Shown in pieces: positions 1 to 64,000 of a stretch of 64,000 nt of DNA. Source of the DNA: Bacteroidales bacterium. GTDB lineage: Bacteria; Bacteroidota; Bacteroidia; Bacteroidales; F082. Below the pieces are notes generated by a model. The model made no database searches. It was not told where the DNA came from and was given only the letters and a program-made list of their open reading frames with translations. The DNA lies in assembly GCA_017539045.1 (NCBI GenBank), contig JAFYHS010000010.1, positions 38,106 to 102,105 of the forward strand, in the 5' to 3' direction. The position numbers and the translations under genes were made by a program. Every line of letters begins with the position of its first letter. Positions within the stretch are counted from its first letter, which is position 1.

Positions 1-660
1 TGGGCCCATGCACTCACGTAGCTTGACCGAGCGGAATTCCATGACATTCTGGAACAGTTGTATCTCCTGCTGCATGTCTTCGTCGGCTTCCTCTTGGTCG
101 GCATATTCCGCAATATAGTCGTTCAAATCGACGGTGCTGAATTTGTATTCCTGGCTGTCGACCTTCATACGTAGCACATAACGGATGACAAACTCCGAGA
201 TGCCAGTATACAACAGCGTCAAGGGATAGAAAAGGCAATAGCAGGCAAAGGTCGGGAAAGCGAAAAACGACAGGATGGCGTTAGGGTTGATGCGGAAAAG
301 CATCTTGGGCAGGAACTCGCCCACCAACAGAACCAATAGGGTTGCTAGGATGGTCTTCACCAACAGCACCATGAAGTCGTTGTCGAATGCAATGTACTGC
401 AGCCAATGGTTGACAGGTGCATCGAGCAGTTGCGACATGCTCATGCCATAGATGATAAGGGCGATGTTGTTGCCCAACAGCAGCGAGGTGATGAAACGCG
501 ACTGGTTCTTGAAAAACAGGCTGATCAGCTTGGCAGAAAACGAATTCTTGGTCAACTCGACCTCCAGCTGCAGGCGGTTGATGCTATTGAAGGCAATCTC
601 AAGACCCGAGCACAGGGCGGAGAAAAACAGGGAAACGGCAACGACAATCCAGCTATTCAT
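1..660 (-). CDS. CNNM (DUF21) domain membrane protein, hemolysin C/CorC-like, 3' end outside window
   Basis: The first 220 residues of a CNNM/DUF21 protein are present; the gene runs off the left edge. The N-terminus carries the family pattern ALCSGLEIAF, followed by SLLLGNNIAL and GEFLPK, with about three hydrophobic helices, then an acidic cytoplasmic stretch (YADQEEADEDM) that normally precedes the CBS pair. Family members are implicated in divalent cation or other ion transport; in Bacteroidota, GldE is a relative, but gldE sits next to gldD and that context is absent. The ATG lies 2 bp after the lptC stop, so it is probably the last visible gene of an operon with the OMP, TPR and lptC genes. 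CBS and CorC-C domains cannot be confirmed because the end is missing. Confidence 0.85.
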   Translation of the reverse strand, partial: MNSWIVVAVSLFFSALCSGLEIAFNSINRLQLEVELTKNSFSAKLISLFFKNQSRFITSLLLGNNIALIIYGMSMSQLLDAPVNHWLQYIAFDNDFMVLLVKTILATLLVLLVGEFLPKMLFRINPNAILSFFAFPTFACYCLFYPLTLLYTGISEFVIRYVLRMKVDSQEYKFSTVDLNDYIAEYADQEEADEDMQQEIQLFQNVMEFRSVKLRECMGP

Positions 661-662
661 GG

Positions 663-1223
663 TCATTCCTCCTCATCAATGTCGAGCAGGGCGCTGCCCG
701 AATACATGGTATATTCCGAGAAATCCTCCCTAGCCACCAAACTGTCGGCCTCGATTTGTTTGTCGGGCGTTACGATTTTCACATGTGACCGTGTGTAGAG
801 CATCTTTAGATTCTGATACCAAAACAGTTTATCGGAATACATGGTCTCGTCGCTGCCAAAGTTCTTCACGATTACATTGCCTTGCGCCTCGATCAGCCCT
901 GTCTTACCATAGCTCTTGCCATAGTCGGCATGCAATTCGGTCTTCTTCTGCTGTTTGTCGTACATATACACGTCGAAGCCCAAAGGAAACTCCATGATTT
1001 CATCTTCCGTCTCCATACGGACCATGCGGGGTGTACGCAGTTCGATGCTGACCATACCCGAGTCGCTACGATAGAAAACCACGCTATCGGCGATGATGCC
1101 TGACAGCGTGTCGTCGGACCCCATGGCTTGCACCAGCGCATCGGGGTTAGAACACGAAAACAACATCACAGCCATGAAGGCTGTGATGTTGAATATGATT
1201 CCTATTTTCAGGATGTTTTTCAA
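663..1223 (-). CDS. lptC: LPS export ABC transporter periplasmic lipoprotein LptC
   Basis: 186 residues. LptC bridges the inner-membrane LptBFG transporter to LptA in the lipopolysaccharide export bridge. The N-terminus is a lipoprotein signal ending in LFSC (Cys24), usual for Bacteroidota LptC. The rest is a beta-jellyroll of OstA/LptC type, with recognisable patterns: ADSVVFYRSDSG, a FPLGFDVYMYD strand, ADYGKSYGKTGLIEAQGNV and YSDKLFWYQNLKMLYT. The start codon is TTG, directly after the TAA of the upstream TPR gene; no ATG fits before the signal peptide. The order OMP-TPR-lptC-CNNM is one I recognise from Bacteroidales genomes. Confidence 0.9.
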   Translation of the reverse strand: MKNILKIGIIFNITAFMAVMLFSCSNPDALVQAMGSDDTLSGIIADSVVFYRSDSGMVSIELRTPRMVRMETEDEIMEFPLGFDVYMYDKQQKKTELHADYGKSYGKTGLIEAQGNVIVKNFGSDETMYSDKLFWYQNLKMLYTRSHVKIVTPDKQIEADSLVAREDFSEYTMYSGSALLDIDEEE

Positions 1224-2675
1224 TTACTTCTTAGCTCTGATGGTCGTCGTTTCGCCGATCCATCCACCCACGTTGAAGGACTGGCCTTCGCTGTAGTCGT
1301 TGAAGAAGATGGTTTCCATCGACGGGAAGGCGGCGGTGTAGGCGCGGATCAGACCATTGGCCTTGTCGGCGCATGCAGGATCGATAGCTTTAGCCTTCAA
1401 GCACTTGTCGACGGCAGCCCAGAACACGGCCTTGCTTTCGATTTCGCCGCTGAACTGCTTGGCACTGCCAGCATACAGCATGGCGATGAGGAGGTAAGGC
1501 TCGCCGTTGGTCGGGTCGACCTGAGCGGCTCTTCTGTAGATGTCACGTGCACGCGACAGGCTGCCCATGTTCTCGTAGCACATACCCAGGTTACGATAGG
1601 CACGATACTTACGGTCGTTGTTGTCGGTCTTGGTGGCCTGCTCAAAGAAGGTGGCGGCATCGCTCCATTTTCTATCCTTGAAGAACTTGACACCCAAGCT
1701 GTAGGAAGCTTCCGGGCTGGGCTCCAGTTCGTTGAGTCTGACAGCAGCGTCCAAGAAGAGCTTCGAATCGGTGCAGTCCTTCTTATCCAAGATGGTGGTG
1801 ATGCGCTTGAGGAGCACCACGTCGTCGGGCGTTTCCTTCATCTTTGCGCTGAACACCTTGATCAGGTCTTCGCACGAGGCATAGGGCTGGAACAGGTTGT
1901 CGAGGTTGCTCTTCACACCCTTGTTGATGTTGATGTTCTTCTCGTTCTTCTCAATCTGCTTGTCGAAGCTAGCCACCGCGTCGGCATCGCCTGCAGCTTC
2001 AGCGTCTTCCTTAGCGGAGACCAGTTCGGCCTCAGTTTCGGCCAGTGCACCGATATTGTTATCGAGCACCTCACTGAGTTCTTGATAGACATTGATGACG
2101 GTCATCTTCTCGGCCTTGTCGTTGTTCACCATGTCGATGGTGGCCTTGAAGTAAGCGTCGATGTAGGCACCCTGCAGCTGCGAGGGATCCATGGCGACAG
2201 CATCTTTCAGGACGTTGTAGGCCTCTTCATAACGGTTCTTATTATAAGTGTAGATGAGAAGACCTTTACGGCCCATGATGTTGGCCACTTGAGAGCCACC
2301 CGTCTTGGGATCAACCGGGAAGTACTTGGCGCGGTTGTCCATCATCATGCAGATGGTGTCGATGTAGGCGTCCTTGTCCTTCGGGTTGGTGCGGATGAAA
2401 TAGTCCATGATCTTTTCACCTCTCGTGTAGATCAACTGGCTTGCGCGGGGGCAGTTGAGAAACACCTCTCTCCAAGCCTTGACCATTTCCATGCTGATGG
2501 ATTCGGGGGCGAACTTGTTCGACTCCCACTGTTTGTAAGCTTCTCCGTAGATGGAGAGGTTGGTCACGCAGGCGACGCTATCGGCGCCATACTTCGACTC
2601 CGATGCCTCTTGGGCGTTTACACTCATTGCCATTCCAATCATGACGGCAATCACCAAAAATCTTTTCGTTTTCAT
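1224..2675 (-). CDS. TPR repeat protein, exported
   Basis: 483 residues with a type I signal peptide (cleavage predicted at VNA|QEA, so Gln at +1). The mature part has helical TPR-like repeats, clearest between residues 320 and 400 (SYSLGVKFFKDRKWSDAATFFEQA, YRNLGMCYENMGSLSRARDIYRRA in successive units), plus a charged coiled coil around 210-245. It is likely a periplasmic scaffold; no enzymatic motif is visible. It lies between an outer membrane protein and lptC, with no gap before lptC, which suggests a shared transcript and a role in outer membrane biogenesis. That role is inferred only from context. Confidence 0.85.
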   Translation of the reverse strand: MKTKRFLVIAVMIGMAMSVNAQEASESKYGADSVACVTNLSIYGEAYKQWESNKFAPESISMEMVKAWREVFLNCPRASQLIYTRGEKIMDYFIRTNPKDKDAYIDTICMMMDNRAKYFPVDPKTGGSQVANIMGRKGLLIYTYNKNRYEEAYNVLKDAVAMDPSQLQGAYIDAYFKATIDMVNNDKAEKMTVINVYQELSEVLDNNIGALAETEAELVSAKEDAEAAGDADAVASFDKQIEKNEKNININKGVKSNLDNLFQPYASCEDLIKVFSAKMKETPDDVVLLKRITTILDKKDCTDSKLFLDAAVRLNELEPSPEASYSLGVKFFKDRKWSDAATFFEQATKTDNNDRKYRAYRNLGMCYENMGSLSRARDIYRRAAQVDPTNGEPYLLIAMLYAGSAKQFSGEIESKAVFWAAVDKCLKAKAIDPACADKANGLIRAYTAAFPSMETIFFNDYSEGQSFNVGGWIGETTTIRAKK

Positions 2676-2750
2676 CTCTTTCTTATTTTAATTGTTTGAC
2701 TTGTTTACGCTATATTCAAATATCGTTCCAAAATGTTTTTCGGCGAAAAA

Positions 2751-4052
2751 TCATTTGTATTTACGCTTCATAAACCAGCGTTCATACACCGAAACGCCTA
2801 CATTTACCTTCAGATAACGTTCCTGTATCAGGCCTGCCTCGCGGGTGCCATACTGCCCGACTTCAAGGGCAAGGTTAACCTTCGAGAGGGTCTTGGGCAG
2901 TGGCAATGACATGCCAGCGGTAAAGCCCACCTTATTAATATGATGTTCGCCACCATCGTTACCGGGGAGGCAAATGAAGCCACGCTCATAGAAGCCGCCA
3001 ATGCGATAGGCAACACGCGAGAAATAGCCCGTCACGGAAGTGTGGCGCGGGATGAATTCGCCACCGGCGCTCACGCTCCAAGCATCCTGAAGCACATCAC
3101 TCGCCCCTTCACGGGCAAACTTCGACCATTGCATCCAGTTGAAGTCGGCGCCAAGGGTCCAGCGGTCGTCCTTTTGAAGGGCGACACCAACGCCAAAGCC
3201 TTGCGGCATGGTGATTTTCGTGCTATTGGTTTGGTTGGAGACCGTATCGATGACGAACTCCACTCCTGTGTCGATGTCTTCCTCGAAAGAACGAACAAAA
3301 AGGGTCTGTTTGCCCTTGAGTCTGACCTTCTGATTATAGGTCAAACCAAGACTCAAGTGCATATCGTTGGCAACATCAAAGTTGCAGAGCGCACCGTAAT
3401 CAAACATGAACGAGCTCACCATCAAGTCGACACTGCGACGGGTACCGATGTAATAAGCCGAGTCGGGGAAATAAAGGGTGGTCTCCGTTTGGGTGTCGCC
3501 AAACACGTAATGCACGTTGGCTCCAACAGCCACGTGTTTCCCGATCTTGAAGGCATTGCCCAAGAAGGCCTGGTTGAGACCGCCCGCACCCTTGAAACGT
3601 GTGGCGATGTTGCCCACTTCAGACACATTTGACTTGACTAGCATGGTATAGCCCGAGGTACTGTAAGGCTGCACACCCAAGGCCATACGCCACCAAGGTG
3701 TCACGCCAAAGGCCATCGACACATAGTCGAAAGAAGCGTTGGCCGACTTCTCGGACAGGTTGGAAGTGCTGAACGTCGAAGACTTGAAATACAAACCGGC
3801 ATCGAAAAGGAAAGCCAGCGAGTCAATCTTCGCATAGGAAGCCGGATTCTCGGCATTGATCATCCCTCCTCCGTATAAGGCATTGGCCGTTCCGCCCATA
3901 CCTTGTAGTCTGGCATTCATCGACTTGTCTCTCACCTGCCCCACTCCAAAAAGTGAATAAGGAGAATCGACATCCGCTTGGGCCATCACATCAATGCTGA
4001 GACCAGCCGCAAGCAGCAACATTATAATGCTTTTCAACAATACATTTCTCAT
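2751..4052 (-). CDS. Outer membrane beta-barrel protein, OmpP1/FadL-like
   Basis: 433 residues from the chosen ATG; an upstream in-frame ATG at 4088 would put a charged extension before the signal peptide (MRNVLLKSIIMLLLAAG) and is less likely. Cleavage is predicted at VMA|QAD. Near the mature N-terminus it has SPYSLFGVGQ and a Gly/Asn-rich segment (QGMGGTANALYGGGMINAENPASYAKID) typical of the Bacteroidota OmpP1/FadL-like family, followed by alternating amphipathic strands and a terminal aromatic strand. FadL relatives move hydrophobic compounds across the outer membrane; the substrate here is unknown. It heads the run towards the TPR gene and lptC. Confidence 0.8.
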   Translation of the reverse strand: MRNVLLKSIIMLLLAAGLSIDVMAQADVDSPYSLFGVGQVRDKSMNARLQGMGGTANALYGGGMINAENPASYAKIDSLAFLFDAGLYFKSSTFSTSNLSEKSANASFDYVSMAFGVTPWWRMALGVQPYSTSGYTMLVKSNVSEVGNIATRFKGAGGLNQAFLGNAFKIGKHVAVGANVHYVFGDTQTETTLYFPDSAYYIGTRRSVDLMVSSFMFDYGALCNFDVANDMHLSLGLTYNQKVRLKGKQTLFVRSFEEDIDTGVEFVIDTVSNQTNSTKITMPQGFGVGVALQKDDRWTLGADFNWMQWSKFAREGASDVLQDAWSVSAGGEFIPRHTSVTGYFSRVAYRIGGFYERGFICLPGNDGGEHHINKVGFTAGMSLPLPKTLSKVNLALEVGQYGTREAGLIQERYLKVNVGVSVYERWFMKRKYK

Positions 4053-4217
4053 AAGTAAAATCTTACGCGCGCTCTTTTGAGCGTGCAAATATCCGATTTT
4101 TTAACTCTTTGAGCAAGTTTTTATTGCCTATTTTATAACCCTAGTTTTGCATCTCATTGAATTTCAATAAGAAAGAATTTGAAAAGCAAAAAAAATGTTG
4201 ATTTTGAAGATTTTTCC

Positions 4218-4247
4218 TTGACGCAAAAGAAAAAAGTCGTACTTTTG
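4218..4247 (+). promoter_or_regulatory. Bacteroidota-type promoter for tRNA-Phe
   Basis: TTG at 4218-4220, a 19-nt spacer and TACTTTTG at 4240-4247, matching the TTG / TAnnTTTG pattern of Bacteroidota promoters. The tRNA begins 16 nt further on. Confidence 0.7.
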
Positions 4248-4262
4248 CAGCGCAAAAACGGA

Positions 4263-4335
<73 letters not shown>

Positions 4336-4346
4336 CGTAAAACAGA

Positions 4347-4371
4347 AGCCAGACGATGTCTGGCTTTTTTT
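4347..4371 (+). terminator. Rho-independent terminator after tRNA-Phe
   Basis: Perfect 8-bp stem AGCCAGAC/GTCTGGCT with a 3-nt loop, followed by a T run. Confidence 0.85.
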
Positions 4372-4375
4372 GTTG

Positions 4376-4407
4376 TTGCTGTGAGATACCATTTTTTCGT
4401 ACTTTTG
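4376..4407 (+). promoter_or_regulatory. Promoter for lnt-dus
   Basis: TACTTTTG at 4400-4407 with a TTG at 4376-4378 (21-nt spacer), 20 nt before the lnt ATG. Confidence 0.6.
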
Positions 4408-4426
4408 CGCAAATTTTCTGAATCCT

Positions 4427-6094
4427 ATGACGAGAAAAAAGAAAAGCCAAGCTTCCGTATCATCACGAGGAGCGAAAGGGCATAAGACATACAACATCAT
4501 CATGGCCTTGTTGACTGGAGGACTGCTCACGGCAGCCTGGCCTACCTGGGGCATCGCACCGCTGGCATTTATCGGATTCGTCCCCTTGCTGTTGCTCGAG
4601 GACCGCATAGCGAAAGGCGAGAGGGGCAAACCGTTTTGGCTGTCGTTTCTAGCCTTCCTCGTCTGGAATGTGGCCACCACATGGTGGGTTTGGAACGCCA
4701 CTCCCGCCGCCATCGCCGCATGGGTGCTGAACGCACTTTTTATGGCTACGGTCTTCATTGTGTTTCACTATACGAAGAAGAAGGTCTGCAACAATCCCAT
4801 GGGCAATTTCTTCCTCATCCCCTACTGGATGGCATTTGAAATGCTCACCTATCTCTGGGCAGCCAAATGGCCTTGGCTCAACCTCGGCAATGTGTTTTCC
4901 ACAAGCCATGAATGGATACAATGGTACGAATACACAGGCGTGGCCGGCGGAACGCTATGGATTTTGGTGGTCAACATACTGATTGCCAATATCATCCAGT
5001 ATTTCAAGTCGAGAGAGACTAAGCCGCTCCTTATTAATATTGGCTGCGAAGTGGTAGTGGTTCTCCTCCCCATCATCCTCAGCACACAGGTTTACAAGCA
5101 CTATGAAGACCAAGGCACCGACACCGAAGTCGTCGTGGTGCAGCAGAACTGCGACCCGTGGAACGAACAGTTCGACCATCAGTTTGACCAACAAGTCATA
5201 CAAAACAACATCAACCTGTCGCTACCCCTCCTCTCGCCCAACACCCGATTCGTGGTCAGCAGCGAGTCGGCCATCCAGGAAGGCATCTGGCTTGACAGGA
5301 CTAGTGACTCTCGCTCGTTGAAGACACTGCACGACTATGTACAACGCTTCCCACAGATGGCCTTTATCATCGGTGGCACTACAATGGAGTGGGTGCCCGA
5401 GGGCATGGAAGACGACTTCCCGGCACGTGAAGCGGGACTCAACCGTTATTACTATTGCCACAACTCCGCCCTGCTAATCGACACTGTCAACATGCAGCAC
5501 CGAAACAAGTCGCAGCTCACGCCTGGCGTGGAGGCCATCCCCGAATGGATGGGCTTTTTGAAAAACTACAGCCTCACTATGGGCATTGCGCGCGGAACCT
5601 TGAAGACCGACCCCGAGGCCCAGGTGATGACTTTTGGCGACCATAAAGCTGGTGTAGCCATCTGTTATGAGTCGGCCTTCGGCGAATATGTCGGGTCGTT
5701 CTGCAAGAAAGGCGCCGACCTGCTCTTCGTCATCACAAACGACGGCTGGTGGGGCGACACACCGGGTTATAGGCAGCACTTCGAGTTCTCTAAGCTGCGT
5801 GCCATCGAGAACCGTCGTTGCATCGCACGTTCGGCCAACACGGGGCGTTCAGGATTCTTCAACCAACGCGGCGACGTGCTGCAACAGACCGAATACTGGG
5901 TGCCTACAGCCATCAAAGAGACGCTGAAAGCCAACACGAAGGTGACCTTCTATGCAAAGCATGGCGATTATCTCAGCCGCATTGCCGTCTACCTTACCTT
6001 TGTGTTGCTCATCACTTGGATAGCCAAGTCACTATTCGACCTTGGAAAGAGCAGAAAAGCTGCCAAAGCCACCGGAACCAGAAAGAAAAAATGA
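4427..6094 (+). CDS. lnt: Apolipoprotein N-acyltransferase
   Basis: 555 residues. Lnt transfers the third acyl chain to the N-terminal Cys of lipoproteins at the periplasmic face of the inner membrane. Residues about 20-215 hold several hydrophobic helices including the family's WPTWGIAPLAFIGFVPLL segment and the PYWMAFEMLTYLWAAKWPWLNLGN motif. The nitrilase-like domain follows (about 225-500), with the catalytic Glu in VVSSESAIQEG and the nucleophile Cys in GVAICYESAFGEYV, then NDGWWGDTPGYRQH and a final TM helix with a basic tail. Its stop overlaps the dus start by 4 bp (ATGA), so the two are translationally coupled. Confidence 0.95.
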   Translation: MTRKKKSQASVSSRGAKGHKTYNIIMALLTGGLLTAAWPTWGIAPLAFIGFVPLLLLEDRIAKGERGKPFWLSFLAFLVWNVATTWWVWNATPAAIAAWVLNALFMATVFIVFHYTKKKVCNNPMGNFFLIPYWMAFEMLTYLWAAKWPWLNLGNVFSTSHEWIQWYEYTGVAGGTLWILVVNILIANIIQYFKSRETKPLLINIGCEVVVVLLPIILSTQVYKHYEDQGTDTEVVVVQQNCDPWNEQFDHQFDQQVIQNNINLSLPLLSPNTRFVVSSESAIQEGIWLDRTSDSRSLKTLHDYVQRFPQMAFIIGGTTMEWVPEGMEDDFPAREAGLNRYYYCHNSALLIDTVNMQHRNKSQLTPGVEAIPEWMGFLKNYSLTMGIARGTLKTDPEAQVMTFGDHKAGVAICYESAFGEYVGSFCKKGADLLFVITNDGWWGDTPGYRQHFEFSKLRAIENRRCIARSANTGRSGFFNQRGDVLQQTEYWVPTAIKETLKANTKVTFYAKHGDYLSRIAVYLTFVLLITWIAKSLFDLGKSRKAAKATGTRKKK

Positions 6095-7047
6095 ACCAGG
6101 TCGTTCTCTCTTTAGGTCCTTTCCAGGGCATCACCGATGCACCCTTCCGCAACGTGTTTAAGCGGCATTTCGGTGGCATCGACAAGTTCTACACGCCGTT
6201 TTTCACTGGCATACACAAGGAAGAACACGCCAAAAACCTGCAAGGCGAGGAAATCGACCCGAGATACAACGACGTGGAAACGCTGACGCCCCAGATCCTC
6301 AGCACCGATGCGGAGGAAATCCTGCGTTTCGCCAAGCAATGCCAACAGCTGGGCTACAAGGAAATCAACCTCAACATGGGTTGTCCCTTCCCGAGAGTAG
6401 CCAACAAGAAACGGGGTTGCGGGCTCTTGCCCTACCCTGACAAGGTGGAGGCGATGCTGGACAGGGTTTTCGACGAAATCGACATCAAGTTCAGTGTGAA
6501 ATGTCGCCTGGGATATTTCAACCCAGAGGAGATTGATGCCATCATCCCTATCTTCAACAAGTATCCTTTAAGCGAACTGATCATCCATCCGCGCATCGGA
6601 AAGCAGCTATACAAGGGTGAAGCCGATGTGGAACGCTTTAAGGCCTTGGCGCCTTCCATAAATGCGCCTTTGGTGTATAATGGCGATATCGTTTCGGTGG
6701 ACAGTTTCCAACGCATCAGCGATGTTGTGTGGCCCGTCACCCAGTTTATGCTCGGACGCGGCATTTTGGCCAATCCTTTTTTGGCAGAACAAATAAAAAA
6801 CGACACAGCGCCAACCCTTGACAAAACGAAACGCCTGCACAATTATGTCCTCGACTTGTATGAAGATCGCTTGCACCATGCCGGTGGCAGCCCGAAGGTG
6901 TTAGGGCGCATGAAGGAACTGTGGTCGTATCTGATGAACAGCTTTGAAGAGCCACAGGTGGTTTGGCGGAAGATAAAAAAGATTAATGTGTTAAAGGAAT
7001 ATGAGGATGCCGTTGAGGCCATCTTCAAGGAAATCCCAATCAAATAA
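6091..7047 (+). CDS. tRNA-dihydrouridine synthase family protein
   Basis: 318 residues; start chosen at the ATG that overlaps the lnt stop. Dus enzymes reduce uridines in the tRNA D-loop using FMN and NADPH. Visible motifs: GPFQGITDAPFRNVF at the N-terminus, INLNMGCPFPRVANKKRGCG carrying the Cys region, FSVKCRLGY, HPRIGKQLYKG and the FMN phosphate-binding end FMLGRGILANPF. Which of the Dus subfamilies it belongs to cannot be decided from motifs alone. A strong hairpin terminator follows. Confidence 0.9.
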   Translation: MNQVVLSLGPFQGITDAPFRNVFKRHFGGIDKFYTPFFTGIHKEEHAKNLQGEEIDPRYNDVETLTPQILSTDAEEILRFAKQCQQLGYKEINLNMGCPFPRVANKKRGCGLLPYPDKVEAMLDRVFDEIDIKFSVKCRLGYFNPEEIDAIIPIFNKYPLSELIIHPRIGKQLYKGEADVERFKALAPSINAPLVYNGDIVSVDSFQRISDVVWPVTQFMLGRGILANPFLAEQIKNDTAPTLDKTKRLHNYVLDLYEDRLHHAGGSPKVLGRMKELWSYLMNSFEEPQVVWRKIKKINVLKEYEDAVEAIFKEIPIK

Positions 7048-7052
7048 AAAAA

Positions 7053-7078
7053 AGCCCACCGTTTGGTGGGCTTTTTCT
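7053..7078. terminator. Bidirectional terminator between dus and rocD
   Basis: 8-bp stem AGCCCACC/GGTGGGCT with loop GTTT, flanked by A's on the left and T's on the right, so it can serve both convergent genes. Confidence 0.85.
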
Positions 7079-7087
7079 TTCGTTTCA

Positions 7088-8320
7088 TCATTCGAACGAG
7101 GCGATGGCCTTCTTGATGATTTCGATGGCTTCGCGGAGCTCGGCCTCGGTGATGACCAAAGGCGGAGCGAAACGGATGATGTGCTGATGGGTGGGCTTGG
7201 CCAGCAGACCGAGGTCACGCATCTTGAGGCACACATCCCAAGCCTCCTTACCGTCTTTGGGCTTAATGATGACGGCGTTCAACAGGCCTTTACCACGCAC
7301 CTTCTCGATCATTGGGCTCTTGATCTTGCCGATTTCCTCGCGGAAGATCTTACCGAGACGCTCGGCATTCTCCATCAGGTGTTCTTCCTTGATGACCTCA
7401 AGAGCGGCGATGCTCACGCGGGCAGCAATCGGGTTGCCACCGAAGGTCGAGCCGTGCTCACCAGGCTTGATGTTCAGCATGATGTCGTCGTCGGCCAACA
7501 CGCAGGAGACCGGCACCACACCACCACCGAGGGCTTTACCCAAGATGAGGATGTCGGGGCGCACGCCTTCGTGGTCGCAGGCCAGCATCTTACCCGTACG
7601 GGCGATACCGCACTGCACCTCGTCGGCCATGAACAGCACGTTGTACTTCTTGCAGATGTCGTAGCACTTCTTCAGGTAGCCATCATCCGGCACGTAGACG
7701 CCAGCCTCACCTTGGATGGGCTCCAGCAGGAAACCAGCGATTTCCTTGCCTTCCTTAGCCAGCACTTGCTCCAGAGCGTCGGGATCGTTGTAAGGGATGC
7801 GGATGAAACCGGGAGTCATGGGGCCGTAGTTGGCATACGACTCGGGGTCGTTACTCATCGTAATGATGGTGATGGTACGGCCGTGGAAGTTACCTTCGCA
7901 GCACACAATCTTCACCTTATCGTTCGGGATACCCTTCTTGACGACACCCCAACGGCGGGCCAGCTTCAGGCCCGTCTCGTCGGCTTCGGCGCCCGAGTTC
8001 ATGGGCAGCACCTTGTCGTAGCCGAAATATTCAGTCACATATTTTTCCCACACGCCAAGAGCGTCGTTATAGAAGGCGCGGCTGCTGAGGGTGAGGCGCT
8101 CGGCCTGGTCGGTCATGGCCTTGATGATTTTCGGGTGGCAGTGGCCTTGGTTGACGGCAGAATAAGCCGACAGGAAGTCAAAATACTCTTTGCCTTCGAC
8201 GTCCCACACTTTGGCGCCCTTACCCTTGGCGAGGACGACCGGCAGCGGGTGATAGTTATGGGCACCGTACTTGGCTTCCAGGTCCATAGCTTGTTGCGAT
8301 GATGTGATTTTTTCGATCAT
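7088..8320 (-). CDS. rocD: Ornithine--oxo-acid transaminase
   Basis: 410 residues, full length for class III PLP aminotransferases. It converts ornithine and a 2-oxoacid to glutamate-5-semialdehyde and an amino acid, linking arginine and proline metabolism. Motifs in order: [31 protein letters not shown] in segments typical of RocD, the PLP phosphate site [43 protein letters not shown], and the Schiff-base Lys in ILGKALGGG, then [13 protein letters not shown]. No operon partner lies close by; its 5' leader carries a short TTTAAGA direct repeat (8340-8353). Confidence 0.93.
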
Positions 8321-8367
8321 GATTGTTGTTTATTAATAATTTAAGATTTAAGATTCAAAAACTCGTG

Positions 8368-8375
8368 CAAAGGTA
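8368..8375 (-). promoter_or_regulatory. Promoter -7 box for rocD
   Basis: TACCTTTG on the minus strand, 47 nt before the rocD ATG. No clear TTG at the -33 distance. Confidence 0.5.
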
Positions 8376-8394
8376 AGGTTTTATTCTCAAGGTT

Positions 8395-9804
8395 TTACAC
8401 TTTTGACCGTTTTTTACGAACAATTTTGTAGGCGATTAGCAGAGCCGTGACAAAAAGCGCGATGGCCAAAAGACCGAAGAAAGCCAGACGATATTGGTTG
8501 CGTTGGGATTGGAGGGCTTGAATTTGGGCGTTTTGGGATTCATGTTGCTTCAACAAGCCTTCGGTATGGTATCTCATTTCGGTCAGTTCCTCATCCAAAG
8601 CATTATTCTCATTGATAATATCATCATAGTTATCCAACATCATTCCCAATTCTTTCTTCATTTCCATCAGTTGACCCAACCTGGCATAATCAGTAATCAA
8701 ATATGGACGAACCGTATTGACATATAATTGGTTTCCTTTGTCTGAGGACAATTCCATACACCTTCTAAGATAAATGGCAGATGTCGTGAAATCACCAATT
8801 TCATTGTAATGTATACCAAGGTTTTTATATGCCTCCAACATTCCTTTATTGAAACCTATCGTTTGAGAGGAATGAAGTGCCGACTGGTATAGGTTTATCG
8901 CATCCTTTTCCTTACCCAAGTATTTCAAAACATTACCTAATTCCAATTCACCTTCTATCAATGTGATACGGTCACCGAGTTTCTCTGCAAGTAAGGTTGA
9001 CTTTTTGAGATAGAACAATGCTGAATCCATGTCTATATGGCCAGTAGCATAGACCGTTCCTATGTTTTGATACGCATGAACCAAAGAAGCCTCATCATCA
9101 TATTGTTTAAACACAGGTATTACCTTTTGCAACAATAACAGAGCCTTATCAAAATGTTGCCTTTCAACGTAAATATTACTTATGTTGTTGTCACATTGAG
9201 CGACCGAAAGCGTATCTTGAAGCTGCTCGTAGATTTGACGAGCCTCCATGAAACATTCCATTGCCTTGTCGAAATTGTCCTGCTGAAAATACAAGTAGGC
9301 CATACCATTGTATACATCTGCACAATTTGCTTCGTCGCCAAGAGCTTTCGACACTATTAGTGTTTTTCGATAAGTCGCCAAAGCAGAATCTATCTCTCCC
9401 ATGTAAAGCTCTACATACCCCTTATAATTCAAGATGTCCATGAGTTGTTCGGATGCTTCCTTTCGGTTATCCAAAACATTCAATGCCGCCACAAACTGTT
9501 CATGGGCAAAATCAAACTCATAATGATGCAAATAGCGCAATCCAATTTTCCAATAGGCTTTGGCTACCAATTCGTCATCTTGCAGACTTTGGGACTCCTT
9601 GATGGCTTTCTCGCCCCAGCTAATACAGTCATCGAAAGAAAAGTCAACAAAAGCCCTTGAAAGTTCAAGCATAGTCTCCACCCTTTCTTTCCCTTCCTGC
9701 TTAGCCATAACGTTTTCGAGACTGTCAATGACCCGCATTTCGTCCTGCGCGTAGACACCAATGGTCAAACAAAAGAAAAGCAATATATTAAACCATAGTC
9801 TCAT
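8395..9804 (-). CDS. Membrane-anchored TPR protein without an output domain
   Basis: 469 residues: signal peptide (VYA|QDE), about eight TPR units between residues 60 and 370 (for example NLGIHYNEIGDFTTSAIYLRR), a coiled coil (about 385-430), one TM helix (RLAFFGLLAIALFVTALLIAY) and a short basic cytoplasmic tail ending at KKRSKV. In Bacteroidota the same architecture usually continues into a histidine kinase or LuxR-type domain; here it stops right after the membrane. The gene is visibly richer in A+T than its neighbours. Its ATG shares a base with the stop of the MBL hydrolase gene (TGATG), so the two are coupled. Function unknown. Confidence 0.8.
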   Translation of the reverse strand: MRLWFNILLFFCLTIGVYAQDEMRVIDSLENVMAKQEGKERVETMLELSRAFVDFSFDDCISWGEKAIKESQSLQDDELVAKAYWKIGLRYLHHYEFDFAHEQFVAALNVLDNRKEASEQLMDILNYKGYVELYMGEIDSALATYRKTLIVSKALGDEANCADVYNGMAYLYFQQDNFDKAMECFMEARQIYEQLQDTLSVAQCDNNISNIYVERQHFDKALLLLQKVIPVFKQYDDEASLVHAYQNIGTVYATGHIDMDSALFYLKKSTLLAEKLGDRITLIEGELELGNVLKYLGKEKDAINLYQSALHSSQTIGFNKGMLEAYKNLGIHYNEIGDFTTSAIYLRRCMELSSDKGNQLYVNTVRPYLITDYARLGQLMEMKKELGMMLDNYDDIINENNALDEELTEMRYHTEGLLKQHESQNAQIQALQSQRNQYRLAFFGLLAIALFVTALLIAYKIVRKKRSKV

Positions 9805-10445
9805 CAGAGGAACATATTAAAGCGTCTTTCGTCAAAAATCGTCGTGCTTTCGCCGTGACCGGAATAGACTTCGGTGTCGTCGGGCAGGTGGAACAAGCGC
9901 TCGATGATGTTTGTGCGGAGCTGCTCATAGTTACCACCTGGCAAATCGGTGCGACCGATGCTGCGGCAAAAGAGGGCGTCGCCCGTGAAGACCCAACCCT
10001 CGATTTCGGCGTAAAGGCTGATGCTACCGATGGCATGACCTGGAGTACTGATGACCTCAAGGGTGCTCTCCCCTATCTTGATGATTTCGCCGTCTTCCAA
10101 ATCGACATCGGGAAGCGCGCAGTCGCCCGAGAATGGCATCCCGAAAAACTGGGCCTGCTGACGCGAGCGAAGGAAGTCGTTCTTCACATTGGGATGCGCC
10201 GCCACCTTGATGCCATAGCGTTTTTTGACGGCTTCGTTGCCCAAGATGTGATCAATATGCCCATGCGTATTGACCACCATCAAAGGCTTGAGGCGGTGGC
10301 TGTCGATGAAGCCGAAGAGTTCATTCTCTTCGCCTGCCGAGGAACAACCCGGATCGATGATGACACACTCTTTGCTTTCCTCATCGTAAACGACGTATGT
10401 GTTTTCCCCGAAAGGGTTGAAGACGAATTGTTCGAATTGGAGCAT
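9804..10445 (-). CDS. MBL-fold metallo-hydrolase (glyoxalase II-like)
   Basis: 213 residues from the preferred ATG at 10445; a further in-frame ATG at 10466 lies inside the promoter box and is rejected. The zinc-binding motif THGHIDH is present at about residues 60-66, with the downstream metal ligands in STPGHAIGS, FTGDALF and SGHGESTT. The PSI-like family of small MBL hydrolases includes hydroxyacylglutathione hydrolases and sulfur-transfer relatives; the precise substrate is undetermined. It is first in a two-gene unit with the TPR membrane protein. Confidence 0.88.
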   Translation of the reverse strand: MLQFEQFVFNPFGENTYVVYDEESKECVIIDPGCSSAGEENELFGFIDSHRLKPLMVVNTHGHIDHILGNEAVKKRYGIKVAAHPNVKNDFLRSRQQAQFFGMPFSGDCALPDVDLEDGEIIKIGESTLEVISTPGHAIGSISLYAEIEGWVFTGDALFCRSIGRTDLPGGNYEQLRTNIIERLFHLPDDTEVYSGHGESTTIFDERRFNMFL

Positions 10446-10463
10446 GATTTCATTATTTCGGCG

Positions 10464-10471
10464 CAAAGGTA
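10464..10471 (-). promoter_or_regulatory. Promoter -7 box for the MBL hydrolase
   Basis: TACCTTTG on the minus strand, 18 nt before the chosen ATG. It lies back to back with the plus-strand box at 10504-10511. Confidence 0.55.
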
Positions 10472-10503
10472 GGGTTTTTCCACAACATTCTAAAGATTTT
10501 GCC

Positions 10504-10511
10504 TATCTTTG
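10504..10511 (+). promoter_or_regulatory. Promoter -7 box for the propeller/barrel gene
   Basis: TATCTTTG, 18 nt before the ATG at 10530. Confidence 0.55.
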
Positions 10512-10529
10512 TCCGCTAATTAGGAAAAC

Positions 10530-13500
10530 ATGTCGTTGAATAAAAAATACGCGTTTCTGTTTTTGCTGCTCATGGCCATGGCTCCCTTGGCACATGCCCA
10601 GTTTTACAACGGCATGAACATGCCCTTTGGGAAGAACCGCGTGCAGTGGACCGACTTCCATTGGTCGTACTATATGAACGACAACTTCGACGTGTATTTC
10701 TACCAAGGCGGCAACGACCTCGCCCGTTATGCGCAAGCCTATGCCAAGGACCAGATCCCACAACTTGAAGCCCGACTCAACAGCCGATTCAGCAAGAAGA
10801 TCCAATTCATCGTGTTCAACAGCAAGGGCGACTTCAAGCAGAGCAACATCAACCTTGAGGAAGAGGAAAACGGCAACACGGGCGGTATCACCAAAATCAT
10901 TGGCTCAAAGGTCATCCTATATTTCGACGGTGACTACACCCACTTCGAGGCACAAATCCGTGAGGGCATCACAAGTCTGTTGTTCAGCCAGGTGATGAAC
11001 GGCATCAGCGTAGGTTCACAGATACGCAGTGCCTACCGTTACGACATCCCACAATGGTTTCAAGACGGCTTGGTGGCCTACATCGCCGGCAATTGGGACA
11101 GCCACAAGGAAGCCCAACTGCAACGTGGCATCGTTTCAGGCAATTATAAAAAAATCAACCATCTACGTAACGACGACGCTTTGGTGGCCGGCTATTCGTT
11201 TTGGAATTTCATCGACGAGAAATACGGCAGCAAGTCGTTCAACGACATCCTGACCTTGGCCGAGAACACCCAAAGCGTGAAGAAGTCATTGCTTTATGTC
11301 ACCGGCAAGGAATACAAGGCTTTGATAGAAGAATGGTACGCTTTCTACAAGGCACGTTACGAGACCATCATGAGCCGTCAGCCTAACGAGCCGATGCGAC
11401 TGAGGTATAAGAAATACCGTACTTTCACGCAACCTAGCATCAGCCCAAACGGGAAACACATCGCCTACGTCAGCAACGACGAAGGCAAGATACGCCTCTG
11501 GCTCGAAGACCTGCAAAGCGGCAAGCGGAAACAGCTCTTCAGCGCAGGCTACCGCTCCGACGAGAACATCGACACCAGTTTCCCCTTGCTGGCATGGCAC
11601 CCCAACAGCGAGATCCTGTCGTTCATCCTTGAAGAAGAAGGCAAGATTCAGCTTTACAACCTGGACGTCAACAGCGGCAAGAAAGCCAACACCTTCCTCT
11701 TCGACTTCCAAAAGGTCAGTTCCTTCTCTTATGCCCACAAGAGCCGAAAGATCGTGCTCGCTGCCACCCGGATGGGTAAACCTGACATCTATGTCTACAA
11801 CCTGTTCTCCAACACCTTGGAGCAAATCACCAACGACTGGCACACCGACCTCGACCCCGTCTTCACCTTCGACGACCGACAAATCGTGTTCAGCTCGAAC
11901 CGCGACAACGACACCCTGAAGGTCGATGAGCAGATGGGCTTCCAAAACAAGCAGTTCGACCTGTACGCATACAACTATAACAACAAGTCGGCGGTATTGC
12001 AAAACCTGACCCGACAGCGTGTCTCCAACAGCATCATCCCTGAGCCGCTGAAAGACGGCAGCCTGCTATACCTGAACGACACCAGCGGCTACTACAACCT
12101 CTATCAAATCCGCTTCGACAGCGCCATCAGCCACATCGACACCATCGTGCACTACCGCTATTTCGGAAAGAAAGAACAACTTACCGACTATTCCGCCAAC
12201 ATCATCGACTATACCTATCTGCCACGCGACCACAAGGCCGCCATGCTGATGGCCGACAAAAACGGAGAGAAGTTCTTCATGTCACCTATCCTGCGCGGTC
12301 ACGACGAGAGTATCAGCCAAATGAGCCCGTATGCACAGAAACGTCTCTTTAACGATTTGACACAGAAAGAAAGCGACTCCATCGCCGAGCCCATCTCCAA
12401 ACACCGTTTCTCGGCCAGTTACCGTTACGCAAGACGTAAAAAGCCCATCAACGGGCCGATTGGTGGCGACACCCTCCAACCCGTGGCGCAAAGCCATGCA
12501 CCTGCTCCCACCCAACCCCGGCCGAAAGACACTATACAAAGGCCTAACAACTACTACGTAGAACTCTTCGCCGACCAGCTGATGAGCCAGATCGACTTCA
12601 GCAGCATGAACTACAGCTACCAGCCCTTCACGGGAGGTTACGCTCCCATTTACCTCTACTCGGGCTTCAACATCTTCCTTGGCACGGTCATGAAAGACCT
12701 CATGGAAGACTATAAGATCGAACTTGGCGTCAAACTCAACACCAGCCTCACCAACAACGAATACATGCTACGTTTCAGCGACTTCAGCAAACGCACCGAC
12801 CGTAGCATCACCCTGCACCGCTATGTCACCGACGACTACTCCAAGTTCTATTATCGTACCTTCACTAACGAAGCCTTCTATACGCTGAGCTATCCTTTCA
12901 GCGAGATCCTGAGCCTCAGAGGCACTGCCATCTACAGACTCGACCACAGGGTCAACCTCTCCATCGACGACTACAGCCTGGCTGACAAGGATGTCTACGA
13001 GAATTGGGGTGGCTTGCGCGCCGAACTTGTCTACGACAATGCAAAGAAAATCGGAACCAACCTGCTCGTCGGGGCAAGAGGCAAGGTGTTTGCCGAATAC
13101 TACCAACGCATTGCACGCAACACCAACAACATGGTCGTCGTCGGCTTCGACTACCGCCACTACACGCGCATCAGCCGCAACTTCATCTGGGCCAATCGCA
13201 TCGCAGGTAGCAGCTCCTTCGGCCAACAGAAGCTCATCTATTACATGGGCGGTGTCGACAACTGGATCCTTGCCACTTTCGACCAAGGCGCGCCCATCGA
13301 CTACACGCAAAACTATGCCTATCAGACCTTGGCCACCAATATGCGTGGCTTCCAGCAGAACATAAGAAACGGAAACAACTTCGTGGTGTTGAATAGCGAA
13401 CTGCGCTTCCCTGTGTTCAGCTATTTCATGAACCGACCCATCAACATGAAATTCATCAAGGACTTCCAGCTGGTGGCCTTCGGTGACCTCGGCACTGCCT

Positions 13501-13736
13501 GGACGGGATGGAACCCCTATGACCCGAGCAATTCGCTTTACAACACCCATATCAGCGACGGCAACTTGGACATTACCGTCACGGAGATGAAAGAACCTTT
13601 GGTAGGTGGTGTGGGATTTGGCCTGCGCACGACGTTGTTCGGTTACTTCGTCAGAGGCGACATGGCCTGGGGCATACAAGACGGACAAATCGCCAAGAAA
13701 CCGCGATTCTATCTGTCGTTCAACCTAGATTTCTAA
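10530..13736 (+). CDS. Pseudo-peptidase / PD40 propeller / Omp85-like barrel fusion protein
   Basis: 1068 residues with a signal peptide (AHA|QFY). Residues about 30-285 resemble the peptidase-MA (gluzincin) fold: IREGITSLLFSQVMNG lies where HExxH is expected but lacks the His residues, and PQWFQDGLVAYIAG (174-187) is the downstream family motif. Residues about 295-620 hold PD40/TolB-like propeller blades (SISPNGKHIAYVSNDEG, DLDPVFTFDDRQIVFSSNRD). The C-terminal part, about 700-1068, is a surface-antigen/Omp85-type barrel with MRGF, LNSELRFPVF, AFGDLGTAW and a terminal strand ending in Phe (YLSFNLDF). The protein is probably anchored in the outer membrane with its propeller in the periplasm. 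It runs convergently into nadD with only 3 bp between. Exact function unknown. Confidence 0.85.
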   Translation: MSLNKKYAFLFLLLMAMAPLAHAQFYNGMNMPFGKNRVQWTDFHWSYYMNDNFDVYFYQGGNDLARYAQAYAKDQIPQLEARLNSRFSKKIQFIVFNSKGDFKQSNINLEEEENGNTGGITKIIGSKVILYFDGDYTHFEAQIREGITSLLFSQVMNGISVGSQIRSAYRYDIPQWFQDGLVAYIAGNWDSHKEAQLQRGIVSGNYKKINHLRNDDALVAGYSFWNFIDEKYGSKSFNDILTLAENTQSVKKSLLYVTGKEYKALIEEWYAFYKARYETIMSRQPNEPMRLRYKKYRTFTQPSISPNGKHIAYVSNDEGKIRLWLEDLQSGKRKQLFSAGYRSDENIDTSFPLLAWHPNSEILSFILEEEGKIQLYNLDVNSGKKANTFLFDFQKVSSFSYAHKSRKIVLAATRMGKPDIYVYNLFSNTLEQITNDWHTDLDPVFTFDDRQIVFSSNRDNDTLKVDEQMGFQNKQFDLYAYNYNNKSAVLQNLTRQRVSNSIIPEPLKDGSLLYLNDTSGYYNLYQIRFDSAISHIDTIVHYRYFGKKEQLTDYSANIIDYTYLPRDHKAAMLMADKNGEKFFMSPILRGHDESISQMSPYAQKRLFNDLTQKESDSIAEPISKHRFSASYRYARRKKPINGPIGGDTLQPVAQSHAPAPTQPRPKDTIQRPNNYYVELFADQLMSQIDFSSMNYSYQPFTGGYAPIYLYSGFNIFLGTVMKDLMEDYKIELGVKLNTSLTNNEYMLRFSDFSKRTDRSITLHRYVTDDYSKFYYRTFTNEAFYTLSYPFSEILSLRGTAIYRLDHRVNLSIDDYSLADKDVYENWGGLRAELVYDNAKKIGTNLLVGARGKVFAEYYQRIARNTNNMVVVGFDYRHYTRISRNFIWANRIAGSSSFGQQKLIYYMGGVDNWILATFDQGAPIDYTQNYAYQTLATNMRGFQQNIRNGNNFVVLNSELRFPVFSYFMNRPINMKFIKDFQLVAFGDLGTAWTGWNPYDPSNSLYNTHISDGNLDITVTEMKEPLVGGVGFGLRTTLFGYFVRGDMAWGIQDGQIAKKPRFYLSFNLDF

Positions 13737-13739
13737 GGA

Positions 13740-14315
13740 TTATTCGTAAAAATGATGCTGTTTCATGTATAGAAACGCAGGCTCTGGCATGAAATGCCGC
13801 ATGTCACGACCTTCTTTGACGCATTGACGGATAAACGTTGACGAGATTTCCAAGATGGGGGTCTTCAGCACCGTCACCGAGGGATAATCAGCAAGGTCGC
13901 CGCCATCGTAGCCTTCACGAGGAAACACCAGCAACTCATAGTTATCAAGGATTCTCTGATACTCGCGCCAATGCTTCATGTTCTGCAGGCTGTCCATGCC
14001 ACAGATAAACACAAACTGGCAATCGGGATGTTGCCCTGACAGCACCGACAATGTATTAATGGTATAGGAAGGTGTCGGGAGATGCATCTCTATGTCGCTC
14101 ACAAAAAAACGCGGGTCGTCGCCAATGGCCAGTTTCACCATCTTGAGGCGCTCATCGTCATCCAACAGATCTTCCTTCTGTTTCAGGGGGTTCTGAGGCG
14201 TGACCACAAACCACAGTTCATCCAGGTCGGAGAACTCGACCAAATAATTGGCCAACATCACATGGCCGTGATGGATGGGGTTGAAAGAGCCGGAATATAT
14301 GCCTATTTTCTTCAT
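13740..14315 (-). CDS. nadD: Nicotinate-nucleotide adenylyltransferase
   Basis: 191 residues. NadD adenylates nicotinate mononucleotide in NAD synthesis. The nucleotidyltransferase signature GSFNPIHHGH sits at residues 9-18 and the C-terminal ISSTFIR motif is present; the FVVTPQNPLK loop is typical. Its start overlaps the gmk stop by 4 bp (ATGA), making a tight yicC-gmk-nadD run that is common in Bacteroidota. Confidence 0.95.
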   Translation of the reverse strand: MKKIGIYSGSFNPIHHGHVMLANYLVEFSDLDELWFVVTPQNPLKQKEDLLDDDERLKMVKLAIGDDPRFFVSDIEMHLPTPSYTINTLSVLSGQHPDCQFVFICGMDSLQNMKHWREYQRILDNYELLVFPREGYDGGDLADYPSVTVLKTPILEISSTFIRQCVKEGRDMRHFMPEPAFLYMKQHHFYE

Positions 14316-14887
14316 TCCTCTTCGTTGATGAAGGCGCTGACGACCTCCAGAATCTCGCGCTTGGCAGTCTCCAAATCGTCGTTGATGATGGTACGGTCAA
14401 ACTTGCCCTGAGCAAACTCCGTTTCCCACTCCGCCTTGGCAACTCGGTTTTCGATTTCCTCCATCGAGTCGGTGCCACGTTTGATCAAACGCTCACGGAG
14501 CACTTCTACCGATGGGGCCTGGATGAACACCGACAAGGCTTGGTCGCCATAATGTTCCTTGATGTTCACACCGCCGCACACATCAACGTCGAAGGCCACG
14601 TGTTTGCCTTCCTCCTGCATCTGTTCGACAACAGCGAGAAGGGTGCCGTAGCAACGGCCAGGATAAACCTCTTCCCATTCGAGGAACTCTCCGTTCTCGA
14701 CACGTTGCATGAACTCCTCCATGCTCAGGAAATAGTATTCGCGACCATGCACTTCTTCGCCGCGAGGCGGACGCGTTGTGGCTGAGACAGAAAAGGCCAT
14801 CTCAGGGATGTTGGCCATGACGTGATTGAGCAAGGTGGTCTTGCCTGAGCCCGACGGGGCGCTGAATATCAATAGTTTACCTTTCAT
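14312..14887 (-). CDS. gmk: Guanylate kinase
   Basis: 191 residues from the ATG at 14887; an upstream ATG at 14932 would overlap yicC by more than 40 bp and place 15 residues before the P-loop strand. It phosphorylates GMP to GDP. Walker A SAPSGSGKTTLL starts at residue 8; the GMP-binding stretch FSVSATTRPPRGEEVHGREYYF in segments, and the lid region LIKRGTDSMEEIENR, are intact. It is translationally coupled to nadD. Confidence 0.95.
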   Translation of the reverse strand: MKGKLLIFSAPSGSGKTTLLNHVMANIPEMAFSVSATTRPPRGEEVHGREYYFLSMEEFMQRVENGEFLEWEEVYPGRCYGTLLAVVEQMQEEGKHVAFDVDVCGGVNIKEHYGDQALSVFIQAPSVEVLRERLIKRGTDSMEEIENRVAKAEWETEFAQGKFDRTIINDDLETAKREILEVVSAFINEEE

Positions 14888-14888
14888 G

Positions 14889-15761
14889 TTATAGGATATT
14901 ACAAACCTGTTCCTTGATCTTTTCCAATTCATCCTTCATCTTGACGACGATTTTCTGGATGTTCACCTCATTGGCTTTCGAGCCCAAGGTGTTGATCTCG
15001 CGTCCCATCTCCTGACTGATGAAACCAAGTTTCTTGCCTGACTGGTCCTCGTCGCAGCTCTCGTTGAAATAATTGCAATGCTGGCGCAGCCGCACCTTCT
15101 CCTCCGTGATATCGAGTTTCTCGAGATAATAGATGAGCTCTTGCTCAAAACGGTTTTCGTCATATTGTCCCGAAGTGGTCAGCTCACCGAGGTTCTTCGT
15201 GATGCGCTGCTTGATGACCTCGTGACGGTTCTTCTCATAAGGCTCCACCTGGCCCAGCAGGTCGAGGATGAGCTCCACACGATGCAGCAGGTCTTTCTTC
15301 AGGGTGTTGCCTTCTTGGACGCGGAAACCATCGACAATGTCGAGCGCCTGGTCGAGGGTCTCACCTACTTTGGCCACAAAGGCGTCGTCATAATTCTCCA
15401 CAGGCACGTTGAAAATGCCGGGCATGCGAAACAGCACCGAAGCCAAATCGTTGGCAGGGGCAATGCCCAATGACGAGGAGATGGCTTCGATTTGGTCCTT
15501 GTAGGCCTTCACGATGTCTTGGTCGATATGATAGGATTGCGACAGGTCGGTGTCGGTGATGCTAATGACCACGTCCACTTTGCCACGCTGCAATTTGGCA
15601 CCAATCCTATTGCGAAAGTCCAGTTCGGCGAAACGTAATTCGTTGGGAAGCTTAACTTGAAGGTCGAGTTGTTTGCTATTCAGAGTTTTGATCTCGACCG
15701 AAATCTTTTTGGTGTTATAGGTCTGCTCGGCAATGCCGTAGCCTGTCATTGAACGAATCAT
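14889..15761 (-). CDS. yicC: YicC family endoribonuclease-like protein
   Basis: 290 residues, full length. YicC proteins are stress-related endoribonucleases; the N-terminal MIRSMTGYG and the DLQVKLPNELR segment are diagnostic, and the C-terminal DUF1732 part has EKVRLRQHCNYF, GKKLGFISQEMGREINTLGSKAN. It precedes gmk by 1 bp and is the first gene of yicC-gmk-nadD. No TAnnTTTG box is evident immediately upstream. Confidence 0.93.
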   Translation of the reverse strand: MIRSMTGYGIAEQTYNTKKISVEIKTLNSKQLDLQVKLPNELRFAELDFRNRIGAKLQRGKVDVVISITDTDLSQSYHIDQDIVKAYKDQIEAISSSLGIAPANDLASVLFRMPGIFNVPVENYDDAFVAKVGETLDQALDIVDGFRVQEGNTLKKDLLHRVELILDLLGQVEPYEKNRHEVIKQRITKNLGELTTSGQYDENRFEQELIYYLEKLDITEEKVRLRQHCNYFNESCDEDQSGKKLGFISQEMGREINTLGSKANEVNIQKIVVKMKDELEKIKEQVCNIL

Positions 15762-15786
15762 ACGACTTTATTTGAAAACAGGACAA

Positions 15787-16857
15787 TTAATGCTCCACAA
15801 AGCCCCAAGCTCTCTTGCCGTAGAGGTCGCGCTTGGCACCCGATGAAAGCATGGCATCTCTTTGGAGATTGATTCTGGATGAGAACACACCAAAGCCGCC
15901 GGTGACATTGGTGTAATCGGGCACCGTTTGGGAGAAGCCTGACTGTGTGTTCACTTGGATGTAGTTGTACAACTCATCGCCGCCAGCGGAGACGATGATC
16001 TCCATAGGATGATCTTTATCAAATTGACGGACCACATTAGGATGGTTGCTGTCGATGATTGTGTCGCCACCAATGGCTTCCTGCAACAGATTGAATAACA
16101 CGTTCTCGCCATAGGAAACATAATAAATCATGTCTTCCTTGCCCAATTCATCAACACTCTTGGGGCCAGAGGAATAGGACACTGATTTGTCGACCAACGG
16201 ACCGCCATTCAAGGATTCCTGATAGTGGAACACCATTTTCACATCATAAAACACCGCATTGTCAGCAGCAACAAATTTGATTTTCTTGGTGTTATCGCTG
16301 GGGGCAGCCGCAAACGACAGGCTGGAGGTGATGATCTTAAACTCACTGCCACCGACCAACGAAGTCTCAGCAGTAATGGTGTCGTTTCCCCTATGTACGA
16401 AGAGTTTATACTTATACTTGGCGTTAGCACTGTTGTTACCGAATGCTGACTGACCATTATCCAAGATACCATTGGTGAAATAAACCTTCTGGTGGGGGGA
16501 ATAGAACACACCTGGCTCCTTGTCGTGAATGGTCATCGTATCAAGCGGAAGCACATCGCCGGTAGGAGAATAATTGCCTCCGTAAACTTCCTTATACTCC
16601 ACAATATAGGCATTCAACTTGCCGGGATAGTTACACGAATCCTCGATGAGCGCCACTTCGTGAGCGTTGATGCAATGGTCGTTACTACCCGAAAAAGCAC
16701 GGTTGATGCGAATGAAGTTGGTGTCCTGCGAGGCATCAATCAAGCCATAGATTATGGGGATGTCCTTATAATCTGCATAGAGTTCGACATCGGTGCTGCA
16801 TGCATGGAAACACATCATCGTGGCAAGCAGCGAGAGGGATAAAAACAATTTTTTCAT
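15787..16857 (-). CDS. Lipoprotein, DUF4249-like
   Basis: 356 residues with a lipoprotein signal ending CFHAC, followed by STDVELYADYKD. The early PIIYGLIDASQDTNFIRINRAFSG pattern (read in two parts) and the late GGFGVFSSR motif are features I associate with DUF4249-type Bacteroidota lipoproteins, but the assignment is by eye. Its beta-rich sequence suggests an outer-membrane-anchored binding protein. It is transcribed divergently from the PNGase F-like gene, sharing the 16858-16963 spacer. Confidence 0.7.
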   Translation of the reverse strand: MKKLFLSLSLLATMMCFHACSTDVELYADYKDIPIIYGLIDASQDTNFIRINRAFSGSNDHCINAHEVALIEDSCNYPGKLNAYIVEYKEVYGGNYSPTGDVLPLDTMTIHDKEPGVFYSPHQKVYFTNGILDNGQSAFGNNSANAKYKYKLFVHRGNDTITAETSLVGGSEFKIITSSLSFAAAPSDNTKKIKFVAADNAVFYDVKMVFHYQESLNGGPLVDKSVSYSSGPKSVDELGKEDMIYYVSYGENVLFNLLQEAIGGDTIIDSNHPNVVRQFDKDHPMEIIVSAGGDELYNYIQVNTQSGFSQTVPDYTNVTGGFGVFSSRINLQRDAMLSSGAKRDLYGKRAWGFVEH

Positions 16858-16882
16858 TGTCCAATCGATTGTTTAGAAAGGG

Positions 16883-16890
16883 CAAAAATA
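16883..16890 (-). promoter_or_regulatory. Promoter -7 box for the DUF4249-like lipoprotein
   Basis: TATTTTTG on the minus strand, 25 nt before the ATG. Confidence 0.5.
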
Positions 16891-16931
16891 GTGATTTTTC
16901 GCAAAATAGCGCTTGACTTCGACAGAATTGT

Positions 16932-16939
16932 TATTTTTG
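16932..16939 (+). promoter_or_regulatory. Promoter -7 box for the PNGase F-like gene
   Basis: TATTTTTG, 24 nt before the ATG; a TTG at 16913-16915 leaves a slightly short 16-nt spacer. Confidence 0.55.
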
Positions 16940-16963
16940 TACCCATAATACAACAAAAAAACC

Positions 16964-19507
16964 ATGAAAAAAAGCTCTTTACTCTCTTTGTTCCTTATCC
17001 TGGCCACACTAGGCATGGCGCAGGTGGAATACGTTTACGATTTCAACAGCCTCACCGAAGGCTCACAAAACCTCAACGGCCAAGATGGCTGGGTGACGCA
17101 TTACCAGACCGCCGCCTCGTCGCAAGACTTCGATGTCAGCTACGTCTGCGGCTCTGACATGGCTCCTGACGAAAGTCTCGCCATTTGGTATCCCTACGGC
17201 GGCTCAGGTGTAGGCCGCACGGCTACTCGTAAGGCCTCATCGAATTTCAACTTCAGCTTCCAGAGCGGGGGCATCATGGATCTCGAGATTGACATGAACC
17301 GCACCTGGTGGGGCAGTTTCTTCGGCGTGGGCTTTGATAGCGACGGCGACGGCCATATCCTGCCCGGCATGACTGATCCCGACGGTGGCGTCTACCTCTT
17401 CATCAAGAGCCAAGGCGATAGTGGCCATGCCAAGGTATGCTTGCCCGACGGCAGCAACATCCCCTTCGATTACGAGGAAGGCGGCTGGACCCGCTACAAG
17501 ATGTCGTTCGACTTCACGGCTTACGACGGCGCAGGTGCCGTCACGGTGTTCGTGAAGCCCGGCTGCGAGGGTGAATGGATACAGATGGCGGGCTGCACCA
17601 ACGTCTGCATGAACCTCACCCCGGGTAGTGGCGACAAAAACGACTACCAAGTTTGGGACGGCATCTTCTTCCACTCACAAGGTGGCACGGGCGGCTTTGA
17701 CAACCTCCTCGTGCGCCAGCAACCCGACGGCAACGCCCAACTCATCGAGATGGCTGACATTCCCAACCAACTGATATTCAACGCCCCTATTACCTTGGAA
17801 GCCACCGCTTCATCTGGACTGCCCGTCTCCTTCGAGATGATGGAAGGCCCTGCCACCATCAATGGCAATGTGCTCACCTTGACGGGTGAGACAGGTGTCG
17901 TCAAGTTCAAAGCCACGCAGGCTGGCGATGCCAACTGGCTACCTGCCCCTGATGTGGTGAAGTCTTTTGAGGTGGTAGATCCATATGCTTATGAACCTGA
18001 AGTGAAAATCCGTCGACCTTATGAAGGCACCAAGGTCTATTTGGATGACATTCACCCTGTTATGATCGTCGTTTCAGCCTATATCGAACATCCTGAGGTA
18101 ATCAAGTTCACTGATGTTACGGCGAGCATTGATGGACAAGAGATTGCCCTCCAGACCGACCATCCTGAGGACCCTGAAAACGGCTATTATTATGGTTTTT
18201 GGACGCCTTCTGGCTTCGGCGCCTATAATATGACCGTCAGTGTGACGCAGAGCGGCGACAAGACTACCACCTTCAGCAACAGTTTCGAGGTGACGGACGA
18301 CATCGATAGCCATTTGGATGTGGTGACCATGCACGGCGACCTCGTCTGCGACCCGACGCATCATAGTGCCAAGGGCAACTATGCCATACCCACACATGTG
18401 GGCGCCTTTAATGAGATTATGGCGCACTACGACCACACCTGTGTGAATGGCAACTGCGACAGCTACGACCGCGTAGGCGGCGTGAAGGTGCGCAACTACC
18501 GTGGCGAGTGGGTCGAGCTGTTCCGCTATATCACTCCTTTCGGTGTGCAGTGCGACGACGACGTCGATGTAAGCGACTATACCTCGTTACTACAGGGCTT
18601 GGTTGAACTTGAGTTCTACATGGAGAGCTGGGGCGGTAGCGGATACGACCCCACCCTGATCTTCAGTTTTACTAAGGGCACGCCCGACTACCTCTATGCT
18701 GACATCGATGAGATCTGGTTTGGTACTTACGCCTTCGGCGACTACGCCAACCAGCAGCCCGTACCCGTTGTGGATTATTCTTTCAGCGACCAAGCGCAGT
18801 CCGCTAAACTGAAAATCACGACGACTGGACACAACTGGAGCAGTGGCACCAACAACAGCTACAACACGGGCAACGCCGCCGAGTTCTATGAGGCCACGCA
18901 TCATGTTTTGGTGAACGGACAAAATAAATACGACCAGCATCTGTGGCGCAGCTGCTCACCCAATCCGGCGGGCTGCCAACCGCAAAATGGCACCTGGACC
19001 TACCCACGCAGTGGATGGTGTCCGGGCAGCATCGGCATGGTATGGGACTTCGACCTGACAGAGTACCTCGCCGCCGGACAAGCCGAGCTGTTCTACCAGT
19101 TCGACCCGACCTATCTCGACTACTGCCACCCCAACCACCCCGACTGCGTCGACGGCGTCACCTGCACCGAATGTGCCGCACCCGACAACCCAGTGCTGCG
19201 TGTGGCGGGCAAAGTCGTCTCTTTCAGCAACGACGAAGACCTGCTGGTGAGCGTACATGAGTCCCATGCAACACCCGCTTTCACAGCTGAGGTTTACCCC
19301 AACCCCGCCAGGGGACAATTCACCATCAGCACCGACTACGGCAAGGGCGCAGTCAGCGTGATGATGCTCAACATGTACGGTCAAATGGTGATGTTCTTCA
19401 CCGTGGAAGGCCAACGCACCATCGACGTAAGCCGTCTGCCTGCCGGCATCTATACCCTGCAGATGCTGGGCGGTAGCGTGGTGACCCAAAAAGTCGTTGT
19501 GGAATGA
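16964..19507 (+). CDS. PNGase F-like amidase with T9SS type A sorting domain
   Basis: 847 residues. A signal peptide (GMA|QVE) is followed by a lectin-like beta-sandwich (about 22-252), an Ig-like/MBG-type segment (about 262-337) and a second beta domain (about 345-445). Residues about 450-750 match the two-domain fold of PNGase F, the enzyme that cleaves N-glycans from asparagine: CDSYDRVGG, YRGEWVELFRYITPF, LEFYMESW, KGTPDYLYADI and SGWCPG all align. The three PNGase F acids (D60, E118, E206) correspond to D502, E554 and E640. Residues about 772-847 form a T9SS C-terminal sorting domain (VYPNPARGQF, LPAGIYTLQM, VVTQKVVVE). It should be secreted to the cell surface or medium by the T9SS encoded at 47.7-53.8 kb. 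Activity is predicted, not shown. Confidence 0.88.
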   Translation: MKKSSLLSLFLILATLGMAQVEYVYDFNSLTEGSQNLNGQDGWVTHYQTAASSQDFDVSYVCGSDMAPDESLAIWYPYGGSGVGRTATRKASSNFNFSFQSGGIMDLEIDMNRTWWGSFFGVGFDSDGDGHILPGMTDPDGGVYLFIKSQGDSGHAKVCLPDGSNIPFDYEEGGWTRYKMSFDFTAYDGAGAVTVFVKPGCEGEWIQMAGCTNVCMNLTPGSGDKNDYQVWDGIFFHSQGGTGGFDNLLVRQQPDGNAQLIEMADIPNQLIFNAPITLEATASSGLPVSFEMMEGPATINGNVLTLTGETGVVKFKATQAGDANWLPAPDVVKSFEVVDPYAYEPEVKIRRPYEGTKVYLDDIHPVMIVVSAYIEHPEVIKFTDVTASIDGQEIALQTDHPEDPENGYYYGFWTPSGFGAYNMTVSVTQSGDKTTTFSNSFEVTDDIDSHLDVVTMHGDLVCDPTHHSAKGNYAIPTHVGAFNEIMAHYDHTCVNGNCDSYDRVGGVKVRNYRGEWVELFRYITPFGVQCDDDVDVSDYTSLLQGLVELEFYMESWGGSGYDPTLIFSFTKGTPDYLYADIDEIWFGTYAFGDYANQQPVPVVDYSFSDQAQSAKLKITTTGHNWSSGTNNSYNTGNAAEFYEATHHVLVNGQNKYDQHLWRSCSPNPAGCQPQNGTWTYPRSGWCPGSIGMVWDFDLTEYLAAGQAELFYQFDPTYLDYCHPNHPDCVDGVTCTECAAPDNPVLRVAGKVVSFSNDEDLLVSVHESHATPAFTAEVYPNPARGQFTISTDYGKGAVSVMMLNMYGQMVMFFTVEGQRTIDVSRLPAGIYTLQMLGGSVVTQKVVVE

Positions 19508-19525
19508 TTATTGCATGAATAGATT

Positions 19526-19551
19526 GTAGGGGCGGGATGCTCCGTCCCTAC
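19526..19551. repeat. Intergenic 10-bp hairpin
   Basis: Stem GTAGGGGCGG/CCGTCCCTAC (one G-T pair) with a 6-nt loop, lying between the PNGase F-like gene and the DUF4476 gene. No T run follows, so it does not look like a terminator. It may be a dispersed palindrome or a processing site. Confidence 0.6.
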
Positions 19552-19566
19552 CAAACATAGAATGAT

Positions 19567-20301
19567 ATGAAAAAGCATCTCTTATTTGCCCTTCTCCTTT
19601 TCCTCGCCCTTCCTAGCATGGCGCAAGTGGCAGCAGTTAGGCCCCAACATCATGGCGGCCATAACGGCAGCAGCACATTGACCGTAGTCGCCCCACGCGG
19701 CCTCAGCTTCTGGCTTTTTGTCGACGATGTGTTGCAAAACGAAGACCCTGTACGTTCCATCTGCGTACGCAACCTGTGGAACGACAACTTCTACATCCGT
19801 GTCGAACTCGACAACCAAGAGCACAATTGTGTGGGTCAATTCATCAACTTAAGGCAATCAAAGACCATAAGCATCGTCCAGTCCAATAAACTCATAGGAC
19901 TTGAACAAGCCCAAATCAACATTCGCCCTGAGCTCACCATGGATTTGATCACCCAACAGCCCATGACGGTCGGCAACGGGCAGCATCCCATCATGCCCAT
20001 CCCTCCCATGCCGATGGGTATGAATCCCCACGACTATGAGAGTGCCTGCCAAATCATCGCCAAGGAGTCGTTCGACAGTTCAAAGCTCACCGTAGCCAAG
20101 CAGGCCGTTTCGGGCAACCCGATGACGGCGAGCCAAATCCTCGGCATATGCAAGATGTTCTCCTTCGAGAGCAATAAGCTGGAGTTTGCAAAATATGCAT
20201 ACCCATACTGCACCGAGCCTAACAAATACTTTTTACTAAACGACGCCTTCAGCTATGAGTCGTCGAAACGCGAGCTTGACGAATACGTCAGGAAATACTG
20301 A
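19567..20301 (+). CDS. DUF4476 domain exported protein
   Basis: 244 residues with a signal peptide (SMA|QVA). The C-terminal 90 residues carry the DUF4476 repeat pattern: DYESACQIIAKESFDSSKL, then ILGICKMFSFESNKLEFAKYAY and LLNDAFSYESSKRELDEYV. The N-terminal half has a short beta-rich region and a Pro/Met-rich linker (PIPPMPMGMNP). DUF4476 is an uncharacterised Bacteroidota family. It follows the PNGase F-like gene by 59 bp on the same strand and may be co-transcribed. Confidence 0.85.
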   Translation: MKKHLLFALLLFLALPSMAQVAAVRPQHHGGHNGSSTLTVVAPRGLSFWLFVDDVLQNEDPVRSICVRNLWNDNFYIRVELDNQEHNCVGQFINLRQSKTISIVQSNKLIGLEQAQINIRPELTMDLITQQPMTVGNGQHPIMPIPPMPMGMNPHDYESACQIIAKESFDSSKLTVAKQAVSGNPMTASQILGICKMFSFESNKLEFAKYAYPYCTEPNKYFLLNDAFSYESSKRELDEYVRKY

Positions 20302-20310
20302 TAGACACAA

Positions 20311-20341
20311 AAAAAAGACCGCATCGCTGCGGTCTTTTTTT
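20311..20341. terminator. Bidirectional terminator, DUF4476 gene / small OMP
   Basis: Stem AAGACCGCA/TGCGGTCTT extended by A-T pairs, loop TCGC, T run on the right and A run on the left. Confidence 0.88.
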
Positions 20342-20358
20342 ATCAAGTTAAGCTTGTC

Positions 20359-20817
20359 TTAGAATCTGTAACGGATACCAAGAGCGCCAGCATAGCCAAA
20401 TCCGCTTGCCGCACCAAGGACATCCCATTGCGGACGAGCATCAATGGTAATTTGGAAAGGCACGGCTTGGAAGTTGTACTCTAAGCCAACCTGAGCCAAG
20501 AAACCAAGGCCGAGGTTGCCATCGTTGTAACCATCCCAGAAACCAGCATTGGCGCCGACACCGGCGAACCAACCGAGGTTTTCGACCAGGCCACCCATCC
20601 ACTGATAGACAGCGGAGATGTTGTAGTAGCCATAGTGCTCGTGGGTGTTCCAACCCAGATCAAGTTCCAAACGGTTGTTGGCGTTGAAGCCATGCTGCCA
20701 TGAGAGTTCAGCACCATAGCTGCTACCAAAAGCGCCACGAACACCAATCCAGTTCTGTGCATTCACGGCAAAGCTCAGGCCGAGAACAGCAACCAAAAGA
20801 AGCATTACTTTCTTCAT
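20359..20817 (-). CDS. Small outer membrane beta-barrel protein
   Basis: 152 residues: signal peptide (VNA|QNW) and a compact barrel of about eight strands rich in Gly and aromatics, ending in GIRYRF, the aromatic C-terminus recognised by the BAM machinery. OmpA/OmpW-like small barrels of this size are common; no specific family is recognised. It has its own promoter and terminator. Confidence 0.8.
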   Translation of the reverse strand: MKKVMLLLVAVLGLSFAVNAQNWIGVRGAFGSSYGAELSWQHGFNANNRLELDLGWNTHEHYGYYNISAVYQWMGGLVENLGWFAGVGANAGFWDGYNDGNLGLGFLAQVGLEYNFQAVPFQITIDARPQWDVLGAASGFGYAGALGIRYRF

Positions 20818-20880
20818 TGTGTGTAATTTTAGGTTAGTAATTAATTATTATAAGGTTGTTTTTTATCCGATTTAACTCTG

Positions 20881-20888
20881 CAAAGATA
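20881..20888 (-). promoter_or_regulatory. Promoter -7 box for the small OMP
   Basis: TATCTTTG on the minus strand, 63 nt before the ATG, with a TTG 23 nt further upstream. Confidence 0.5.
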
Positions 20889-20924
20889 TAAAAAAAATGA
20901 AAAACGAAAGTCAATTGTGTTTTT

Positions 20925-21932
20925 TCATTCCTCATACACGACATGCAGCAACACATCACCCACCATGCCAAGAGTGGTCTTGTCGATGTTTTCAATATTG
21001 TCGTTCAAGGTGTGCCACACCTCGGGGAAGCATTCGTTGCTACTCTCGGGCTGCAAATCGATGATGTCGATAGTAGGGATACCCGCGATTTGGTTCATCG
21101 GCACATGGTCGTCGCTAATCAAGGCACCCAATTCGTTAGTGAAATATGGGCGATAACCTAAATCAGCAGCCCTACGCCACACCTTGTTGCTCACCCAAGC
21201 GGCATAGCCTTGCGAATAGTATTCCTTGGGAAAAGTGGGGTTGCTACCACCCACCATATCCAGCAGAATGCCATAATAAGCCTTGTAGCCATACACATGC
21301 GGGTGCTTTGACCAATACTGCGAGCCCAGTGCCCAATAATTGACTTCTTCGTCGTAGTATTTCTCGGCTTCCTCAATATGCGGGCCATAGTCTTCAAGGT
21401 CGAAGAGCACGATATCGACACCAAGATGCTCAGGCAGTTCCTGCAGTTTGAACTGACGGGCACATTCCATGAGTACGCCTACACCGCTGGCACCATCGTT
21501 GGCGCCATCGATGGGTGTGCGGGTATTGGCCGCATCGGGGTCATGGTCGGCATAAGGACGCGAGTCCCAGTGGGCGCAGAGCACGATACGTTTCTTGGCC
21601 TCGGGGTGGAAGACACCGACAATGTTTTGCCCATCAACGCCCTTACCGTTGTATAGCTTGGCGCGGAAGTCCTGCACAATGACCGTATCGGCATATTCCC
21701 CTAGCTTGGTGGCTAGCCATTGGGCGCAGTTGGCATGGGCTTGCGTCTCAGGCACACGGGGGCCAAAGTTCGTCTGACAGGCCACATACTGATAGGCTGA
21801 GTCGGCGTTGAAGATGGGAACTGACACCGTCTTATTGGGTTTTTCTGAAGTGGAAGACGTTCCCTTGGGCTGCTTGTCGCCACATGATGACAGCAAGAGA
21901 ACGGATGCGATAAAAAGGATGAATTTTTTCAT
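20925..21932 (-). CDS. M28-family glutaminyl-peptide cyclotransferase, lipoprotein
   Basis: 335 residues from the ATG at 21932; an in-frame upstream extension to 21998 would cross the promoter box. The lipobox LLSSC anchors it to a membrane. Zinc and catalytic motifs of the M28 QC-type fold: LCAHWDSRP, DGANDGASGVG, VDIVLFDLEDYG, the SDDHVPMNQIAGIPTIDII block and the final WHTLNDN. QC enzymes turn N-terminal Gln into pyroglutamate. In Bacteroidota, exported proteins frequently begin with Gln after signal cleavage, and a periplasmic QC acts on them; about ten such candidates occur in this window. A plain M28 aminopeptidase is the alternative. Confidence 0.85.
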   Translation of the reverse strand: MKKFILFIASVLLLSSCGDKQPKGTSSTSEKPNKTVSVPIFNADSAYQYVACQTNFGPRVPETQAHANCAQWLATKLGEYADTVIVQDFRAKLYNGKGVDGQNIVGVFHPEAKKRIVLCAHWDSRPYADHDPDAANTRTPIDGANDGASGVGVLMECARQFKLQELPEHLGVDIVLFDLEDYGPHIEEAEKYYDEEVNYWALGSQYWSKHPHVYGYKAYYGILLDMVGGSNPTFPKEYYSQGYAAWVSNKVWRRAADLGYRPYFTNELGALISDDHVPMNQIAGIPTIDIIDLQPESSNECFPEVWHTLNDNIENIDKTTLGMVGDVLLHVVYEE

Positions 21933-21952
21933 TTCAGTTTTCTTTTCGGCTG

Positions 21953-21960
21953 CAAAGGTA
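21953..21960 (-). promoter_or_regulatory. Promoter -7 box for the glutaminyl cyclase gene
   Basis: TACCTTTG on the minus strand, 20 nt before the chosen ATG and just after the stop of the MscS-type gene. Confidence 0.55.
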
Positions 21961-21964
21961 AACA

Positions 21965-24607
21965 TTATTCTTCTTCTTTGATAAGATGCACATCGCATTG
22001 CGGGAATGGAATGGCGATACCATTCTCATTCAAGGTATTGTAGATCACCTCTTTAGCACGATCAATATAGCCTATGCGCTCCGCCACGAGCACTTGTTGC
22101 TTCACAGCGATGGTAACGGCGCTGTCGTCCATATCCTCCAACGTGATGCTGATGCCACGCTTGGCATCGACGATGTCACGTCCAAAGGCATCCTTATCCT
22201 GCAACTTCTGTAAAGCCTCTCCCAACAACTCGCGCACACGCTGGATGTCGGTGCCATAGGCCACACCCACCGTGATCTTGACAAACTCATAGCCATGGTT
22301 GCGCGTAAGGTTACTGAAGTTCTTGGCAAACAACGTGGCGTTGAGGAACGACATCTCGGCACCGTCGATAGTCTCAATCTCCGTGCTCTGGTAGCCTATG
22401 TGGGTGACCTTACCACGAATACCGTCGCAAACGATCCAGTCGCCAATACGCAGACGGCCTGACATCAGTTGGATGCCATAAATGAAGTTATTCAAGATGT
22501 CCTTGAGGGCGAAGCCTATACCAGCGGAAAGGCCGCCAGCAACGAGAGTCAACGAACTGGTGGGGATGTGCAAGGTCAAAACGATGACGACAATGTAGGT
22601 GAACCAAACCAAGACACTGATGATGCTGTTGCCCAGCGACAGGTTGATTTCGTTGTTACGGATAGTCGTGCGGTGGTTTTTCTTCATGAAGATGGCATAA
22701 CGGATCTGCTGCCAGATGGCATGCAGGGCTCGGTTGATATAGCGAAACACGAAGAACAGGCTCACCAGCACCAAGATGCCGTGGAACGAGAGACGGAATG
22801 TGGCGGCACCGCTGTCGTTGACCAGCTCGACAAAATTGTGATGGTAGATGTTGTTGTACAAGTCCTCAAAGTCGAACACATCCAAGGCAAGATGGAGGCA
22901 GAATGGGATGGACAGGATACCCATCACAGGTAGCAGCACCTCCTTGACCAAGTCATAGAACCAAGTGGCACCAAACATCAGCGTCTCCTTACCGGGGCCT
23001 GAAATGAAGGTGATGCGCGAGCGGTAGTCGCTGAGGCGGTTGGCCATACGCTTCTTGCGGTATTGCACAATCAGGTACAAGACGGTGAAAACAAGGTGGA
23101 TGGCGGCCAGTTGGAAGTACCACCACACCAAGATGAGCAAAGAGGCGAAGATGTAGCCCGCAATAGCCACACCCAAGGCAGCCCCTATCGCCACCAACGA
23201 GACCCAGCCCAACAGGCGGTCGCCGCGGTCCACCTTCTTGGCATTGTGCAGGCAGGCGAAGAGTTGCCAGATGAAGAAGGCAATCACCACGGGCGAGAAA
23301 ATGAAATTCATCAGCGCATTGGGCATGAAGACCACGCGGAAACCGATGACGGCCAAGGCCATACAGAAGGTAGGCAGATACAGTCTGACACCATATTTCA
23401 GTTGTTTGGGCTTCAACCTGAAGAACAGCGCAACGAGGATGGCTGCCAACAGCCACAGGAAAGTGTTGGTCAGCTTTGCTGCGATATGGAGCAGTCCGTC
23501 GCCTCCAATTTGGGAATTGATGATAATCGTGATGATGATGGCCACCAACAAGGAGATGAACCTCCTTTGGTCCTTTTCGACATACTCCTTCAAAGGCTTG
23601 AAGTATCGGAAAGCAGGGATGAGCAGCAGCGAGACGATGAGCCAAATCACCATCAGCTCGATGACGAACAAAACGATAATGAAAACCTGGAGCGAATACT
23701 CCCAACCCGTGTTGGTCGACTGCTCGGAATGGCCTCTCTTGAACAGCGATGACAAGGATGCGGCGTCGTATTTCTCGTGCGCGTCTTCCATGGCTTGCCT
23801 CCAATAGCGTCCTGGGTGCTGCAGGATGGTATACCAAGGTGTCTGGCCTTCAACGAAGATACGGTTTTGTAGCACCTGGTAGTATTCATGCGCATAGTCG
23901 TAGGTCTCCTTCAGACGCAGGAAGGTCTCATAGTAATGGATGCTGTCGGCCACCACGACGGCTTTGGTATCGGCATACATCTTAAGCAGCTCGCCGGCAT
24001 AGAAGATGCATTGCTCGCGGTCGGCCTCGCCTTGTTGGTCAAGCACGAACGGTATTATGGAGAGCGAATCGGCCATGGCCTTAACTTCCTCATCCAGCTC
24101 GAGATGCGCCACGCTGAAATATAATGGATTGAGGGAGTCGTAATGGATAAGCAGGCTGTCAGGCACCCCAACGATGGTATCGAGCTCGGGAGGGAGACGG
24201 CGCAACGACTCAAGGAGACGGGCATGGCGTTCCATTTCCACGTTGAGGTTGCTGACGATACGATCGAAAGGTCCACGGTCCTGGTTGAACTCGTTGTATT
24301 TCTCCGTGACCTTCTGCAAAGCGTAGCTCACGTCGAAAGTGAAGCCCTGCTTTTGCGAATACAACATCAGCGAGAGTTCGTCGCACTGCTTCATTACATC
24401 AATCATCTTCTGGCGCTGCTTCTCGTAGTCCTCGGTGAGGCGCTCGCGGTTCTTGTCGATCTGTTGATAGTCGGCATTCAACTCGTTGCGCAGCACACGA
24501 AGGGTGCGGTTGAGGTTCTTGCCATAGGAGATGGCGAAGAGCGGCACCGCTATGGCCAAGAAGGCCGCCAGGATGAGCAGGCGTTTCCGTTTGAAAGGGG
24601 TTCTCAT
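21965..24607 (-). CDS. Large MscS-type mechanosensitive channel protein
   Basis: 880 residues. The frame stays open far upstream through pyrG, but the real start is the ATG at 24607, which overlaps the pyrG stop by 4 bp and begins MRTPFKRKRLLILAAF, a clean N-terminal TM. A periplasmic coiled-coil part follows (about 30-215), then around ten TM helices, and the MscS pore and beta domain near the C-terminus: TLVAGGLSAGIGFALKDI, YGIQLMSGRLRIGDWI, VTHIGYQSTEIET. Such large members release solutes under hypo-osmotic stress or sense membrane tension. Coupling to pyrG is probably positional rather than functional. Confidence 0.88.
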   Translation of the reverse strand: MRTPFKRKRLLILAAFLAIAVPLFAISYGKNLNRTLRVLRNELNADYQQIDKNRERLTEDYEKQRQKMIDVMKQCDELSLMLYSQKQGFTFDVSYALQKVTEKYNEFNQDRGPFDRIVSNLNVEMERHARLLESLRRLPPELDTIVGVPDSLLIHYDSLNPLYFSVAHLELDEEVKAMADSLSIIPFVLDQQGEADREQCIFYAGELLKMYADTKAVVVADSIHYYETFLRLKETYDYAHEYYQVLQNRIFVEGQTPWYTILQHPGRYWRQAMEDAHEKYDAASLSSLFKRGHSEQSTNTGWEYSLQVFIIVLFVIELMVIWLIVSLLLIPAFRYFKPLKEYVEKDQRRFISLLVAIIITIIINSQIGGDGLLHIAAKLTNTFLWLLAAILVALFFRLKPKQLKYGVRLYLPTFCMALAVIGFRVVFMPNALMNFIFSPVVIAFFIWQLFACLHNAKKVDRGDRLLGWVSLVAIGAALGVAIAGYIFASLLILVWWYFQLAAIHLVFTVLYLIVQYRKKRMANRLSDYRSRITFISGPGKETLMFGATWFYDLVKEVLLPVMGILSIPFCLHLALDVFDFEDLYNNIYHHNFVELVNDSGAATFRLSFHGILVLVSLFFVFRYINRALHAIWQQIRYAIFMKKNHRTTIRNNEINLSLGNSIISVLVWFTYIVVIVLTLHIPTSSLTLVAGGLSAGIGFALKDILNNFIYGIQLMSGRLRIGDWIVCDGIRGKVTHIGYQSTEIETIDGAEMSFLNATLFAKNFSNLTRNHGYEFVKITVGVAYGTDIQRVRELLGEALQKLQDKDAFGRDIVDAKRGISITLEDMDDSAVTIAVKQQVLVAERIGYIDRAKEVIYNTLNENGIAIPFPQCDVHLIKEEE

Positions 24608-26184
24608 TGGGCGATTTCTTTGATGAAACTCATGAAGAGAGGATGCGGATGCAGCACGGTGCTGGAATACTCGGGGTGGAACTGGGTGCCGATAAACCAG
24701 CGGTGTTCGGGGATCTCGACGATCTCGACCAAGTCGCTCTCGGGGTTCACGCCGACGCACTTCATGCCGTTCTTCTCGTATTCTTCTTTGTATTTGTTGT
24801 TGAATTCGTATCTGTGGCGGTGACGCTCGCTGATCTGCGGTGTGCCGTAGATCTCGGCCACGCGGCTGCCCTGACGCAACGTGCAGCCGTAGGCACCCAA
24901 GCGCATGGTGCCGCCCAGGTTGACGATGGTCTTCTGCTCCTCCATCATATCGATGACATTGTGCGGGGTCTCGGCGTCCATCTCGCTGGAGTTGGCGTCT
25001 TTGTAGCCCAACACGTTGCGGGCGAACTCGATGACCATCATCTGCATGCCGAGGCACACGCCGAAGGCAGGCAGGTTGTTGACGCGCGCATACTCCACGG
25101 CGATGATCTTGCCCTCGATGCCGCGCTGTCCGAAGCCAGGGCAGACCAAAATGCCTGCCACGCCCGAGAGTTGTTCCGCAACATTCTCCTTGGTGATGTT
25201 CTCGCTGTTGATGAAGTCGATCTTCACCTTCACGTGGTTGTAGATGCCCGCCAAAATCAGGCTCTCGCGGATGCTCTTGTAAGCGTCTTGGAGGTCGTAT
25301 TTGCCCACCAGACCTACATGCACCTCCTTCGTGGCGGTGCGTTGCAGTTCGAGGAAGCGGTGCCAGCCTTCCATCTTGGGGGTCTCTCCTACTGGCAAGC
25401 CGAACTTCCGCAGCAGGGCGGCGTCGAGGCCTTGGCGCTGCATGTTGACAGGTACCTCGTAGATGCTCGGCAGGTCTTCGCTCTGCACCACGCATTCCAG
25501 GTCCACGTTGCAGAAAGAAGCCACCTTCTGGCGAACGCCGTCGGAGAGGTGCTTTTCGGTGCGCAGCACGAGCACGTCGGGCTGGATACCAGCGGCTTGC
25601 AGCTCTTTCACCGAGTGCTGTGTGGGCTTGGTCTTCAACTCATCAGCAGCCTTAAGGTAAGGGATATAGGTAAGGTGTACGCTGACGGCGCGGTTGCCGA
25701 GTTCCCATTTCAGCTGACGGATAGCTTCGAGGAAGGGGGCCGCTTCGATGTCACCGATGGTGCCCCCAATCTCTTGGATGACGAAGTCGACATCAGTGTT
25801 TTGCATGATGCGGTGTTTGATCTCGTCGGTGATATGAGGCACCACTTGTATGGTCTTGCCGAGGTAGTCGCCGTGACGTTCCTTGTCGATAACAGTCTTA
25901 TAGATCTTACCCGTGGTCACCGAGTTGGCTTGGGTGGTGCGGATGCCTGTGAAGCGTTCGTAGTGGCCGAGGTCAAGGTCGGTCTCGGTGCCGTCGACGG
26001 TCACATAACACTCGCCGTGCTCGTATGGATTCAATGTTCCCGGGTCAATATTGATATAGGGGTCGATTTTCTGTATGGTGATGGTGTAGCCACGGGCTTG
26101 TAGTAGTTTGCCAATGCTGGCCGAGATAATGCCTTTACCAAGAGAGGAGACCACGCCTCCTGTCACAAAAATATAGCGTGTCAT
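24604..26184 (-). CDS. pyrG: CTP synthase
   Basis: 526 residues from the ATG at 26184 (MTRYIFVTGGVVSSLGKG); the open frame extends upstream, but past the promoter. It makes CTP from UTP, ATP and glutamine. The synthetase half shows IQKIDPYINIDPGT, GECYVTVDGTETDLDLGHYERF in parts and FVIQEIGGTIGDIE; the glutaminase half shows the nucleophile Cys in FGVCLGMQ and the His/Glu pair in FHPEYSS. Length is normal. It leads a two-gene unit with the MscS-type channel. Confidence 0.97.
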   Translation of the reverse strand: MTRYIFVTGGVVSSLGKGIISASIGKLLQARGYTITIQKIDPYINIDPGTLNPYEHGECYVTVDGTETDLDLGHYERFTGIRTTQANSVTTGKIYKTVIDKERHGDYLGKTIQVVPHITDEIKHRIMQNTDVDFVIQEIGGTIGDIEAAPFLEAIRQLKWELGNRAVSVHLTYIPYLKAADELKTKPTQHSVKELQAAGIQPDVLVLRTEKHLSDGVRQKVASFCNVDLECVVQSEDLPSIYEVPVNMQRQGLDAALLRKFGLPVGETPKMEGWHRFLELQRTATKEVHVGLVGKYDLQDAYKSIRESLILAGIYNHVKVKIDFINSENITKENVAEQLSGVAGILVCPGFGQRGIEGKIIAVEYARVNNLPAFGVCLGMQMMVIEFARNVLGYKDANSSEMDAETPHNVIDMMEEQKTIVNLGGTMRLGAYGCTLRQGSRVAEIYGTPQISERHRHRYEFNNKYKEEYEKNGMKCVGVNPESDLVEIVEIPEHRWFIGTQFHPEYSSTVLHPHPLFMSFIKEIAQ

Positions 26185-26217
26185 AGCGAGAGTTGTTTTT
26201 GTTGCTGTATGAAAGGG

Positions 26218-26247
26218 CAAAAATAGAAAAAATGGTATTAACAACAA
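26218..26247 (-). promoter_or_regulatory. Promoter for pyrG-mscS
   Basis: Minus strand TTG (26247-26245), exact 19-nt spacer, TATTTTTG (26225-26218). One of the best matches in the window. Confidence 0.7.
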
Positions 26248-26265
26248 AAAAAGCGAAAGTATAAG

Positions 26266-26273
26266 TATATTTG
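26266..26273 (+). promoter_or_regulatory. Promoter -7 box for the C26-type amidotransferase
   Basis: TATATTTG, 20 nt before the ATG, facing away from the pyrG promoter. Confidence 0.5.
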
Positions 26274-26293
26274 CAGCATTGATGGAGTAAAAC

Positions 26294-26995
26294 ATGAGCA
26301 AGTCACCGATTATCGGCGTCACGCCGCTATGGGATGCGGAGCGCAAGAGCGTTTGGATGCTGCCGGATTATCTGGACGGCATCAAGGCGGCTGGAGGCGT
26401 TCCTGTCATCCTGCCTATTGAAATGTCAGAAGCTGACGCTGACCGCATTGTGGAAACCTGCGACGGTTTCCTGTTTACGGGCGGCCAGGATGTCGCGCCG
26501 GAGCTTTATGGGACAAAGGATGCTACTGGAGCCGTTGTTCCCAGCGCAGAACGCGACAAGTTGGAAACGCTGTTGCTGTCGAAGGCGCTGCAAGCCGACA
26601 AACCCATTCTCGGCATCTGCCGTGGGCTACAGTTCATCAATGCATTTCTTGGCGGTACACTTTGGCAAGACCTTCCCTCGCAGCATCCTTCGGATATCGT
26701 CCACAGGCAGGACAAGCCCTACGTCAATCCCACGCATAAAGTCTCGCTGAGTGGCGACTTGCGTACGCTATTAGGCAAAGACACCCTTGAAGTGAACACG
26801 CTGCATCACCAAGCCATCAAAGACCTCGGCAAGGATTTGATACCTATGGCCGAGTCCCCCGACGGCCTCATCGAAGCGGTAAAAATGGTGGGCAAGCGTT
26901 TCGTCTGTGCGGTGCAATGGCATCCCGAGTACATGTTCAAGACGGATGGGGACAGTTTGAGGGTGTTTTCTTGGTTTGTGAGACAGTGCGGATGA
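26294..26995 (+). CDS. Gamma-glutamyl-gamma-aminobutyrate hydrolase family (C26) protein
   Basis: 233 residues of class I glutamine amidotransferase fold, peptidase C26 branch. Catalytic Cys lies in LGICRGLQFINAFLGG and the His/Glu in VQWHPEYM; FTGGQDVAPELYG and VNTLHHQAIKDLG are typical of PuuD-like hydrolases. These cleave gamma-glutamyl amides, for example in putrescine degradation, but no puu genes are nearby, so the substrate is open. Confidence 0.88.
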   Translation: MSKSPIIGVTPLWDAERKSVWMLPDYLDGIKAAGGVPVILPIEMSEADADRIVETCDGFLFTGGQDVAPELYGTKDATGAVVPSAERDKLETLLLSKALQADKPILGICRGLQFINAFLGGTLWQDLPSQHPSDIVHRQDKPYVNPTHKVSLSGDLRTLLGKDTLEVNTLHHQAIKDLGKDLIPMAESPDGLIEAVKMVGKRFVCAVQWHPEYMFKTDGDSLRVFSWFVRQCG

Positions 26996-27010
26996 AGACG
27001 ACACAATAAA

Positions 27011-27050
27011 CAACGAAGCCACGCCAAAATAGCGTGGCTTCGTTGTTTTT
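27011..27050. terminator. Bidirectional terminator
   Basis: Perfect 14-bp stem beginning CAACGAAGCCACGC, 7-nt loop, T run on the right. It sits between the convergent C26 and lipoprotein genes. Confidence 0.9.
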
Positions 27051-27062
27051 CAATTGATGGTT

Positions 27063-27518
27063 TCAATACACGGCGTGGTCCAAAACAAGTTGCCTTTCAA
27101 TCTTTTCGTCCGAGTTGATAGTAATAGGATTGATGCCACCATAGCCATCGAGTCCACCTCCATCCGTCAGTTTCCCGTTATACAATAAAAATATCGAGTA
27201 AGTGCCAGGAGCAAGATTGATTTCGTAGAAGCCTTTGGCGTTTGATGTGGTCTTGGCCACAAACGGTTTTGGCATTGCGTCAATAGGATAATTAACGGAA
27301 ATACCGCCGCCGAAGTCAGAGAGCATGGTGTACTCGTAAACGTACACATCGCAAGCGACGGGTCTCTCGCCATGGTCGGCGTTTGCGCCAGGCATCCAAT
27401 CGCCGTAACGTTCTATTACAGTGCCATACACGCCTTGCGTGATGGAAGGTTCTTTTTTACAGGCGGACATCAAAGTGATGACGCTCAATAACGCGAGGAT
27501 AAAAACTGATTTTTTCAT
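27063..27518 (-). CDS. Small lipoprotein with a carboxypeptidase-regulatory-like domain
   Basis: 151 residues. Lipobox LMSAC, then KKEPSITQGVYGTVIERYGDW and a beta-sandwich with AKTTSNAKGFYEINLAPGTYSIFLL read in parts, the pattern of CarboxypepD-regulatory-like/transthyretin-like folds. Probably a surface or periplasmic lipoprotein of unknown role. Confidence 0.75.
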   Translation of the reverse strand: MKKSVFILALLSVITLMSACKKEPSITQGVYGTVIERYGDWMPGANADHGERPVACDVYVYEYTMLSDFGGGISVNYPIDAMPKPFVAKTTSNAKGFYEINLAPGTYSIFLLYNGKLTDGGGLDGYGGINPITINSDEKIERQLVLDHAVY

Positions 27519-28072
27519 GTTATATAAGATTTAGTTTACGGTATCTTTAACGCTTAAAAGTCGTAATTATTTAGTTTAAAGGAATTTTTTCCTGAATTAT
27601 TGGTTTTGGATGGCAATTGGGGACAATGGTGTATGGAGCGGAACACAGCCATTTTGGGATGCTATATTCATCTACTTTATACTTTCTTTATCGCAGTTTG
27701 TGAGGGCAAAAACAGGGATTGTTTGGAAAAATCACGGTTGTTTGGATAGCAATTTTTGTTTTTGTAACCAGCATTAAGTTAATGCGCATTAAATTAGCAA
27801 CAAATCATTGTTAAGTTTTATGATAGGAAAAAGGGTTCAAGGTTTTTCGGACAAATTGGGCATAAACTACCAGAAATCGACAAGGTGGCTACCCTAGGCA
27901 AGGAATTGGCAAAATATGATGTCCGTCAGATTGGATTGTGTATGAAGAATATGTGATTTTGGCTATATGTGCAAGGCGACCAAGACATCATGAAGGCAGA
28001 GGCTGGGATGGTTTTTGCCTTGGCAAGGGCGCTGGGATGTGCGGCAGAAGTAATATGCGAATAAGTGATGAT
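27519..28072. other. Intergenic A+T-rich region, mostly without features
   Basis: 554 bp with no intact gene. The left part (27519-27815) is A+T-rich and shows nothing convincing. The right part (27820-28063) contains coding-like sequence described separately as a possible decayed ORF. Confidence 0.6.
27820..28063 (+). pseudogene. Possible decayed small ORF
   Basis: An ATG at 27820 begins MIGKRVQGFSDKLGINYQ and then hits a stop. A shift to another frame near 27875 continues with IDKVATLGKELAKYDVRQIG, meets one TGA (27953-27955), and goes on with VQGDQDIMKAEAGMVFALAR to a TAA. The pieces read like one protein broken by a frameshift and a nonsense codon. No family is recognised and chance cannot be excluded over so short a stretch. 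Confidence 0.3.
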
Positions 28073-29809
28073 TTATTTCACACTCCCATGCTGCTTCGTC
28101 AGCGAACCAATCTTGTAGGAATAGCGAAGTTCAAAAGGATTGCCTCCGTTATAGCAGCTATGCCATGTATGGTCCCCTATTGTTTCTCTACGATGTCCAT
28201 TTTGAGTAAGAATGCCAAGACTTAAGCTTGAATGGTTGTGAGTTACGCCTATTCCAAAATAGCAATACTCGCTCTGATGGCGCGTTTCATAATATAGATT
28301 TTCCTGAAATTCAGGCTCCCAATGAGTGGCCGTAAGGCTGTTTAAGGCAAATGAATAGCCCAAACGGTATTCCACGAAGGGAGAGAACAGTTTGTTTTCC
28401 CAAAAATGCACTTTTAGATCCCCATAAACTGGCACTGAAAGCAGTTGTCCATCCGACAAGTTTTCAAAATAGCCGACACTGCCCCATTCCCGGGCAGTGA
28501 AGTTCACGCCTCTGAAATCAGCCCCGATGCCAACACTGAAATGTTTCGGGAACTTGTATTCCATAACCGCTCCAACCGAATAGCACCAAGGCCTGAATCC
28601 TCCTGCCACATTCAATTGCCATTGGATGCCATCACTATTGAAATCATCTCTATACTTGAACTCATCCCTAAACTTACCTTTTTTAATGTGCCTTAAATGG
28701 TGTTTCCCCTCATCGGAGTAAGACAATAAGGTGTAATCGTATCGGATATAGAAATTCGTTCCCCAGTTAAGAAGATTCAAATAATATTGATCTAAAGACT
28801 CCTTAAGTTTTCCTGGGCTACTGGCATGAGAGTATACCATGCCAGCACTCAAATTGGAGTGTTTTATGGAGCAGCCTAAGCCGAGACTCAGATATGGGCC
28901 AGACAAAATGTAATCAACGTAAACCCCGCACCCATTCAATGGAAAATACTCTGTTACTTTATTGAGGGGAATTGAATAGCCCAATCGAGCCTCCAAAAAT
29001 GGCGAATAATTCTTTTTGCCCCAAACGTTTAGTTTCAAGTCTGTAAATATTGGAATGGCATGTAAGCGGTCTTGCCCAGATGAATAAAAACAATTATATG
29101 TAGATACTCCAAACCACTCAGCGCCCAAACCCATGCTAAAATATTCCGTGAAATGATAATCAAGAGTGAGCCCTAAAGCAAAATGGGATGTAATTGGAGG
29201 ATGAGGAAAGTAACCCAAATCATAGGGGTCGATCTCGCCACCCACCCGAAGCGTGAATTTGTTTTTAGGCCGATAGGGGTTTTCTCTTTTGCCGATGGGT
29301 GCTACGCTATCTGTCTTTTTCTTGATCACCGTATGGTTTGTTTCGTTAGAAACGGATTCGATGTTTTGGCTTTCAAAAGGTTCGTCAAATGATGCTTGCT
29401 GTTTTTCTGCTTCCACTGATGCTGCAAAAGCAGAAGGCTTTACGGGACTGGATTTGTGTTCAACCCTATCTTGTGTTCCAACGATGGGCTCTTCGCTTGT
29501 CACGATTTCATTTTCTGGAATCAAAGCCATCGGTTCGTCAACCACCTGTGGCATCTCCCTATTCGGTTCATCCATTGTCTGCACCATTGATTCCGCTTGG
29601 TTCATGTCGGAATCCAGGCTCAAAGCCACTGCAACCGATAGCGTCACAACCGCAGCGATGGCCCAAAGCCAACGGCGCCGTCTCTTCAGGGCAGTTGAAC
29701 GGTCAATCATAGCACTCAATTGTTGCTGTCGCCGCGCGATGCGGCCGTGCTCGGCCACGATATCGAGCATGTCCTGCACTTCCTGGTCTATGTGGTTATC
29801 CTCTTTCAT
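28073..29809 (-). CDS. Membrane-anchored protein with duplicated outer-membrane-barrel-like units (putative anti-sigma partner)
   Basis: 578 residues from the ATG at 29809. Residues 1-46 are charged and cytoplasmic, 47-65 form one TM helix (WLWAIAAVVTLSVAVALSL), 66-184 are a disordered acidic linker. Two homologous beta-rich units follow: about 185-362 and 397-570. They share FSMGLGAEWFG / FSVGIGADFRG, PIFTDLKLNVWG / PVYGDLKVHFWE, and SPFLEARLGYS / SPFVEYRLGYS. Its start overlaps the end of the ECF sigma gene by 14 bp, the usual place for an anti-sigma factor. No zinc-binding anti-sigma motif is visible. The sensor role is inferred from gene order and topology. Confidence 0.75.
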   Translation of the reverse strand: MKEDNHIDQEVQDMLDIVAEHGRIARRQQQLSAMIDRSTALKRRRRWLWAIAAVVTLSVAVALSLDSDMNQAESMVQTMDEPNREMPQVVDEPMALIPENEIVTSEEPIVGTQDRVEHKSSPVKPSAFAASVEAEKQQASFDEPFESQNIESVSNETNHTVIKKKTDSVAPIGKRENPYRPKNKFTLRVGGEIDPYDLGYFPHPPITSHFALGLTLDYHFTEYFSMGLGAEWFGVSTYNCFYSSGQDRLHAIPIFTDLKLNVWGKKNYSPFLEARLGYSIPLNKVTEYFPLNGCGVYVDYILSGPYLSLGLGCSIKHSNLSAGMVYSHASSPGKLKESLDQYYLNLLNWGTNFYIRYDYTLLSYSDEGKHHLRHIKKGKFRDEFKYRDDFNSDGIQWQLNVAGGFRPWCYSVGAVMEYKFPKHFSVGIGADFRGVNFTAREWGSVGYFENLSDGQLLSVPVYGDLKVHFWENKLFSPFVEYRLGYSFALNSLTATHWEPEFQENLYYETRHQSEYCYFGIGVTHNHSSLSLGILTQNGHRRETIGDHTWHSCYNGGNPFELRYSYKIGSLTKQHGSVK

Positions 29810-30302
29810 GACAGTTGTTGTTTTGCCTGTCCATCGCCTCACGAAGGGCCTTGTAGGCGCGCGACAGGATGGTGTAAAGGTTGGTGCTGCTTATTTGGAG
29901 TGTCTTTTCTATCTCGGAGTTGGGCATCTCTTGCTCATATTTCATCAAGATGATTTCGCGTTGCCGCTCGGGAAGTTGGTCTATCAAGGCCCGAGCCTGC
30001 TGATAGCGTTCCTCAAAGTTGTCATCGACCACAGTATCGGCCAACATGAGCGCCTCCTCGTCAATAGGAACGGAAAGGTGCTGTTCGTGCAACAAGTCGA
30101 TGCAACGTCGTTTTACGGCAGTAACGCAATAGCCTTCCAAGTTATCGACACGGTTCATCCTTCTGCGATGATCCCAAATCTTGAGGAGCGTGTCCTGCAC
30201 AGCATCGGTGGCCTGATCGGCATCATTGAGGATGCTTTCGGCCACTTTCTGCAAGCTGGGTTGCAATTGAACAATGCGTTTCTTGAAGGTTTCGTTATCC
30301 AT
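29796..30302 (-). CDS. RNA polymerase sigma factor, ECF/sigma-70 family
   Basis: 168 residues with sigma region 2 (DADQATDAVQDTLLKIWDHRRR in parts) and region 4 (LIDQLPERQREIILMKYEQEM, then a helix-turn-helix SEIEKTLQISSTNLYTILSRAYKALRE in parts). Length fits an ECF factor. It overlaps the downstream barrel-anchor gene by 14 bp, so the pair is co-translated. No own promoter box of TAnnTTTG type is evident, which would fit autoregulation by a different promoter class, but that is inference. Confidence 0.9.
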   Translation of the reverse strand: MDNETFKKRIVQLQPSLQKVAESILNDADQATDAVQDTLLKIWDHRRRMNRVDNLEGYCVTAVKRRCIDLLHEQHLSVPIDEEALMLADTVVDDNFEERYQQARALIDQLPERQREIILMKYEQEMPNSEIEKTLQISSTNLYTILSRAYKALREAMDRQNNNCHERG

Positions 30303-30379
30303 TTTGGAACCATCTTACACTTACATGACGCTAAAGTCGGAAAAATCTTGCAGGAATTCGGAGATTTTTGAAAACAAAA

Positions 30380-30411
30380 AAAAGCGTGCAGCAATTGCGC
30401 CACACGCTTTT
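30380..30411 (-). terminator. Terminator after dnaK
   Basis: Stem AAAAGCGTG/CACGCTTTT enclosing a 14-nt loop with a short inner palindrome; the minus strand continues into a T run. Confidence 0.8.
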
Positions 30412-30433
30412 CGGTTTTAGCAAATTAGAACTT

Positions 30434-32377
30434 TTACTTCACCTCCTCAAAGTCCGCGTCCGTGACAGTGTCGTCACCGCCGTTGTTCTGCGGGCCTTGG
30501 TTCGGGTTGCCGCCTTGGAAGCCGCCGCCCATGTTGTTCGGGTCGAAACCGCCTTGCGGGCCGCCTTGGGCGCCACCGGCGTTGCGGTACATCTCCTCGC
30601 TGGCCTTCTGCCACATGGCGTTCATCTCGTTCATGGCAGCGTCGATGCCGGCGATGTCTTGAGCCTGGTGAGCGGTCTTCAGTTTGCCGAGGGCAGCCTC
30701 AATCTCAGCCTTCTTGTCGGCAGGCAGCTTATCGCCGTATTCCTTCAGCTGCTTCTCGGTCTGGAAGATGATGCTGTCGGCTTGGTTCAGCTTGTCGATA
30801 CGCTCACGTTCCTTCTTGTCGGCTTCGGCGTTGGCCTGGGCTTCGTTCTTCATGCGCTCGATCTCAGCGTCGGTCAAGCCCGAGGAGGCCTCGATGCGGA
30901 TGCTTTGGGTCTTGCCCGTGGCCTTGTCCTTGGCGCTCACGTTCAGGATACCGTTGGAGTCGATGTCGAAGGTGACTTCGATCTGCGGCACGCCACGCGG
31001 CGCTGGCGGGATGCTGTCGAGGATGAAACGGCCGATGGTCTTGTTCTGTGCAGCCATAGGACGCTCACCTTGCAGCACGTGGATTTCAACCGAAGGTTGG
31101 TTATCAGCAGCGGTCGAGAAGACCTCCGACTTACGGGTCGGGATGGTGGTGTTGCTCTCAATCAGCTTGGTCATCACGCCGCCGAGGGTCTCGATACCGA
31201 GGCTCAACGGGGTGACGTCAAGCAGCAGCACGTCCTTCACCTCGCCAGTGAGCACGCCGCCTTGGATGGAGGCGCCGATGGCCACCACTTCGTCGGGGTT
31301 GACGCCCTTCGAAGGCTCCTTCTTGAAGAAATCGCGGACGATGTTCTGGATGGCAGGGATACGGGTCGAACCACCGACCAGGATGACATCGTCGATGTCA
31401 TTGACGGTCAAGCCAGCATCTTGCAGGGCGCGACGGCAAGGCTCGATGGTGTCGTGGATCAGCTTGTCGGCCAGCTGCTCGAACTTCGAACGGCTCAAGG
31501 TGCGGACCAAGTGCTGCGGAATACCGTTGACAGGCATGATGTAAGGCAGGTTGATCTCCGTCTCGCTCGATGAGCTCAACTCGATCTTGGCCTTTTCGGC
31601 AGCTTCCTTCAGACGTTGCAGGGCCATCGGGTCCTTACGCAGGTCGATGCCGTTGTCCTTCTGGAACTCCTCTGCCAGCCAGTTGATGATGACCTCGTCG
31701 AAGTCGTCGCCGCCGAGGTGGGTGTTACCGTTGGTGGACTTCACCTCGAACACGCCATCGCCCAATTCCAGGATGGAGATATCGAAGGTGCCGCCGCCGA
31801 GGTCGTACACAGCAACTTTCACATCGTTCTTTTTCTTGTCCAAGCCATAGGCTAAAGCGGCAGCCGTAGGCTCGTTGATGATACGGCGCACTTTCAGGCC
31901 GGCGATTTCGCCAGCTTCCTTGGTGGCCTGACGCTGAGCGTCGTTGAAGTAAGCCGGAACGGTGATGACAGCTTCCGTGACGGTCTGGCCGAGGAAGTCT
32001 TCAGCGGTCTTCTTCATCTTTTGCAGCACCATGGCAGAGATTTCCTGCGGGGTGTATTGCTTGCCGTCAATGTCGATACGAGGTGTGTTGTTGGGGCCTT
32101 GAACGACCTTGTAAGGCACACGGCGCATCTCAGCTCCGACCTTGTCGTAGGTCTCGCCCATGAAACGCTTGATGGAATAGACGGTACGCAGCGGGTTGGT
32201 GATGGCCTGACGTTTGGCAGGCTCGCCGACCTTACGCTCGCCGCTGTCGGTGATGGCGACCACGGAAGGGGTGGTGCGGTGGCCTTCGCTGTTGGCGATG
32301 ACGACCGGCTCGTTGCCTTCCATAACGGCCACACATGAGTTGGTTGTACCTAAATCGATACCAATGATCTTTGACAT
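30434..32377 (-). CDS. dnaK: Molecular chaperone DnaK (Hsp70)
   Basis: 647 residues, complete. The N-terminal [18 protein letters not shown], the phosphate-binding [18 protein letters not shown], and [14 protein letters not shown] define the ATPase domain; the substrate domain follows from about 390, and the C-terminal tail is Gly/Gln/Asn-rich ending in DADFEEVK. It refolds proteins with DnaJ and GrpE, neither of which lies next to it. I found no CIRCE element upstream; the 220-bp leader region contains only the promoter of the divergent M23 gene. Confidence 0.98.
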
Positions 32378-32534
32378 TTCTTTGTTCTCCTATTTTTTAT
32401 TTGTTATTTGTTTGTTGTCTTTACTTCGATTGCACATTGCAACGACCCGCTATTTGTCAATCTTTATGCCAAATGAAAAAAACTGACAAAATGGCAATAT
32501 TTTGATTGTTGTTCCGTTTTCAACCCAAATCATA

Positions 32535-32564
32535 TTGCCAAATCAGGGAATTTTTGTACCTTTG
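32535..32564 (+). promoter_or_regulatory. Promoter for the LysM/M23 gene
   Basis: TTG at 32535-32537, 19-nt spacer, TACCTTTG at 32557-32564, 34 nt before the ATG. Confidence 0.7.
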
Positions 32565-32598
32565 CACCCTTATTTTTTCAAAAAACCACCCTTTTACT

Positions 32599-33687
32599 AT
32601 GAAAAAACTATTTGTCATTATTATTTGTCTTTTGTTTTCATCCGTTGCTTTTTCACAAGACAACAACGGCTTTTTCAAGCGTCTTAGAAACCATTTTGTC
32701 GTCCACGACACCGTATATATATATGCTCAACCCCAAAACGACAGCGACACCCTAACCAATGCCAATGCCGACGAAGAAGAGGAAGAAGAGGAAGAAGAGT
32801 TTTCTGAAGACATTCCCGTCCCGGTCGACACCATCGACACTGACGATCGTTATCGCAAGGTAGTGCTTTTCGACAACAGCACCTGGGTATTTTATAACAT
32901 CGACAAGCCTGAAATCCCTGATGAGTTAAATGACGACCACTGGGAAACGGATATCATCCACACTTATCGTGACATCGCTTTGAAGGACCTCCCTGAAGAG
33001 GTGGAGATACGACTGGTCGACTCCCTTCACGGCTATTGCATCCCCCACCCCGGTCCAATCACCTCTCAGTTCAAATACAGATGGCGTCGTGCCCACAAGG
33101 GTATTGACATCGGATTGGACACCGGCGATGCCATTTATGCCGCTTTTGACGGCGTTGTGCGTGTCGCATTGCCATCCCGCATGACAGGTGGTTATGGCAA
33201 CGTGTTGGTCATCCGCCACGTGAACGGCTTGGAGACCTATTACGGTCACCTCTCGAAGTACATCGTGAAAAGCGGCGACGTGGTGAAGGCGGGTGAACTC
33301 ATCGGTTACGGTGGCTCCACCGGACGCTCCACTGGGCCTCACCTCCACTTTGAGACCCGTTACATGGGCCAGTCGTTCGACCCTGAGCGAATCTTCGACT
33401 TCTACAACGGCAAGCTCCGCGATGAGGTGTTCGTGCTGAAGAAACACTATTTCAACATCAACTCGCACTACGGGCAGACCGACCAACAGTCGCTGAACGC
33501 CTCAAGAAAAGCGCCCATCGACAAATCGAAAGCCAAGAGCAAAGCCGTATATTACAAGGTTCGCAAAGGTGATACCTTAAGCAAGATTGCCAAAAAGCAC
33601 GGCACTACCATCGCCAAGATCTGCAAACTGAACGGTATCCGACAGAACAAGACCTTACAAATCGGTCAACGATTGAGAGTGAAATAA
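32599..33687 (+). CDS. M23 peptidase with C-terminal LysM domain
   Basis: 362 residues from the ATG at 32599; the frame opens earlier but through the promoter. Signal peptide (AFS|QDN), an unusual acidic run of nine Glu (about residues 58-66), then the M23 lysostaphin-type domain with HKGIDIG, TYYGHLSKYIV and the HLHFE metal motif. The C-terminal 45 residues form a LysM peptidoglycan-binding module (YKVRKGDTLSKIAKKHGTT). It likely cuts or regulates cutting of peptide cross-links in the cell wall. The HxxxD and HxH zinc ligands look intact, so it may be active. Confidence 0.92.
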   Translation: MKKLFVIIICLLFSSVAFSQDNNGFFKRLRNHFVVHDTVYIYAQPQNDSDTLTNANADEEEEEEEEEFSEDIPVPVDTIDTDDRYRKVVLFDNSTWVFYNIDKPEIPDELNDDHWETDIIHTYRDIALKDLPEEVEIRLVDSLHGYCIPHPGPITSQFKYRWRRAHKGIDIGLDTGDAIYAAFDGVVRVALPSRMTGGYGNVLVIRHVNGLETYYGHLSKYIVKSGDVVKAGELIGYGGSTGRSTGPHLHFETRYMGQSFDPERIFDFYNGKLRDEVFVLKKHYFNINSHYGQTDQQSLNASRKAPIDKSKAKSKAVYYKVRKGDTLSKIAKKHGTTIAKICKLNGIRQNKTLQIGQRLRVK

Positions 33688-33693
33688 AGAAAC

Positions 33694-33726
33694 AAAAAAC
33701 GCGAGGCTCAACACCTCGCGTTTTTT
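33694..33726. terminator. Bidirectional terminator, M23 gene / lysS
   Basis: Stem AAAAAACGCGAGG/CCTCGCGTTTTTT with a 7-nt loop between convergent genes. Confidence 0.9.
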
Positions 33727-33728
33727 GT

Positions 33729-35444
33729 TTAGGCCTGCATCCAGGCTTCGACGTCCTCCAGCTGCAAGGCTGGGATGTCGATTTTGTTCTTCTTGCGCAA
33801 GCCGTTGAGCTTCTCGCGCAGGGCGGACGGCTTCTCGGCCTTCAGCTGATCGATGGTGTTGTAGCCGTTGGTGAGCAACAGGGTCGCCCAAGTCTCGGCC
33901 ATACCCAAGGCCATGAAGTCTTCCTTGGTGGCGTTCTTCACGACCTTCTCGGGACGCATCATCGGGAACAGCAGCACCTCTTGGATGGTGGTCTGACCCG
34001 TCAGCAACATCACGAAACGGTCGATGCCGATGCCCATGCCTGAAGTCGGGGGCATACCATATTCCAAAGCGCGCAGGAAGTCCTGGTCGATGAACATGGC
34101 CTCGTCGTCGCCACGCTCGCTGAGTTTCATCTGCTCCTCGAAGCGTGCACGCTGGTCGATGGGGTCGTTCAGCTCGGTGTAGGCGTTGGCCAATTCCTTA
34201 CCGTTGACCATCAGCTCGAAGCGCTCGGTCAGTTCGGGGTTGTCGCGGTGACGCTTGCAGAGCGGCGACATCTCCACGGGATAGTCGGTGATGAAGGTCG
34301 GCTGGATGTAGGTGCCTTCGCACTTCTCGCCGAAGATTTCGTCAATCAGTTTGCCCTTGCCCATCGTTTCGTCCACCTCGATGCCGAGTTGCTTGCACAC
34401 CTCACGCAGTTGGGCTTCGTCCATGCCGGTGATGTCGATACCCGTCTTCTCCTTGATGGAGTCGATCATGGTGATGCGTTTGAAGGGGCGCTTGAAGTTG
34501 ATTTCGTTGTCGCCCACCTTCACGGTTTCCTTGCCTAAAACATCCATCACGCAGCGGTGGATCATCTCTTCGGTGTAGTCCATCATCCAAAGGTAGTCCT
34601 TATAGGCTACATAGATCTCAAGACCCGTGAACTCGGGGTTGTGGGTGCGGTCCATGCCCTCGTTGCGGAAGTTGCGCGAGAACTCGTACACGCCCTCGAA
34701 GCCGCCCACGATGAGGCGCTTCAGGTAAAGCTCATCGGCAATGCGGAGGTACATCGGGATGTCCAAGGCATTGTGGTGTGTGATGAAGGGACGCGCCGTG
34801 GCACCGCCGGGGATGGCTTGCAGCACAGGCGTCTCCACCTCGAGATAACCGCTCTCGTTGAAGAAACGACGGATGCTGTCAATGATGCGGGTGCGGGTGA
34901 TGAAGATGTCCTTCACCTTGTCGTTCACCACGAGGTCGACATAACGCATACGGTAGCGCAGTTCGGGATCGTTGAATTCGTCGTATTTCACGCCGTCCTT
35001 CTCCTTGACGATGGGCAGCGGCCTCAGCGACTTGCTCAGCACCGTCAGTTCCTTGACGTGCACCGAGATTTCGCCCATCTGCGTGCGGAAGGCGAAGCCT
35101 TTTACGCCGATGAAGTCACCGATGTCCAAAAGGCGTTTGAACACCGTGTTATATAGGGTCTTGTCCTCCTCGGGGCAGATCTCGTCGCGCTTGATATACA
35201 GCTGGATGCGGCCTTTCGAGTCCTGCAGTTCGCAGAACGAGGCGGCGCCCATGATGCGGCGGCTCATGATGCGGCCCGCGAGGGTGACCTCTTGGAATTG
35301 GTCGGGGTTGTTGTCGTCAAATTGGTTGAGGATGTCCGTGGTGAACACGCTCACGGGGAACGCGGCCTGCGGATACGGGTTGATGCCGAGCTTGTAGAGT
35401 TCGGCCAACGAATTTCTTCTGATTTGTTCCTGTTCGCTTAACAT
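33729..35444 (-). CDS. lysS: Lysyl-tRNA synthetase, class II
   Basis: 571 residues from the ATG at 35444. It charges tRNA-Lys. The OB-fold anticodon domain occupies about 50-150 ([23 protein letters not shown] in parts); class II motifs follow: [21 protein letters not shown], and the C-terminal [14 protein letters not shown]. About 70 extra residues at the end ([21 protein letters not shown]... to WMQA) resemble a small helical HhH/SAM-like module; I recall such tails in Bacteroidales LysRS, so it is probably lineage-typical. Confidence 0.97.
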
Positions 35445-35467
35445 GATGTGATGCGTTATTTTGGCTG

Positions 35468-35475
35468 CAAAGGTA
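35468..35475 (-). promoter_or_regulatory. Promoter -7 box for lysS
   Basis: TACCTTTG on the minus strand, 23 nt before the ATG. Confidence 0.55.
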
Positions 35476-35566
35476 CGAAAACGATTGATACCCTTGGAAA
35501 CAAATCTGATAAAAACGAATTTCAATGGTTTTGGTGGTGTACAATTACCAATTTCCAAAACTTTTG

Positions 35567-35574
35567 TATTTTTG
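35567..35574 (+). promoter_or_regulatory. Promoter -7 box for the small membrane protein gene
   Basis: TATTTTTG; a start at 35582 would be nearly leaderless, so the ATG at 35606 is preferred. Confidence 0.5.
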
Positions 35575-35605
35575 CAATCGTATGATTAGAGAGAAAAGGA
35601 CTTTT

Positions 35606-35986
35606 ATGAAAACAAACAAAAATAGGGGTAATAATGCCTTATTAATAATGCTTGTAACAAGTCCTATCTGGATTATTCCGTTAGCGTTGCTTGTGGATTA
35701 TTTAGATGAAAGACATTCAGCTCCAAAAGTGGAGAAGGTGCATAATTATCCAAGGTATGAATATCCAGATGATACCATTTTAGCTCACCCGGAAAGAATC
35801 CCTAAAAAAGGAGAATCTATTATGCCAAGGGTAAATAGCTATGATGGAAACAATGGAGTAGTCTTAACTTTACCTGGTGATCACAAGATAAATACCAACC
35901 TGTCATCAGAGGAAATCTTAGAACAATTAGACTTGGATTACCAAGATGTCTACGATTACTATGGTGGGGCTGAGGAATTATACTAA
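35606..35986 (+). CDS. Small single-pass membrane protein of unknown function
   Basis: 126 residues: short basic N-terminus (MKTNKNRGNN), one hydrophobic helix (ALLIMLVTSPIWIIPLALLV), then a charged Pro/Tyr-rich soluble tail ending in DYQDVYDYYGGAEELY. No family recognised. Strikingly A+T-rich compared with lysS and holB. The next gene follows 31 bp later on the same strand, so they may share a transcript. Confidence 0.6.
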   Translation: MKTNKNRGNNALLIMLVTSPIWIIPLALLVDYLDERHSAPKVEKVHNYPRYEYPDDTILAHPERIPKKGESIMPRVNSYDGNNGVVLTLPGDHKINTNLSSEEILEQLDLDYQDVYDYYGGAEELY

Positions 35987-36017
35987 TCTGTCTTATCTTC
36001 ATTAGTATTAAACTGAC

Positions 36018-36524
36018 ATGAAAAAGAATGATTCAACTATTGTAGAAGGCTTTCCTCCACTAATGTGTCATGAGCCTCGAGTATTGATTTTGGGAACAAT
36101 ACCAGGGAAGAATTCTATTAGTGCCAATGAGTATTATTATGATAATAGCAATCGGATGTGGAAGATGTTGGCAAAATTAGCAACACAAAAAATGCCTACA
36201 AATTACACCGAGAAAAAGTTGTTATTAGAACATTTGCATGTCGTACTTTGGGATTATTATCAGTTTGTTGAGCGAACTAATGGCACGGATAAAGGTATCC
36301 TAGAAGGAATTCCAAACGATATTGTTTGTTTTGTTAGAAAAAATCCGACTATAACAAAGATAGCCATAAATGGTTATGGAAAATACAAAGAGTTTGGAGA
36401 AAAACTACAGAATCAGTTCGGACAATCCATCAAAGTGTTTCGTTTGCCAGAAACAAGTGGACTCAATGCTTCTTGGACTTTAGAAAAGCTGTGTAAAGAA
36501 TGGAGCATTGTGTTTGAACTATGA
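36018..36524 (+). CDS. Hypoxanthine-DNA-glycosylase-like protein (uracil-DNA glycosylase superfamily)
   Basis: 168 residues. The N-terminal block PRVLILGTIPGKNSISANEYYYDNSNRMWKML (in parts) fits the DNA-deoxyinosine/hypoxanthine glycosylase branch of the UDG superfamily, which removes deaminated purines. The middle LWDYYQFVERTNGTDKGI and the late FRLPETSGLNASWTLEKL fit the second active-site motif region, though that motif is modified from the usual LPSTSPAN. Base composition is A+T-rich, suggesting acquisition together with the preceding small gene. Confidence 0.72.
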   Translation: MKKNDSTIVEGFPPLMCHEPRVLILGTIPGKNSISANEYYYDNSNRMWKMLAKLATQKMPTNYTEKKLLLEHLHVVLWDYYQFVERTNGTDKGILEGIPNDIVCFVRKNPTITKIAINGYGKYKEFGEKLQNQFGQSIKVFRLPETSGLNASWTLEKLCKEWSIVFEL

Positions 36525-36552
36525 GGTAGTGTTTCAACCAGTGTACCCAGTT

Positions 36553-36602
36553 CCAGCGGATTTGCAATCCGCTGGTTTCTGAATAAAAGGATTTGTAATC
36601 CG
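36553..36602. repeat. Pair of REP-like palindromes
   Basis: A 10-bp perfect hairpin (CCAGCGGATT / AATCCGCTGG, loop TGC, 36553-36575) is followed 13 nt later by a shorter copy (GGATT/AATCC, loop TGT, 36589-36601). No T run, so not a classical terminator. Confidence 0.6.
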
Positions 36603-36631
36603 ATAATACATTGTATTTCTTATTTATACAT

Positions 36632-36700
36632 TCACTTCACCACCTCCACAATCTTCTCCCTCAACGCCAACTGAATCTTGGCAATCGTTTTACAGGTGAA
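36632..36700 (-). pseudogene. Possible C-terminal gene remnant
   Basis: On the minus strand a short open frame ends with IAKIQLALREKIVEVVK and a TGA. The amphipathic sequence looks like the last helix of a real protein, but nothing upstream continues it. Very short; could be chance. Confidence 0.25.
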
Positions 36701-36724
36701 ATGGAAACAATACACAGATTTTTG

Positions 36725-36732
36725 TAGTTTTG
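36725..36732 (+). promoter_or_regulatory. Promoter -7 box for the orphan membrane protein
   Basis: TAGTTTTG, 21 nt before the ATG at 36754; an in-frame ATG-like start at 36730 lies inside it and is rejected. Confidence 0.5.
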
Positions 36733-36753
36733 CGCCTTCAAAATATTGCTCAA

Positions 36754-37548
36754 ATGGAAAAACTTGAAAAAGCCTCAACCAAATGGTGGTTTTTCGTCAT
36801 TCTGCTGACGGCGCAATCTGTTTTGTTGCCCATTGTCAGCCGTAATTTTGACCCGAAGAACATCCAACAGATGGTTTATACAACACTTTCCCATGCACCA
36901 CAAGGACATTTGGGCGGGCTCAACATCCTTTTCCAATCCCTATCGCTTTTGATGTTCGTCCTGCTTTTTGTGTTCAAGAACAAAGTCAGGACGTTATTCA
37001 ACGGGTATGTCGCCCTTTCCTATTTAGCCTTCGCTTTCATTCAAAACTTGGCCGTCACGGAGCGTTACGGATTCAGTATTGTCACCGTCAATTTGGTGAT
37101 GTTCCTGTTCGTGGCCTACGTTTGGATTCGAGAGACCCTAAAGCCGGAAAACAATTACGATTTCAGTAACTTACATTGGGAACACGCATGGATGATTGTC
37201 TTGGCTTTGTTTGCCTATCTGTGTCCGTTTACCAGCCAAGGCACCTTTGATTGGAACCCATTGCATTTTTTCTATAAGAGCTCTGTTACAGCCTTTTGCT
37301 TGACAACACCAGCATTTCTAACCATACTGACCTTAAACCTACCTAAGATTAACATCGTAACCTATAGGATTACCGCAATCATTGGCACCATCATGGGGAT
37401 CTACAACATGTTCAACTTCCTCAATCCTCATTCGGTTTATGTAGGTATAATGCATATACCCCTGTTAACCATTTCATTGTATTGCACCATATTGAGCTAT
37501 AGGCTGACTTCAAAGCAAAAACAGGTGGAATCGGAACTGACTTCATAA
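36754..37548 (+). CDS. Multi-pass membrane protein of unknown function
   Basis: 264 residues with about seven or eight hydrophobic helices (for example FFVILLTAQSVLLPIV, ILFQSLSLLMFVLLFVF, VTVNLVMFLFVAYVWI, IPLLTISLYCTILSY) and short loops. The HxG-containing loop SHAPQGHLGGLN and FTSQGTFDWNPLHFFY are the most distinctive polar segments. I do not recognise the family. It precedes holB by 34 bp, but holB has its own promoter box. Confidence 0.7.
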   Translation: MEKLEKASTKWWFFVILLTAQSVLLPIVSRNFDPKNIQQMVYTTLSHAPQGHLGGLNILFQSLSLLMFVLLFVFKNKVRTLFNGYVALSYLAFAFIQNLAVTERYGFSIVTVNLVMFLFVAYVWIRETLKPENNYDFSNLHWEHAWMIVLALFAYLCPFTSQGTFDWNPLHFFYKSSVTAFCLTTPAFLTILTLNLPKINIVTYRITAIIGTIMGIYNMFNFLNPHSVYVGIMHIPLLTISLYCTILSYRLTSKQKQVESELTS

Positions 37549-37556
37549 TTATTTTG

Positions 37557-37564
37557 TATTTTTG
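37557..37564 (+). promoter_or_regulatory. Promoter -7 box for holB
   Basis: TATTTTTG, 18 nt before the holB ATG. Confidence 0.5.
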
Positions 37565-37582
37565 TCCCTCTAAAAAGAACTG

Positions 37583-38716
37583 ATGCAATTCAAAGACGTC
37601 ATCGGCCAATCTGCCGTCAAACAAAGGCTTATCCAGAGTGTGAGGGAAAACCATGTCTCTCACGCCCAACTCTTTTTGGGGCCTGCCGGAAGCGGCAAGC
37701 TGCCTTTGGCCTTGGCCTACGCGCAATATATCCTCTGCCCGAACCGTACCGAGACTGACAGCTGCGGCGTGTGTCCCACCTGTCAGAAGATGCAGAAACT
37801 GGTGCACCCCGACCTGCATTTTGTGGTGCCTACGGCCACAACAAAAAAGATCAAGAGCAATCCTGAGTCAGATCTTTTTATGGAGGAATGGCGTGAGTAT
37901 GTCATTCAAAATGAAGGATATGTAGACACTTCAAGTTGGTACACTTTCCTTGACGTGGAGAATAAGCAAGGCTATATGTCGGTGCGTGATGCGGCTTCGT
38001 TATTGCGCAAACTGAGCATGAAGTCCTACGAGGGCGAATACAAGATCGCCATCATCTGGATGGCGGAGAAGATGCGCGTCGACACGGCCAACAAACTGCT
38101 GAAACTCCTTGAGGAACCACCTGAGAAGACCGTTTTCCTGCTCATTGCGGAAGATGCAGAGGAGCTCTTGGCCACCATCAAGTCGAGGACGACACTCGTC
38201 AAAGTGCCGGCCATCGAAACCAGCGAGGTCGAGAAAGCCCTTAGGGAGCGGCTGCAATGCCAGCCTGGTCAAGCCCACGACGCGGCCATGATTTCGGAAG
38301 GCAACTGGCTCAACGCCTGTCACTCAGTGCAGGAGTCGGAGGATCGCAAGTTCTTCTTCACCACTTTCCAACAATGGATGCGCCTTTGCTTCCGTGCGGC
38401 TTATTCCGAGATAATCGACTTCTCAGGCAATGTTAAAGGCATCGGTCGTGAAAAACAAAAGGAGCTGTTGGATTACGGCCTACGCATCGTCCGCAATTCG
38501 CTGCTTTTCAACAATAATTTGGCAGAAATCGTCATGCTTCCCGAGGATGAGAAAGGGTTCAACTCAAAGTTTGCGCCTTTTGTCAATCCTGCCAATCTGG
38601 CACAAATCGCCGAACTCTTCGAGGAAGCCATCCGCCAAATCGAGCGCAACGGCAACGCCCAAATCATCTTCGCCGATGTGAGTTTTAAGATGGTGGGGCT
38701 GCTGAAAAAGAAATAA
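37583..38716 (+). CDS. holB: DNA polymerase III delta' subunit
   Basis: 377 residues. Delta' is part of the clamp loader. AAA+ features: FKDVIGQSAVKQRL, HAQLFLGPAGSGKLPLALAYA (P-loop with Leu after the Lys, fitting the non-hydrolysing delta' subunit), a four-Cys zinc module (LCPNRTETDSCGVCPTCQK), NKLLKLLEEPPEKTVFLL and IKSRTTLVKVP. The C-terminal third is helical with little conservation. Convergent with the DUF4340 gene, 3 bp apart, with no terminator hairpin visible. Confidence 0.9.
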   Translation: MQFKDVIGQSAVKQRLIQSVRENHVSHAQLFLGPAGSGKLPLALAYAQYILCPNRTETDSCGVCPTCQKMQKLVHPDLHFVVPTATTKKIKSNPESDLFMEEWREYVIQNEGYVDTSSWYTFLDVENKQGYMSVRDAASLLRKLSMKSYEGEYKIAIIWMAEKMRVDTANKLLKLLEEPPEKTVFLLIAEDAEELLATIKSRTTLVKVPAIETSEVEKALRERLQCQPGQAHDAAMISEGNWLNACHSVQESEDRKFFFTTFQQWMRLCFRAAYSEIIDFSGNVKGIGREKQKELLDYGLRIVRNSLLFNNNLAEIVMLPEDEKGFNSKFAPFVNPANLAQIAELFEEAIRQIERNGNAQIIFADVSFKMVGLLKKK

Positions 38717-38719
38717 GCC

Positions 38720-39817
38720 TTATTTGATCTCTTCAAAGTATCCCATGTCGCCTTGGATGGGATGACCGGCTTCGAAGTAACGAACGTCGTGCAGCACCTT
38801 GTCGAAGACATAGTTCTGGATAAGCACGAAGTCCTTGCCGCCTTCGATGAGGGCATACATACGGTCGCGGTCCACGTCGCCAAGCTCTCCGCCCATGTCG
38901 GTCACGCCGTTCAAAACCAACTTCTTGAAGGTCTTCATGTCCTGTTTGTTGCCGTCCTTATCGGTCACCACAACATAATGGACAAAGGGTGAGCCCGTAA
39001 TAGAGTCGATACGTTCCTGCTCCATCGAGTTGGTGAACAAGGCCTCAAAACGAAGGTCGTTGAACGACGACATGAGGTTGATGACCTTCAGCGTGTCGTA
39101 GGGAAGTTCCTGGTTATCACTCAAACGCGTCAGCTTATACTGATGCTTCCCGATGTTGTCGATGCGGAAACTGCCTTCGGGGTCTTCGTTGAAATCAATC
39201 TCGACTGATTGAATGTCGGCCATGTTCTCATGGAAGATGGTATGGTCGCGCCAGTCATCGGGGTTGGCGGTGAAACGCGTGGTGATAAAACCGCGGAAGC
39301 TGGGGATATAGACGATATAAGCCTTGTCGGCGCCCTCCTTCAGCATGAAGGTTCCGCTGCTGTCCATGGTGGCATCGCCCACATAGAACACCTTTGTACG
39401 TTTCTCGCGATAGAAAAGCTTGATCTTATCGAAGAGGTTGATGCTTGGCACAATCTGATACACCTCCACCTTGGTGCTCTGCGAAGCCAACTGCTTGACG
39501 ATATTGTCGTGACTCGCCACAGAGACGGGCATCTTGACGCGAATCTTGTACAAGGTGGTCAGCAGATTCTGCACCTGCTTGGAATGGGCCTTATAGTCTC
39601 CGTTGAGGGTCCAGCCTTGCTCCTGACGCTCCAGCAACGACTCTTGGTTCTTACGGTCGGCCAGATAAACCTTGGTGATGGAAGCCGTGTCCCAGACCTG
39701 GAAGTCCGACGACTCGCCTTGAATGGTGGAGAGGTAGCGGTTGTTCCAAATCAATAGGCCGGCGATGACGACCAGCAGTGCAGCAATGATGATGGTGATT
39801 CTATTGTTTTTCTTCAT
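38720..39817 (-). CDS. DUF4340 domain protein, gldF-gldG associated
   Basis: 365 residues: N-terminal TM (ITIIIAALLVVIAGLLIW) and a long beta-rich periplasmic part with DUF4340-type features (NGDYKAHSKQVQNLLTTLYKIRV, KVFYVGDATMDSSGTFML in parts). DUF4340 proteins are regularly encoded behind GldG-like ABC components. It lies 6 bp after gldG, third in the gldF-gldG operon, and may be an accessory of that transporter. Confidence 0.85.
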   Translation of the reverse strand: MKKNNRITIIIAALLVVIAGLLIWNNRYLSTIQGESSDFQVWDTASITKVYLADRKNQESLLERQEQGWTLNGDYKAHSKQVQNLLTTLYKIRVKMPVSVASHDNIVKQLASQSTKVEVYQIVPSINLFDKIKLFYREKRTKVFYVGDATMDSSGTFMLKEGADKAYIVYIPSFRGFITTRFTANPDDWRDHTIFHENMADIQSVEIDFNEDPEGSFRIDNIGKHQYKLTRLSDNQELPYDTLKVINLMSSFNDLRFEALFTNSMEQERIDSITGSPFVHYVVVTDKDGNKQDMKTFKKLVLNGVTDMGGELGDVDRDRMYALIEGGKDFVLIQNYVFDKVLHDVRYFEAGHPIQGDMGYFEEIK

Positions 39818-39823
39818 GACGAA

Positions 39824-41572
39824 TTATTTTTTGCTGTATTTCTTCTTTCTGATGAAAGCCATGACGAAGCCCAAGGCGATGATCAAAGCGATGGGCACCA
39901 AAGTATTGATGACCTGCCATTTGGTGCGTTCCTGGTCAATCTTTGCAGTATCCAAAAGGCGTACTTTCAGTTCGCGTGAGCGGATGTCGATCATACCTTC
40001 TCCTTCCACAAGATAGCCGATGGCATTCTCGATGAATTCCTTGTTGGCATAGGTGTTTTGCGTGAATTGGTCGAAGCCCAGCGGCAAGGGTTTGCGCGTC
40101 TTGATGTCGATTTGGTTACGGATGATGTCGCCGTCACTCACCACAATCATGGCGGTGGGAACACTCTCTTCCATGAAGTTGGTCCCATTGTCCTCAGCAA
40201 TTTCCTGCGGGATACGGTTGGCATAAAGCGAGGGGAAGGTGCCCTTCAAAAGATAGGCTACGTTCTTGCCTTTCGAGGCGAACATGCGCTTGTCAGGGGC
40301 TTGACGAAGCATGGCCAAGGTGATGAAGACCGGCGTACCCGAAATCTTGGTATAGCTTGAGGTCTTCAGCAAGGGAATCTGCTCGATGCCCATGGCCATA
40401 GTGGTAGCATCCATCGAGCTGACAAAATCGGACTTGATGGAATTCATGTTGCGCACCATAGGATGCTCGGAGGCGGCTTGCAGCAAGGGGAAATAATACC
40501 AGCGGAAGAACTCCAGTTGTGCCTGGCCCGCCACCTGACCCGTGCGGATAGGCAAGGAGGCGCAAGTCAAGTCCAAAAGCAAGTCGCGGTTAAGACGCAC
40601 GCCATATTTGAACAGCATATCGTCGAGGTTGAGGTCCTGTTCTATGCCGATGGTTGACTCCTGGCTTTGCAGGCTGTCCATGGTGGCATACACCGGCTCA
40701 ACCATCCACAGCACCTTGCCGCCGTGCATGATGTACTGGTCGATGAGGAACTTGTCGCGCTCGTCGAAAGGCTGTGTCGGCTTGGCAATGATGATGGCAT
40801 CATACGAGGGGAAGGCCTTCACCTCGCGTTCCTCGTCTTGGGTGCGGTGCATCAAGGCATCGATTTTGCCGTCGATCTCCAGACGGACCACATTATAATT
40901 CTGTGCAAGGGTCTGGGCAATGTCATGGACCTCCTGTTCGTTGAGTTCACCATGGCCTTCAATGAAGGCGATGTTGGGCTTTTGCAGTCGGGTCACCTTC
41001 TTCACTGCGTCGATAAGGCGGAACTCGAGGTTTTGCATCGAGGCATTCAAGGCTTGCTCCGACGACTGGCCTATCTGGTTCTCCAACAAATCGATGGCAA
41101 TTTCGGTGGTGTTGCGGTAACTCACAAGCGCCCCAGGCCAGATCACCATCTGCTTTGAGGAGCCGTCGCGGTTTTTGACCACCATGTCAGTGGGGTTCAA
41201 TCCCGCCTGATAAAGTTGTTTGTAGGTCTCGTTGCGTTCAGAGGCATCGGCGCTCTCCGATGGGTTGATAAACTCGTAGTCAATGAACTTGGAATAGGCT
41301 CTGAACTCATCAAGCATCTCTTTGGTCTCACGGCGCAGTTTCTTGAAGCCTGCAGGAAAGTCACCTTCGAGATACACCTTGAAATAAACGTAGTCGTCGA
41401 GGTCGTTAAGGATTTCCTTCGTTGTGGGCGACAACGTATACCTTTTCTCGCTCGTCAAGTCGAAGCGGGTAAAGACATAGGCACCGATGATGTTGACCAA
41501 GATCACTATAGCCACCGTCACCAGGAAGGCGACGATTTGGTTCTTCTTCAAATTCTTGCGTTTGTTCTCCAT
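39824..41572 (-). CDS. gldG: Gliding-motility-type ABC transporter substrate-binding protein GldG
   Basis: 582 residues. N-terminal TM helix (QIVAFLVTVAIVILVNIIGAYVF in parts), the GldG domain beginning FDLTSEKRYTLSPTTKEIL, and a C-terminal TM (TLVPIALIIALGFVMAFI) with a basic tail. The central NIAFIEGHGELNEQEVHDIA and LWMVEPVYATMDSL patterns are typical. GldF/GldG with the ATPase GldA form an ABC transporter first described in gliding Flavobacteria; presence does not by itself prove gliding. Confidence 0.92.
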   Translation of the reverse strand: MENKRKNLKKNQIVAFLVTVAIVILVNIIGAYVFTRFDLTSEKRYTLSPTTKEILNDLDDYVYFKVYLEGDFPAGFKKLRRETKEMLDEFRAYSKFIDYEFINPSESADASERNETYKQLYQAGLNPTDMVVKNRDGSSKQMVIWPGALVSYRNTTEIAIDLLENQIGQSSEQALNASMQNLEFRLIDAVKKVTRLQKPNIAFIEGHGELNEQEVHDIAQTLAQNYNVVRLEIDGKIDALMHRTQDEEREVKAFPSYDAIIIAKPTQPFDERDKFLIDQYIMHGGKVLWMVEPVYATMDSLQSQESTIGIEQDLNLDDMLFKYGVRLNRDLLLDLTCASLPIRTGQVAGQAQLEFFRWYYFPLLQAASEHPMVRNMNSIKSDFVSSMDATTMAMGIEQIPLLKTSSYTKISGTPVFITLAMLRQAPDKRMFASKGKNVAYLLKGTFPSLYANRIPQEIAEDNGTNFMEESVPTAMIVVSDGDIIRNQIDIKTRKPLPLGFDQFTQNTYANKEFIENAIGYLVEGEGMIDIRSRELKVRLLDTAKIDQERTKWQVINTLVPIALIIALGFVMAFIRKKKYSKK

Positions 41573-41583
41573 CGTCTACCTCC

Positions 41584-42315
41584 TTACCATTTGCGGCTCG
41601 ACAGAACCAATTTCGTAGCACTGAGAAACAGTGCAATCACACTCAGGAAATACAACACATCGCGCGTGTCGATGACACCACGGCTCAGCGAACCGTAATG
41701 CGCGTTCATGCCCAGTTGCTGGATGAACAGGTCGACGCGGCCAAACAAAGAGAGCGAGTAGATGAACTCAAAGCCAATCAGTAGGAATCCGCAGAGGAAG
41801 ACCGAGATGATGAAGGCTAGAATCTGGTTGTTGGTGAGTGAGCTGCAGAACACGCCTATGCTCACAAAACTCGCGCTGAGAAGGAAAAGGCCAATATAGG
41901 ACCCCCAGATGCCACCGCTGTCGAGGTTGCCTTTGGGCAGGCCCAGATGATAGACCGAGAAGAAATATACAAAAGTGGGAATCAAGGCCAGCAGGACCAG
42001 GGTCACACCGGCCAAAAACTTCGCCCAGATGATCTGCCAGTCCGACAAGGGCTTGGTGACCAGCATCTCAATGGTGCCCGTGCGGTTCTCTTCGGCGAAG
42101 CTACGCATCGTGACCGCAGGCACAAGGAAGAGAAAAACCCAAGGTGCGAGGACGAAAAGGCCGTCCAAACTGGCATAAACGGAATCCAATACATTGAAAT
42201 CGCTTTGGAACACCCAAAGAAACAGGCCCGTAATCAGCAGAAACACCACGATTACCATGATGCCCATCAGCGAACTGAGAAAGTTGCTTATTTCTTTTTT
42301 ATACAATGCGTACAT
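41584..42315 (-). CDS. gldF: Gliding-motility-type ABC transporter permease GldF
   Basis: 243 residues with six TM helices of the ABC-2 permease type; MYALYKKEISNFLSSLMG at the start, SFAEENRTGTIEMLVTKPLSDWQIIWAKF in parts is the conserved cytoplasmic segment. It leads the operon gldF-gldG-DUF4340. The ATPase gene (gldA) is not adjacent and must lie elsewhere if present. Confidence 0.93.
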   Translation of the reverse strand: MYALYKKEISNFLSSLMGIMVIVVFLLITGLFLWVFQSDFNVLDSVYASLDGLFVLAPWVFLFLVPAVTMRSFAEENRTGTIEMLVTKPLSDWQIIWAKFLAGVTLVLLALIPTFVYFFSVYHLGLPKGNLDSGGIWGSYIGLFLLSASFVSIGVFCSSLTNNQILAFIISVFLCGFLLIGFEFIYSLSLFGRVDLFIQQLGMNAHYGSLSRGVIDTRDVLYFLSVIALFLSATKLVLSSRKW

Positions 42316-42335
42316 TTTGTACTGAATTAGAGGTG

Positions 42336-42343
42336 CAAAAATA
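42336..42343 (-). promoter_or_regulatory. Promoter -7 box for gldF operon
   Basis: TATTTTTG on the minus strand, 20 nt before the gldF ATG; divergent from the box at 42380. Confidence 0.55.
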
Positions 42344-42379
42344 CAAGTTTTTTCAGTAAACCATAAGAATTATTTTTCT

Positions 42380-42387
42380 TATCTTTG
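42380..42387 (+). promoter_or_regulatory. Promoter -7 box for the small coiled-coil gene
   Basis: TATCTTTG, 51 nt before the ATG at 42439. Confidence 0.5.
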
Positions 42388-42438
42388 CGTTCGATTTCGA
42401 AAACAAGAGCCCAACCAAAGGAATAAAAGCAACGCACT

Positions 42439-42750
42439 ATGTACCAAATTTTTAAAGACCAAATCGAAAAGTCAAAACTCATCATCACCGGCGTAAAGAG
42501 GAATCAACGCCTCGGTCGTGACGTCGGTGTGGAAGAAAGCATGTTGCAGAAGATGGAGGAAGACTGCAAGCGTTTGGAATCCATTTCTGCCGAAATCGAC
42601 AAGCTTCACGAGGAGCTTCGCAAGAAGAGCGACGAAGCCCATTCGGTCTTGAACGCCTTGAAAAGCAAGACCCAAACCGTGAAAAAAGCCGTCAAATCGA
42701 GATATGACCAGACCTGGTGGACCAAGTTTGGCATTCCCGACAGAAGATAA
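42439..42750 (+). CDS. Small basic coiled-coil protein, unknown
   Basis: 103 residues, soluble, mostly helical: heptad-like LQKMEEDCKRLESISAEIDKLHEELRKK (in parts, about 33-62), a Lys-rich stretch KSKTQTVKKAVKSRYD and an end TWWTKFGIPDRR. The Lys-rich part could bind nucleic acid, but I know no family. It has its own promoter and terminator, so it is a free-standing gene. Confidence 0.7.
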   Translation: MYQIFKDQIEKSKLIITGVKRNQRLGRDVGVEESMLQKMEEDCKRLESISAEIDKLHEELRKKSDEAHSVLNALKSKTQTVKKAVKSRYDQTWWTKFGIPDRR

Positions 42751-42762
42751 TCTCTTAATATT

Positions 42763-43956
42763 TTACAACCCAAAAGAAGCCGCTTCGTCAGAGGCGGTTT
42801 TTTTTGTGCGGATGATGACCTTCTCCTCCCCTTTCAAGATGGTCGCAAACAAATAGATGGCATCGCCGTCACCGATCTTCAAGGCCTTTCGTAACTCAGC
42901 CACCGTTAGCGGGAAGTTGCGGACGGCAATACTGGCTTTGTCAACGTCGGGTAATAACGACGGCTTCACCTTCTTGTTATAGGGTGCCCAACCTTCTACT
43001 TCGAAGATACGGCCAGGAAAATCAACGATGTGTTGTTCGGAAGTGTAAAGATTGCTGTTTTTGTGCAACTTGTAGACATCATAGCGTTCGGTCAACACCT
43101 TGAAGCAGCCGGCCTTCATCACCGCTGGATTGGGTTCGTAGAGGTATTTCATCACGCCATCGGCGAGTCGGGTCGTGCAGTTGCCTTCCTCTGCCCGGGT
43201 AAAACACAACTCAGGCTGGCGGGTCTGCAAATTGACACAGACAAAGCGGGGATCACCTTCAAAATCCCGTTCCAAAATGACATCCAACTCCTTACATTCG
43301 TTGGCGACGGCCACCACATGCACCTCTTTCACATGGCGTAGTTCGTCCAGAGCCTTGCTGATATCGAGCATCGGCGACAATTTGATCATCACCCGCTCGC
43401 CCTTTTGCAGCAGCATATCCTGCAATGCACCCACATCGGGCGTGCAGTCGGCGATCGACACGGTCTTACGTCCATGTTCGTCCCTTCGAGCCGGGTCAAT
43501 GAAAAAGCATTCTTTGGGCTCGCAAGTCTGCAGATACGTTTCCGCCGTTTCGTTCCACACTTTGATGTCGGCTTTCAACACGCCGAAATTGTGCTTTGCC
43601 AAGTCACAAAGCTCAGCCTGACGCTCCACATAGTCGGTTTGTTGGAAATGCTGTGAGAGATAATAGGTGTCGACACCCAAGCCGCCGGTAAGGTCAGCCA
43701 ACGTATTTCCCTTGAGCAGTCCAGCCTTATAGCGCGCACTAGCCTCCGAAGAGCATTGCTCGATGGAGAGATGAGCGGGAAAGAGCAGGTCCTCGTTCTC
43801 TGCCCATTGCGGCACTTTCTTTTGCAGAAGCTGACGGGCAGCTATCTGCCTTAAGGCCAATGAAAAGTCAGTGCCGACGGGCGCCTTTTTCAAGGCGAGC
43901 GTCGGCACATCGGCGTTCAGGTTTTCCCTGATAAACTGTTTAGTGATCTCGTTCAA
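42763..43956 (-). CDS. Class I SAM-dependent methyltransferase with THUMP-like domain
   Basis: 397 residues. SAM-binding motif ADLTGGLGVDTYYLS at about 88-102, then ECFFIDPARRDEHGRKTV carrying a DPAR-type motif, and a C-terminal THUMP-like region (FPLTVAELRKALKIGDGDAIYLFATI). Related Bacteroidota proteins are annotated as RNA methyltransferase-like; the substrate is unknown. The start is TTG, two bases after the rluB-like stop; no ATG is available upstream in frame. The last codons overlap the terminator of the convergent small gene. Confidence 0.82.
   Translation of the reverse strand: MNEITKQFIRENLNADVPTLALKKAPVGTDFSLALRQIAARQLLQKKVPQWAENEDLLFPAHLSIEQCSSEASARYKAGLLKGNTLADLTGGLGVDTYYLSQHFQQTDYVERQAELCDLAKHNFGVLKADIKVWNETAETYLQTCEPKECFFIDPARRDEHGRKTVSIADCTPDVGALQDMLLQKGERVMIKLSPMLDISKALDELRHVKEVHVVAVANECKELDVILERDFEGDPRFVCVNLQTRQPELCFTRAEEGNCTTRLADGVMKYLYEPNPAVMKAGCFKVLTERYDVYKLHKNSNLYTSEQHIVDFPGRIFEVEGWAPYNKKVKPSLLPDVDKASIAVRNFPLTVAELRKALKIGDGDAIYLFATILKGEEKVIIRTKKTASDEAASFGL
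42780..42805 (+). terminator. Terminator of the small coiled-coil gene, inside the methyltransferase 3' end
   Basis: Stem CCGCTTC/GAGGCGG (one G-T pair), loop GTCA, eight T's. It overlaps the last codons of the convergent methyltransferase gene. Confidence 0.7.
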
Positions 43957-43958
43957 AC

Positions 43959-45413
43959 TCAGATCTTCTTCAGATTCAACACCTCGAGGTCAGTGAGGAA
44001 ACGCCACTCGCCACGGGGGAGTTTGTACTTATCGAGACCGGCGAACATCACGCGGTCGAGCTTGGTCACTTCGTAGCCGAGGTGTTCGAAGATACGGCGA
44101 ACGATGCGGTTGCGGCCTGAGTGGAGCTGTATGCCCACACTCTTCTTGCTGTCGTCGTCCTGATCGTAGGCGATGCTGTCGGCGGCGATGGGACCGTCAT
44201 CCAACTCGATGCCTTCGGAGATACGCAGCATGTCGTTCTTGGTCAAAGGCTTGTCGAGGATGACATGGTAAAGCTTCGGGACCTCGCTGCTCGGGTGGGT
44301 CAACTTCTTGGCCAAGTCGCCATCGTTGGTGAACAGCAACAGGCCTGTGGTCTGCTTGTCGAGACGGCCCACGGGGAAGATACGCTCAGTGCAGGCGTTC
44401 TTCACCAGTTCCATCACGGTGTCACGCTCATACGGATCGTCGGAAGTGGTGATATAGCCTTTGGGCTTGTTGAGCAGGATGTAACGGAGCTTCTCGCGGT
44501 TGAGGGTCTGGCCTCCGTAAACCACCTTATCGTCAGTCTTCACTTTATAACCCATCGTGGTGATCACCTCGTCGTTCACCATTACGCAGCCGGCCTTGAT
44601 CAGGTCGTCGGCTTCACGACGTGAGCAGATTCCACAGTCGGCCAGATATTTGTTTAACCGGATTTCGCCAGTGGCTTTCGGGCGGTCGTACAGCGGGTCT
44701 TTCTCGCGGACATAGCCCTTACGGCCACGACGGGGTTCCTCTTCGTCATCGAAACGGCGACGGGTACGGTCGTCAAAGCGGCGGTTGCCACCACGCGGAC
44801 GGTCGTCATCGAAACGACGGCGTGGTCTTTCTTCATCATCAAATCTACGACGTGGACGCTCGTCATCGAAACGGCGACGCGGTCTTTCGTCGTCATGGAA
44901 ACGACGCTCACGCGGCTTGTCGTCGTCGAAGCGACGGCGTGGGCGCTCTTCATCATCAAATCTGCGGCGCGGACGGTCGTCGAAACGACGTTCACGCGGC
45001 TTGTCATCATCAAAACGACGGCGGGGTCTCTCTGCATCGTCAAAGCGACGGCGAGGACGCTCGTCATCGTGGAAACGACGTTCACGCGGCTTGTCGTCAT
45101 CGAAACGACGACGCGGACGGTCGTCATCATCAAATCTGCGGCGCGGGCGGTCGTCGCGACGGCCTTCGCCACGTTCTTCGTCATCGAAGCGGCGGCGGGG
45201 ACGGTCACCAAACTTACGGTCGCCGAACCTGCGGTCGCCACGGTTGTCATCAAATCGGCGTTCACCTCTCGGCTTATCGCCAAAGCTTCTCTCTTCACGT
45301 CCTTCCTCGTCACCGTCACGGTGATAGAATTTGAAGGACCTCCTCTGCTGGAATTCTTCTTCAGCAGGTTTTCTGGTGCGCGGACGCTTGCCAGATCTTT
45401 CGTTGTCAGTCAT
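43959..45413 (-). CDS. 23S rRNA pseudouridine synthase (RluB/RsuA family) with RRFDD-repeat N-terminal tail
   Basis: 484 residues. Residues about 250-297 form an S4 RNA-binding domain (IRLNKYLADCGICSRREADDLI) and 305-480 the RsuA/RluB catalytic domain, with the catalytic Asp352 in GRLDKQTTGLLL and LHSGRNRIVRRIFEHLGY. The first 230 residues are an almost pure Arg/Asp/Phe low-complexity tail: about sixteen units of RRFDD or RRFHDD separated by D/E, R, P and K. Such tails may bind RNA or drive condensation; shorter charged tails are known in Bacteroidota relatives. It is followed 2 bp later by the methyltransferase. Confidence 0.88.
   Translation of the reverse strand: MTDNERSGKRPRTRKPAEEEFQQRRSFKFYHRDGDEEGREERSFGDKPRGERRFDDNRGDRRFGDRKFGDRPRRRFDDEERGEGRRDDRPRRRFDDDDRPRRRFDDDKPRERRFHDDERPRRRFDDAERPRRRFDDDKPRERRFDDRPRRRFDDEERPRRRFDDDKPRERRFHDDERPRRRFDDERPRRRFDDEERPRRRFDDDRPRGGNRRFDDRTRRRFDDEEEPRRGRKGYVREKDPLYDRPKATGEIRLNKYLADCGICSRREADDLIKAGCVMVNDEVITTMGYKVKTDDKVVYGGQTLNREKLRYILLNKPKGYITTSDDPYERDTVMELVKNACTERIFPVGRLDKQTTGLLLFTNDGDLAKKLTHPSSEVPKLYHVILDKPLTKNDMLRISEGIELDDGPIAADSIAYDQDDDSKKSVGIQLHSGRNRIVRRIFEHLGYEVTKLDRVMFAGLDKYKLPRGEWRFLTDLEVLNLKKI
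44727..45262. repeat. Coding tandem repeat for the RRFDD tail
   Basis: On the plus strand, imperfect 18-36-bp units around TCATCGAAACGACG and TCATCAAATCTGCG recur through this stretch. They encode RRFDD units of the pseudouridine synthase tail. Synonymous drift between units shows an older expansion. Confidence 0.8.
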
Positions 45414-45441
45414 TTATAATTATGTATTAGTGATAAAAAAT

Positions 45442-45460
45442 CCATTTCGTCGCGAAATGG
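45442..45460 (-). other. Hairpin at the start of the rluB-like transcript
   Basis: Perfect 8-bp inverted repeat CCATTTCG/CGAAATGG with a 3-nt loop, just downstream of the promoter box and about 30 nt before the ATG, so it would lie at or near the mRNA 5' end. Confidence 0.5.
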
Positions 45461-45464
45461 GCGG

Positions 45465-45472
45465 CAAAAGTA
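45465..45472 (-). promoter_or_regulatory. Promoter -7 box for the rluB-like gene
   Basis: TACTTTTG on the minus strand, 51 nt before the ATG. Confidence 0.55.
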
Positions 45473-45495
45473 CGAATAATTTGGGAATATAACCT

Positions 45496-46449
45496 TTATT
45501 CGCTCAAATTATTAATGCAAACTTTCGGAAAATCGTTTTGCAACGTTTTGATTTTCTTTTCTTTTAACTCTTCAAACTTTCGGAAAGCCTCACTCTCGGG
45601 AAACAGTGGCCTATGTTGCAACATCTGTTTCAATTCGGCAGCGGCTTTCATGGCAGGCCTTTCTTTGGGATCAATGGCAAAGTCAGCGAATCGCTCCCAT
45701 ATGTAACGCACAGCCTGCTCGGTGGGATGCACCATGTCTTCCTTATAAAAACGGTAGTCGCGCAACTCATCCAACAGGATTTCGTAGGCGGGGAAATAAT
45801 GTGCGTTGTCATAGGCCATGCACACCTTGTCAACAGCAAGGAGCAACGCTGCCTTGCTCAGCTGGTTCTCGTGAAGGCCATCTTTCAGATGACGCAACGG
45901 AGAAACGGTGAAGACAAACTGTTTTTCGGGATGCCGTTGAATGATTTCGGAAAGATATTGACTTGACTGCTCCACCGGCAGAAACTGTCTTTCGAACTGG
46001 TTGGCAGGCAACTTGTGGCAGTTGGAAACCACCTTGCCACTCACCTTATTCTTGAACACCCACGAAGTGCCCAAACTGATAACGACCCATTTCGACGCCA
46101 TAAAATGCGCATGAGCCTCTGCAAGGCTCCGGTTGGCCCGTTCCAACAACGCCGTCTCTGAATCGCTCCAAAAGGCCGTATTGTGGCTGAAAGTGCAATA
46201 CTGGCCCTCGCCCACCACGATGACATCTTCATGTTCAAAGGTTTGGCCCATATCAAGTCGCTCCACCGACTGGGCTATGCTGGCGGGGTTGTAGAGCACG
46301 CCGAAGGGATTCACCATGGCATCGAAGCCCAAGCCACGACAAAGGGCGCCCACCTCCTCGGCGAAGCAAGAACCTATGTAAAGCAAACCATCGCCATAAC
46401 GGATGGTTTGCTCCAAAGGTTGAATCTTTATTTCTGTCTGGAGAATCAT
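45496..46449 (-). CDS. GSCFA domain protein
   Basis: 317 residues from the ATG at 46449; an upstream frame extension lies within trxB. The eponymous motif is seen as YIGSCFAEEVGALCRGLGF, followed by NPFGVLYNPASIA, VVISLGTSWVF and FTVSPLRHLKDG with HPTEQAVRYIWERF near the end, features of an SGNH-like hydrolase fold. Substrate unknown; acylated cell-surface polysaccharide is a reasonable guess. The start overlaps the trxB stop by 4 bp. Confidence 0.88.
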   Translation of the reverse strand: MILQTEIKIQPLEQTIRYGDGLLYIGSCFAEEVGALCRGLGFDAMVNPFGVLYNPASIAQSVERLDMGQTFEHEDVIVVGEGQYCTFSHNTAFWSDSETALLERANRSLAEAHAHFMASKWVVISLGTSWVFKNKVSGKVVSNCHKLPANQFERQFLPVEQSSQYLSEIIQRHPEKQFVFTVSPLRHLKDGLHENQLSKAALLLAVDKVCMAYDNAHYFPAYEILLDELRDYRFYKEDMVHPTEQAVRYIWERFADFAIDPKERPAMKAAAELKQMLQHRPLFPESEAFRKFEELKEKKIKTLQNDFPKVCINNLSE

Positions 46450-47387
46450 TTGTGTTCTGCCAAGAATCTCTCCACTTCGATGCCGGCCATGGCACCCGTA
46501 CCAGCGGCTACGATGGCCTGACGGTAGATGCGGTCCTGACAGTCGCCGCAAGCGAAGATGCCCTCCACGTTGGTGGCCGTCGACTTCGGCTTGGTGATGA
46601 TATAGCCTTCCTCGTCCATGTCGAGGATGCCTTTGAAAGGCTCGGTGTTGGGCGTATGGCCGATAGCCTCAAAGAAACCGTCCACATAGATGGTACGTTC
46701 TTCCTTGGTGTCGCTGTGATAGAGCACGGCGCCCTTCAGCTTTTTCATGAAGCCTTGTTGCTCGCCGAAGAGTTCCTTGGTCTGGTGCTTCCACAACACT
46801 TCGATGTTGGGCGTGCTGAGCACACGATGCTGCATGGCCTTGGAGGCGCGCAACACGTCGCGGCGCACGATGAGATAGACCTTGTTGCAAAGCTTAGCTA
46901 GATAGGTGGCATCTTCACAAGCCGTGTCGCCACCTCCCACGACGGCCACGTCTTTTCCTTTATAGAAGAAGCCGTCGCATGTGGCACAAGCCGACACACC
47001 ACCACCTTTGAACTCCTCTTCGGTAGGCAAGCCGAGATAACGTGCGGCAGCACCGGTAGAAACGATGATGGTATCGGCAAGGAGTTCGCCGTCGTATTCC
47101 GTCGTCACCTTAAAAGGACGCTGGCTGACGTCGATGGCAGTGACTTCGCCTTCGCGGATTTCAGCACCGAAGCGCAAGGCCTGCTGACGGATGTCTTCCA
47201 TCATGTCGGGGCCGTTGATGCCCTTGGGATAGCCGGGGAAATTCTCGATTTCGGTGGTCTGGGTGAGCTGTCCCCCAGGTTGCATGCCTTCATAAACGAC
47301 AGTTTTCACGTCGGCGCGGCAGGTATAAATGGCTGCGGTATAGCCCGCAGGACCTGATCCAATTATCAGACATTCAATATGTTCCAT
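46446..47387 (-). CDS. trxB: Thioredoxin-disulfide reductase
   Basis: 313 residues. A flavoprotein that reduces thioredoxin with NADPH. FAD-binding GSGPAGYTAAIYTCRA at 10-25, redox-active CATC at 134-137, NADPH-binding VVGGGDTACEDA at 149-160, and the C-terminal GIFACGDCQD. Length is normal. It is followed in overlap by the GSCFA gene. Its 5' leader is a seven-base tandem repeat. Confidence 0.96.
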   Translation of the reverse strand: MEHIECLIIGSGPAGYTAAIYTCRADVKTVVYEGMQPGGQLTQTTEIENFPGYPKGINGPDMMEDIRQQALRFGAEIREGEVTAIDVSQRPFKVTTEYDGELLADTIIVSTGAAARYLGLPTEEEFKGGGVSACATCDGFFYKGKDVAVVGGGDTACEDATYLAKLCNKVYLIVRRDVLRASKAMQHRVLSTPNIEVLWKHQTKELFGEQQGFMKKLKGAVLYHSDTKEERTIYVDGFFEAIGHTPNTEPFKGILDMDEEGYIITKPKSTATNVEGIFACGDCQDRIYRQAIVAAGTGAMAGIEVERFLAEHK

Positions 47388-47394
47388 TTTATTC

Positions 47395-47427
47395 AGTTTA
47401 GAGTTTAGGGTTTAGAGTTTAGAGTTA
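47395..47427. repeat. Heptanucleotide tandem repeat in the trxB leader
   Basis: Four and a half units of RGTTTAG in perfect 7-bp register (AGTTTAG, AGTTTAG, GGTTTAG, AGTTTAG, AGTTA). It fills nearly all of the leader between the promoter and the trxB ATG. Confidence 0.8.
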
Positions 47428-47434
47428 TACCTTG

Positions 47435-47442
47435 CAAAGGTA
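47435..47442 (-). promoter_or_regulatory. Promoter -7 box for trxB
   Basis: TACCTTTG on the minus strand, 47 nt before the ATG; divergent from the tRNA-Pro promoter. Confidence 0.55.
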
Positions 47443-47485
47443 ACTTTTTTTTTCGGAAAGTGAACATCAATTCAAAAAACATTCG

Positions 47486-47493
47486 TATCTTTG
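47486..47493 (+). promoter_or_regulatory. Promoter -7 box for tRNA-Pro
   Basis: TATCTTTG, 17 nt before the tRNA. Confidence 0.6.
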
Positions 47494-47510
47494 CAGCCGC
47501 AAAACACAAT

Positions 47511-47584
47511 CGGGGTGTGGTGCAGTTGGCTAGCATTCTTGCATGGGGTGCAAGCGGTCGCCCGTTCGAGTCGGGCCACTCCGA
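47511..47584 (+). tRNA. tRNA-Pro (GGG)
   Basis: Acceptor CGGGGTG/CACTCCG (one G-T pair), D-stem GTGC/GCAT, anticodon stem CTTGC/GCAAG with loop ATGGGGT (anticodon GGG), T-stem GCCCG/CGGGC with loop TTCGAGT, discriminator A. CCA is not encoded. Confidence 0.94.
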
Positions 47585-47590
47585 CAAAAA

Positions 47591-47617
47591 AGCAGCAGAT
47601 TCTCTGCTGCTTTTTTT
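47591..47617 (+). terminator. Terminator after tRNA-Pro
   Basis: Stem AGCAGCAGA/TCTGCTGCT, 3-nt loop, T run. Confidence 0.88.
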
Positions 47618-47644
47618 GTTTGACGCAACATATAGCTACAATAA

Positions 47645-47672
47645 AAAAAGGACGCCAATCGGCGTCCTTTTT
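47645..47672. terminator. Terminator of the gldKLMN operon
   Basis: Stem AAAAAGGACGCC/GGCGTCCTTTTT with loop AATC; A and T runs on both sides make it usable in both directions. Confidence 0.88.
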
Positions 47673-47691
47673 CCTTGTCATTAGCGAACCA

Positions 47692-48534
47692 TCAATATTC
47701 CCAAAGGCTCTGTTCGAAGTCGAACATTTCGTTCTTGATACGCTCTGATTCGTAGAGGGCATCGATGTTAAAAGCATAGGAGTTGATGTAACGGTCGTAC
47801 ACGTTTTCTTCCTTGATGATGTAGCTGTCGAAGATACGCTTCTGGAGCACTTCATCATAGGTGCGGCGCTGGGCCGAGTTGTTGCGGTTGAAGGCAAAGG
47901 CTCTAGCCAGCACGTCGCGTGACTCTTCGTAAGGAACCCAGCACACCTGCGACAGGCCACCGTCATCGTCGACAACGATGGGACCCAGGGCGATGATGCG
48001 GACGAGGAACTGCGACAATTTCTTGTCGAAGTACCAGTCTTCCTTGATACGCAGACGGGTCACGTTGAGCATACGATCCTTGAAGGCGATCTCATTCGGC
48101 ACTTCCTCGCCATCTTTCCAGATGACCGGCGGGTCGCCAATCTTCGTGTTTTCTTTTTCAAAATCATCGCGAGTCAAAGGAGTGACCATGTCATCGATAT
48201 TGTTCTCAACGCGATAAGGGGTAATCTCACCGCTATTGATGCCGTCGTAGATGACCGTGATAAGGTTTCTCCAATCCTCGGTCGGATTAATCGGATAGTA
48301 GAACACTTGATTGATCTTCTGACGGAAGTCGATTTCCCTAATCACCGTCTTCTTCCACATGACGCTCGATTCGTCGATAATCGGAAGCGGCGAAGGTCTC
48401 TTTTCGTTCATGATTTGTTGCTGACCTGAGAGGATGCTGTTCTTCGGGCCTTTGACATCGGTGGTCTGGGCTTTGAGGCTCAGGCTGCCGAGAAGCACCA
48501 CGAGGGTCAACAAGGAAACAAGTGTCTTTTTCAT
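47692..48534 (-). CDS. gldN: T9SS component GldN/PorN
   Basis: 280 residues from the ATG at 48534, where a clean signal peptide begins (MKKTLVSLLTLVVLLG, cleavage LKA|QTT); an ATG 24 nt earlier overlaps the gldM stop. GldN/PorN is the periplasmic ring partner of GldK. Family sequence: WKKTVIREIDFRQKINQVFYYP, LITVIYDGINSGEITPY, VTRLRIKEDWYFDKK (each in part), and the LSQVCWVPYEESRDVLA end region. Last gene of the core operon, with a terminator behind it. Confidence 0.93.
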   Translation of the reverse strand: MKKTLVSLLTLVVLLGSLSLKAQTTDVKGPKNSILSGQQQIMNEKRPSPLPIIDESSVMWKKTVIREIDFRQKINQVFYYPINPTEDWRNLITVIYDGINSGEITPYRVENNIDDMVTPLTRDDFEKENTKIGDPPVIWKDGEEVPNEIAFKDRMLNVTRLRIKEDWYFDKKLSQFLVRIIALGPIVVDDDGGLSQVCWVPYEESRDVLARAFAFNRNNSAQRRTYDEVLQKRIFDSYIIKEENVYDRYINSYAFNIDALYESERIKNEMFDFEQSLWEY

Positions 48535-48557
48535 TTTATTGAAATTTTGATTGTTCA

Positions 48558-50300
48558 TTACTTGATTTCAACACCGATAGGCGTTTCGATGGTCTTAGTC
48601 TTACCGTCGTTACCTCTCACCTGGATGGCGGTGAACACGAACATGTCGCCGACATTGGCCTGGCTGATGGCATTTCTGATCTCGTCGGTAAAGCCACCGC
48701 TGTTAGCCTTGGCTTCCTTGGTGGTACCGCTCTTGGTCTTATAACGGAAGGTGTAACCAACCACGTCATAGTGGACACCGTCGAAGTCGAAGTCCTTCAT
48801 CTCAGCTTCCACACGACCGGCGGCTTGCAGAGCGCTCTTCGACACCTGGCCGTTGACCACGTTACGGATGAGAGCCGTGGGCTTGGGCAGGTCTTTCACG
48901 CGGAACTTCATGCTACCAAGGCTGGAACCACCCGAAGTCACGCTGATGGTCACTTCGTCGGCAGCACCCGGGAGCAGGTTATAGGTACCGTTGCCCGTTC
49001 TGGTCAACGAACCGCTGCTAGCAGAGGCGTTGATTTCGCCACCGACACCACCGCCGACGGCAATCGGGTTGTTAATACCACGATACACCACGTTCATCTT
49101 GGTGGCCGACACACTCACCGCGGGGGGAGCGACGACGAAGGAGTTCTCGAAGGTGTAGTCCTTCAACTCGCCCGTCTTGGGATCCAACATCTGGATGACA
49201 CCGTTATATCTGTGGCTACCAACACCGCAGTTGAATTCGAGGTTGATCAAACCTTGACCATCGCTGGTGTATTCCTTCATCGGGCCGCCATCAAGGCTAA
49301 CCGTAGCGGTCGTCTTGGCATTCTGCCAAGCGGTCACCATGGCTTGTGCCTTATAGGTCTGACCAGAGAGGAGGTATCCGCTCTCAGCAAACACCTTGGC
49401 ACCGATCTCATCGAAGGTAAAGTCGGAAGCGTGGATGTTCGTCATCAGTTGGGTGACGGCATTCAGCTCGGCTGTCTGGGCCTCAGAGATGATCTTGTTC
49501 AGCAGGGTGACGTCAGCCACAAGGACGGTGTGGTGGAAGTTGTTGTACTCCCAGCTGTTCTGCACGGGATCGGCAGAATTCTCATCGTAATTGTACTTGG
49601 CACCATAGTATTCGCCTTCCAAGGGGAGTCTCTTCAGCTTGTCTTCCGACACTTTGGCTTGCTCCATGACATATTCCTTAGTACCATAGATACTATCGGT
49701 AATCAATCCGATTTCATGGATATGAGAAGGACCGACGGCTTTGACGACCTCGCCACGGAAGCGGCGAATCCTTTCGGACAGATCGTAGGCTTTGCCACCG
49801 TTGCCCGGACCTTCGGGGTTACCCATCATATAGGCCGTGGGTTGGTTGTAGTTGTCTCTCGATTTCACCTTGGAGGTGTTGATGTCATACATCTTACGAC
49901 CGTTTCTCAAGGTGTCGGCATTCCTCAGAAGACCGTTATCAAGAGCCATCTGTGCAGCTTCGACAGGGGTTTCAGCCTTGCTGCATTCGACTTTCTTCAC
50001 GAGGTCCCATTTCAGGGCTTCCACGTAGTCAATCAGTGAATTGGCTTCCTCGCGCAAAGCTTGAGCCTGTTCCCAGAACGGGCCGGCTTTCTCGGGCTCC
50101 TTTGAGTACTGCTCCTCAAAAGCGGTGTACTTCTGGTCGATCTGTTGCGCTAGGGTAATATTCGTAGTTTGAACACCGTTGTTGACGGTGTCGAAGGCAT
50201 CCAAGATGTCCTTCGAAACGTTCATGGCTAACAAGGCAGTGTAGACCAGGTACATCATACCGATCATCTTCTGTCTTGGGGTTTCTTTTGCGCCTGACAT
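48558..50300 (-). CDS. gldM: T9SS motor component GldM/PorM
   Basis: 580 residues. GldM spans the periplasm from an inner-membrane helix and, with GldL, forms the proton-driven motor of the T9SS. N-terminal KMIGMMYLVYTALLAMNVSKDIL is the conserved TM with its glutamine/asparagine-rich follow-on; four periplasmic domains follow (helical D1, then beta domains), the last with VVGYTFRYKTKSG and AISQANVGDMFVFTAIQVRG (in parts). Length somewhat above the commonly seen 510-520 residues, mainly in the D1/D2 region. Confidence 0.94.
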   Translation of the reverse strand: MSGAKETPRQKMIGMMYLVYTALLAMNVSKDILDAFDTVNNGVQTTNITLAQQIDQKYTAFEEQYSKEPEKAGPFWEQAQALREEANSLIDYVEALKWDLVKKVECSKAETPVEAAQMALDNGLLRNADTLRNGRKMYDINTSKVKSRDNYNQPTAYMMGNPEGPGNGGKAYDLSERIRRFRGEVVKAVGPSHIHEIGLITDSIYGTKEYVMEQAKVSEDKLKRLPLEGEYYGAKYNYDENSADPVQNSWEYNNFHHTVLVADVTLLNKIISEAQTAELNAVTQLMTNIHASDFTFDEIGAKVFAESGYLLSGQTYKAQAMVTAWQNAKTTATVSLDGGPMKEYTSDGQGLINLEFNCGVGSHRYNGVIQMLDPKTGELKDYTFENSFVVAPPAVSVSATKMNVVYRGINNPIAVGGGVGGEINASASSGSLTRTGNGTYNLLPGAADEVTISVTSGGSSLGSMKFRVKDLPKPTALIRNVVNGQVSKSALQAAGRVEAEMKDFDFDGVHYDVVGYTFRYKTKSGTTKEAKANSGGFTDEIRNAISQANVGDMFVFTAIQVRGNDGKTKTIETPIGVEIK

Positions 50301-50344
50301 AATCTTACTCCTTTTTTATGTTAAACAATCAGGTTTGAGTAGAA

Positions 50345-51205
50345 TTATGCCTTGATGTTCATTGCTGACAACATTCCACCGTAGACATTGTTGAGGGCGG
50401 TCAAGCGGGCTGACAGTTGCGTCAGTTGGTCGTTGAGGACGCCGGCGTTCTTCGATGAAGCGTTGAGGTTATCCATATACTTGTTCATTGTCTCAGTCAA
50501 GGCCTTGCTGGCAGCCGAAGTCTGTTCGGCACCCTGCAGTTGAAGCTCATAGATGGAGTTGAGCGACTGCATGCTGCTGGCCACCTTCTTGATGGTGTTG
50601 GCATCGAGAGCGCTGAAGTCGAGCTTGCCCAAGGAGTCAGAAAGCTTCTGGTTGGTTTGGACATAGGCGTTCGAGAAGTCGGAGATAGACTTCGTGGCGC
50701 GGTCCATAGCATTGGCATAATTGGTAGTGGCAGCCATGGCGTTCGAGATGTCGGCCATCTGACCAGCGTTTTGGGCCAACTTGTCGAGACCCTTACCAAT
50801 CTTATTGAAAGTTTCCTCACTGACATTCATCTTTTCGAACATCTTGCTGAGCATAGCCTCTTCCATATCGGTGGCAGCAGCGGGGCGACCAGCACCTGAA
50901 GTGGCAAACTGGGTCTTCTGCACACCGTCCCAGTCCTCATCCAATTCAACAAAGACATTGTCCCAAGCATAGTCAAGATGTTGGGGCTCAAAAGCGGACA
51001 AGAAGAAAATCAAAGCTTCGACACCCAGACCGAGAGCCAGCATCAAGTCAGCACCTTGGATGTGGGTCAACTTAAAGTAAGCACCAACCATAACGATAGC
51101 GGCACCAATGCCATAAACGGCACCCATGAATGATTTATACTTCTTCGATTGAGTGAAGGCTTGGAATTTTTTGAATCCTGTGAGGTTTTCTTGTTTTTTT
51201 GCCAT
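50345..51205 (-). CDS. gldL: T9SS motor component GldL/PorL
   Basis: 286 residues: two TM helices (about 26-43 and 53-69; VYGIGAAIVMVGAYFKLTHIQGADLML spans the turn) and a long cytoplasmic coiled coil. The conserved acidic and GADLMLALGLGVEALIFFLSAFEP segment (in parts) is the proton-path region shared with GldM. Located between gldK and gldM. Confidence 0.94.
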   Translation of the reverse strand: MAKKQENLTGFKKFQAFTQSKKYKSFMGAVYGIGAAIVMVGAYFKLTHIQGADLMLALGLGVEALIFFLSAFEPQHLDYAWDNVFVELDEDWDGVQKTQFATSGAGRPAAATDMEEAMLSKMFEKMNVSEETFNKIGKGLDKLAQNAGQMADISNAMAATTNYANAMDRATKSISDFSNAYVQTNQKLSDSLGKLDFSALDANTIKKVASSMQSLNSIYELQLQGAEQTSAASKALTETMNKYMDNLNASSKNAGVLNDQLTQLSARLTALNNVYGGMLSAMNIKA

Positions 51206-51249
51206 AGTTTTAATTGCAATTAAATGTTATACTTATGTTTATTTTATTC

Positions 51250-52659
51250 TTATCTGTAAACTCTCGACATTCTCGGGTTGTCGCCCTTGTTACGACCCAG
51301 GTAAGGCTGGATGCAGCGGAAACCGGTGAAGCAGTTGGCTGAATCCTGGTATTGGTAGTCGCGGGTGGTGACTTGCAGATAGTAAGCCACGTCCTTCCAT
51401 GAACCGCCACGGATGACCTTACGCTTCATGACAGCCGGATCGTCGGCCTTGGCGTTGTAGGTGTAGTTGGGGTTCATGTCCCAAGTGAAGTTGTACGAAT
51501 TGGGGTCATAGGCGCTGTTGGTCCATTCCGACACATTGCCAGCCATATCGTAGAGGCCCCAGCCATTGGGAGGATAGCAGCCCACCACGAGGGTACGCAG
51601 ACCGCCGTCGGCGAGGTAGTTACCTCTTCTGGGCTTGAAGTTAGCCATGAAGCAACCCTTGGCATTGCTGGCGTTAGGACCGCCCCACGGATAGGGGTTC
51701 AACATCTTGCCACCACGGGCAGCCCATTCCCATTCAGCCTCGGTAGGCAGACGGAACTCCGACATGTCAACATCCTTCTTGGTACGAAGGTAAGCGTTGA
51801 GCAGCTCGGTGCGCCACACGCAGAAAGCACGGGCTTGTTGCCATGTGACACCCACCACCGGGTAGTTGTCGTAAGCCGGATGCCAGAAATACTTCTCGGT
51901 CATCGGGTCGTTGAATGAATAGGCATAGTCGTGAATCCAGCAAAGCGTATCGGGATAGACATTGATGACCTCGGCACGGGCATAGACCGAACGGTCGCTA
52001 TAGCCCTGTCTACGGTTCGACCAGGCGCCCTTGCGGTCGACGTTGATACCAGCATCGGCTTCACCCAGCGAATAGTCATTCTCGACGAGCTTGTCGTCAG
52101 CAAAGTCCTTTCTGGCGGCAGCTACCATATCGAACCAATAGTAGGAATAATACAACTTTCTGGTATCGATTTCCTTTCTGCGGAAATATCTCTCATGCTC
52201 AGGAAGATACATAGGCTCAAGCGCCTCGCGGACATCTTGTTCCTTGCTGTTCCAATCGATCTTTTCCTTCCAATTCAGCCTCGGCGGGTCATACACCTCA
52301 CCAGTCTTGCTCTCGGTGATGGCGTATCTGTCAGGGAAGTTATCAGCAAGTATTCTTCTTGCGATGGAGTCTCTGACCCAATAAACAAATTGGCGATACT
52401 CGTTGTTGGTGATTTCGGTCTCATCCATGAAAAAAGCGGAGACTGACACCGTCTTCGGCTCATTGAGGTAGGATGCGGTAATGTCTTCACCACCAACGCC
52501 CATGGTATAATTACCTTGCGGGACAAACACCATCCCGTAGGGGTCAGGCTGATTGAAAGTCTTGTTGGACTTTCGCACGCCAACCAATTCGCCTTGATTT
52601 GAATTGCCGCAGGCTGCAAGCAGCAGCGTCACGGAAAACACGAACAATAGTTTTTTCAT
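51250..52659 (-). CDS. gldK: T9SS lipoprotein GldK/PorK
   Basis: 469 residues: lipobox LLAAC, then an FGE/SUMF1-like fold (MVFVPQGNYTMG, FFMDETEITNNEYRQFVYW, FRLPTEAEWEWAARGG, YDMAGNVSEWTNSAYD, VIRGGSWKDVAYYLQ). GldK/PorK forms a large periplasmic ring with GldN under the outer membrane. The catalytic Cys pair of true formylglycine enzymes is not evident, as expected for this structural homologue. Confidence 0.94.
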   Translation of the reverse strand: MKKLLFVFSVTLLLAACGNSNQGELVGVRKSNKTFNQPDPYGMVFVPQGNYTMGVGGEDITASYLNEPKTVSVSAFFMDETEITNNEYRQFVYWVRDSIARRILADNFPDRYAITESKTGEVYDPPRLNWKEKIDWNSKEQDVREALEPMYLPEHERYFRRKEIDTRKLYYSYYWFDMVAAARKDFADDKLVENDYSLGEADAGINVDRKGAWSNRRQGYSDRSVYARAEVINVYPDTLCWIHDYAYSFNDPMTEKYFWHPAYDNYPVVGVTWQQARAFCVWRTELLNAYLRTKKDVDMSEFRLPTEAEWEWAARGGKMLNPYPWGGPNASNAKGCFMANFKPRRGNYLADGGLRTLVVGCYPPNGWGLYDMAGNVSEWTNSAYDPNSYNFTWDMNPNYTYNAKADDPAVMKRKVIRGGSWKDVAYYLQVTTRDYQYQDSANCFTGFRCIQPYLGRNKGDNPRMSRVYR

Positions 52660-52753
52660 CTTATTGACAATGATATGATTACTATTTTATTTCTTTTATC
52701 TGAACTCATCGAGAAGCTGTCATTTCGGGCGACAATCTCCTCTTAAAAACCGC

Positions 52754-52761
52754 CAAAAATA
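52754..52761 (-). promoter_or_regulatory. Promoter -7 box for gldKLMN
   Basis: TATTTTTG on the minus strand, 94 nt before the gldK ATG. It lies between porP and gldK, so gldKLMN can be expressed apart from porP. Confidence 0.55.
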
Positions 52762-52869
52762 GAAAATATTATGTTTGGCCTCTTTATTTTTTTCAACTTT
52801 TTTCCAATTTCGTCTTTCAACTCCACTATTCAATCACTCAAATCCAACCGTGCTTTTGCCTCAAAAACA

Positions 52870-53832
52870 CTACAGATATCGCACGCTTCGATAGTCCTTC
52901 GGCGTCCTATCGAGATCCAACTTGAAGCAATAACTCAATCCTATTTCGTGAGAGCCCGGCAGACCCAGACCCATCGTATTAATATCGTATGAATAAGCCA
53001 CCGTGAGGTCTTTGATGGTGATGCCTGCCATAAGGGCAACCGATTCCTGGAAACGATAGTTGACACCCAAAGAGAACACGTTGTTATAGATGACACGCGC
53101 GCTGGCGTTGAACTGTGTCGAAGCAAGGTCGCTCATCACGCTGACCGAAGGAACGAAAGTAAGGTAAGGGATGTCCTCAAACTGGAAAGGATAGCCCGCC
53201 AAGACATAGAAGGTGCGGTCGGTGGTGAAACTGGCACTGCTCTCAGCGTTGTCGTTGAGGGCTTTGCCCATGCTTTCAAGCACGTTGACGACAGAAAAGC
53301 CGAGATAGAACGACTCGGGGATCTGCCAGAAAAGACCCACGTTGAAGTCGAAGAGCATGTCACTTTCTTCTCCCAAGCCGTTGAGGATGGGGTCGGTCTC
53401 TTGGTTGGGATGCAACTGCGAGAAGTCGACCGTGCGGTTGAGCAAGGTACCTGCCAAACCGATACCCAGTGACGAGCCGCCAAGATCCAAATGATAGGAA
53501 TAGCCCAAGCCCACGTTGATATTATCCTCAAAACCCAGATGGTCTTTCATGACAGAAAAAGAGAGACCGCCGTGCAACTTAGTGAAAGGCATGTCTCCCG
53601 TCAAGAGGAAAGTCTCAGGGGCTATCTCGTTGCCGTCATTATCGACAAAACCAGCCCATTGCTGACGATAAAGGCCCAAAACATTGACGCCTTCGCTCAT
53701 ACCCGCAAAACCTGCATTGGCATATGCGTAGGAATTGGTATAGTTGGTGAAGATGGGCGCCTGTTGGGCTTTCGTGACGGAAACGGAAGCCAACATCATG
53801 ACAAGGATAAGGGCTATATGTGTGATTTTCAT
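52870..53832 (-). CDS. porP: PorP/SprF family T9SS outer membrane protein
   Basis: 320 residues from the ATG at 53832 (MKITHIALILVMMLASV, cleavage TKA|QQA). Family signature: QQAPIFTNYTNSYAYANAGFAG, LGLYRQQWAGFVDNDG (in parts), FTKLHGGLSFSVMKDHLGFE, and a C-terminal barrel. PorP proteins take part in T9SS function, in some cases for specific cargo. It is directly upstream of gldK, the classical porPKLMN order. Confidence 0.92.
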   Translation of the reverse strand: MKITHIALILVMMLASVSVTKAQQAPIFTNYTNSYAYANAGFAGMSEGVNVLGLYRQQWAGFVDNDGNEIAPETFLLTGDMPFTKLHGGLSFSVMKDHLGFEDNINVGLGYSYHLDLGGSSLGIGLAGTLLNRTVDFSQLHPNQETDPILNGLGEESDMLFDFNVGLFWQIPESFYLGFSVVNVLESMGKALNDNAESSASFTTDRTFYVLAGYPFQFEDIPYLTFVPSVSVMSDLASTQFNASARVIYNNVFSLGVNYRFQESVALMAGITIKDLTVAYSYDINTMGLGLPGSHEIGLSYCFKLDLDRTPKDYRSVRYL

Positions 53833-53950
53833 CTTCAAATCGGGCAAAACTATTATGATTGAAACCGCGAATTTACGAAAATAGTATTTATCTCAGCAAA
53901 TTAATTTTTATCCCATTCAGTTAAACTTCTGTTTTTCAGTAAAATATTTT

Positions 53951-55429
53951 TTACCTAAACAACCTGATGATATCGTTGCCATTGGCTAGGATGACCAAGC
54001 CCAAAACCAGAATAAGGCCCACCGTCTCAGCCACTTCCATAAACTTGTCGCTGGGTTTGCGGCGCGTGATGATCTCAAAGAGCAGGAAGAGGATGTGTCC
54101 ACCATCCAAAGCAGGGATGGGCAAGATGTTCATCACGGCGAGGGCAACGGACAGGAAGGCCGTCATGCGCCAGAAGATGCTCCAGATCCATTGGTCGGGG
54201 AAGATCTTGCCGATGGAAATGAAGCCACCCACGCTCTCGTAAGCCTTGGTCTTAGGCGTGAAGATGAGCTTGACCTGCTTCCAATAATCACTCAACTCGC
54301 TGAAGGTCTTTTTGAAACCGGCGGGGATGGCCTGGAAGAAGCTGTATTCCTTGGTCTCCAACTCATAATAATCGGTGAGGTAGGTCTTGCAATAGGCCCC
54401 TATCACAGTTTCCTCGGTGAGGTGCATGGGCAGGGCAAGCGTGTCGGCATCGCGCAACACGATGACATGGATATCTTGGTTCTTAAAACGTTTGATATTC
54501 TTGACAAAGTCCTGATAATAAAGGGTCTCGATGTCATTAATACCGATAATGACGTCGCCGCTCTGCAAACCACCGGCTTGGGCGACAGAGTTGGCCACCA
54601 CATCGGCCACGACGAAGGGCGTGCGGTAGGTGATGAAGTTGGGGTCTTGCGATCCAAGCAGCTTGGTGACGGCATCCTCAGGTAGGTTGATCACCGTGTC
54701 CTTTCCATTGCGTTCCACCTCAACGGTCTTAGCCTTATCGAGGATGATCTGCATGGGGATGTCCTGGAACTTCTCGATGTATTCACCGTCGATGGCCAGA
54801 ATCTTGTCGCCGTCGCGGAAGCCCAGCTCATAGCCCAGACTATCAACAGAGATACCATACTTGTTGACCTCGGCGGTAGGCAGGTACTGCTCGCCTTCCT
54901 TAGCTAACAGGCCGATATAGATGGCTATGGCCAGTACCACATTCATGAACACACCGGCTACCATGATGATGAAGCGTTGCCAAGCGGGTTTACTGCGGAA
55001 CTCCCATTCCTTCGGGGGCTGCTGCATCTGCGATTTGTCCATCGACTCGTCGACCATGCCGGCGATTTTGTTGTAACCACCCAGCGGGAACCAACCGATG
55101 CCGTATTCCGTGCTGTCGCTGCGACGCCAGTCGTCTTCAGGCAATGTATTGACGTCAATAGGGTCATAGCTCTTCTGCTTCTTTCCGGCGGCATCCCGAT
55201 ATTCGGTGACCGTGTACTTCTCGGGAACGTTCTTCGAGAAGAACTTGAAACGCCACTTCCCGTTCACCTTCTTGCAGCGGAAGAGGGAGAAACCCCAGTC
55301 GAAGAAGAGATAGAACTTTTCCACACGGGTCTTGAAGGCCTTGGCGGCTAGGAAATGGCCCAGTTCGTGGACGAAAATCAAAATGGAAAGGGAAAGGAAA
55401 AACTGGAGTACCTTTATTAATATAGTCAT
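53951..55429 (-). CDS. rseP: Site-2 intramembrane metalloprotease RseP
   Basis: 492 residues. RseP cleaves anti-sigma factors within the membrane during envelope stress. Zinc motif HELGH in the first TM region (FVHELGHFLAAKAF), two PDZ-like parts in the middle (GDKILAIDGEYIEKF, GLQSGDVIIGINDIETL) and the C-terminal NILPIPALDGGHILFLLFE. In this window the double-barrel anchor protein of the sigma pair could be a substrate, but this is speculation. Confidence 0.94.
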   Translation of the reverse strand: MTILIKVLQFFLSLSILIFVHELGHFLAAKAFKTRVEKFYLFFDWGFSLFRCKKVNGKWRFKFFSKNVPEKYTVTEYRDAAGKKQKSYDPIDVNTLPEDDWRRSDSTEYGIGWFPLGGYNKIAGMVDESMDKSQMQQPPKEWEFRSKPAWQRFIIMVAGVFMNVVLAIAIYIGLLAKEGEQYLPTAEVNKYGISVDSLGYELGFRDGDKILAIDGEYIEKFQDIPMQIILDKAKTVEVERNGKDTVINLPEDAVTKLLGSQDPNFITYRTPFVVADVVANSVAQAGGLQSGDVIIGINDIETLYYQDFVKNIKRFKNQDIHVIVLRDADTLALPMHLTEETVIGAYCKTYLTDYYELETKEYSFFQAIPAGFKKTFSELSDYWKQVKLIFTPKTKAYESVGGFISIGKIFPDQWIWSIFWRMTAFLSVALAVMNILPIPALDGGHILFLLFEIITRRKPSDKFMEVAETVGLILVLGLVILANGNDIIRLFR

Positions 55430-55462
55430 TTTCCGATGTTATTTGATAGGTGAAAAAGTGCG

Positions 55463-55470
55463 CAAAGATA
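55463..55470 (-). promoter_or_regulatory. Promoter -7 box for rseP
   Basis: TATCTTTG on the minus strand, 33 nt before the ATG. Confidence 0.55.
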
Positions 55471-55477
55471 CGGATTT

Positions 55478-56413
55478 TTAGTTATCTACGGCATTGTTGA
55501 GGGTCATATAATCCACGGGGTTGACGGCTATGCCATTGTGCCACAACTCGAAATGCAGATGCTCGACCTGTTTCGAATCGCCCGATCCGCCCAAGATGGC
55601 GATGGCTTCCCCTGCCTTGACGTAGTCGCCTTCCTTCTTCAGCAAAGTGGCATTGTGCTTATAAACAGAGAAATAGCTGTCGGCATGCTGGATACCAATG
55701 CAATAGCCGTTGTTGATGCTCCAAGAGGAAAAGACCACTGTGCCGTCGTATGTCGCATTGATGATCTGGTCGCCTTCGGATGTGATGTCGACGCCAAAAT
55801 GCCCGTTGTCGGGATTGAAGGCGTTGATGATGCTGCCGTTGAGCGGGACGAAGAAGTTCTTCACCAGCGAGCTCGGTTTGGTGGGTGGCAGGTAGTCGGA
55901 GCCGAAGAGATTGTATTGGTTCTGTGCCTCGTATTCGGCGCGCAGTATACTGTCTTGCTTCGATTTCTTCAGGGTGATGGTATCAGCAACACCTTTGGGC
56001 AAAGGCTCATAGATGCTCAACGAGGCCAAGGCGCTGTCGGCAGCAAAGTCGTAGCCTTCGACGATTTTTCTGAGGTTATCGAAATAGATGTCTTTCTTGT
56101 GCATCTCCTTTTCAAGCGAGTCGGCACGGAGATTGAGCTCGTACACCTCGCGGTTGAGGTTGGTATCGGTGTAGCCTGGGATATATTCGCGCAAGGGCGT
56201 GAAGGCGATGATAAAGATAGTAATGATGATAAGCAGGAGGGCGATGCCGATGATCACAAGGATCAGATTGAGGAGGTTCAGCTTGAAATTAAGCATTGGA
56301 CGTCCCGTGTCGTCACGCGACATGAGGAAGTCGTATGTCCGGTTCAGCTTCTTGAATGAAACATTACGGAGACTGATCTTTCTAGGCTTCTTATCTTGTG
56401 GTGTTTCTGACAT
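55478..56413 (-). CDS. M23 family peptidase, membrane-anchored
   Basis: 311 residues from the ATG at 56413. Cytoplasmic N-terminus (FKKLNRTYDFLMSRDDTGRP), TM (LNLILVIIGIALLLIIITIF), coiled coil about 95-140, then the M23 domain with NGHFGVDITSEG, YFSVYKHNATLLKKEGDYV and HLHFELWHNG. The first metal motif is HFGVD and the second HLHFE, so the zinc ligands appear present. Similar Bacteroidota proteins act in cell-wall turnover or as activators of amidases. Confidence 0.9.
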   Translation of the reverse strand: MSETPQDKKPRKISLRNVSFKKLNRTYDFLMSRDDTGRPMLNFKLNLLNLILVIIGIALLLIIITIFIIAFTPLREYIPGYTDTNLNREVYELNLRADSLEKEMHKKDIYFDNLRKIVEGYDFAADSALASLSIYEPLPKGVADTITLKKSKQDSILRAEYEAQNQYNLFGSDYLPPTKPSSLVKNFFVPLNGSIINAFNPDNGHFGVDITSEGDQIINATYDGTVVFSSWSINNGYCIGIQHADSYFSVYKHNATLLKKEGDYVKAGEAIAILGGSGDSKQVEHLHFELWHNGIAVNPVDYMTLNNAVDN

Positions 56414-56443
56414 TTTGCGATGTAATAGGTCATTAATAACCTG

Positions 56444-56451
56444 CAAAAATA
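56444..56451 (-). promoter_or_regulatory. Promoter -7 box for the M23 gene
   Basis: TATTTTTG on the minus strand, 30 nt before the ATG. Confidence 0.55.
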
Positions 56452-56475
56452 GGAAAAAATTGCGACATACACGCA

Positions 56476-56505
56476 AAAAGGCCGACCGCGATTGCGATCG
56501 GCCTT
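56476..56505 (-). terminator. Terminator after groEL
   Basis: Stem around AAAAGGCCGA/TCGGCCTTTT with an extended inner stem containing one mismatch; T run on the minus strand. Confidence 0.8.
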
Positions 56506-56526
56506 TTGCTCGTTATCAATTAATGA

Positions 56527-58161
56527 TTACATCATTCCGTCCATTCCGCCGCCCATGGGCATCGGAGGTGTGGGAGGCGTAGGCTCCTTGTGGTTGCTGA
56601 TGACGCACTCGGTGGTCAGCAGCATGCCAGCGATGGAAGCGGCGTTCTCCAAGGCGACTCTCGACACCTTCACAGGGTCGATGACACCGGTCTTGAGCAG
56701 GTGCTCGTAGACCTCGGTGCGGGCGTTGAAGCCGAAGTCGTTCTTGCCTTCCTTCACCTTGTTGACGACGACCGAGCCTTCCAAGCCGGCGTTCTCAACG
56801 ATCTGGCGCAACGGCTCTTCCAAGGCGCGCTTGATGATGGCGATACCCGTGGTCTCGTCCTCATTGTCGCCCTTCATCTTCTCGATGGCCTTGATGGCGC
56901 GGATGAAACCGACACCGCCGCCAGGGATGATACCCTCTTCGATGGCAGCGCGAGTGGCGTTCAAAGCGTCCTCCACGCGATCTTTCTTTTCCTTCATCTC
57001 AACCTCGGAAGCGGCACCCACGTAGATGACTGCCACGCCACCGGCCAACTTGGCCAAGCGCTCTTGCAGTTTCTCGCGGTCGTAGTCGCTCGTGGTGGTC
57101 TTGATCTGGGCCTTGATCTGGGCGGTGCGGGCCTCGATGTCCTTCTTGGCACCGTGACCGTTCACGATGGTGGTGTTGTCCTTGTTGATGCTGACCTTGT
57201 CGGCCTGACCCAGCATCTGCAGGGTGGCATCCTCAAGCTTGTAGCCCTTCTCTTCGCTGATGACGGTACCACCAGTCAAGATGGCAATGTCTTCCAGCAT
57301 TTCTTTTCTACGGTCACCGAAGCCAGGAGCCTTGACGGCAGCGACTTTCAGTGAGCCACGCAGACGGTTGACGACCAAGGTAGCCAAAGCTTCGCCGTCG
57401 ATGTCCTCAGCGATGATGATAAGGGCGCGACCGGTTTGCAAAGTCTTTTCGAGCACGGGCAGCAAGTCCTTCATCACGGAAATCTTCTTGTCGTAGATGA
57501 GGATGTAAGGATTCTCGTAGACGGCTTCCATCTTCTCGGTGTTGGTGACGAAGTAAGGCGAGATGTAGCCACGGTCGAACTGCATACCTTCGACGACATC
57601 GACATAGGTGTTGATGCCCTTGGCGTCCTCAACGGTGATGACACCTTCTTGCTTCACCTTGCCCATAGCCTCGGCGATGAGGCCGCCGATGGTGCCGTCG
57701 TTGTTGGCAGAGATGGTAGCCACTTGTTTGATCTTCTCGTTGTCGCCGTCGACCTTCACCGACATCTTCTTCAGCGAAGCGACCACAGCGGCAACAGCCT
57801 TGTCGATACCGCGCTTCAGGTCGAGCGGGTTGGCACCGGCGGTGACGTTCTTCAGGCCCGTAGCCACGATGCTCTGGGCGAGAACGGTGGCGGTGGTGGT
57901 ACCATCACCAGCGAGGTCGTTGGTCTTGGAAGCCACTTCCTTCACCAATTGTGCACCCATGTTTTCAACGGGGTCGATGAGTTCGATTTCTTTGGCGACC
58001 GTCACACCGTCCTTGGTGATTTGGGGAGCGCCATACGACTTCTCGATGACCACGTTACGGCCTTTGGGGCCGAGGGTCACCTTCACTGCATTTGACAAAG
58101 CGTCGACGCCTTTCTTCAGGCCGTCACGCGATTCGATATTGAAAAGAATGTCTTTTGCCAT
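56527..58161 (-). CDS. groEL: Chaperonin GroEL (Hsp60)
   Basis: 544 residues. N-terminal [30 protein letters not shown] (in parts), the ATP-binding [11 protein letters not shown], the apical domain [48 protein letters not shown] (in parts) and the Gly/Met-rich tail ending GGGMDGMM. Works as a double ring with GroES. Normal length. Confidence 0.98.
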
Positions 58162-58187
58162 GATATTGTGTTTTTATTTGTTCATTA

Positions 58188-58466
58188 TTAGATAATTGCG
58201 ATCACATCCGATTCACGCATGATCATATAATCTTTGCCGTCGAGGTGGAACTCGGTGCCAGCGTATTTGCCATAGATGACATTATCGCCGACCTTCAGGG
58301 TCATGGCGTTGTCTTTGGTGCCGGGACCTACGGCGACTACTTTACCTTGTTGGGGTTTCTCTTTGGCGGTGTCGGGGATGATGATACCGCTAGCGGTTTT
58401 CTGTTCGGCGGCAGCGGGCTCGATAACCACGCGGTCGGCCAGAGGTTTGATTGCTAATTTTGCCAT
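58188..58466 (-). CDS. groES: Co-chaperonin GroES
   Basis: 92 residues. [33 protein letters not shown] (in parts) with the mobile loop, GKVVAVGPG, and the [14 protein letters not shown] end. Directly upstream of groEL (26-bp gap). No CIRCE element seen upstream; instead there is one copy of the palindromic repeat family at 58516. Confidence 0.98.
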
Positions 58467-58515
58467 TTTATTTGATGTTTAATTGTTGATTGTTTATTCG
58501 TTGAATTGTTGAGGC

Positions 58516-58539
58516 GGTCCTTCGACAGGCTCAGGGACC
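58516..58539. repeat. Palindromic repeat, copy 1 (intergenic)
   Basis: 24-bp unit with core TTCGACAGGCTCAG, flanked by GGTCC and GGACC which can pair. Located between groES and the MATE gene. Confidence 0.8.
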
Positions 58540-58638
58540 GCGACCTTTCGGAACGGCGGATGTTAGTCACATTTCGTGCCAAAGTGGAAAATGGCAGGGT
58601 TTTGTCAGTCGGGGTGACAAAGTGACACAAAAAGGGCT

Positions 58639-58646
58639 TATCTTTG
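58639..58646 (+). promoter_or_regulatory. Promoter -7 box for the MATE gene
   Basis: TATCTTTG, 18 nt before the ATG at 58665; it rules out an in-frame TTG start at 58644. Confidence 0.55.
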
Positions 58647-58664
58647 CGCTCGAATTCGATCATT

Positions 58665-60056
58665 ATGTCCAACATCAACGACGAGCGGAAGATCAACGAG
58701 CGGTATAAGATGATGACGGAGCAGCCCGTTAGGCGGCTGATCCTCAAGATGGCCGTGCCGACCATCATCAGCATGCTCGTGACCACCATTTATAATATGG
58801 TGGACTCGTTCTATGTAGGACATTTGAGCACCGAAGCTGTGGCAGGCGTGGGGGTCTCCTTTGCCTATATGGCCTTCATCAACGCTTGTGGCTTCTTCTT
58901 CGGGCATGGCTCGGGCAACTACATCTCGCGGGCCTTGGGGGCCAAGCAGGGTCAGAACGCAGGGCGCATGGCTGCCACGGGCTTCTTCACGCCATTGATT
59001 GTAGGTGCCCTTGTGGGCTGGAGTTGTCTGCTGTTCATCTCGCCCTTGTCGCGAGCCATGGGCGCCACCGACAGCATCCTCCCCTACGCCAACAACTACT
59101 TGCGTTTCATCCTGATTGCCACACCTTTCATGATGTCGTCGCTGACACTCAACAACCAGTTGCGACTGCAAGGCAACGCCCGTTTCGGCATGATCGGCAT
59201 TGCCTCGGGCGCCATCCTCAATATCATCCTCGACCCAATCTTTATCTTTGTGCTTGACTTGGGTGTCAGTGGCGCCTCATTGGCCACGGCGGTGAGCCAA
59301 TGTTTCGGCTGGTGCATCTTACTTTGGGGCACTTCGCGACCTGGCAATGTGCACATCAAGCTGAAGAATTTCACTCCTACCCTATACTATTACAAGGAAA
59401 TCACGCGGGGCGGCTTGCCTTCGTTGGCACGGCAGGCCTTGTCGGTGGTGGCCACCATCAGCCTCAACCGTATGGCGGTGCATTATGCCTTGCCTAGCAA
59501 CGAAGCCTCCACGGTGGCAGCTTTCACCATTGTTTCGCGCATCACTATGTTCTGCTTTGCCGTTGTCATCGGGTTTGGACAAGGCTTTCAGCCCGTGTGC
59601 GGCTATAACTACGGTGCCAAGCTTTACGCCCGTGTCAAGGAAAGCTATATGTTTTGTATCACCCTGTCCACGGCTTTTTTGATTGTCTTAGCCACCGTAG
59701 TCTATATCTTTGCGCCCGACATTATCTCTTGGTTCCGTGGCGAAGACCCCGAGCTCATCCGCGTGGGCAGTCAAGCTTTGCGTTGGCAGTGCATCGCTTT
59801 CCCGCTGATGGGCATGTGCACTGCGACCAACATGCTGTTCCAAAACATCGGCTACACCTGGCAGGCCACGCTGCTCTCGATGTGCCGACAAGGCTTGTAT
59901 TTCCTGCCTGCGGTCTTCATCATGTCGTGGCTTTGGGGAATCACAGGCATCGAAGCCGCACAAGCCGTCGCCGATGTTTGCACCTTCTTGACTTCGTTGC
60001 CGTTTGCCATCTGGATCTACAGAGTACTCACCGCGAAGTCACAGCATAATGCGTGA
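58665..60056 (+). CDS. MATE family efflux transporter
   Basis: 463 residues from the ATG at 58665, twelve TM helices in two homologous halves. MATE features: [55 protein letters not shown] (in parts), [25 protein letters not shown], and in the second half [17 protein letters not shown]. These export drugs or metabolites with Na+ or H+. The 3' end overlaps the GH95 gene by 29 bp, tail to tail. Confidence 0.92.
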
Positions 60057-62295
60057 CTTTCCCATCCTTCCAAGTGCATTCCACCACCTTATTGCCTCGG
60101 GCGCAAAGCCCTTTGAAATGGCCGTCCTTCCATACCGATGGCAGTGCGGGCAGCAACTCGATTTCCCCGTCATGGCTTTGCAGCAGCATCTCGGCGATGC
60201 CAGCCGTGCCGCCGAAGTTGCCGTCGATTTGGAAAGGAGGATGGGCGCAGAAAAGGTTAGGATAGGTGCCTGCTGAATGGCTTCCGTCAAGATGAACTGC
60301 TGGTTCGAGCAGGTTCCTCAAAAGATGATAGGCATGATCGCCATCATGAAGCCGTGCCCAGAAGCAGATCTTCCATGCTCTTGACCAGCCTGTGCCTTCG
60401 TCGCCACGACGACATAAGGTCTCACGGCAGGCATCCATCAGTTCGGGTGTCTTGGATCGGGTCAACATCGTGCCAGGATAAAGGCCGAAGAGATGCGACA
60501 CATGGCGGTGTTGTGGCTCCACTTCCTTGTAGTCTTTCAGCCATTCCTGCAGATAACCCTGCTCGCTAACCTGCATAGGCGGAAAATGGGATTTGGCATC
60601 GCGAAGGCTGTCGGAAAAAGCCTCATCGACACCCAAAATGTCTGCCGACTGACACACCGCATCGTACAGCTCGCTGACAATCTGAACATCCATTGTGCTG
60701 CCCATGCACACGCTGACGGCGGTGCTGTCGTTGAGCCAGAAGGCGTTTTCAGGCGAGGTCGTCGGGGCGGTGACGAGCCAGCCATGTCCGGGTTCCTCTA
60801 TCATCGCATCGAGGAAGAACTGCGCTGCCTCTTTCATTAATGGATAAGCCTCACGCAGGAAATTTGTGTCGTGCGTAAACTCATAATGCTGCCATGCGTG
60901 CAGGGCCAGCCAAGCCCCGCCCGTATTGGTGGCACCCCACGAAGGATGCTCGCCAGGGGCCGTGAAGCCCCATGGGTTGCAGACCACATGGGCGGTCCAA
61001 CCTCGGGCGCCGTAGAACGATTGTGCTGTCTTTCGTCCTGAAGGCATCAACCCTTCGGCAAAATGAATCAATGGCGGGTGCAACTCCGAGAGGTTGCACA
61101 CCTCGCAAGGCCAGTGGTTCATCTCCACGTTGATGTTCAGGTGGTAGTCGCCGTTCCAAGGGGTCTGGATGGTGTTGGCCCACAAACCTTGCAGGTTGGG
61201 CGGCAGCAGGTCCTCGCGCGTGGAGCTGATAAGCAGGTAACGCCCGTAATGGAAGTAACAGGTCGGTAGCCAAGGGTCGTCGTTGACGAGGAAATCTTTC
61301 CAATGGTCTTCCAATGTGAGGTTTTGTTTCTCTTTGGGATCGCCAACCACCAACTCCACACGGTCAAACAGCTCGTGATGGGCTTTCAGATGGTCGATTT
61401 TTACCGCCTCAAAGCCTTTTTCGATGGCCTTTTGCAGATGTTCCTTGACATACGCCTCGGGGTCGTCGCACATGAAATCGGTGGCAGCACAGAAGTAGAC
61501 GATTGTTTCGTTGTTGGATGCAACCATCTGTGCCTTAGCATAATATTGCATTCCTTCCACGCCTTCTACGTTGCTGTCTAACTGGCCGAACATCACTACG
61601 CCGTCAGCATCATTGATGACTTCGGCTTTTTCGGGACGGGAGAGGTTGATGGTGAGGGGAAGGCAGGTCGTTGAGCCTGTCGAAACGCCGTCATAAATTA
61701 CGGTCGGCCCTTCGACGGGCTCAGGGACCTTAACTTCTATCACCGCGACATCATCAACGCGAGAGATAAAGCTTTCGCGCTCGTAATGTTGTCCGCCTTT
61801 CTCGAAGGAAACCTTGTGTGTGGCGTCGTTGAGGCACAGTGTCCGCTGATAGTTCGTCACGGAATCGTAATTGGGATAATGATAGGTAATCGTCATGTTG
61901 CCCAAGGTCTGGTAGCAGCCAAAAGGCACCTTGGCGCCTTGGCCATGGCCCGAGCCTTCGCCACCGCAGACAAAGGTCTCGTACATCAGGTTTTGTGCTT
62001 CGTCGTTCCTACCTTCTTTCAAAAGTTGTTGGATTTTGGGCAGGGATTCCAACGCCAAGGGGTTGCTGTCGTCGCTCGGTGCGCCTGACCACAAAGTAAT
62101 ATCGTTCAACACAATGGTCTCCTCGTCCACCCCACCGTCGGGCGTCATGCCGAGATGGCCGTTGCCCAAAGGGAAACATTCCTCCCAGAGTTGAGCCGGA
62201 GAAGTTACAATGAGATTCCATGATTGGGATTGCTCTTTCGTCTGACAACCCAACAATCCAGCCAAGAGTAATATGCCAAAAAAACGCAGTTTCAT
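60028..62295 (-). CDS. GH95 family alpha-L-fucosidase-like lipoprotein
   Basis: 755 residues: lipobox LLGC (Cys17), then the GH95 opening [19 protein letters not shown] and [15 protein letters not shown]. Catalytic-region motifs are intact: [19 protein letters not shown] (two key Asn), TTSPENAFW (Glu) and [17 protein letters not shown] (Asp). GH95 enzymes remove alpha-1,2-fucose (some act on galactose). Residues about 189-210 ([10 protein letters not shown] then DGVSTGSTT) are extra and coded by two copies of a palindromic repeat, in the N-terminal beta-sandwich, away from the active site. Probably surface- or periplasm-anchored. Confidence 0.9.
61666..61689. repeat. Palindromic repeat, copy 2 (in GH95 coding region)
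   Basis: 24-bp unit containing TTGAGCCTGTCGAA, identical to the copy at 63748. Read on the coding (minus) strand it specifies GVSTGSTT. Confidence 0.85.
61706..61729. repeat. Palindromic repeat, copy 3 (in GH95 coding region)
   Basis: 24-bp unit with core TTCGACGGGCTCAG, inverted relative to copy 2 and 16 bp away from it. On the coding strand it specifies VPEPVEGP. Confidence 0.85.
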
Positions 62296-62304
62296 GACGC
62301 TGAA

Positions 62305-63933
62305 TTAGAATCCCGCCAACTCCATCGTTACGGTAGGGATGAGGAGCAAGGCACCAATGACGACCAGCACAAGGATGAACTTCCAGATGAACTTCACCCA
62401 CTTCTCCCACGGGATGCGGGCCACACCAAGGGCGGCCATCAGGACACCGCTGGTAGGTGTGATCATATTGGTGAAGCCATCACCGAACTGGAAGGCCACC
62501 ACCGTTGCCTGACGCGAGATGCCGATCAAGTCGCTGAAAGGCGCCATGATGGGCATGGTGATGGCGGCCTTGGCCGAGCCACTCGGGATGACGATATTGA
62601 TCAAGGTCTGAATGGCATACATAATCTCCGCCGAGGCAATCTTGCCCATGTTGCCCATCGACTTTGAGAGGCCATATAGGATGGTGTCGATGATGCCGCC
62701 ATCCTGGAGGATGATGACGATGCCACCCGCCAAGCCTACGATGACCGCCGCCGAGAGGATGTCGCCCATGCCTTCGAGGAACAGTTTCGCGATGTCGCTG
62801 GCGCTCTTGTCGACAGCCAAGCCGCTGGCGATGCCGAGCACCAAGAACAAGGAAGCAATCTCCATGATGTACCACTCGTAGCCCAGCACGCCTACCACCA
62901 AGAAATAAACCGTTGCGAAAAGTAATGTAAGGACAAAATAATGCACCGTCTTACGGAGCGTGATGACGCTCAGCAGGACAAACAGCGCCGTGCCGATAGG
63001 CAACAGGGGCAGCGTGGTCTCGTTGTTGCCAATCTTCAAGGTGGTCATCGGGTAAAGCACCGAGAACACGATTAATACCGCCGTCAAGAAGGCGAAGACC
63101 CACCAGGCCTTATGGGGCGTGTAGCGTTCCAACTCCTCTTCCTTCACCTCCGCCGACTTGCGCCAGTAGGCATCGTCGTCATACATGATGGACGACTGCG
63201 GGTTTTTCTTCACCTTGTTGGCATACCAAAGCACAAAAATGATACCCACCACCGTCAAGATAGCCCAACAGACGGCACGATAGCCGATGCCCGTAAAGAG
63301 CGGGATGCCGGCGATGCCCTGCGCGATGCCGATGGTGAAGGGGTTGAGCATGGCGCCCGAGAAGCCAATGTGCGCTGCAACGTACACCATACAGAGACCC
63401 ACAATGCTATCGTAACCCATCGAAACGGCCAAAGGAATGATAATCAAGGCAAAGGCAATGGTCTCCTCACTCATGCCAAAAACGCTACCGAAGAGGCTGA
63501 ATAACAGCATGATGAGAATGATAACAACATTGTTCACCCCTATCTTACGCATCAGCTTCCAGCGTTCGAGGCGTTTGGTAAACTTCAGGAACGACATGAT
63601 GCCCATATCGATGGCCTTGCTTTTGTTCATAATCCAAAAGGCGCCACCTATGATTAATATGAACACGATGATGTTGCCCTGCTTGACGAAGCCCTTGTAG
63701 AACGCCGAAAACACCTGCCAGGTCTGCGGCTCAGCATGGAACTCCGCGGTCGTTGAGCCTGTCGAAACGCCGCTTGCATTCAACTCATCCAAATAATGAA
63801 AAGTCATCACCGTCTCATCCCCGACCTGCTCCGTGACATATTTCCCCGGCGGGATAATCCACGTGAGCACCGCCGCAATGACGATGATAAAGAAAACAAT
63901 GACAAAGGTATGTGGAACTTTGCGTTTTTTCAT
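62305..63933 (-). CDS. YfcC/DcuC-family anion carrier
   Basis: 542 residues from the ATG at 63933; an in-frame start at 63954 falls in the promoter. About twelve TM helices of the C4-dicarboxylate anaerobic carrier (YfcC) family: VPHTFVIVFFIIVIAAVLTWIIPPG (in parts), IGGAFWIMNKSKAIDMGI, SEETIAFALIIIPLAVSMGYD (in parts), NIVIPSGSAKAAITMPIMAP, and FQFGDGFTNMITPTSGVLMA. Substrate could be a dicarboxylate, amino acid or peptide. The periplasmic loop after TM1 contains GVSTGSTT (about residues 55-62), coded by a palindromic repeat. It is upstream of the GH95 gene by 9 bp and likely co-transcribed. Confidence 0.9.
   Translation of the reverse strand: MKKRKVPHTFVIVFFIIVIAAVLTWIIPPGKYVTEQVGDETVMTFHYLDELNASGVSTGSTTAEFHAEPQTWQVFSAFYKGFVKQGNIIVFILIIGGAFWIMNKSKAIDMGIMSFLKFTKRLERWKLMRKIGVNNVVIILIMLLFSLFGSVFGMSEETIAFALIIIPLAVSMGYDSIVGLCMVYVAAHIGFSGAMLNPFTIGIAQGIAGIPLFTGIGYRAVCWAILTVVGIIFVLWYANKVKKNPQSSIMYDDDAYWRKSAEVKEEELERYTPHKAWWVFAFLTAVLIVFSVLYPMTTLKIGNNETTLPLLPIGTALFVLLSVITLRKTVHYFVLTLLFATVYFLVVGVLGYEWYIMEIASLFLVLGIASGLAVDKSASDIAKLFLEGMGDILSAAVIVGLAGGIVIILQDGGIIDTILYGLSKSMGNMGKIASAEIMYAIQTLINIVIPSGSAKAAITMPIMAPFSDLIGISRQATVVAFQFGDGFTNMITPTSGVLMAALGVARIPWEKWVKFIWKFILVLVVIGALLLIPTVTMELAGF
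63748..63771. repeat. Palindromic repeat, copy 4 (in YfcC coding region)
   Basis: Same 24-bp sequence as copy 2 and read in the same frame, giving GVSTGSTT in the first periplasmic loop. Confidence 0.85.
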
Positions 63934-63953
63934 GAGCAATCGGATTGAAGCCA

Positions 63954-63961
63954 CAAAGATA
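63954..63961 (-). promoter_or_regulatory. Promoter -7 box for the YfcC-GH95 unit
   Basis: TATCTTTG on the minus strand, 20 nt before the chosen ATG. Confidence 0.55.
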
Positions 63962-63974
63962 TTGATTTATTCCT

Positions 63975-63982
63975 TATTTTTG
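63975..63982 (+). promoter_or_regulatory. Promoter -7 box for a gene beyond the right edge
   Basis: TATTTTTG on the plus strand, 18 bp before the window ends; the gene it would serve is not visible. Confidence 0.4.
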
Positions 63983-64000
63983 CGCCAATTATCAAAATCA

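What the first reader, a model, noticed from the sequence alone, without database searches (positions are those of the whole stretch)
16964..19507. PNGase F-like deglycosylase as a type IX secretion cargo, with all three catalytic acids conserved
The region 450-750 of this 847-residue protein aligns by eye with PNGase F over both jelly-roll halves, and the acids D60, E118 and E206 correspond to D502, E554 and E640. Unlike the short Elizabethkingia enzyme, it carries a lectin-like domain and two beta domains in front and a T9SS sorting domain behind. A secreted N-glycan amidase with its own binding modules would let the cell strip host or plant glycoproteins. The GH95 fucosidase elsewhere in the window fits the same lifestyle.
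Basis: partly seen in the sequence, partly recalled or inferred. Interest (0 to 1): 0.72.

Follow-up and report, generated by a model that had tools for sequence, protein, structure and literature searches.

The report
Secreted N-glycan-cutting enzyme with sugar importer
The gene encodes a secreted enzyme of the PNGase F kind that should cut sugar chains off glycoproteins, and its relatives often sit beside an outer-membrane importer, so the pair looks like a small glycoprotein-foraging system of gut bacteria.

Summary
ORF 16964..19507 (+, 847 aa) has a PNGase F catalytic region (best PDB match PNGase F, E 3.5e-29; Pfam N-glycanase_C above cut-off) and a type IX secretion (T9SS) tail; D60/E118/E206 align with D502/E554/E640. 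The T9SS core operon lies in the same window. The fold could not be predicted (tool off); the 'lectin-like' front module is not supported by sequence. Such enzymes are in print (PNGaseDo, PNGaseL), so the protein is a new member of a known kind. The context seems new. In 17 of 20 loci sampled from 14 other families, and in 51 of 63 same-genus SusC loci (7 of the other 12 cut by contig ends), the PNGase lies beside a SusC-SusD importer. The window copy stands apart, but its genome has a second copy directly behind SusC-SusD, the only full SusC found there. In 90 genus genomes SusC occurs in 63 of 68 with this PNGase type and 0 of 22 without. Copies often form tandem arrays. D60 and E206 do not vary in 136 copies; the E118 position (core-fucose gate) does. 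Proposed: surface release of N-glycans, then SusCD import.

The parts
16964..19507 (+). T9SS-exported PNGase F-type amidase gene, 847 aa
16964..17020 (+). N-terminal signal peptide by eye (residues 1-19)
   Evidence: sequence; inference, no predictor run
17021..17728 (+).
17729..18310 (+). Residues 256-449, perhaps Ig-like linker modules (Big_1 matched somewhere in 6 of 47 family members scanned, not in this one)
   Evidence: inference
18311..19243 (+). Catalytic region, residues 450-760 (query used for relatives); PNGase F alignment covers 463-690
18467..18469 (+). D502, counterpart of D60
18623..18625 (+). E554, counterpart of E118 (core-fucose gate)
18881..18883 (+). E640, counterpart of E206
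19292..19501 (+). T9SS C-terminal sorting domain, residues 777-846
17701..19100 (+). Segment that is 60-93% identical per 100 bases to two sibling genomes while the flanks are mostly 90-99%: probably a recombined allele
47692..52659 (-). gldKLMN core operon of T9SS (GldN 47692-48558, GldM 48558-50300, GldL 50345-51205, GldK 51250-52659)

Best explanation
[quoted passage not shown] At or beyond the cell surface it hydrolyses the GlcNAc-Asn bond of glycoproteins or glycopeptides, with D502 as the main catalytic acid, E640 assisting and E554 shaping the pocket near C3 of the first GlcNAc. Released N-glycans are then taken through the outer membrane by the SusC-SusD importer encoded beside the sister copy elsewhere in the genome, and trimmed by GH92, GH20 and related enzymes. 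Shown here: family, conserved residues, T9SS tail, T9SS machinery, and linkage and co-occurrence with SusCD. Inferred: catalysis, surface location, what SusCD carries, and core-fucose preference (predicted: glycans without core alpha1,3-fucose for this copy). The roles given to the single acids are recalled from work on PNGase F.
For: PNGase F homology E 3.5e-29, family profile 6.1e-43. D60 and E206 counterparts are identical in 136 of 136 readable copies (4 of 140 not fully readable; rows include near-copies and repeat reads); R248 and W251 counterparts are identical in 137 of 137 rows, window included. T9SS tail above cut-off and matched in 47 of 47 family members scanned, window included; gldKLMN in the window and two PorU-type sortases over the cut-off. 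Own genome: a second copy 46 bp behind SusD, behind SusC; this SusC is the only one of 23 matches over the cut-off, and this SusD is the only SusD-like_2 ORF. SusC or SusD within 500 bp on the same strand in 17 of 20 loci from 14 other families and in 24 of 77 loci; SusC-SusD-PNGase in 48 of 60 further genus loci. SusC and the long PNGase type co-occur in the genus 63/5/0/22. LacI-type regulators directly upstream of SusC in 3 loci, among 10 hand-picked flanking genes scanned singly. GH92 x3 and GH20 present; no GH18 or GH85 found.
Against: The window copy itself is not beside SusCD. No structure or assay. N-glycanase_N is below its cut-off. The SusCD loci hold few glycosidases: of 39 neighbours scanned as a batch, GH2 models match 2, and alpha-L-fucosidase, MGH1-like glycosidase and NAGPA 1 each (which shows 25 of 65 families), so the cargo could be peptides. 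5 genus SusC loci with enough sequence have no PNGase beside them, and 2 of the 20 other-family loci, with sequence on both sides, have no SusCD. The genome is 81% complete, so absences are weak.
Confidence: 0.72

Rival explanations
1. The enzyme is a PNGase but serves protein rather than sugar nutrition: it strips glycans so that proteases can reach the protein, and the linked SusCD imports peptides as RagAB-like pairs do (RagAB recalled).
For: Few glycosidases near the SusCD-PNGase loci (partial list); an M28 peptidase follows the PNGase in the window and is found in 31 of 77 loci, 6 of them with SusCD; the SusD is of the SusD-like_2 kind.
Against: LacI-type sugar regulators directly upstream of SusC in three loci; solved relatives of the SusD include glucan and chitin binders among many unnamed ones; M28 is on the opposite strand in the window.
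Confidence: 0.25
2. The window copy acts on another substrate, or is a carbohydrate-binding relic, after paralogue divergence.
For: Many paralogues; C204, C208 and W86 of PNGase F are not kept.
Against: D502, R503, W556, W625, E640, R682 and W685 are all kept in this copy, and the D60, E206, R248 and W251 counterparts do not vary in the family (that these line the pocket is recalled).
Confidence: 0.08
3. The SusCD association is only inherited synteny without shared function.
For: In the genus, shared ancestry inflates the co-occurrence; the window copy lives apart from SusCD.
Against: Adjacency recurs in 13 of the 14 families sampled, with several gene orders (PNGase before or behind SusC) and copy numbers, and no SusC at E <= 1e-80 is found in the 22 genus genomes without the long PNGase type.
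Confidence: 0.12

Closest known systems
PNGaseDo (Draconibacterium orientale) and PNGaseL (Flavobacterium akiainvivens), PMC12381499 (outline, section 2.1, Results parts 1-2 of 3 and passages seen)
   Different: That paper calls most of its PNGase genes orphans and describes only the Runella zeae operon; SusC has 0 hits in its main text. Whether PNGaseDo has SusCD beside it could not be checked here.
PNGase F, Elizabethkingia (1PGS/1PNF)
   Same: Catalytic region, three acids, the C51/C56 and C231/C252 positions
   Different: No long front modules; 32% identity over aligned columns; C204 and C208 not kept here
Bacteroides group 1 and group 2 PNGases, PMC9522356 (section 5 and passages seen)
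   Same: Same enzyme class in Bacteroidales; the residue at E118 (Asp, Gly) goes with core-fucose acceptance
   Different: Group 2 mostly has an NBL front domain; T9SS has 0 hits in the paper's main text
Capnocytophaga canimorsus Gpd complex, PMC3128124 (abstract start in a search listing only)
   Same: Surface glycoprotein deglycosylation complex; its Sus-like parts are recalled
   Different: Recalled: the enzyme there is a GH18-type endoglycosidase lipoprotein, not a T9SS PNGase

Membership tests
PNGase F family (N-glycanase) | N-glycanase_C domain above Pfam cut-off | tested here: met
   50.2 bits against 25; matched at E <= 0.01 in 47 of 47 family members scanned, window included
PNGase F family (N-glycanase) | N-glycanase_N domain above Pfam cut-off | tested here: not met
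   14.4 bits against 22.4; matched at E <= 0.01 in only 3 of 47 members. Yet the N half aligns with PNGase F from its residue 21 on by phmmer, E 3.5e-29 for the whole match, so the model is taken as too narrow rather than the domain as absent
PNGase F family (N-glycanase) | Asp60 and Glu206 counterparts | tested here: met
   D502, E640; identical in 136 of 136 readable copies
PNGase F family (N-glycanase) | Glu118 counterpart (type I) | tested here: met
   E554 here; variable in the family, Glu in 83 of 136
PNGase F family (N-glycanase) | Double jelly-roll fold with acids in the cleft | not testable with these tools
   Structure prediction switched off
PNGase F family (N-glycanase) | Amidase activity on N-glycoproteins | not testable with these tools
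   Needs an assay
T9SS type A cargo | C-terminal sorting domain | tested here: met
T9SS type A cargo | Secretion machinery in the same genome | tested here: met
   gldKLMN, PorU-type sortases
T9SS type A cargo | N-terminal signal peptide | not tested
   Seen by eye only
SusCD-linked uptake locus | SusC-SusD pair beside the gene | tested here: not met
   Not at the window locus; met for the sister copy in the same genome and for the window-type copy in L054, L059, L065 and others

The most novel reading that the evidence does not exclude
A lineage of rumen and gut Bacteroidales has reduced its SusC-SusD transporters to a single pair devoted to N-glycoproteins, and equips it with arrays of one to four T9SS-delivered PNGases. 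Across the family the residue at the E118 gate (Glu, Gln, Asp, Gly, Ala, Ser, Val, Ile, Pro, Thr, Tyr) is varied to cover different core-fucose types, and recombination exchanges the catalytic module between genomes.
Probability: 0.35. Interest if true: 0.75.

Novelty: new variant of a known kind. Interest (0 to 1): 0.6.

Why it matters
PNGases are not glycoside hydrolases, so loci made only of SusC, SusD and a PNGase may escape surveys that look for carbohydrate-active enzymes beside SusCD (inference). A recurring SusC-SusD-PNGase unit would give a testable route for how gut Bacteroidales feed on plant, salivary, fungal or protozoal glycoproteins. It would also give a natural series of enzymes with changed fucose gates, useful for glycan analysis.

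Tried and rejected
Structure prediction was tried once and is switched off; fold search therefore had no model and was not used. The lectin reading of the front module was tested by Pfam, PDB profile and hhalign. The fronts of distant relatives do match chains such as an arabinanase, pappalysin and sialidases, and 4 of 47 members match Laminin_G_3, but the window's own front does not align with them. GH18 and GH85 as other glycan-release routes in the genome: none found in an 81% complete assembly. A second gene family with strong PF09113 scores and mostly 560-650 aa open frames exists in many genomes of the genus; it is not this protein (22-29% identity in local alignments). Literature: seven searches listed no paper whose title or abstract start describes a SusC-SusD-PNGase locus. 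Only (3 of 3; 15 of 15) showed every hit; the others showed 20 or 25 of 32 to 4,394. Seen beyond listings: PMC12381499 (outline, section 2.1, Results parts 1-2 of 3, passages), PMC9522356 (section 5, passages) and PMC10154615 (passages). Subscription papers are mostly not held, so absence in print is not proven.

Full report
What is there. The ORF at 16964..19507 (+) encodes 847 residues. Pfam gives N-glycanase_C at 598-707 (E 3.1e-13, above cut-off) and the T9SS sorting domain at 777-846 (E 3.3e-12); N-glycanase_N is below its cut-off (E 0.031). Compared with all PDB sequences, the best matches are the PNGase F entries, E 3.5e-29; a profile of 47 family members gives 6.1e-43, and also weak matches to the Bacteroides-type PNGases 7zgn (6.1e-4) and 3ks7 (0.014).

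Which residues matter. Of 140 copies gathered from loci L033-L110 and L153-L172, 136 are readable at all three positions. D60 and E206 are identical in 136 of 136; the E118 position is Glu in 83, Gln 13, Gly 11, Ala 8, Asp 7, Pro 4, Val 3, Ser 3, Ile 2, Thr 1, Tyr 1 (one more copy has a gap there, three are cut). Some rows are near-copies or the same contig read twice, so these are not independent events. A quick tree needs 23 changes of this residue, fewer than the 51.7 of shuffled labels, so the label is clustered but has changed repeatedly. PMC9522356 (section 5 read) states that Glu118 of PNGase F blocks a core alpha1,3-fucose, that the type II enzyme has Gly there, and that Bacteroides group 1 enzymes have Asp. 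By that rule this copy is predicted to be closed to core alpha1,3-fucose. PMC12381499 (Results parts 1-2 of 3 read) describes enzymes with an open space there, so the rule is only a guide.

Secretion. The T9SS ring and motor genes gldKLMN lie in the same window (47692-52659), and two PorU-type sortases over the cut-off are in the genome. The signal peptide is by eye only.

Neighbourhood of the window copy. Upstream on the other strand is a protein with a DUF4249 match (E 1.5e-5, below its cut-off); downstream are a DUF4476 protein, a 152-aa protein without a Pfam match and an M28 peptidase. None of these is a glycosidase by Pfam. The GH95 protein at 60028-62295 is real (E 2.3e-171) but 40 kb away. 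The genome (2.36 Mb in 43 contigs, 81% complete) has three GH92, four GH20 matches, two of them weak, no GH18 and no GH85 match.

The sister copy and SusCD. The genome's second copy (883 aa, 57% identical in the catalytic region, Asp/Glu/Glu at the three positions) starts 46 bp behind a SusD-like gene that follows a SusC gene. That SusC is the only one of 23 matches over the family cut-off in the assembly, and that SusD is the only SusD-like_2 ORF.

Is the linkage general? I fetched 20 regions from other families of the order: 20 of the 35 genomes outside the genus that have a match at E <= 1e-65, chosen by hand before their neighbours were seen, 14 families. 17 have SusC or SusD within 500 bp on the same strand; of the three without, L155 ends at a contig edge, while L154 and L157 are true negatives for the stretch seen. 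Of the 77 loci, 24 have it; 30 of 77, among them the window's nearest kin, have a DUF4249 gene instead, and no locus shows both. In L054, L059 and L065 the window-type copy itself stands behind SusD, so the window lineage probably moved or split the operon (inference). In the genus, 60 SusC loci were fetched: 48 read SusC-SusD-PNGase and 12 show no PNGase. In 7 of the 12 a contig end lies too near for a whole PNGase gene beyond SusD (L189, L193, L194, L200, L219, L234, L240; in L200 SusD itself lies about 5 kb from SusC); 5 are true exceptions (L198, L202, L205, L206, L211). With G000, G033 and G086, where the PNGase lies on the same contig and strand about 3 kb beyond SusC, this makes 51 of 63.

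Co-occurrence. In 90 genomes of the genus, SusC at E <= 1e-80 occurs exactly once in 63 and not at all in 27 (at most 8 first-look candidates per genome were scored there, all 25 in the own genome). Long-type copies were counted as PF09113 matches minus strong ones; the match list was cut, so not every weak match was seen to be of the long T9SS type. SusC is present in 63 of 68 genomes with such a copy and in 0 of 22 without; the five exceptions are G014, G059, G067, G072 and G075. The Fisher value of 1.5e-16 ignores shared ancestry and must not be read as a probability.

Arrays. 29 loci show two or three neighbouring copies (gaps under 1,500 bases), and overlapping loci of one contig together show four (L067 with L092, L069 with L086); 16 of the 29 mix different residues at the E118 gate. 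The 29 are not independent.

Distribution. The catalytic region is matched in 102 of 393 genomes of the order at E <= 0.001 (which includes more distant PNGases) and, at E <= 1e-40, in 2 of 296 genomes drawn from the phylum, one of them the own genome.

Interpretation. The simplest reading is a surface system: T9SS places PNGases at or beyond the outer membrane, N-glycans are released, SusCD imports them, and GH92, GH20 and other enzymes finish the job. LacI-type regulators directly upstream of SusC in three loci (10 hand-picked flanking genes scanned singly) fit a sugar signal. The rival that SusCD carries peptides stays open because glycosidases are few in these loci: of 91 neighbours listed, 10 were scanned and 39, where glycosidase-type models match few members and only 25 of 65 families are shown.

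Known or new. T9SS-tailed, multi-module PNGases are in print (PNGaseDo, PNGaseL; PMC12381499). That paper calls most of its PNGase genes orphans. I found no description of a SusC-SusD-PNGase unit in seven searches of the held library (listings, most of them capped). Hence: a known enzyme kind in what seems an undescribed, recurring genetic setting.

Noticed in passing
window 17701-19100, against L033 and L061; L034: Two sibling genomes (L033, and L061 = bacterium F082) are mostly 90-99% identical to the window in the flanks and in the two ends of this gene, but 60-93% per 100 bases in the middle (mean 86.8% and 78.4% over 17750-19200). L034 shows the reverse: 86-91% in six of seven 300-base bins from 17100 to 19199 (77% in one) against 60-88% outside. 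This points to exchange of the catalytic segment by recombination; no donor was found.
   Followed up: partly
L110:4653-9740 and the 90 genus genomes: The genus shows at most one full-length SusC per genome, unusually few for Bacteroidales (the usual dozens are recalled; at most 8 candidates per genome were scored).
   Followed up: partly
genus genomes, for example L004-L032: A second PNGase-like family, mostly 560-650 aa open frames, scoring about 1e-46 to 1e-53 on PF09113, is common in the genus; this assembly shows none.
   Followed up: no
L172:5809-8013: Protein with an L-type lectin domain, PKD repeats and a CHU_C T9SS signal directly upstream of a PNGase-PNGase-SusC-SusD locus.
   Followed up: no
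G000:C8:32817-39589: Two PorU-type T9SS sortase genes over the cut-off in tandem.
   Followed up: no
L034, L035, L043, L051 and others, upstream of the PNGase: DUF4249 genes stand in tandem, up to four copies (L051), beside the PNGase.
   Followed up: no
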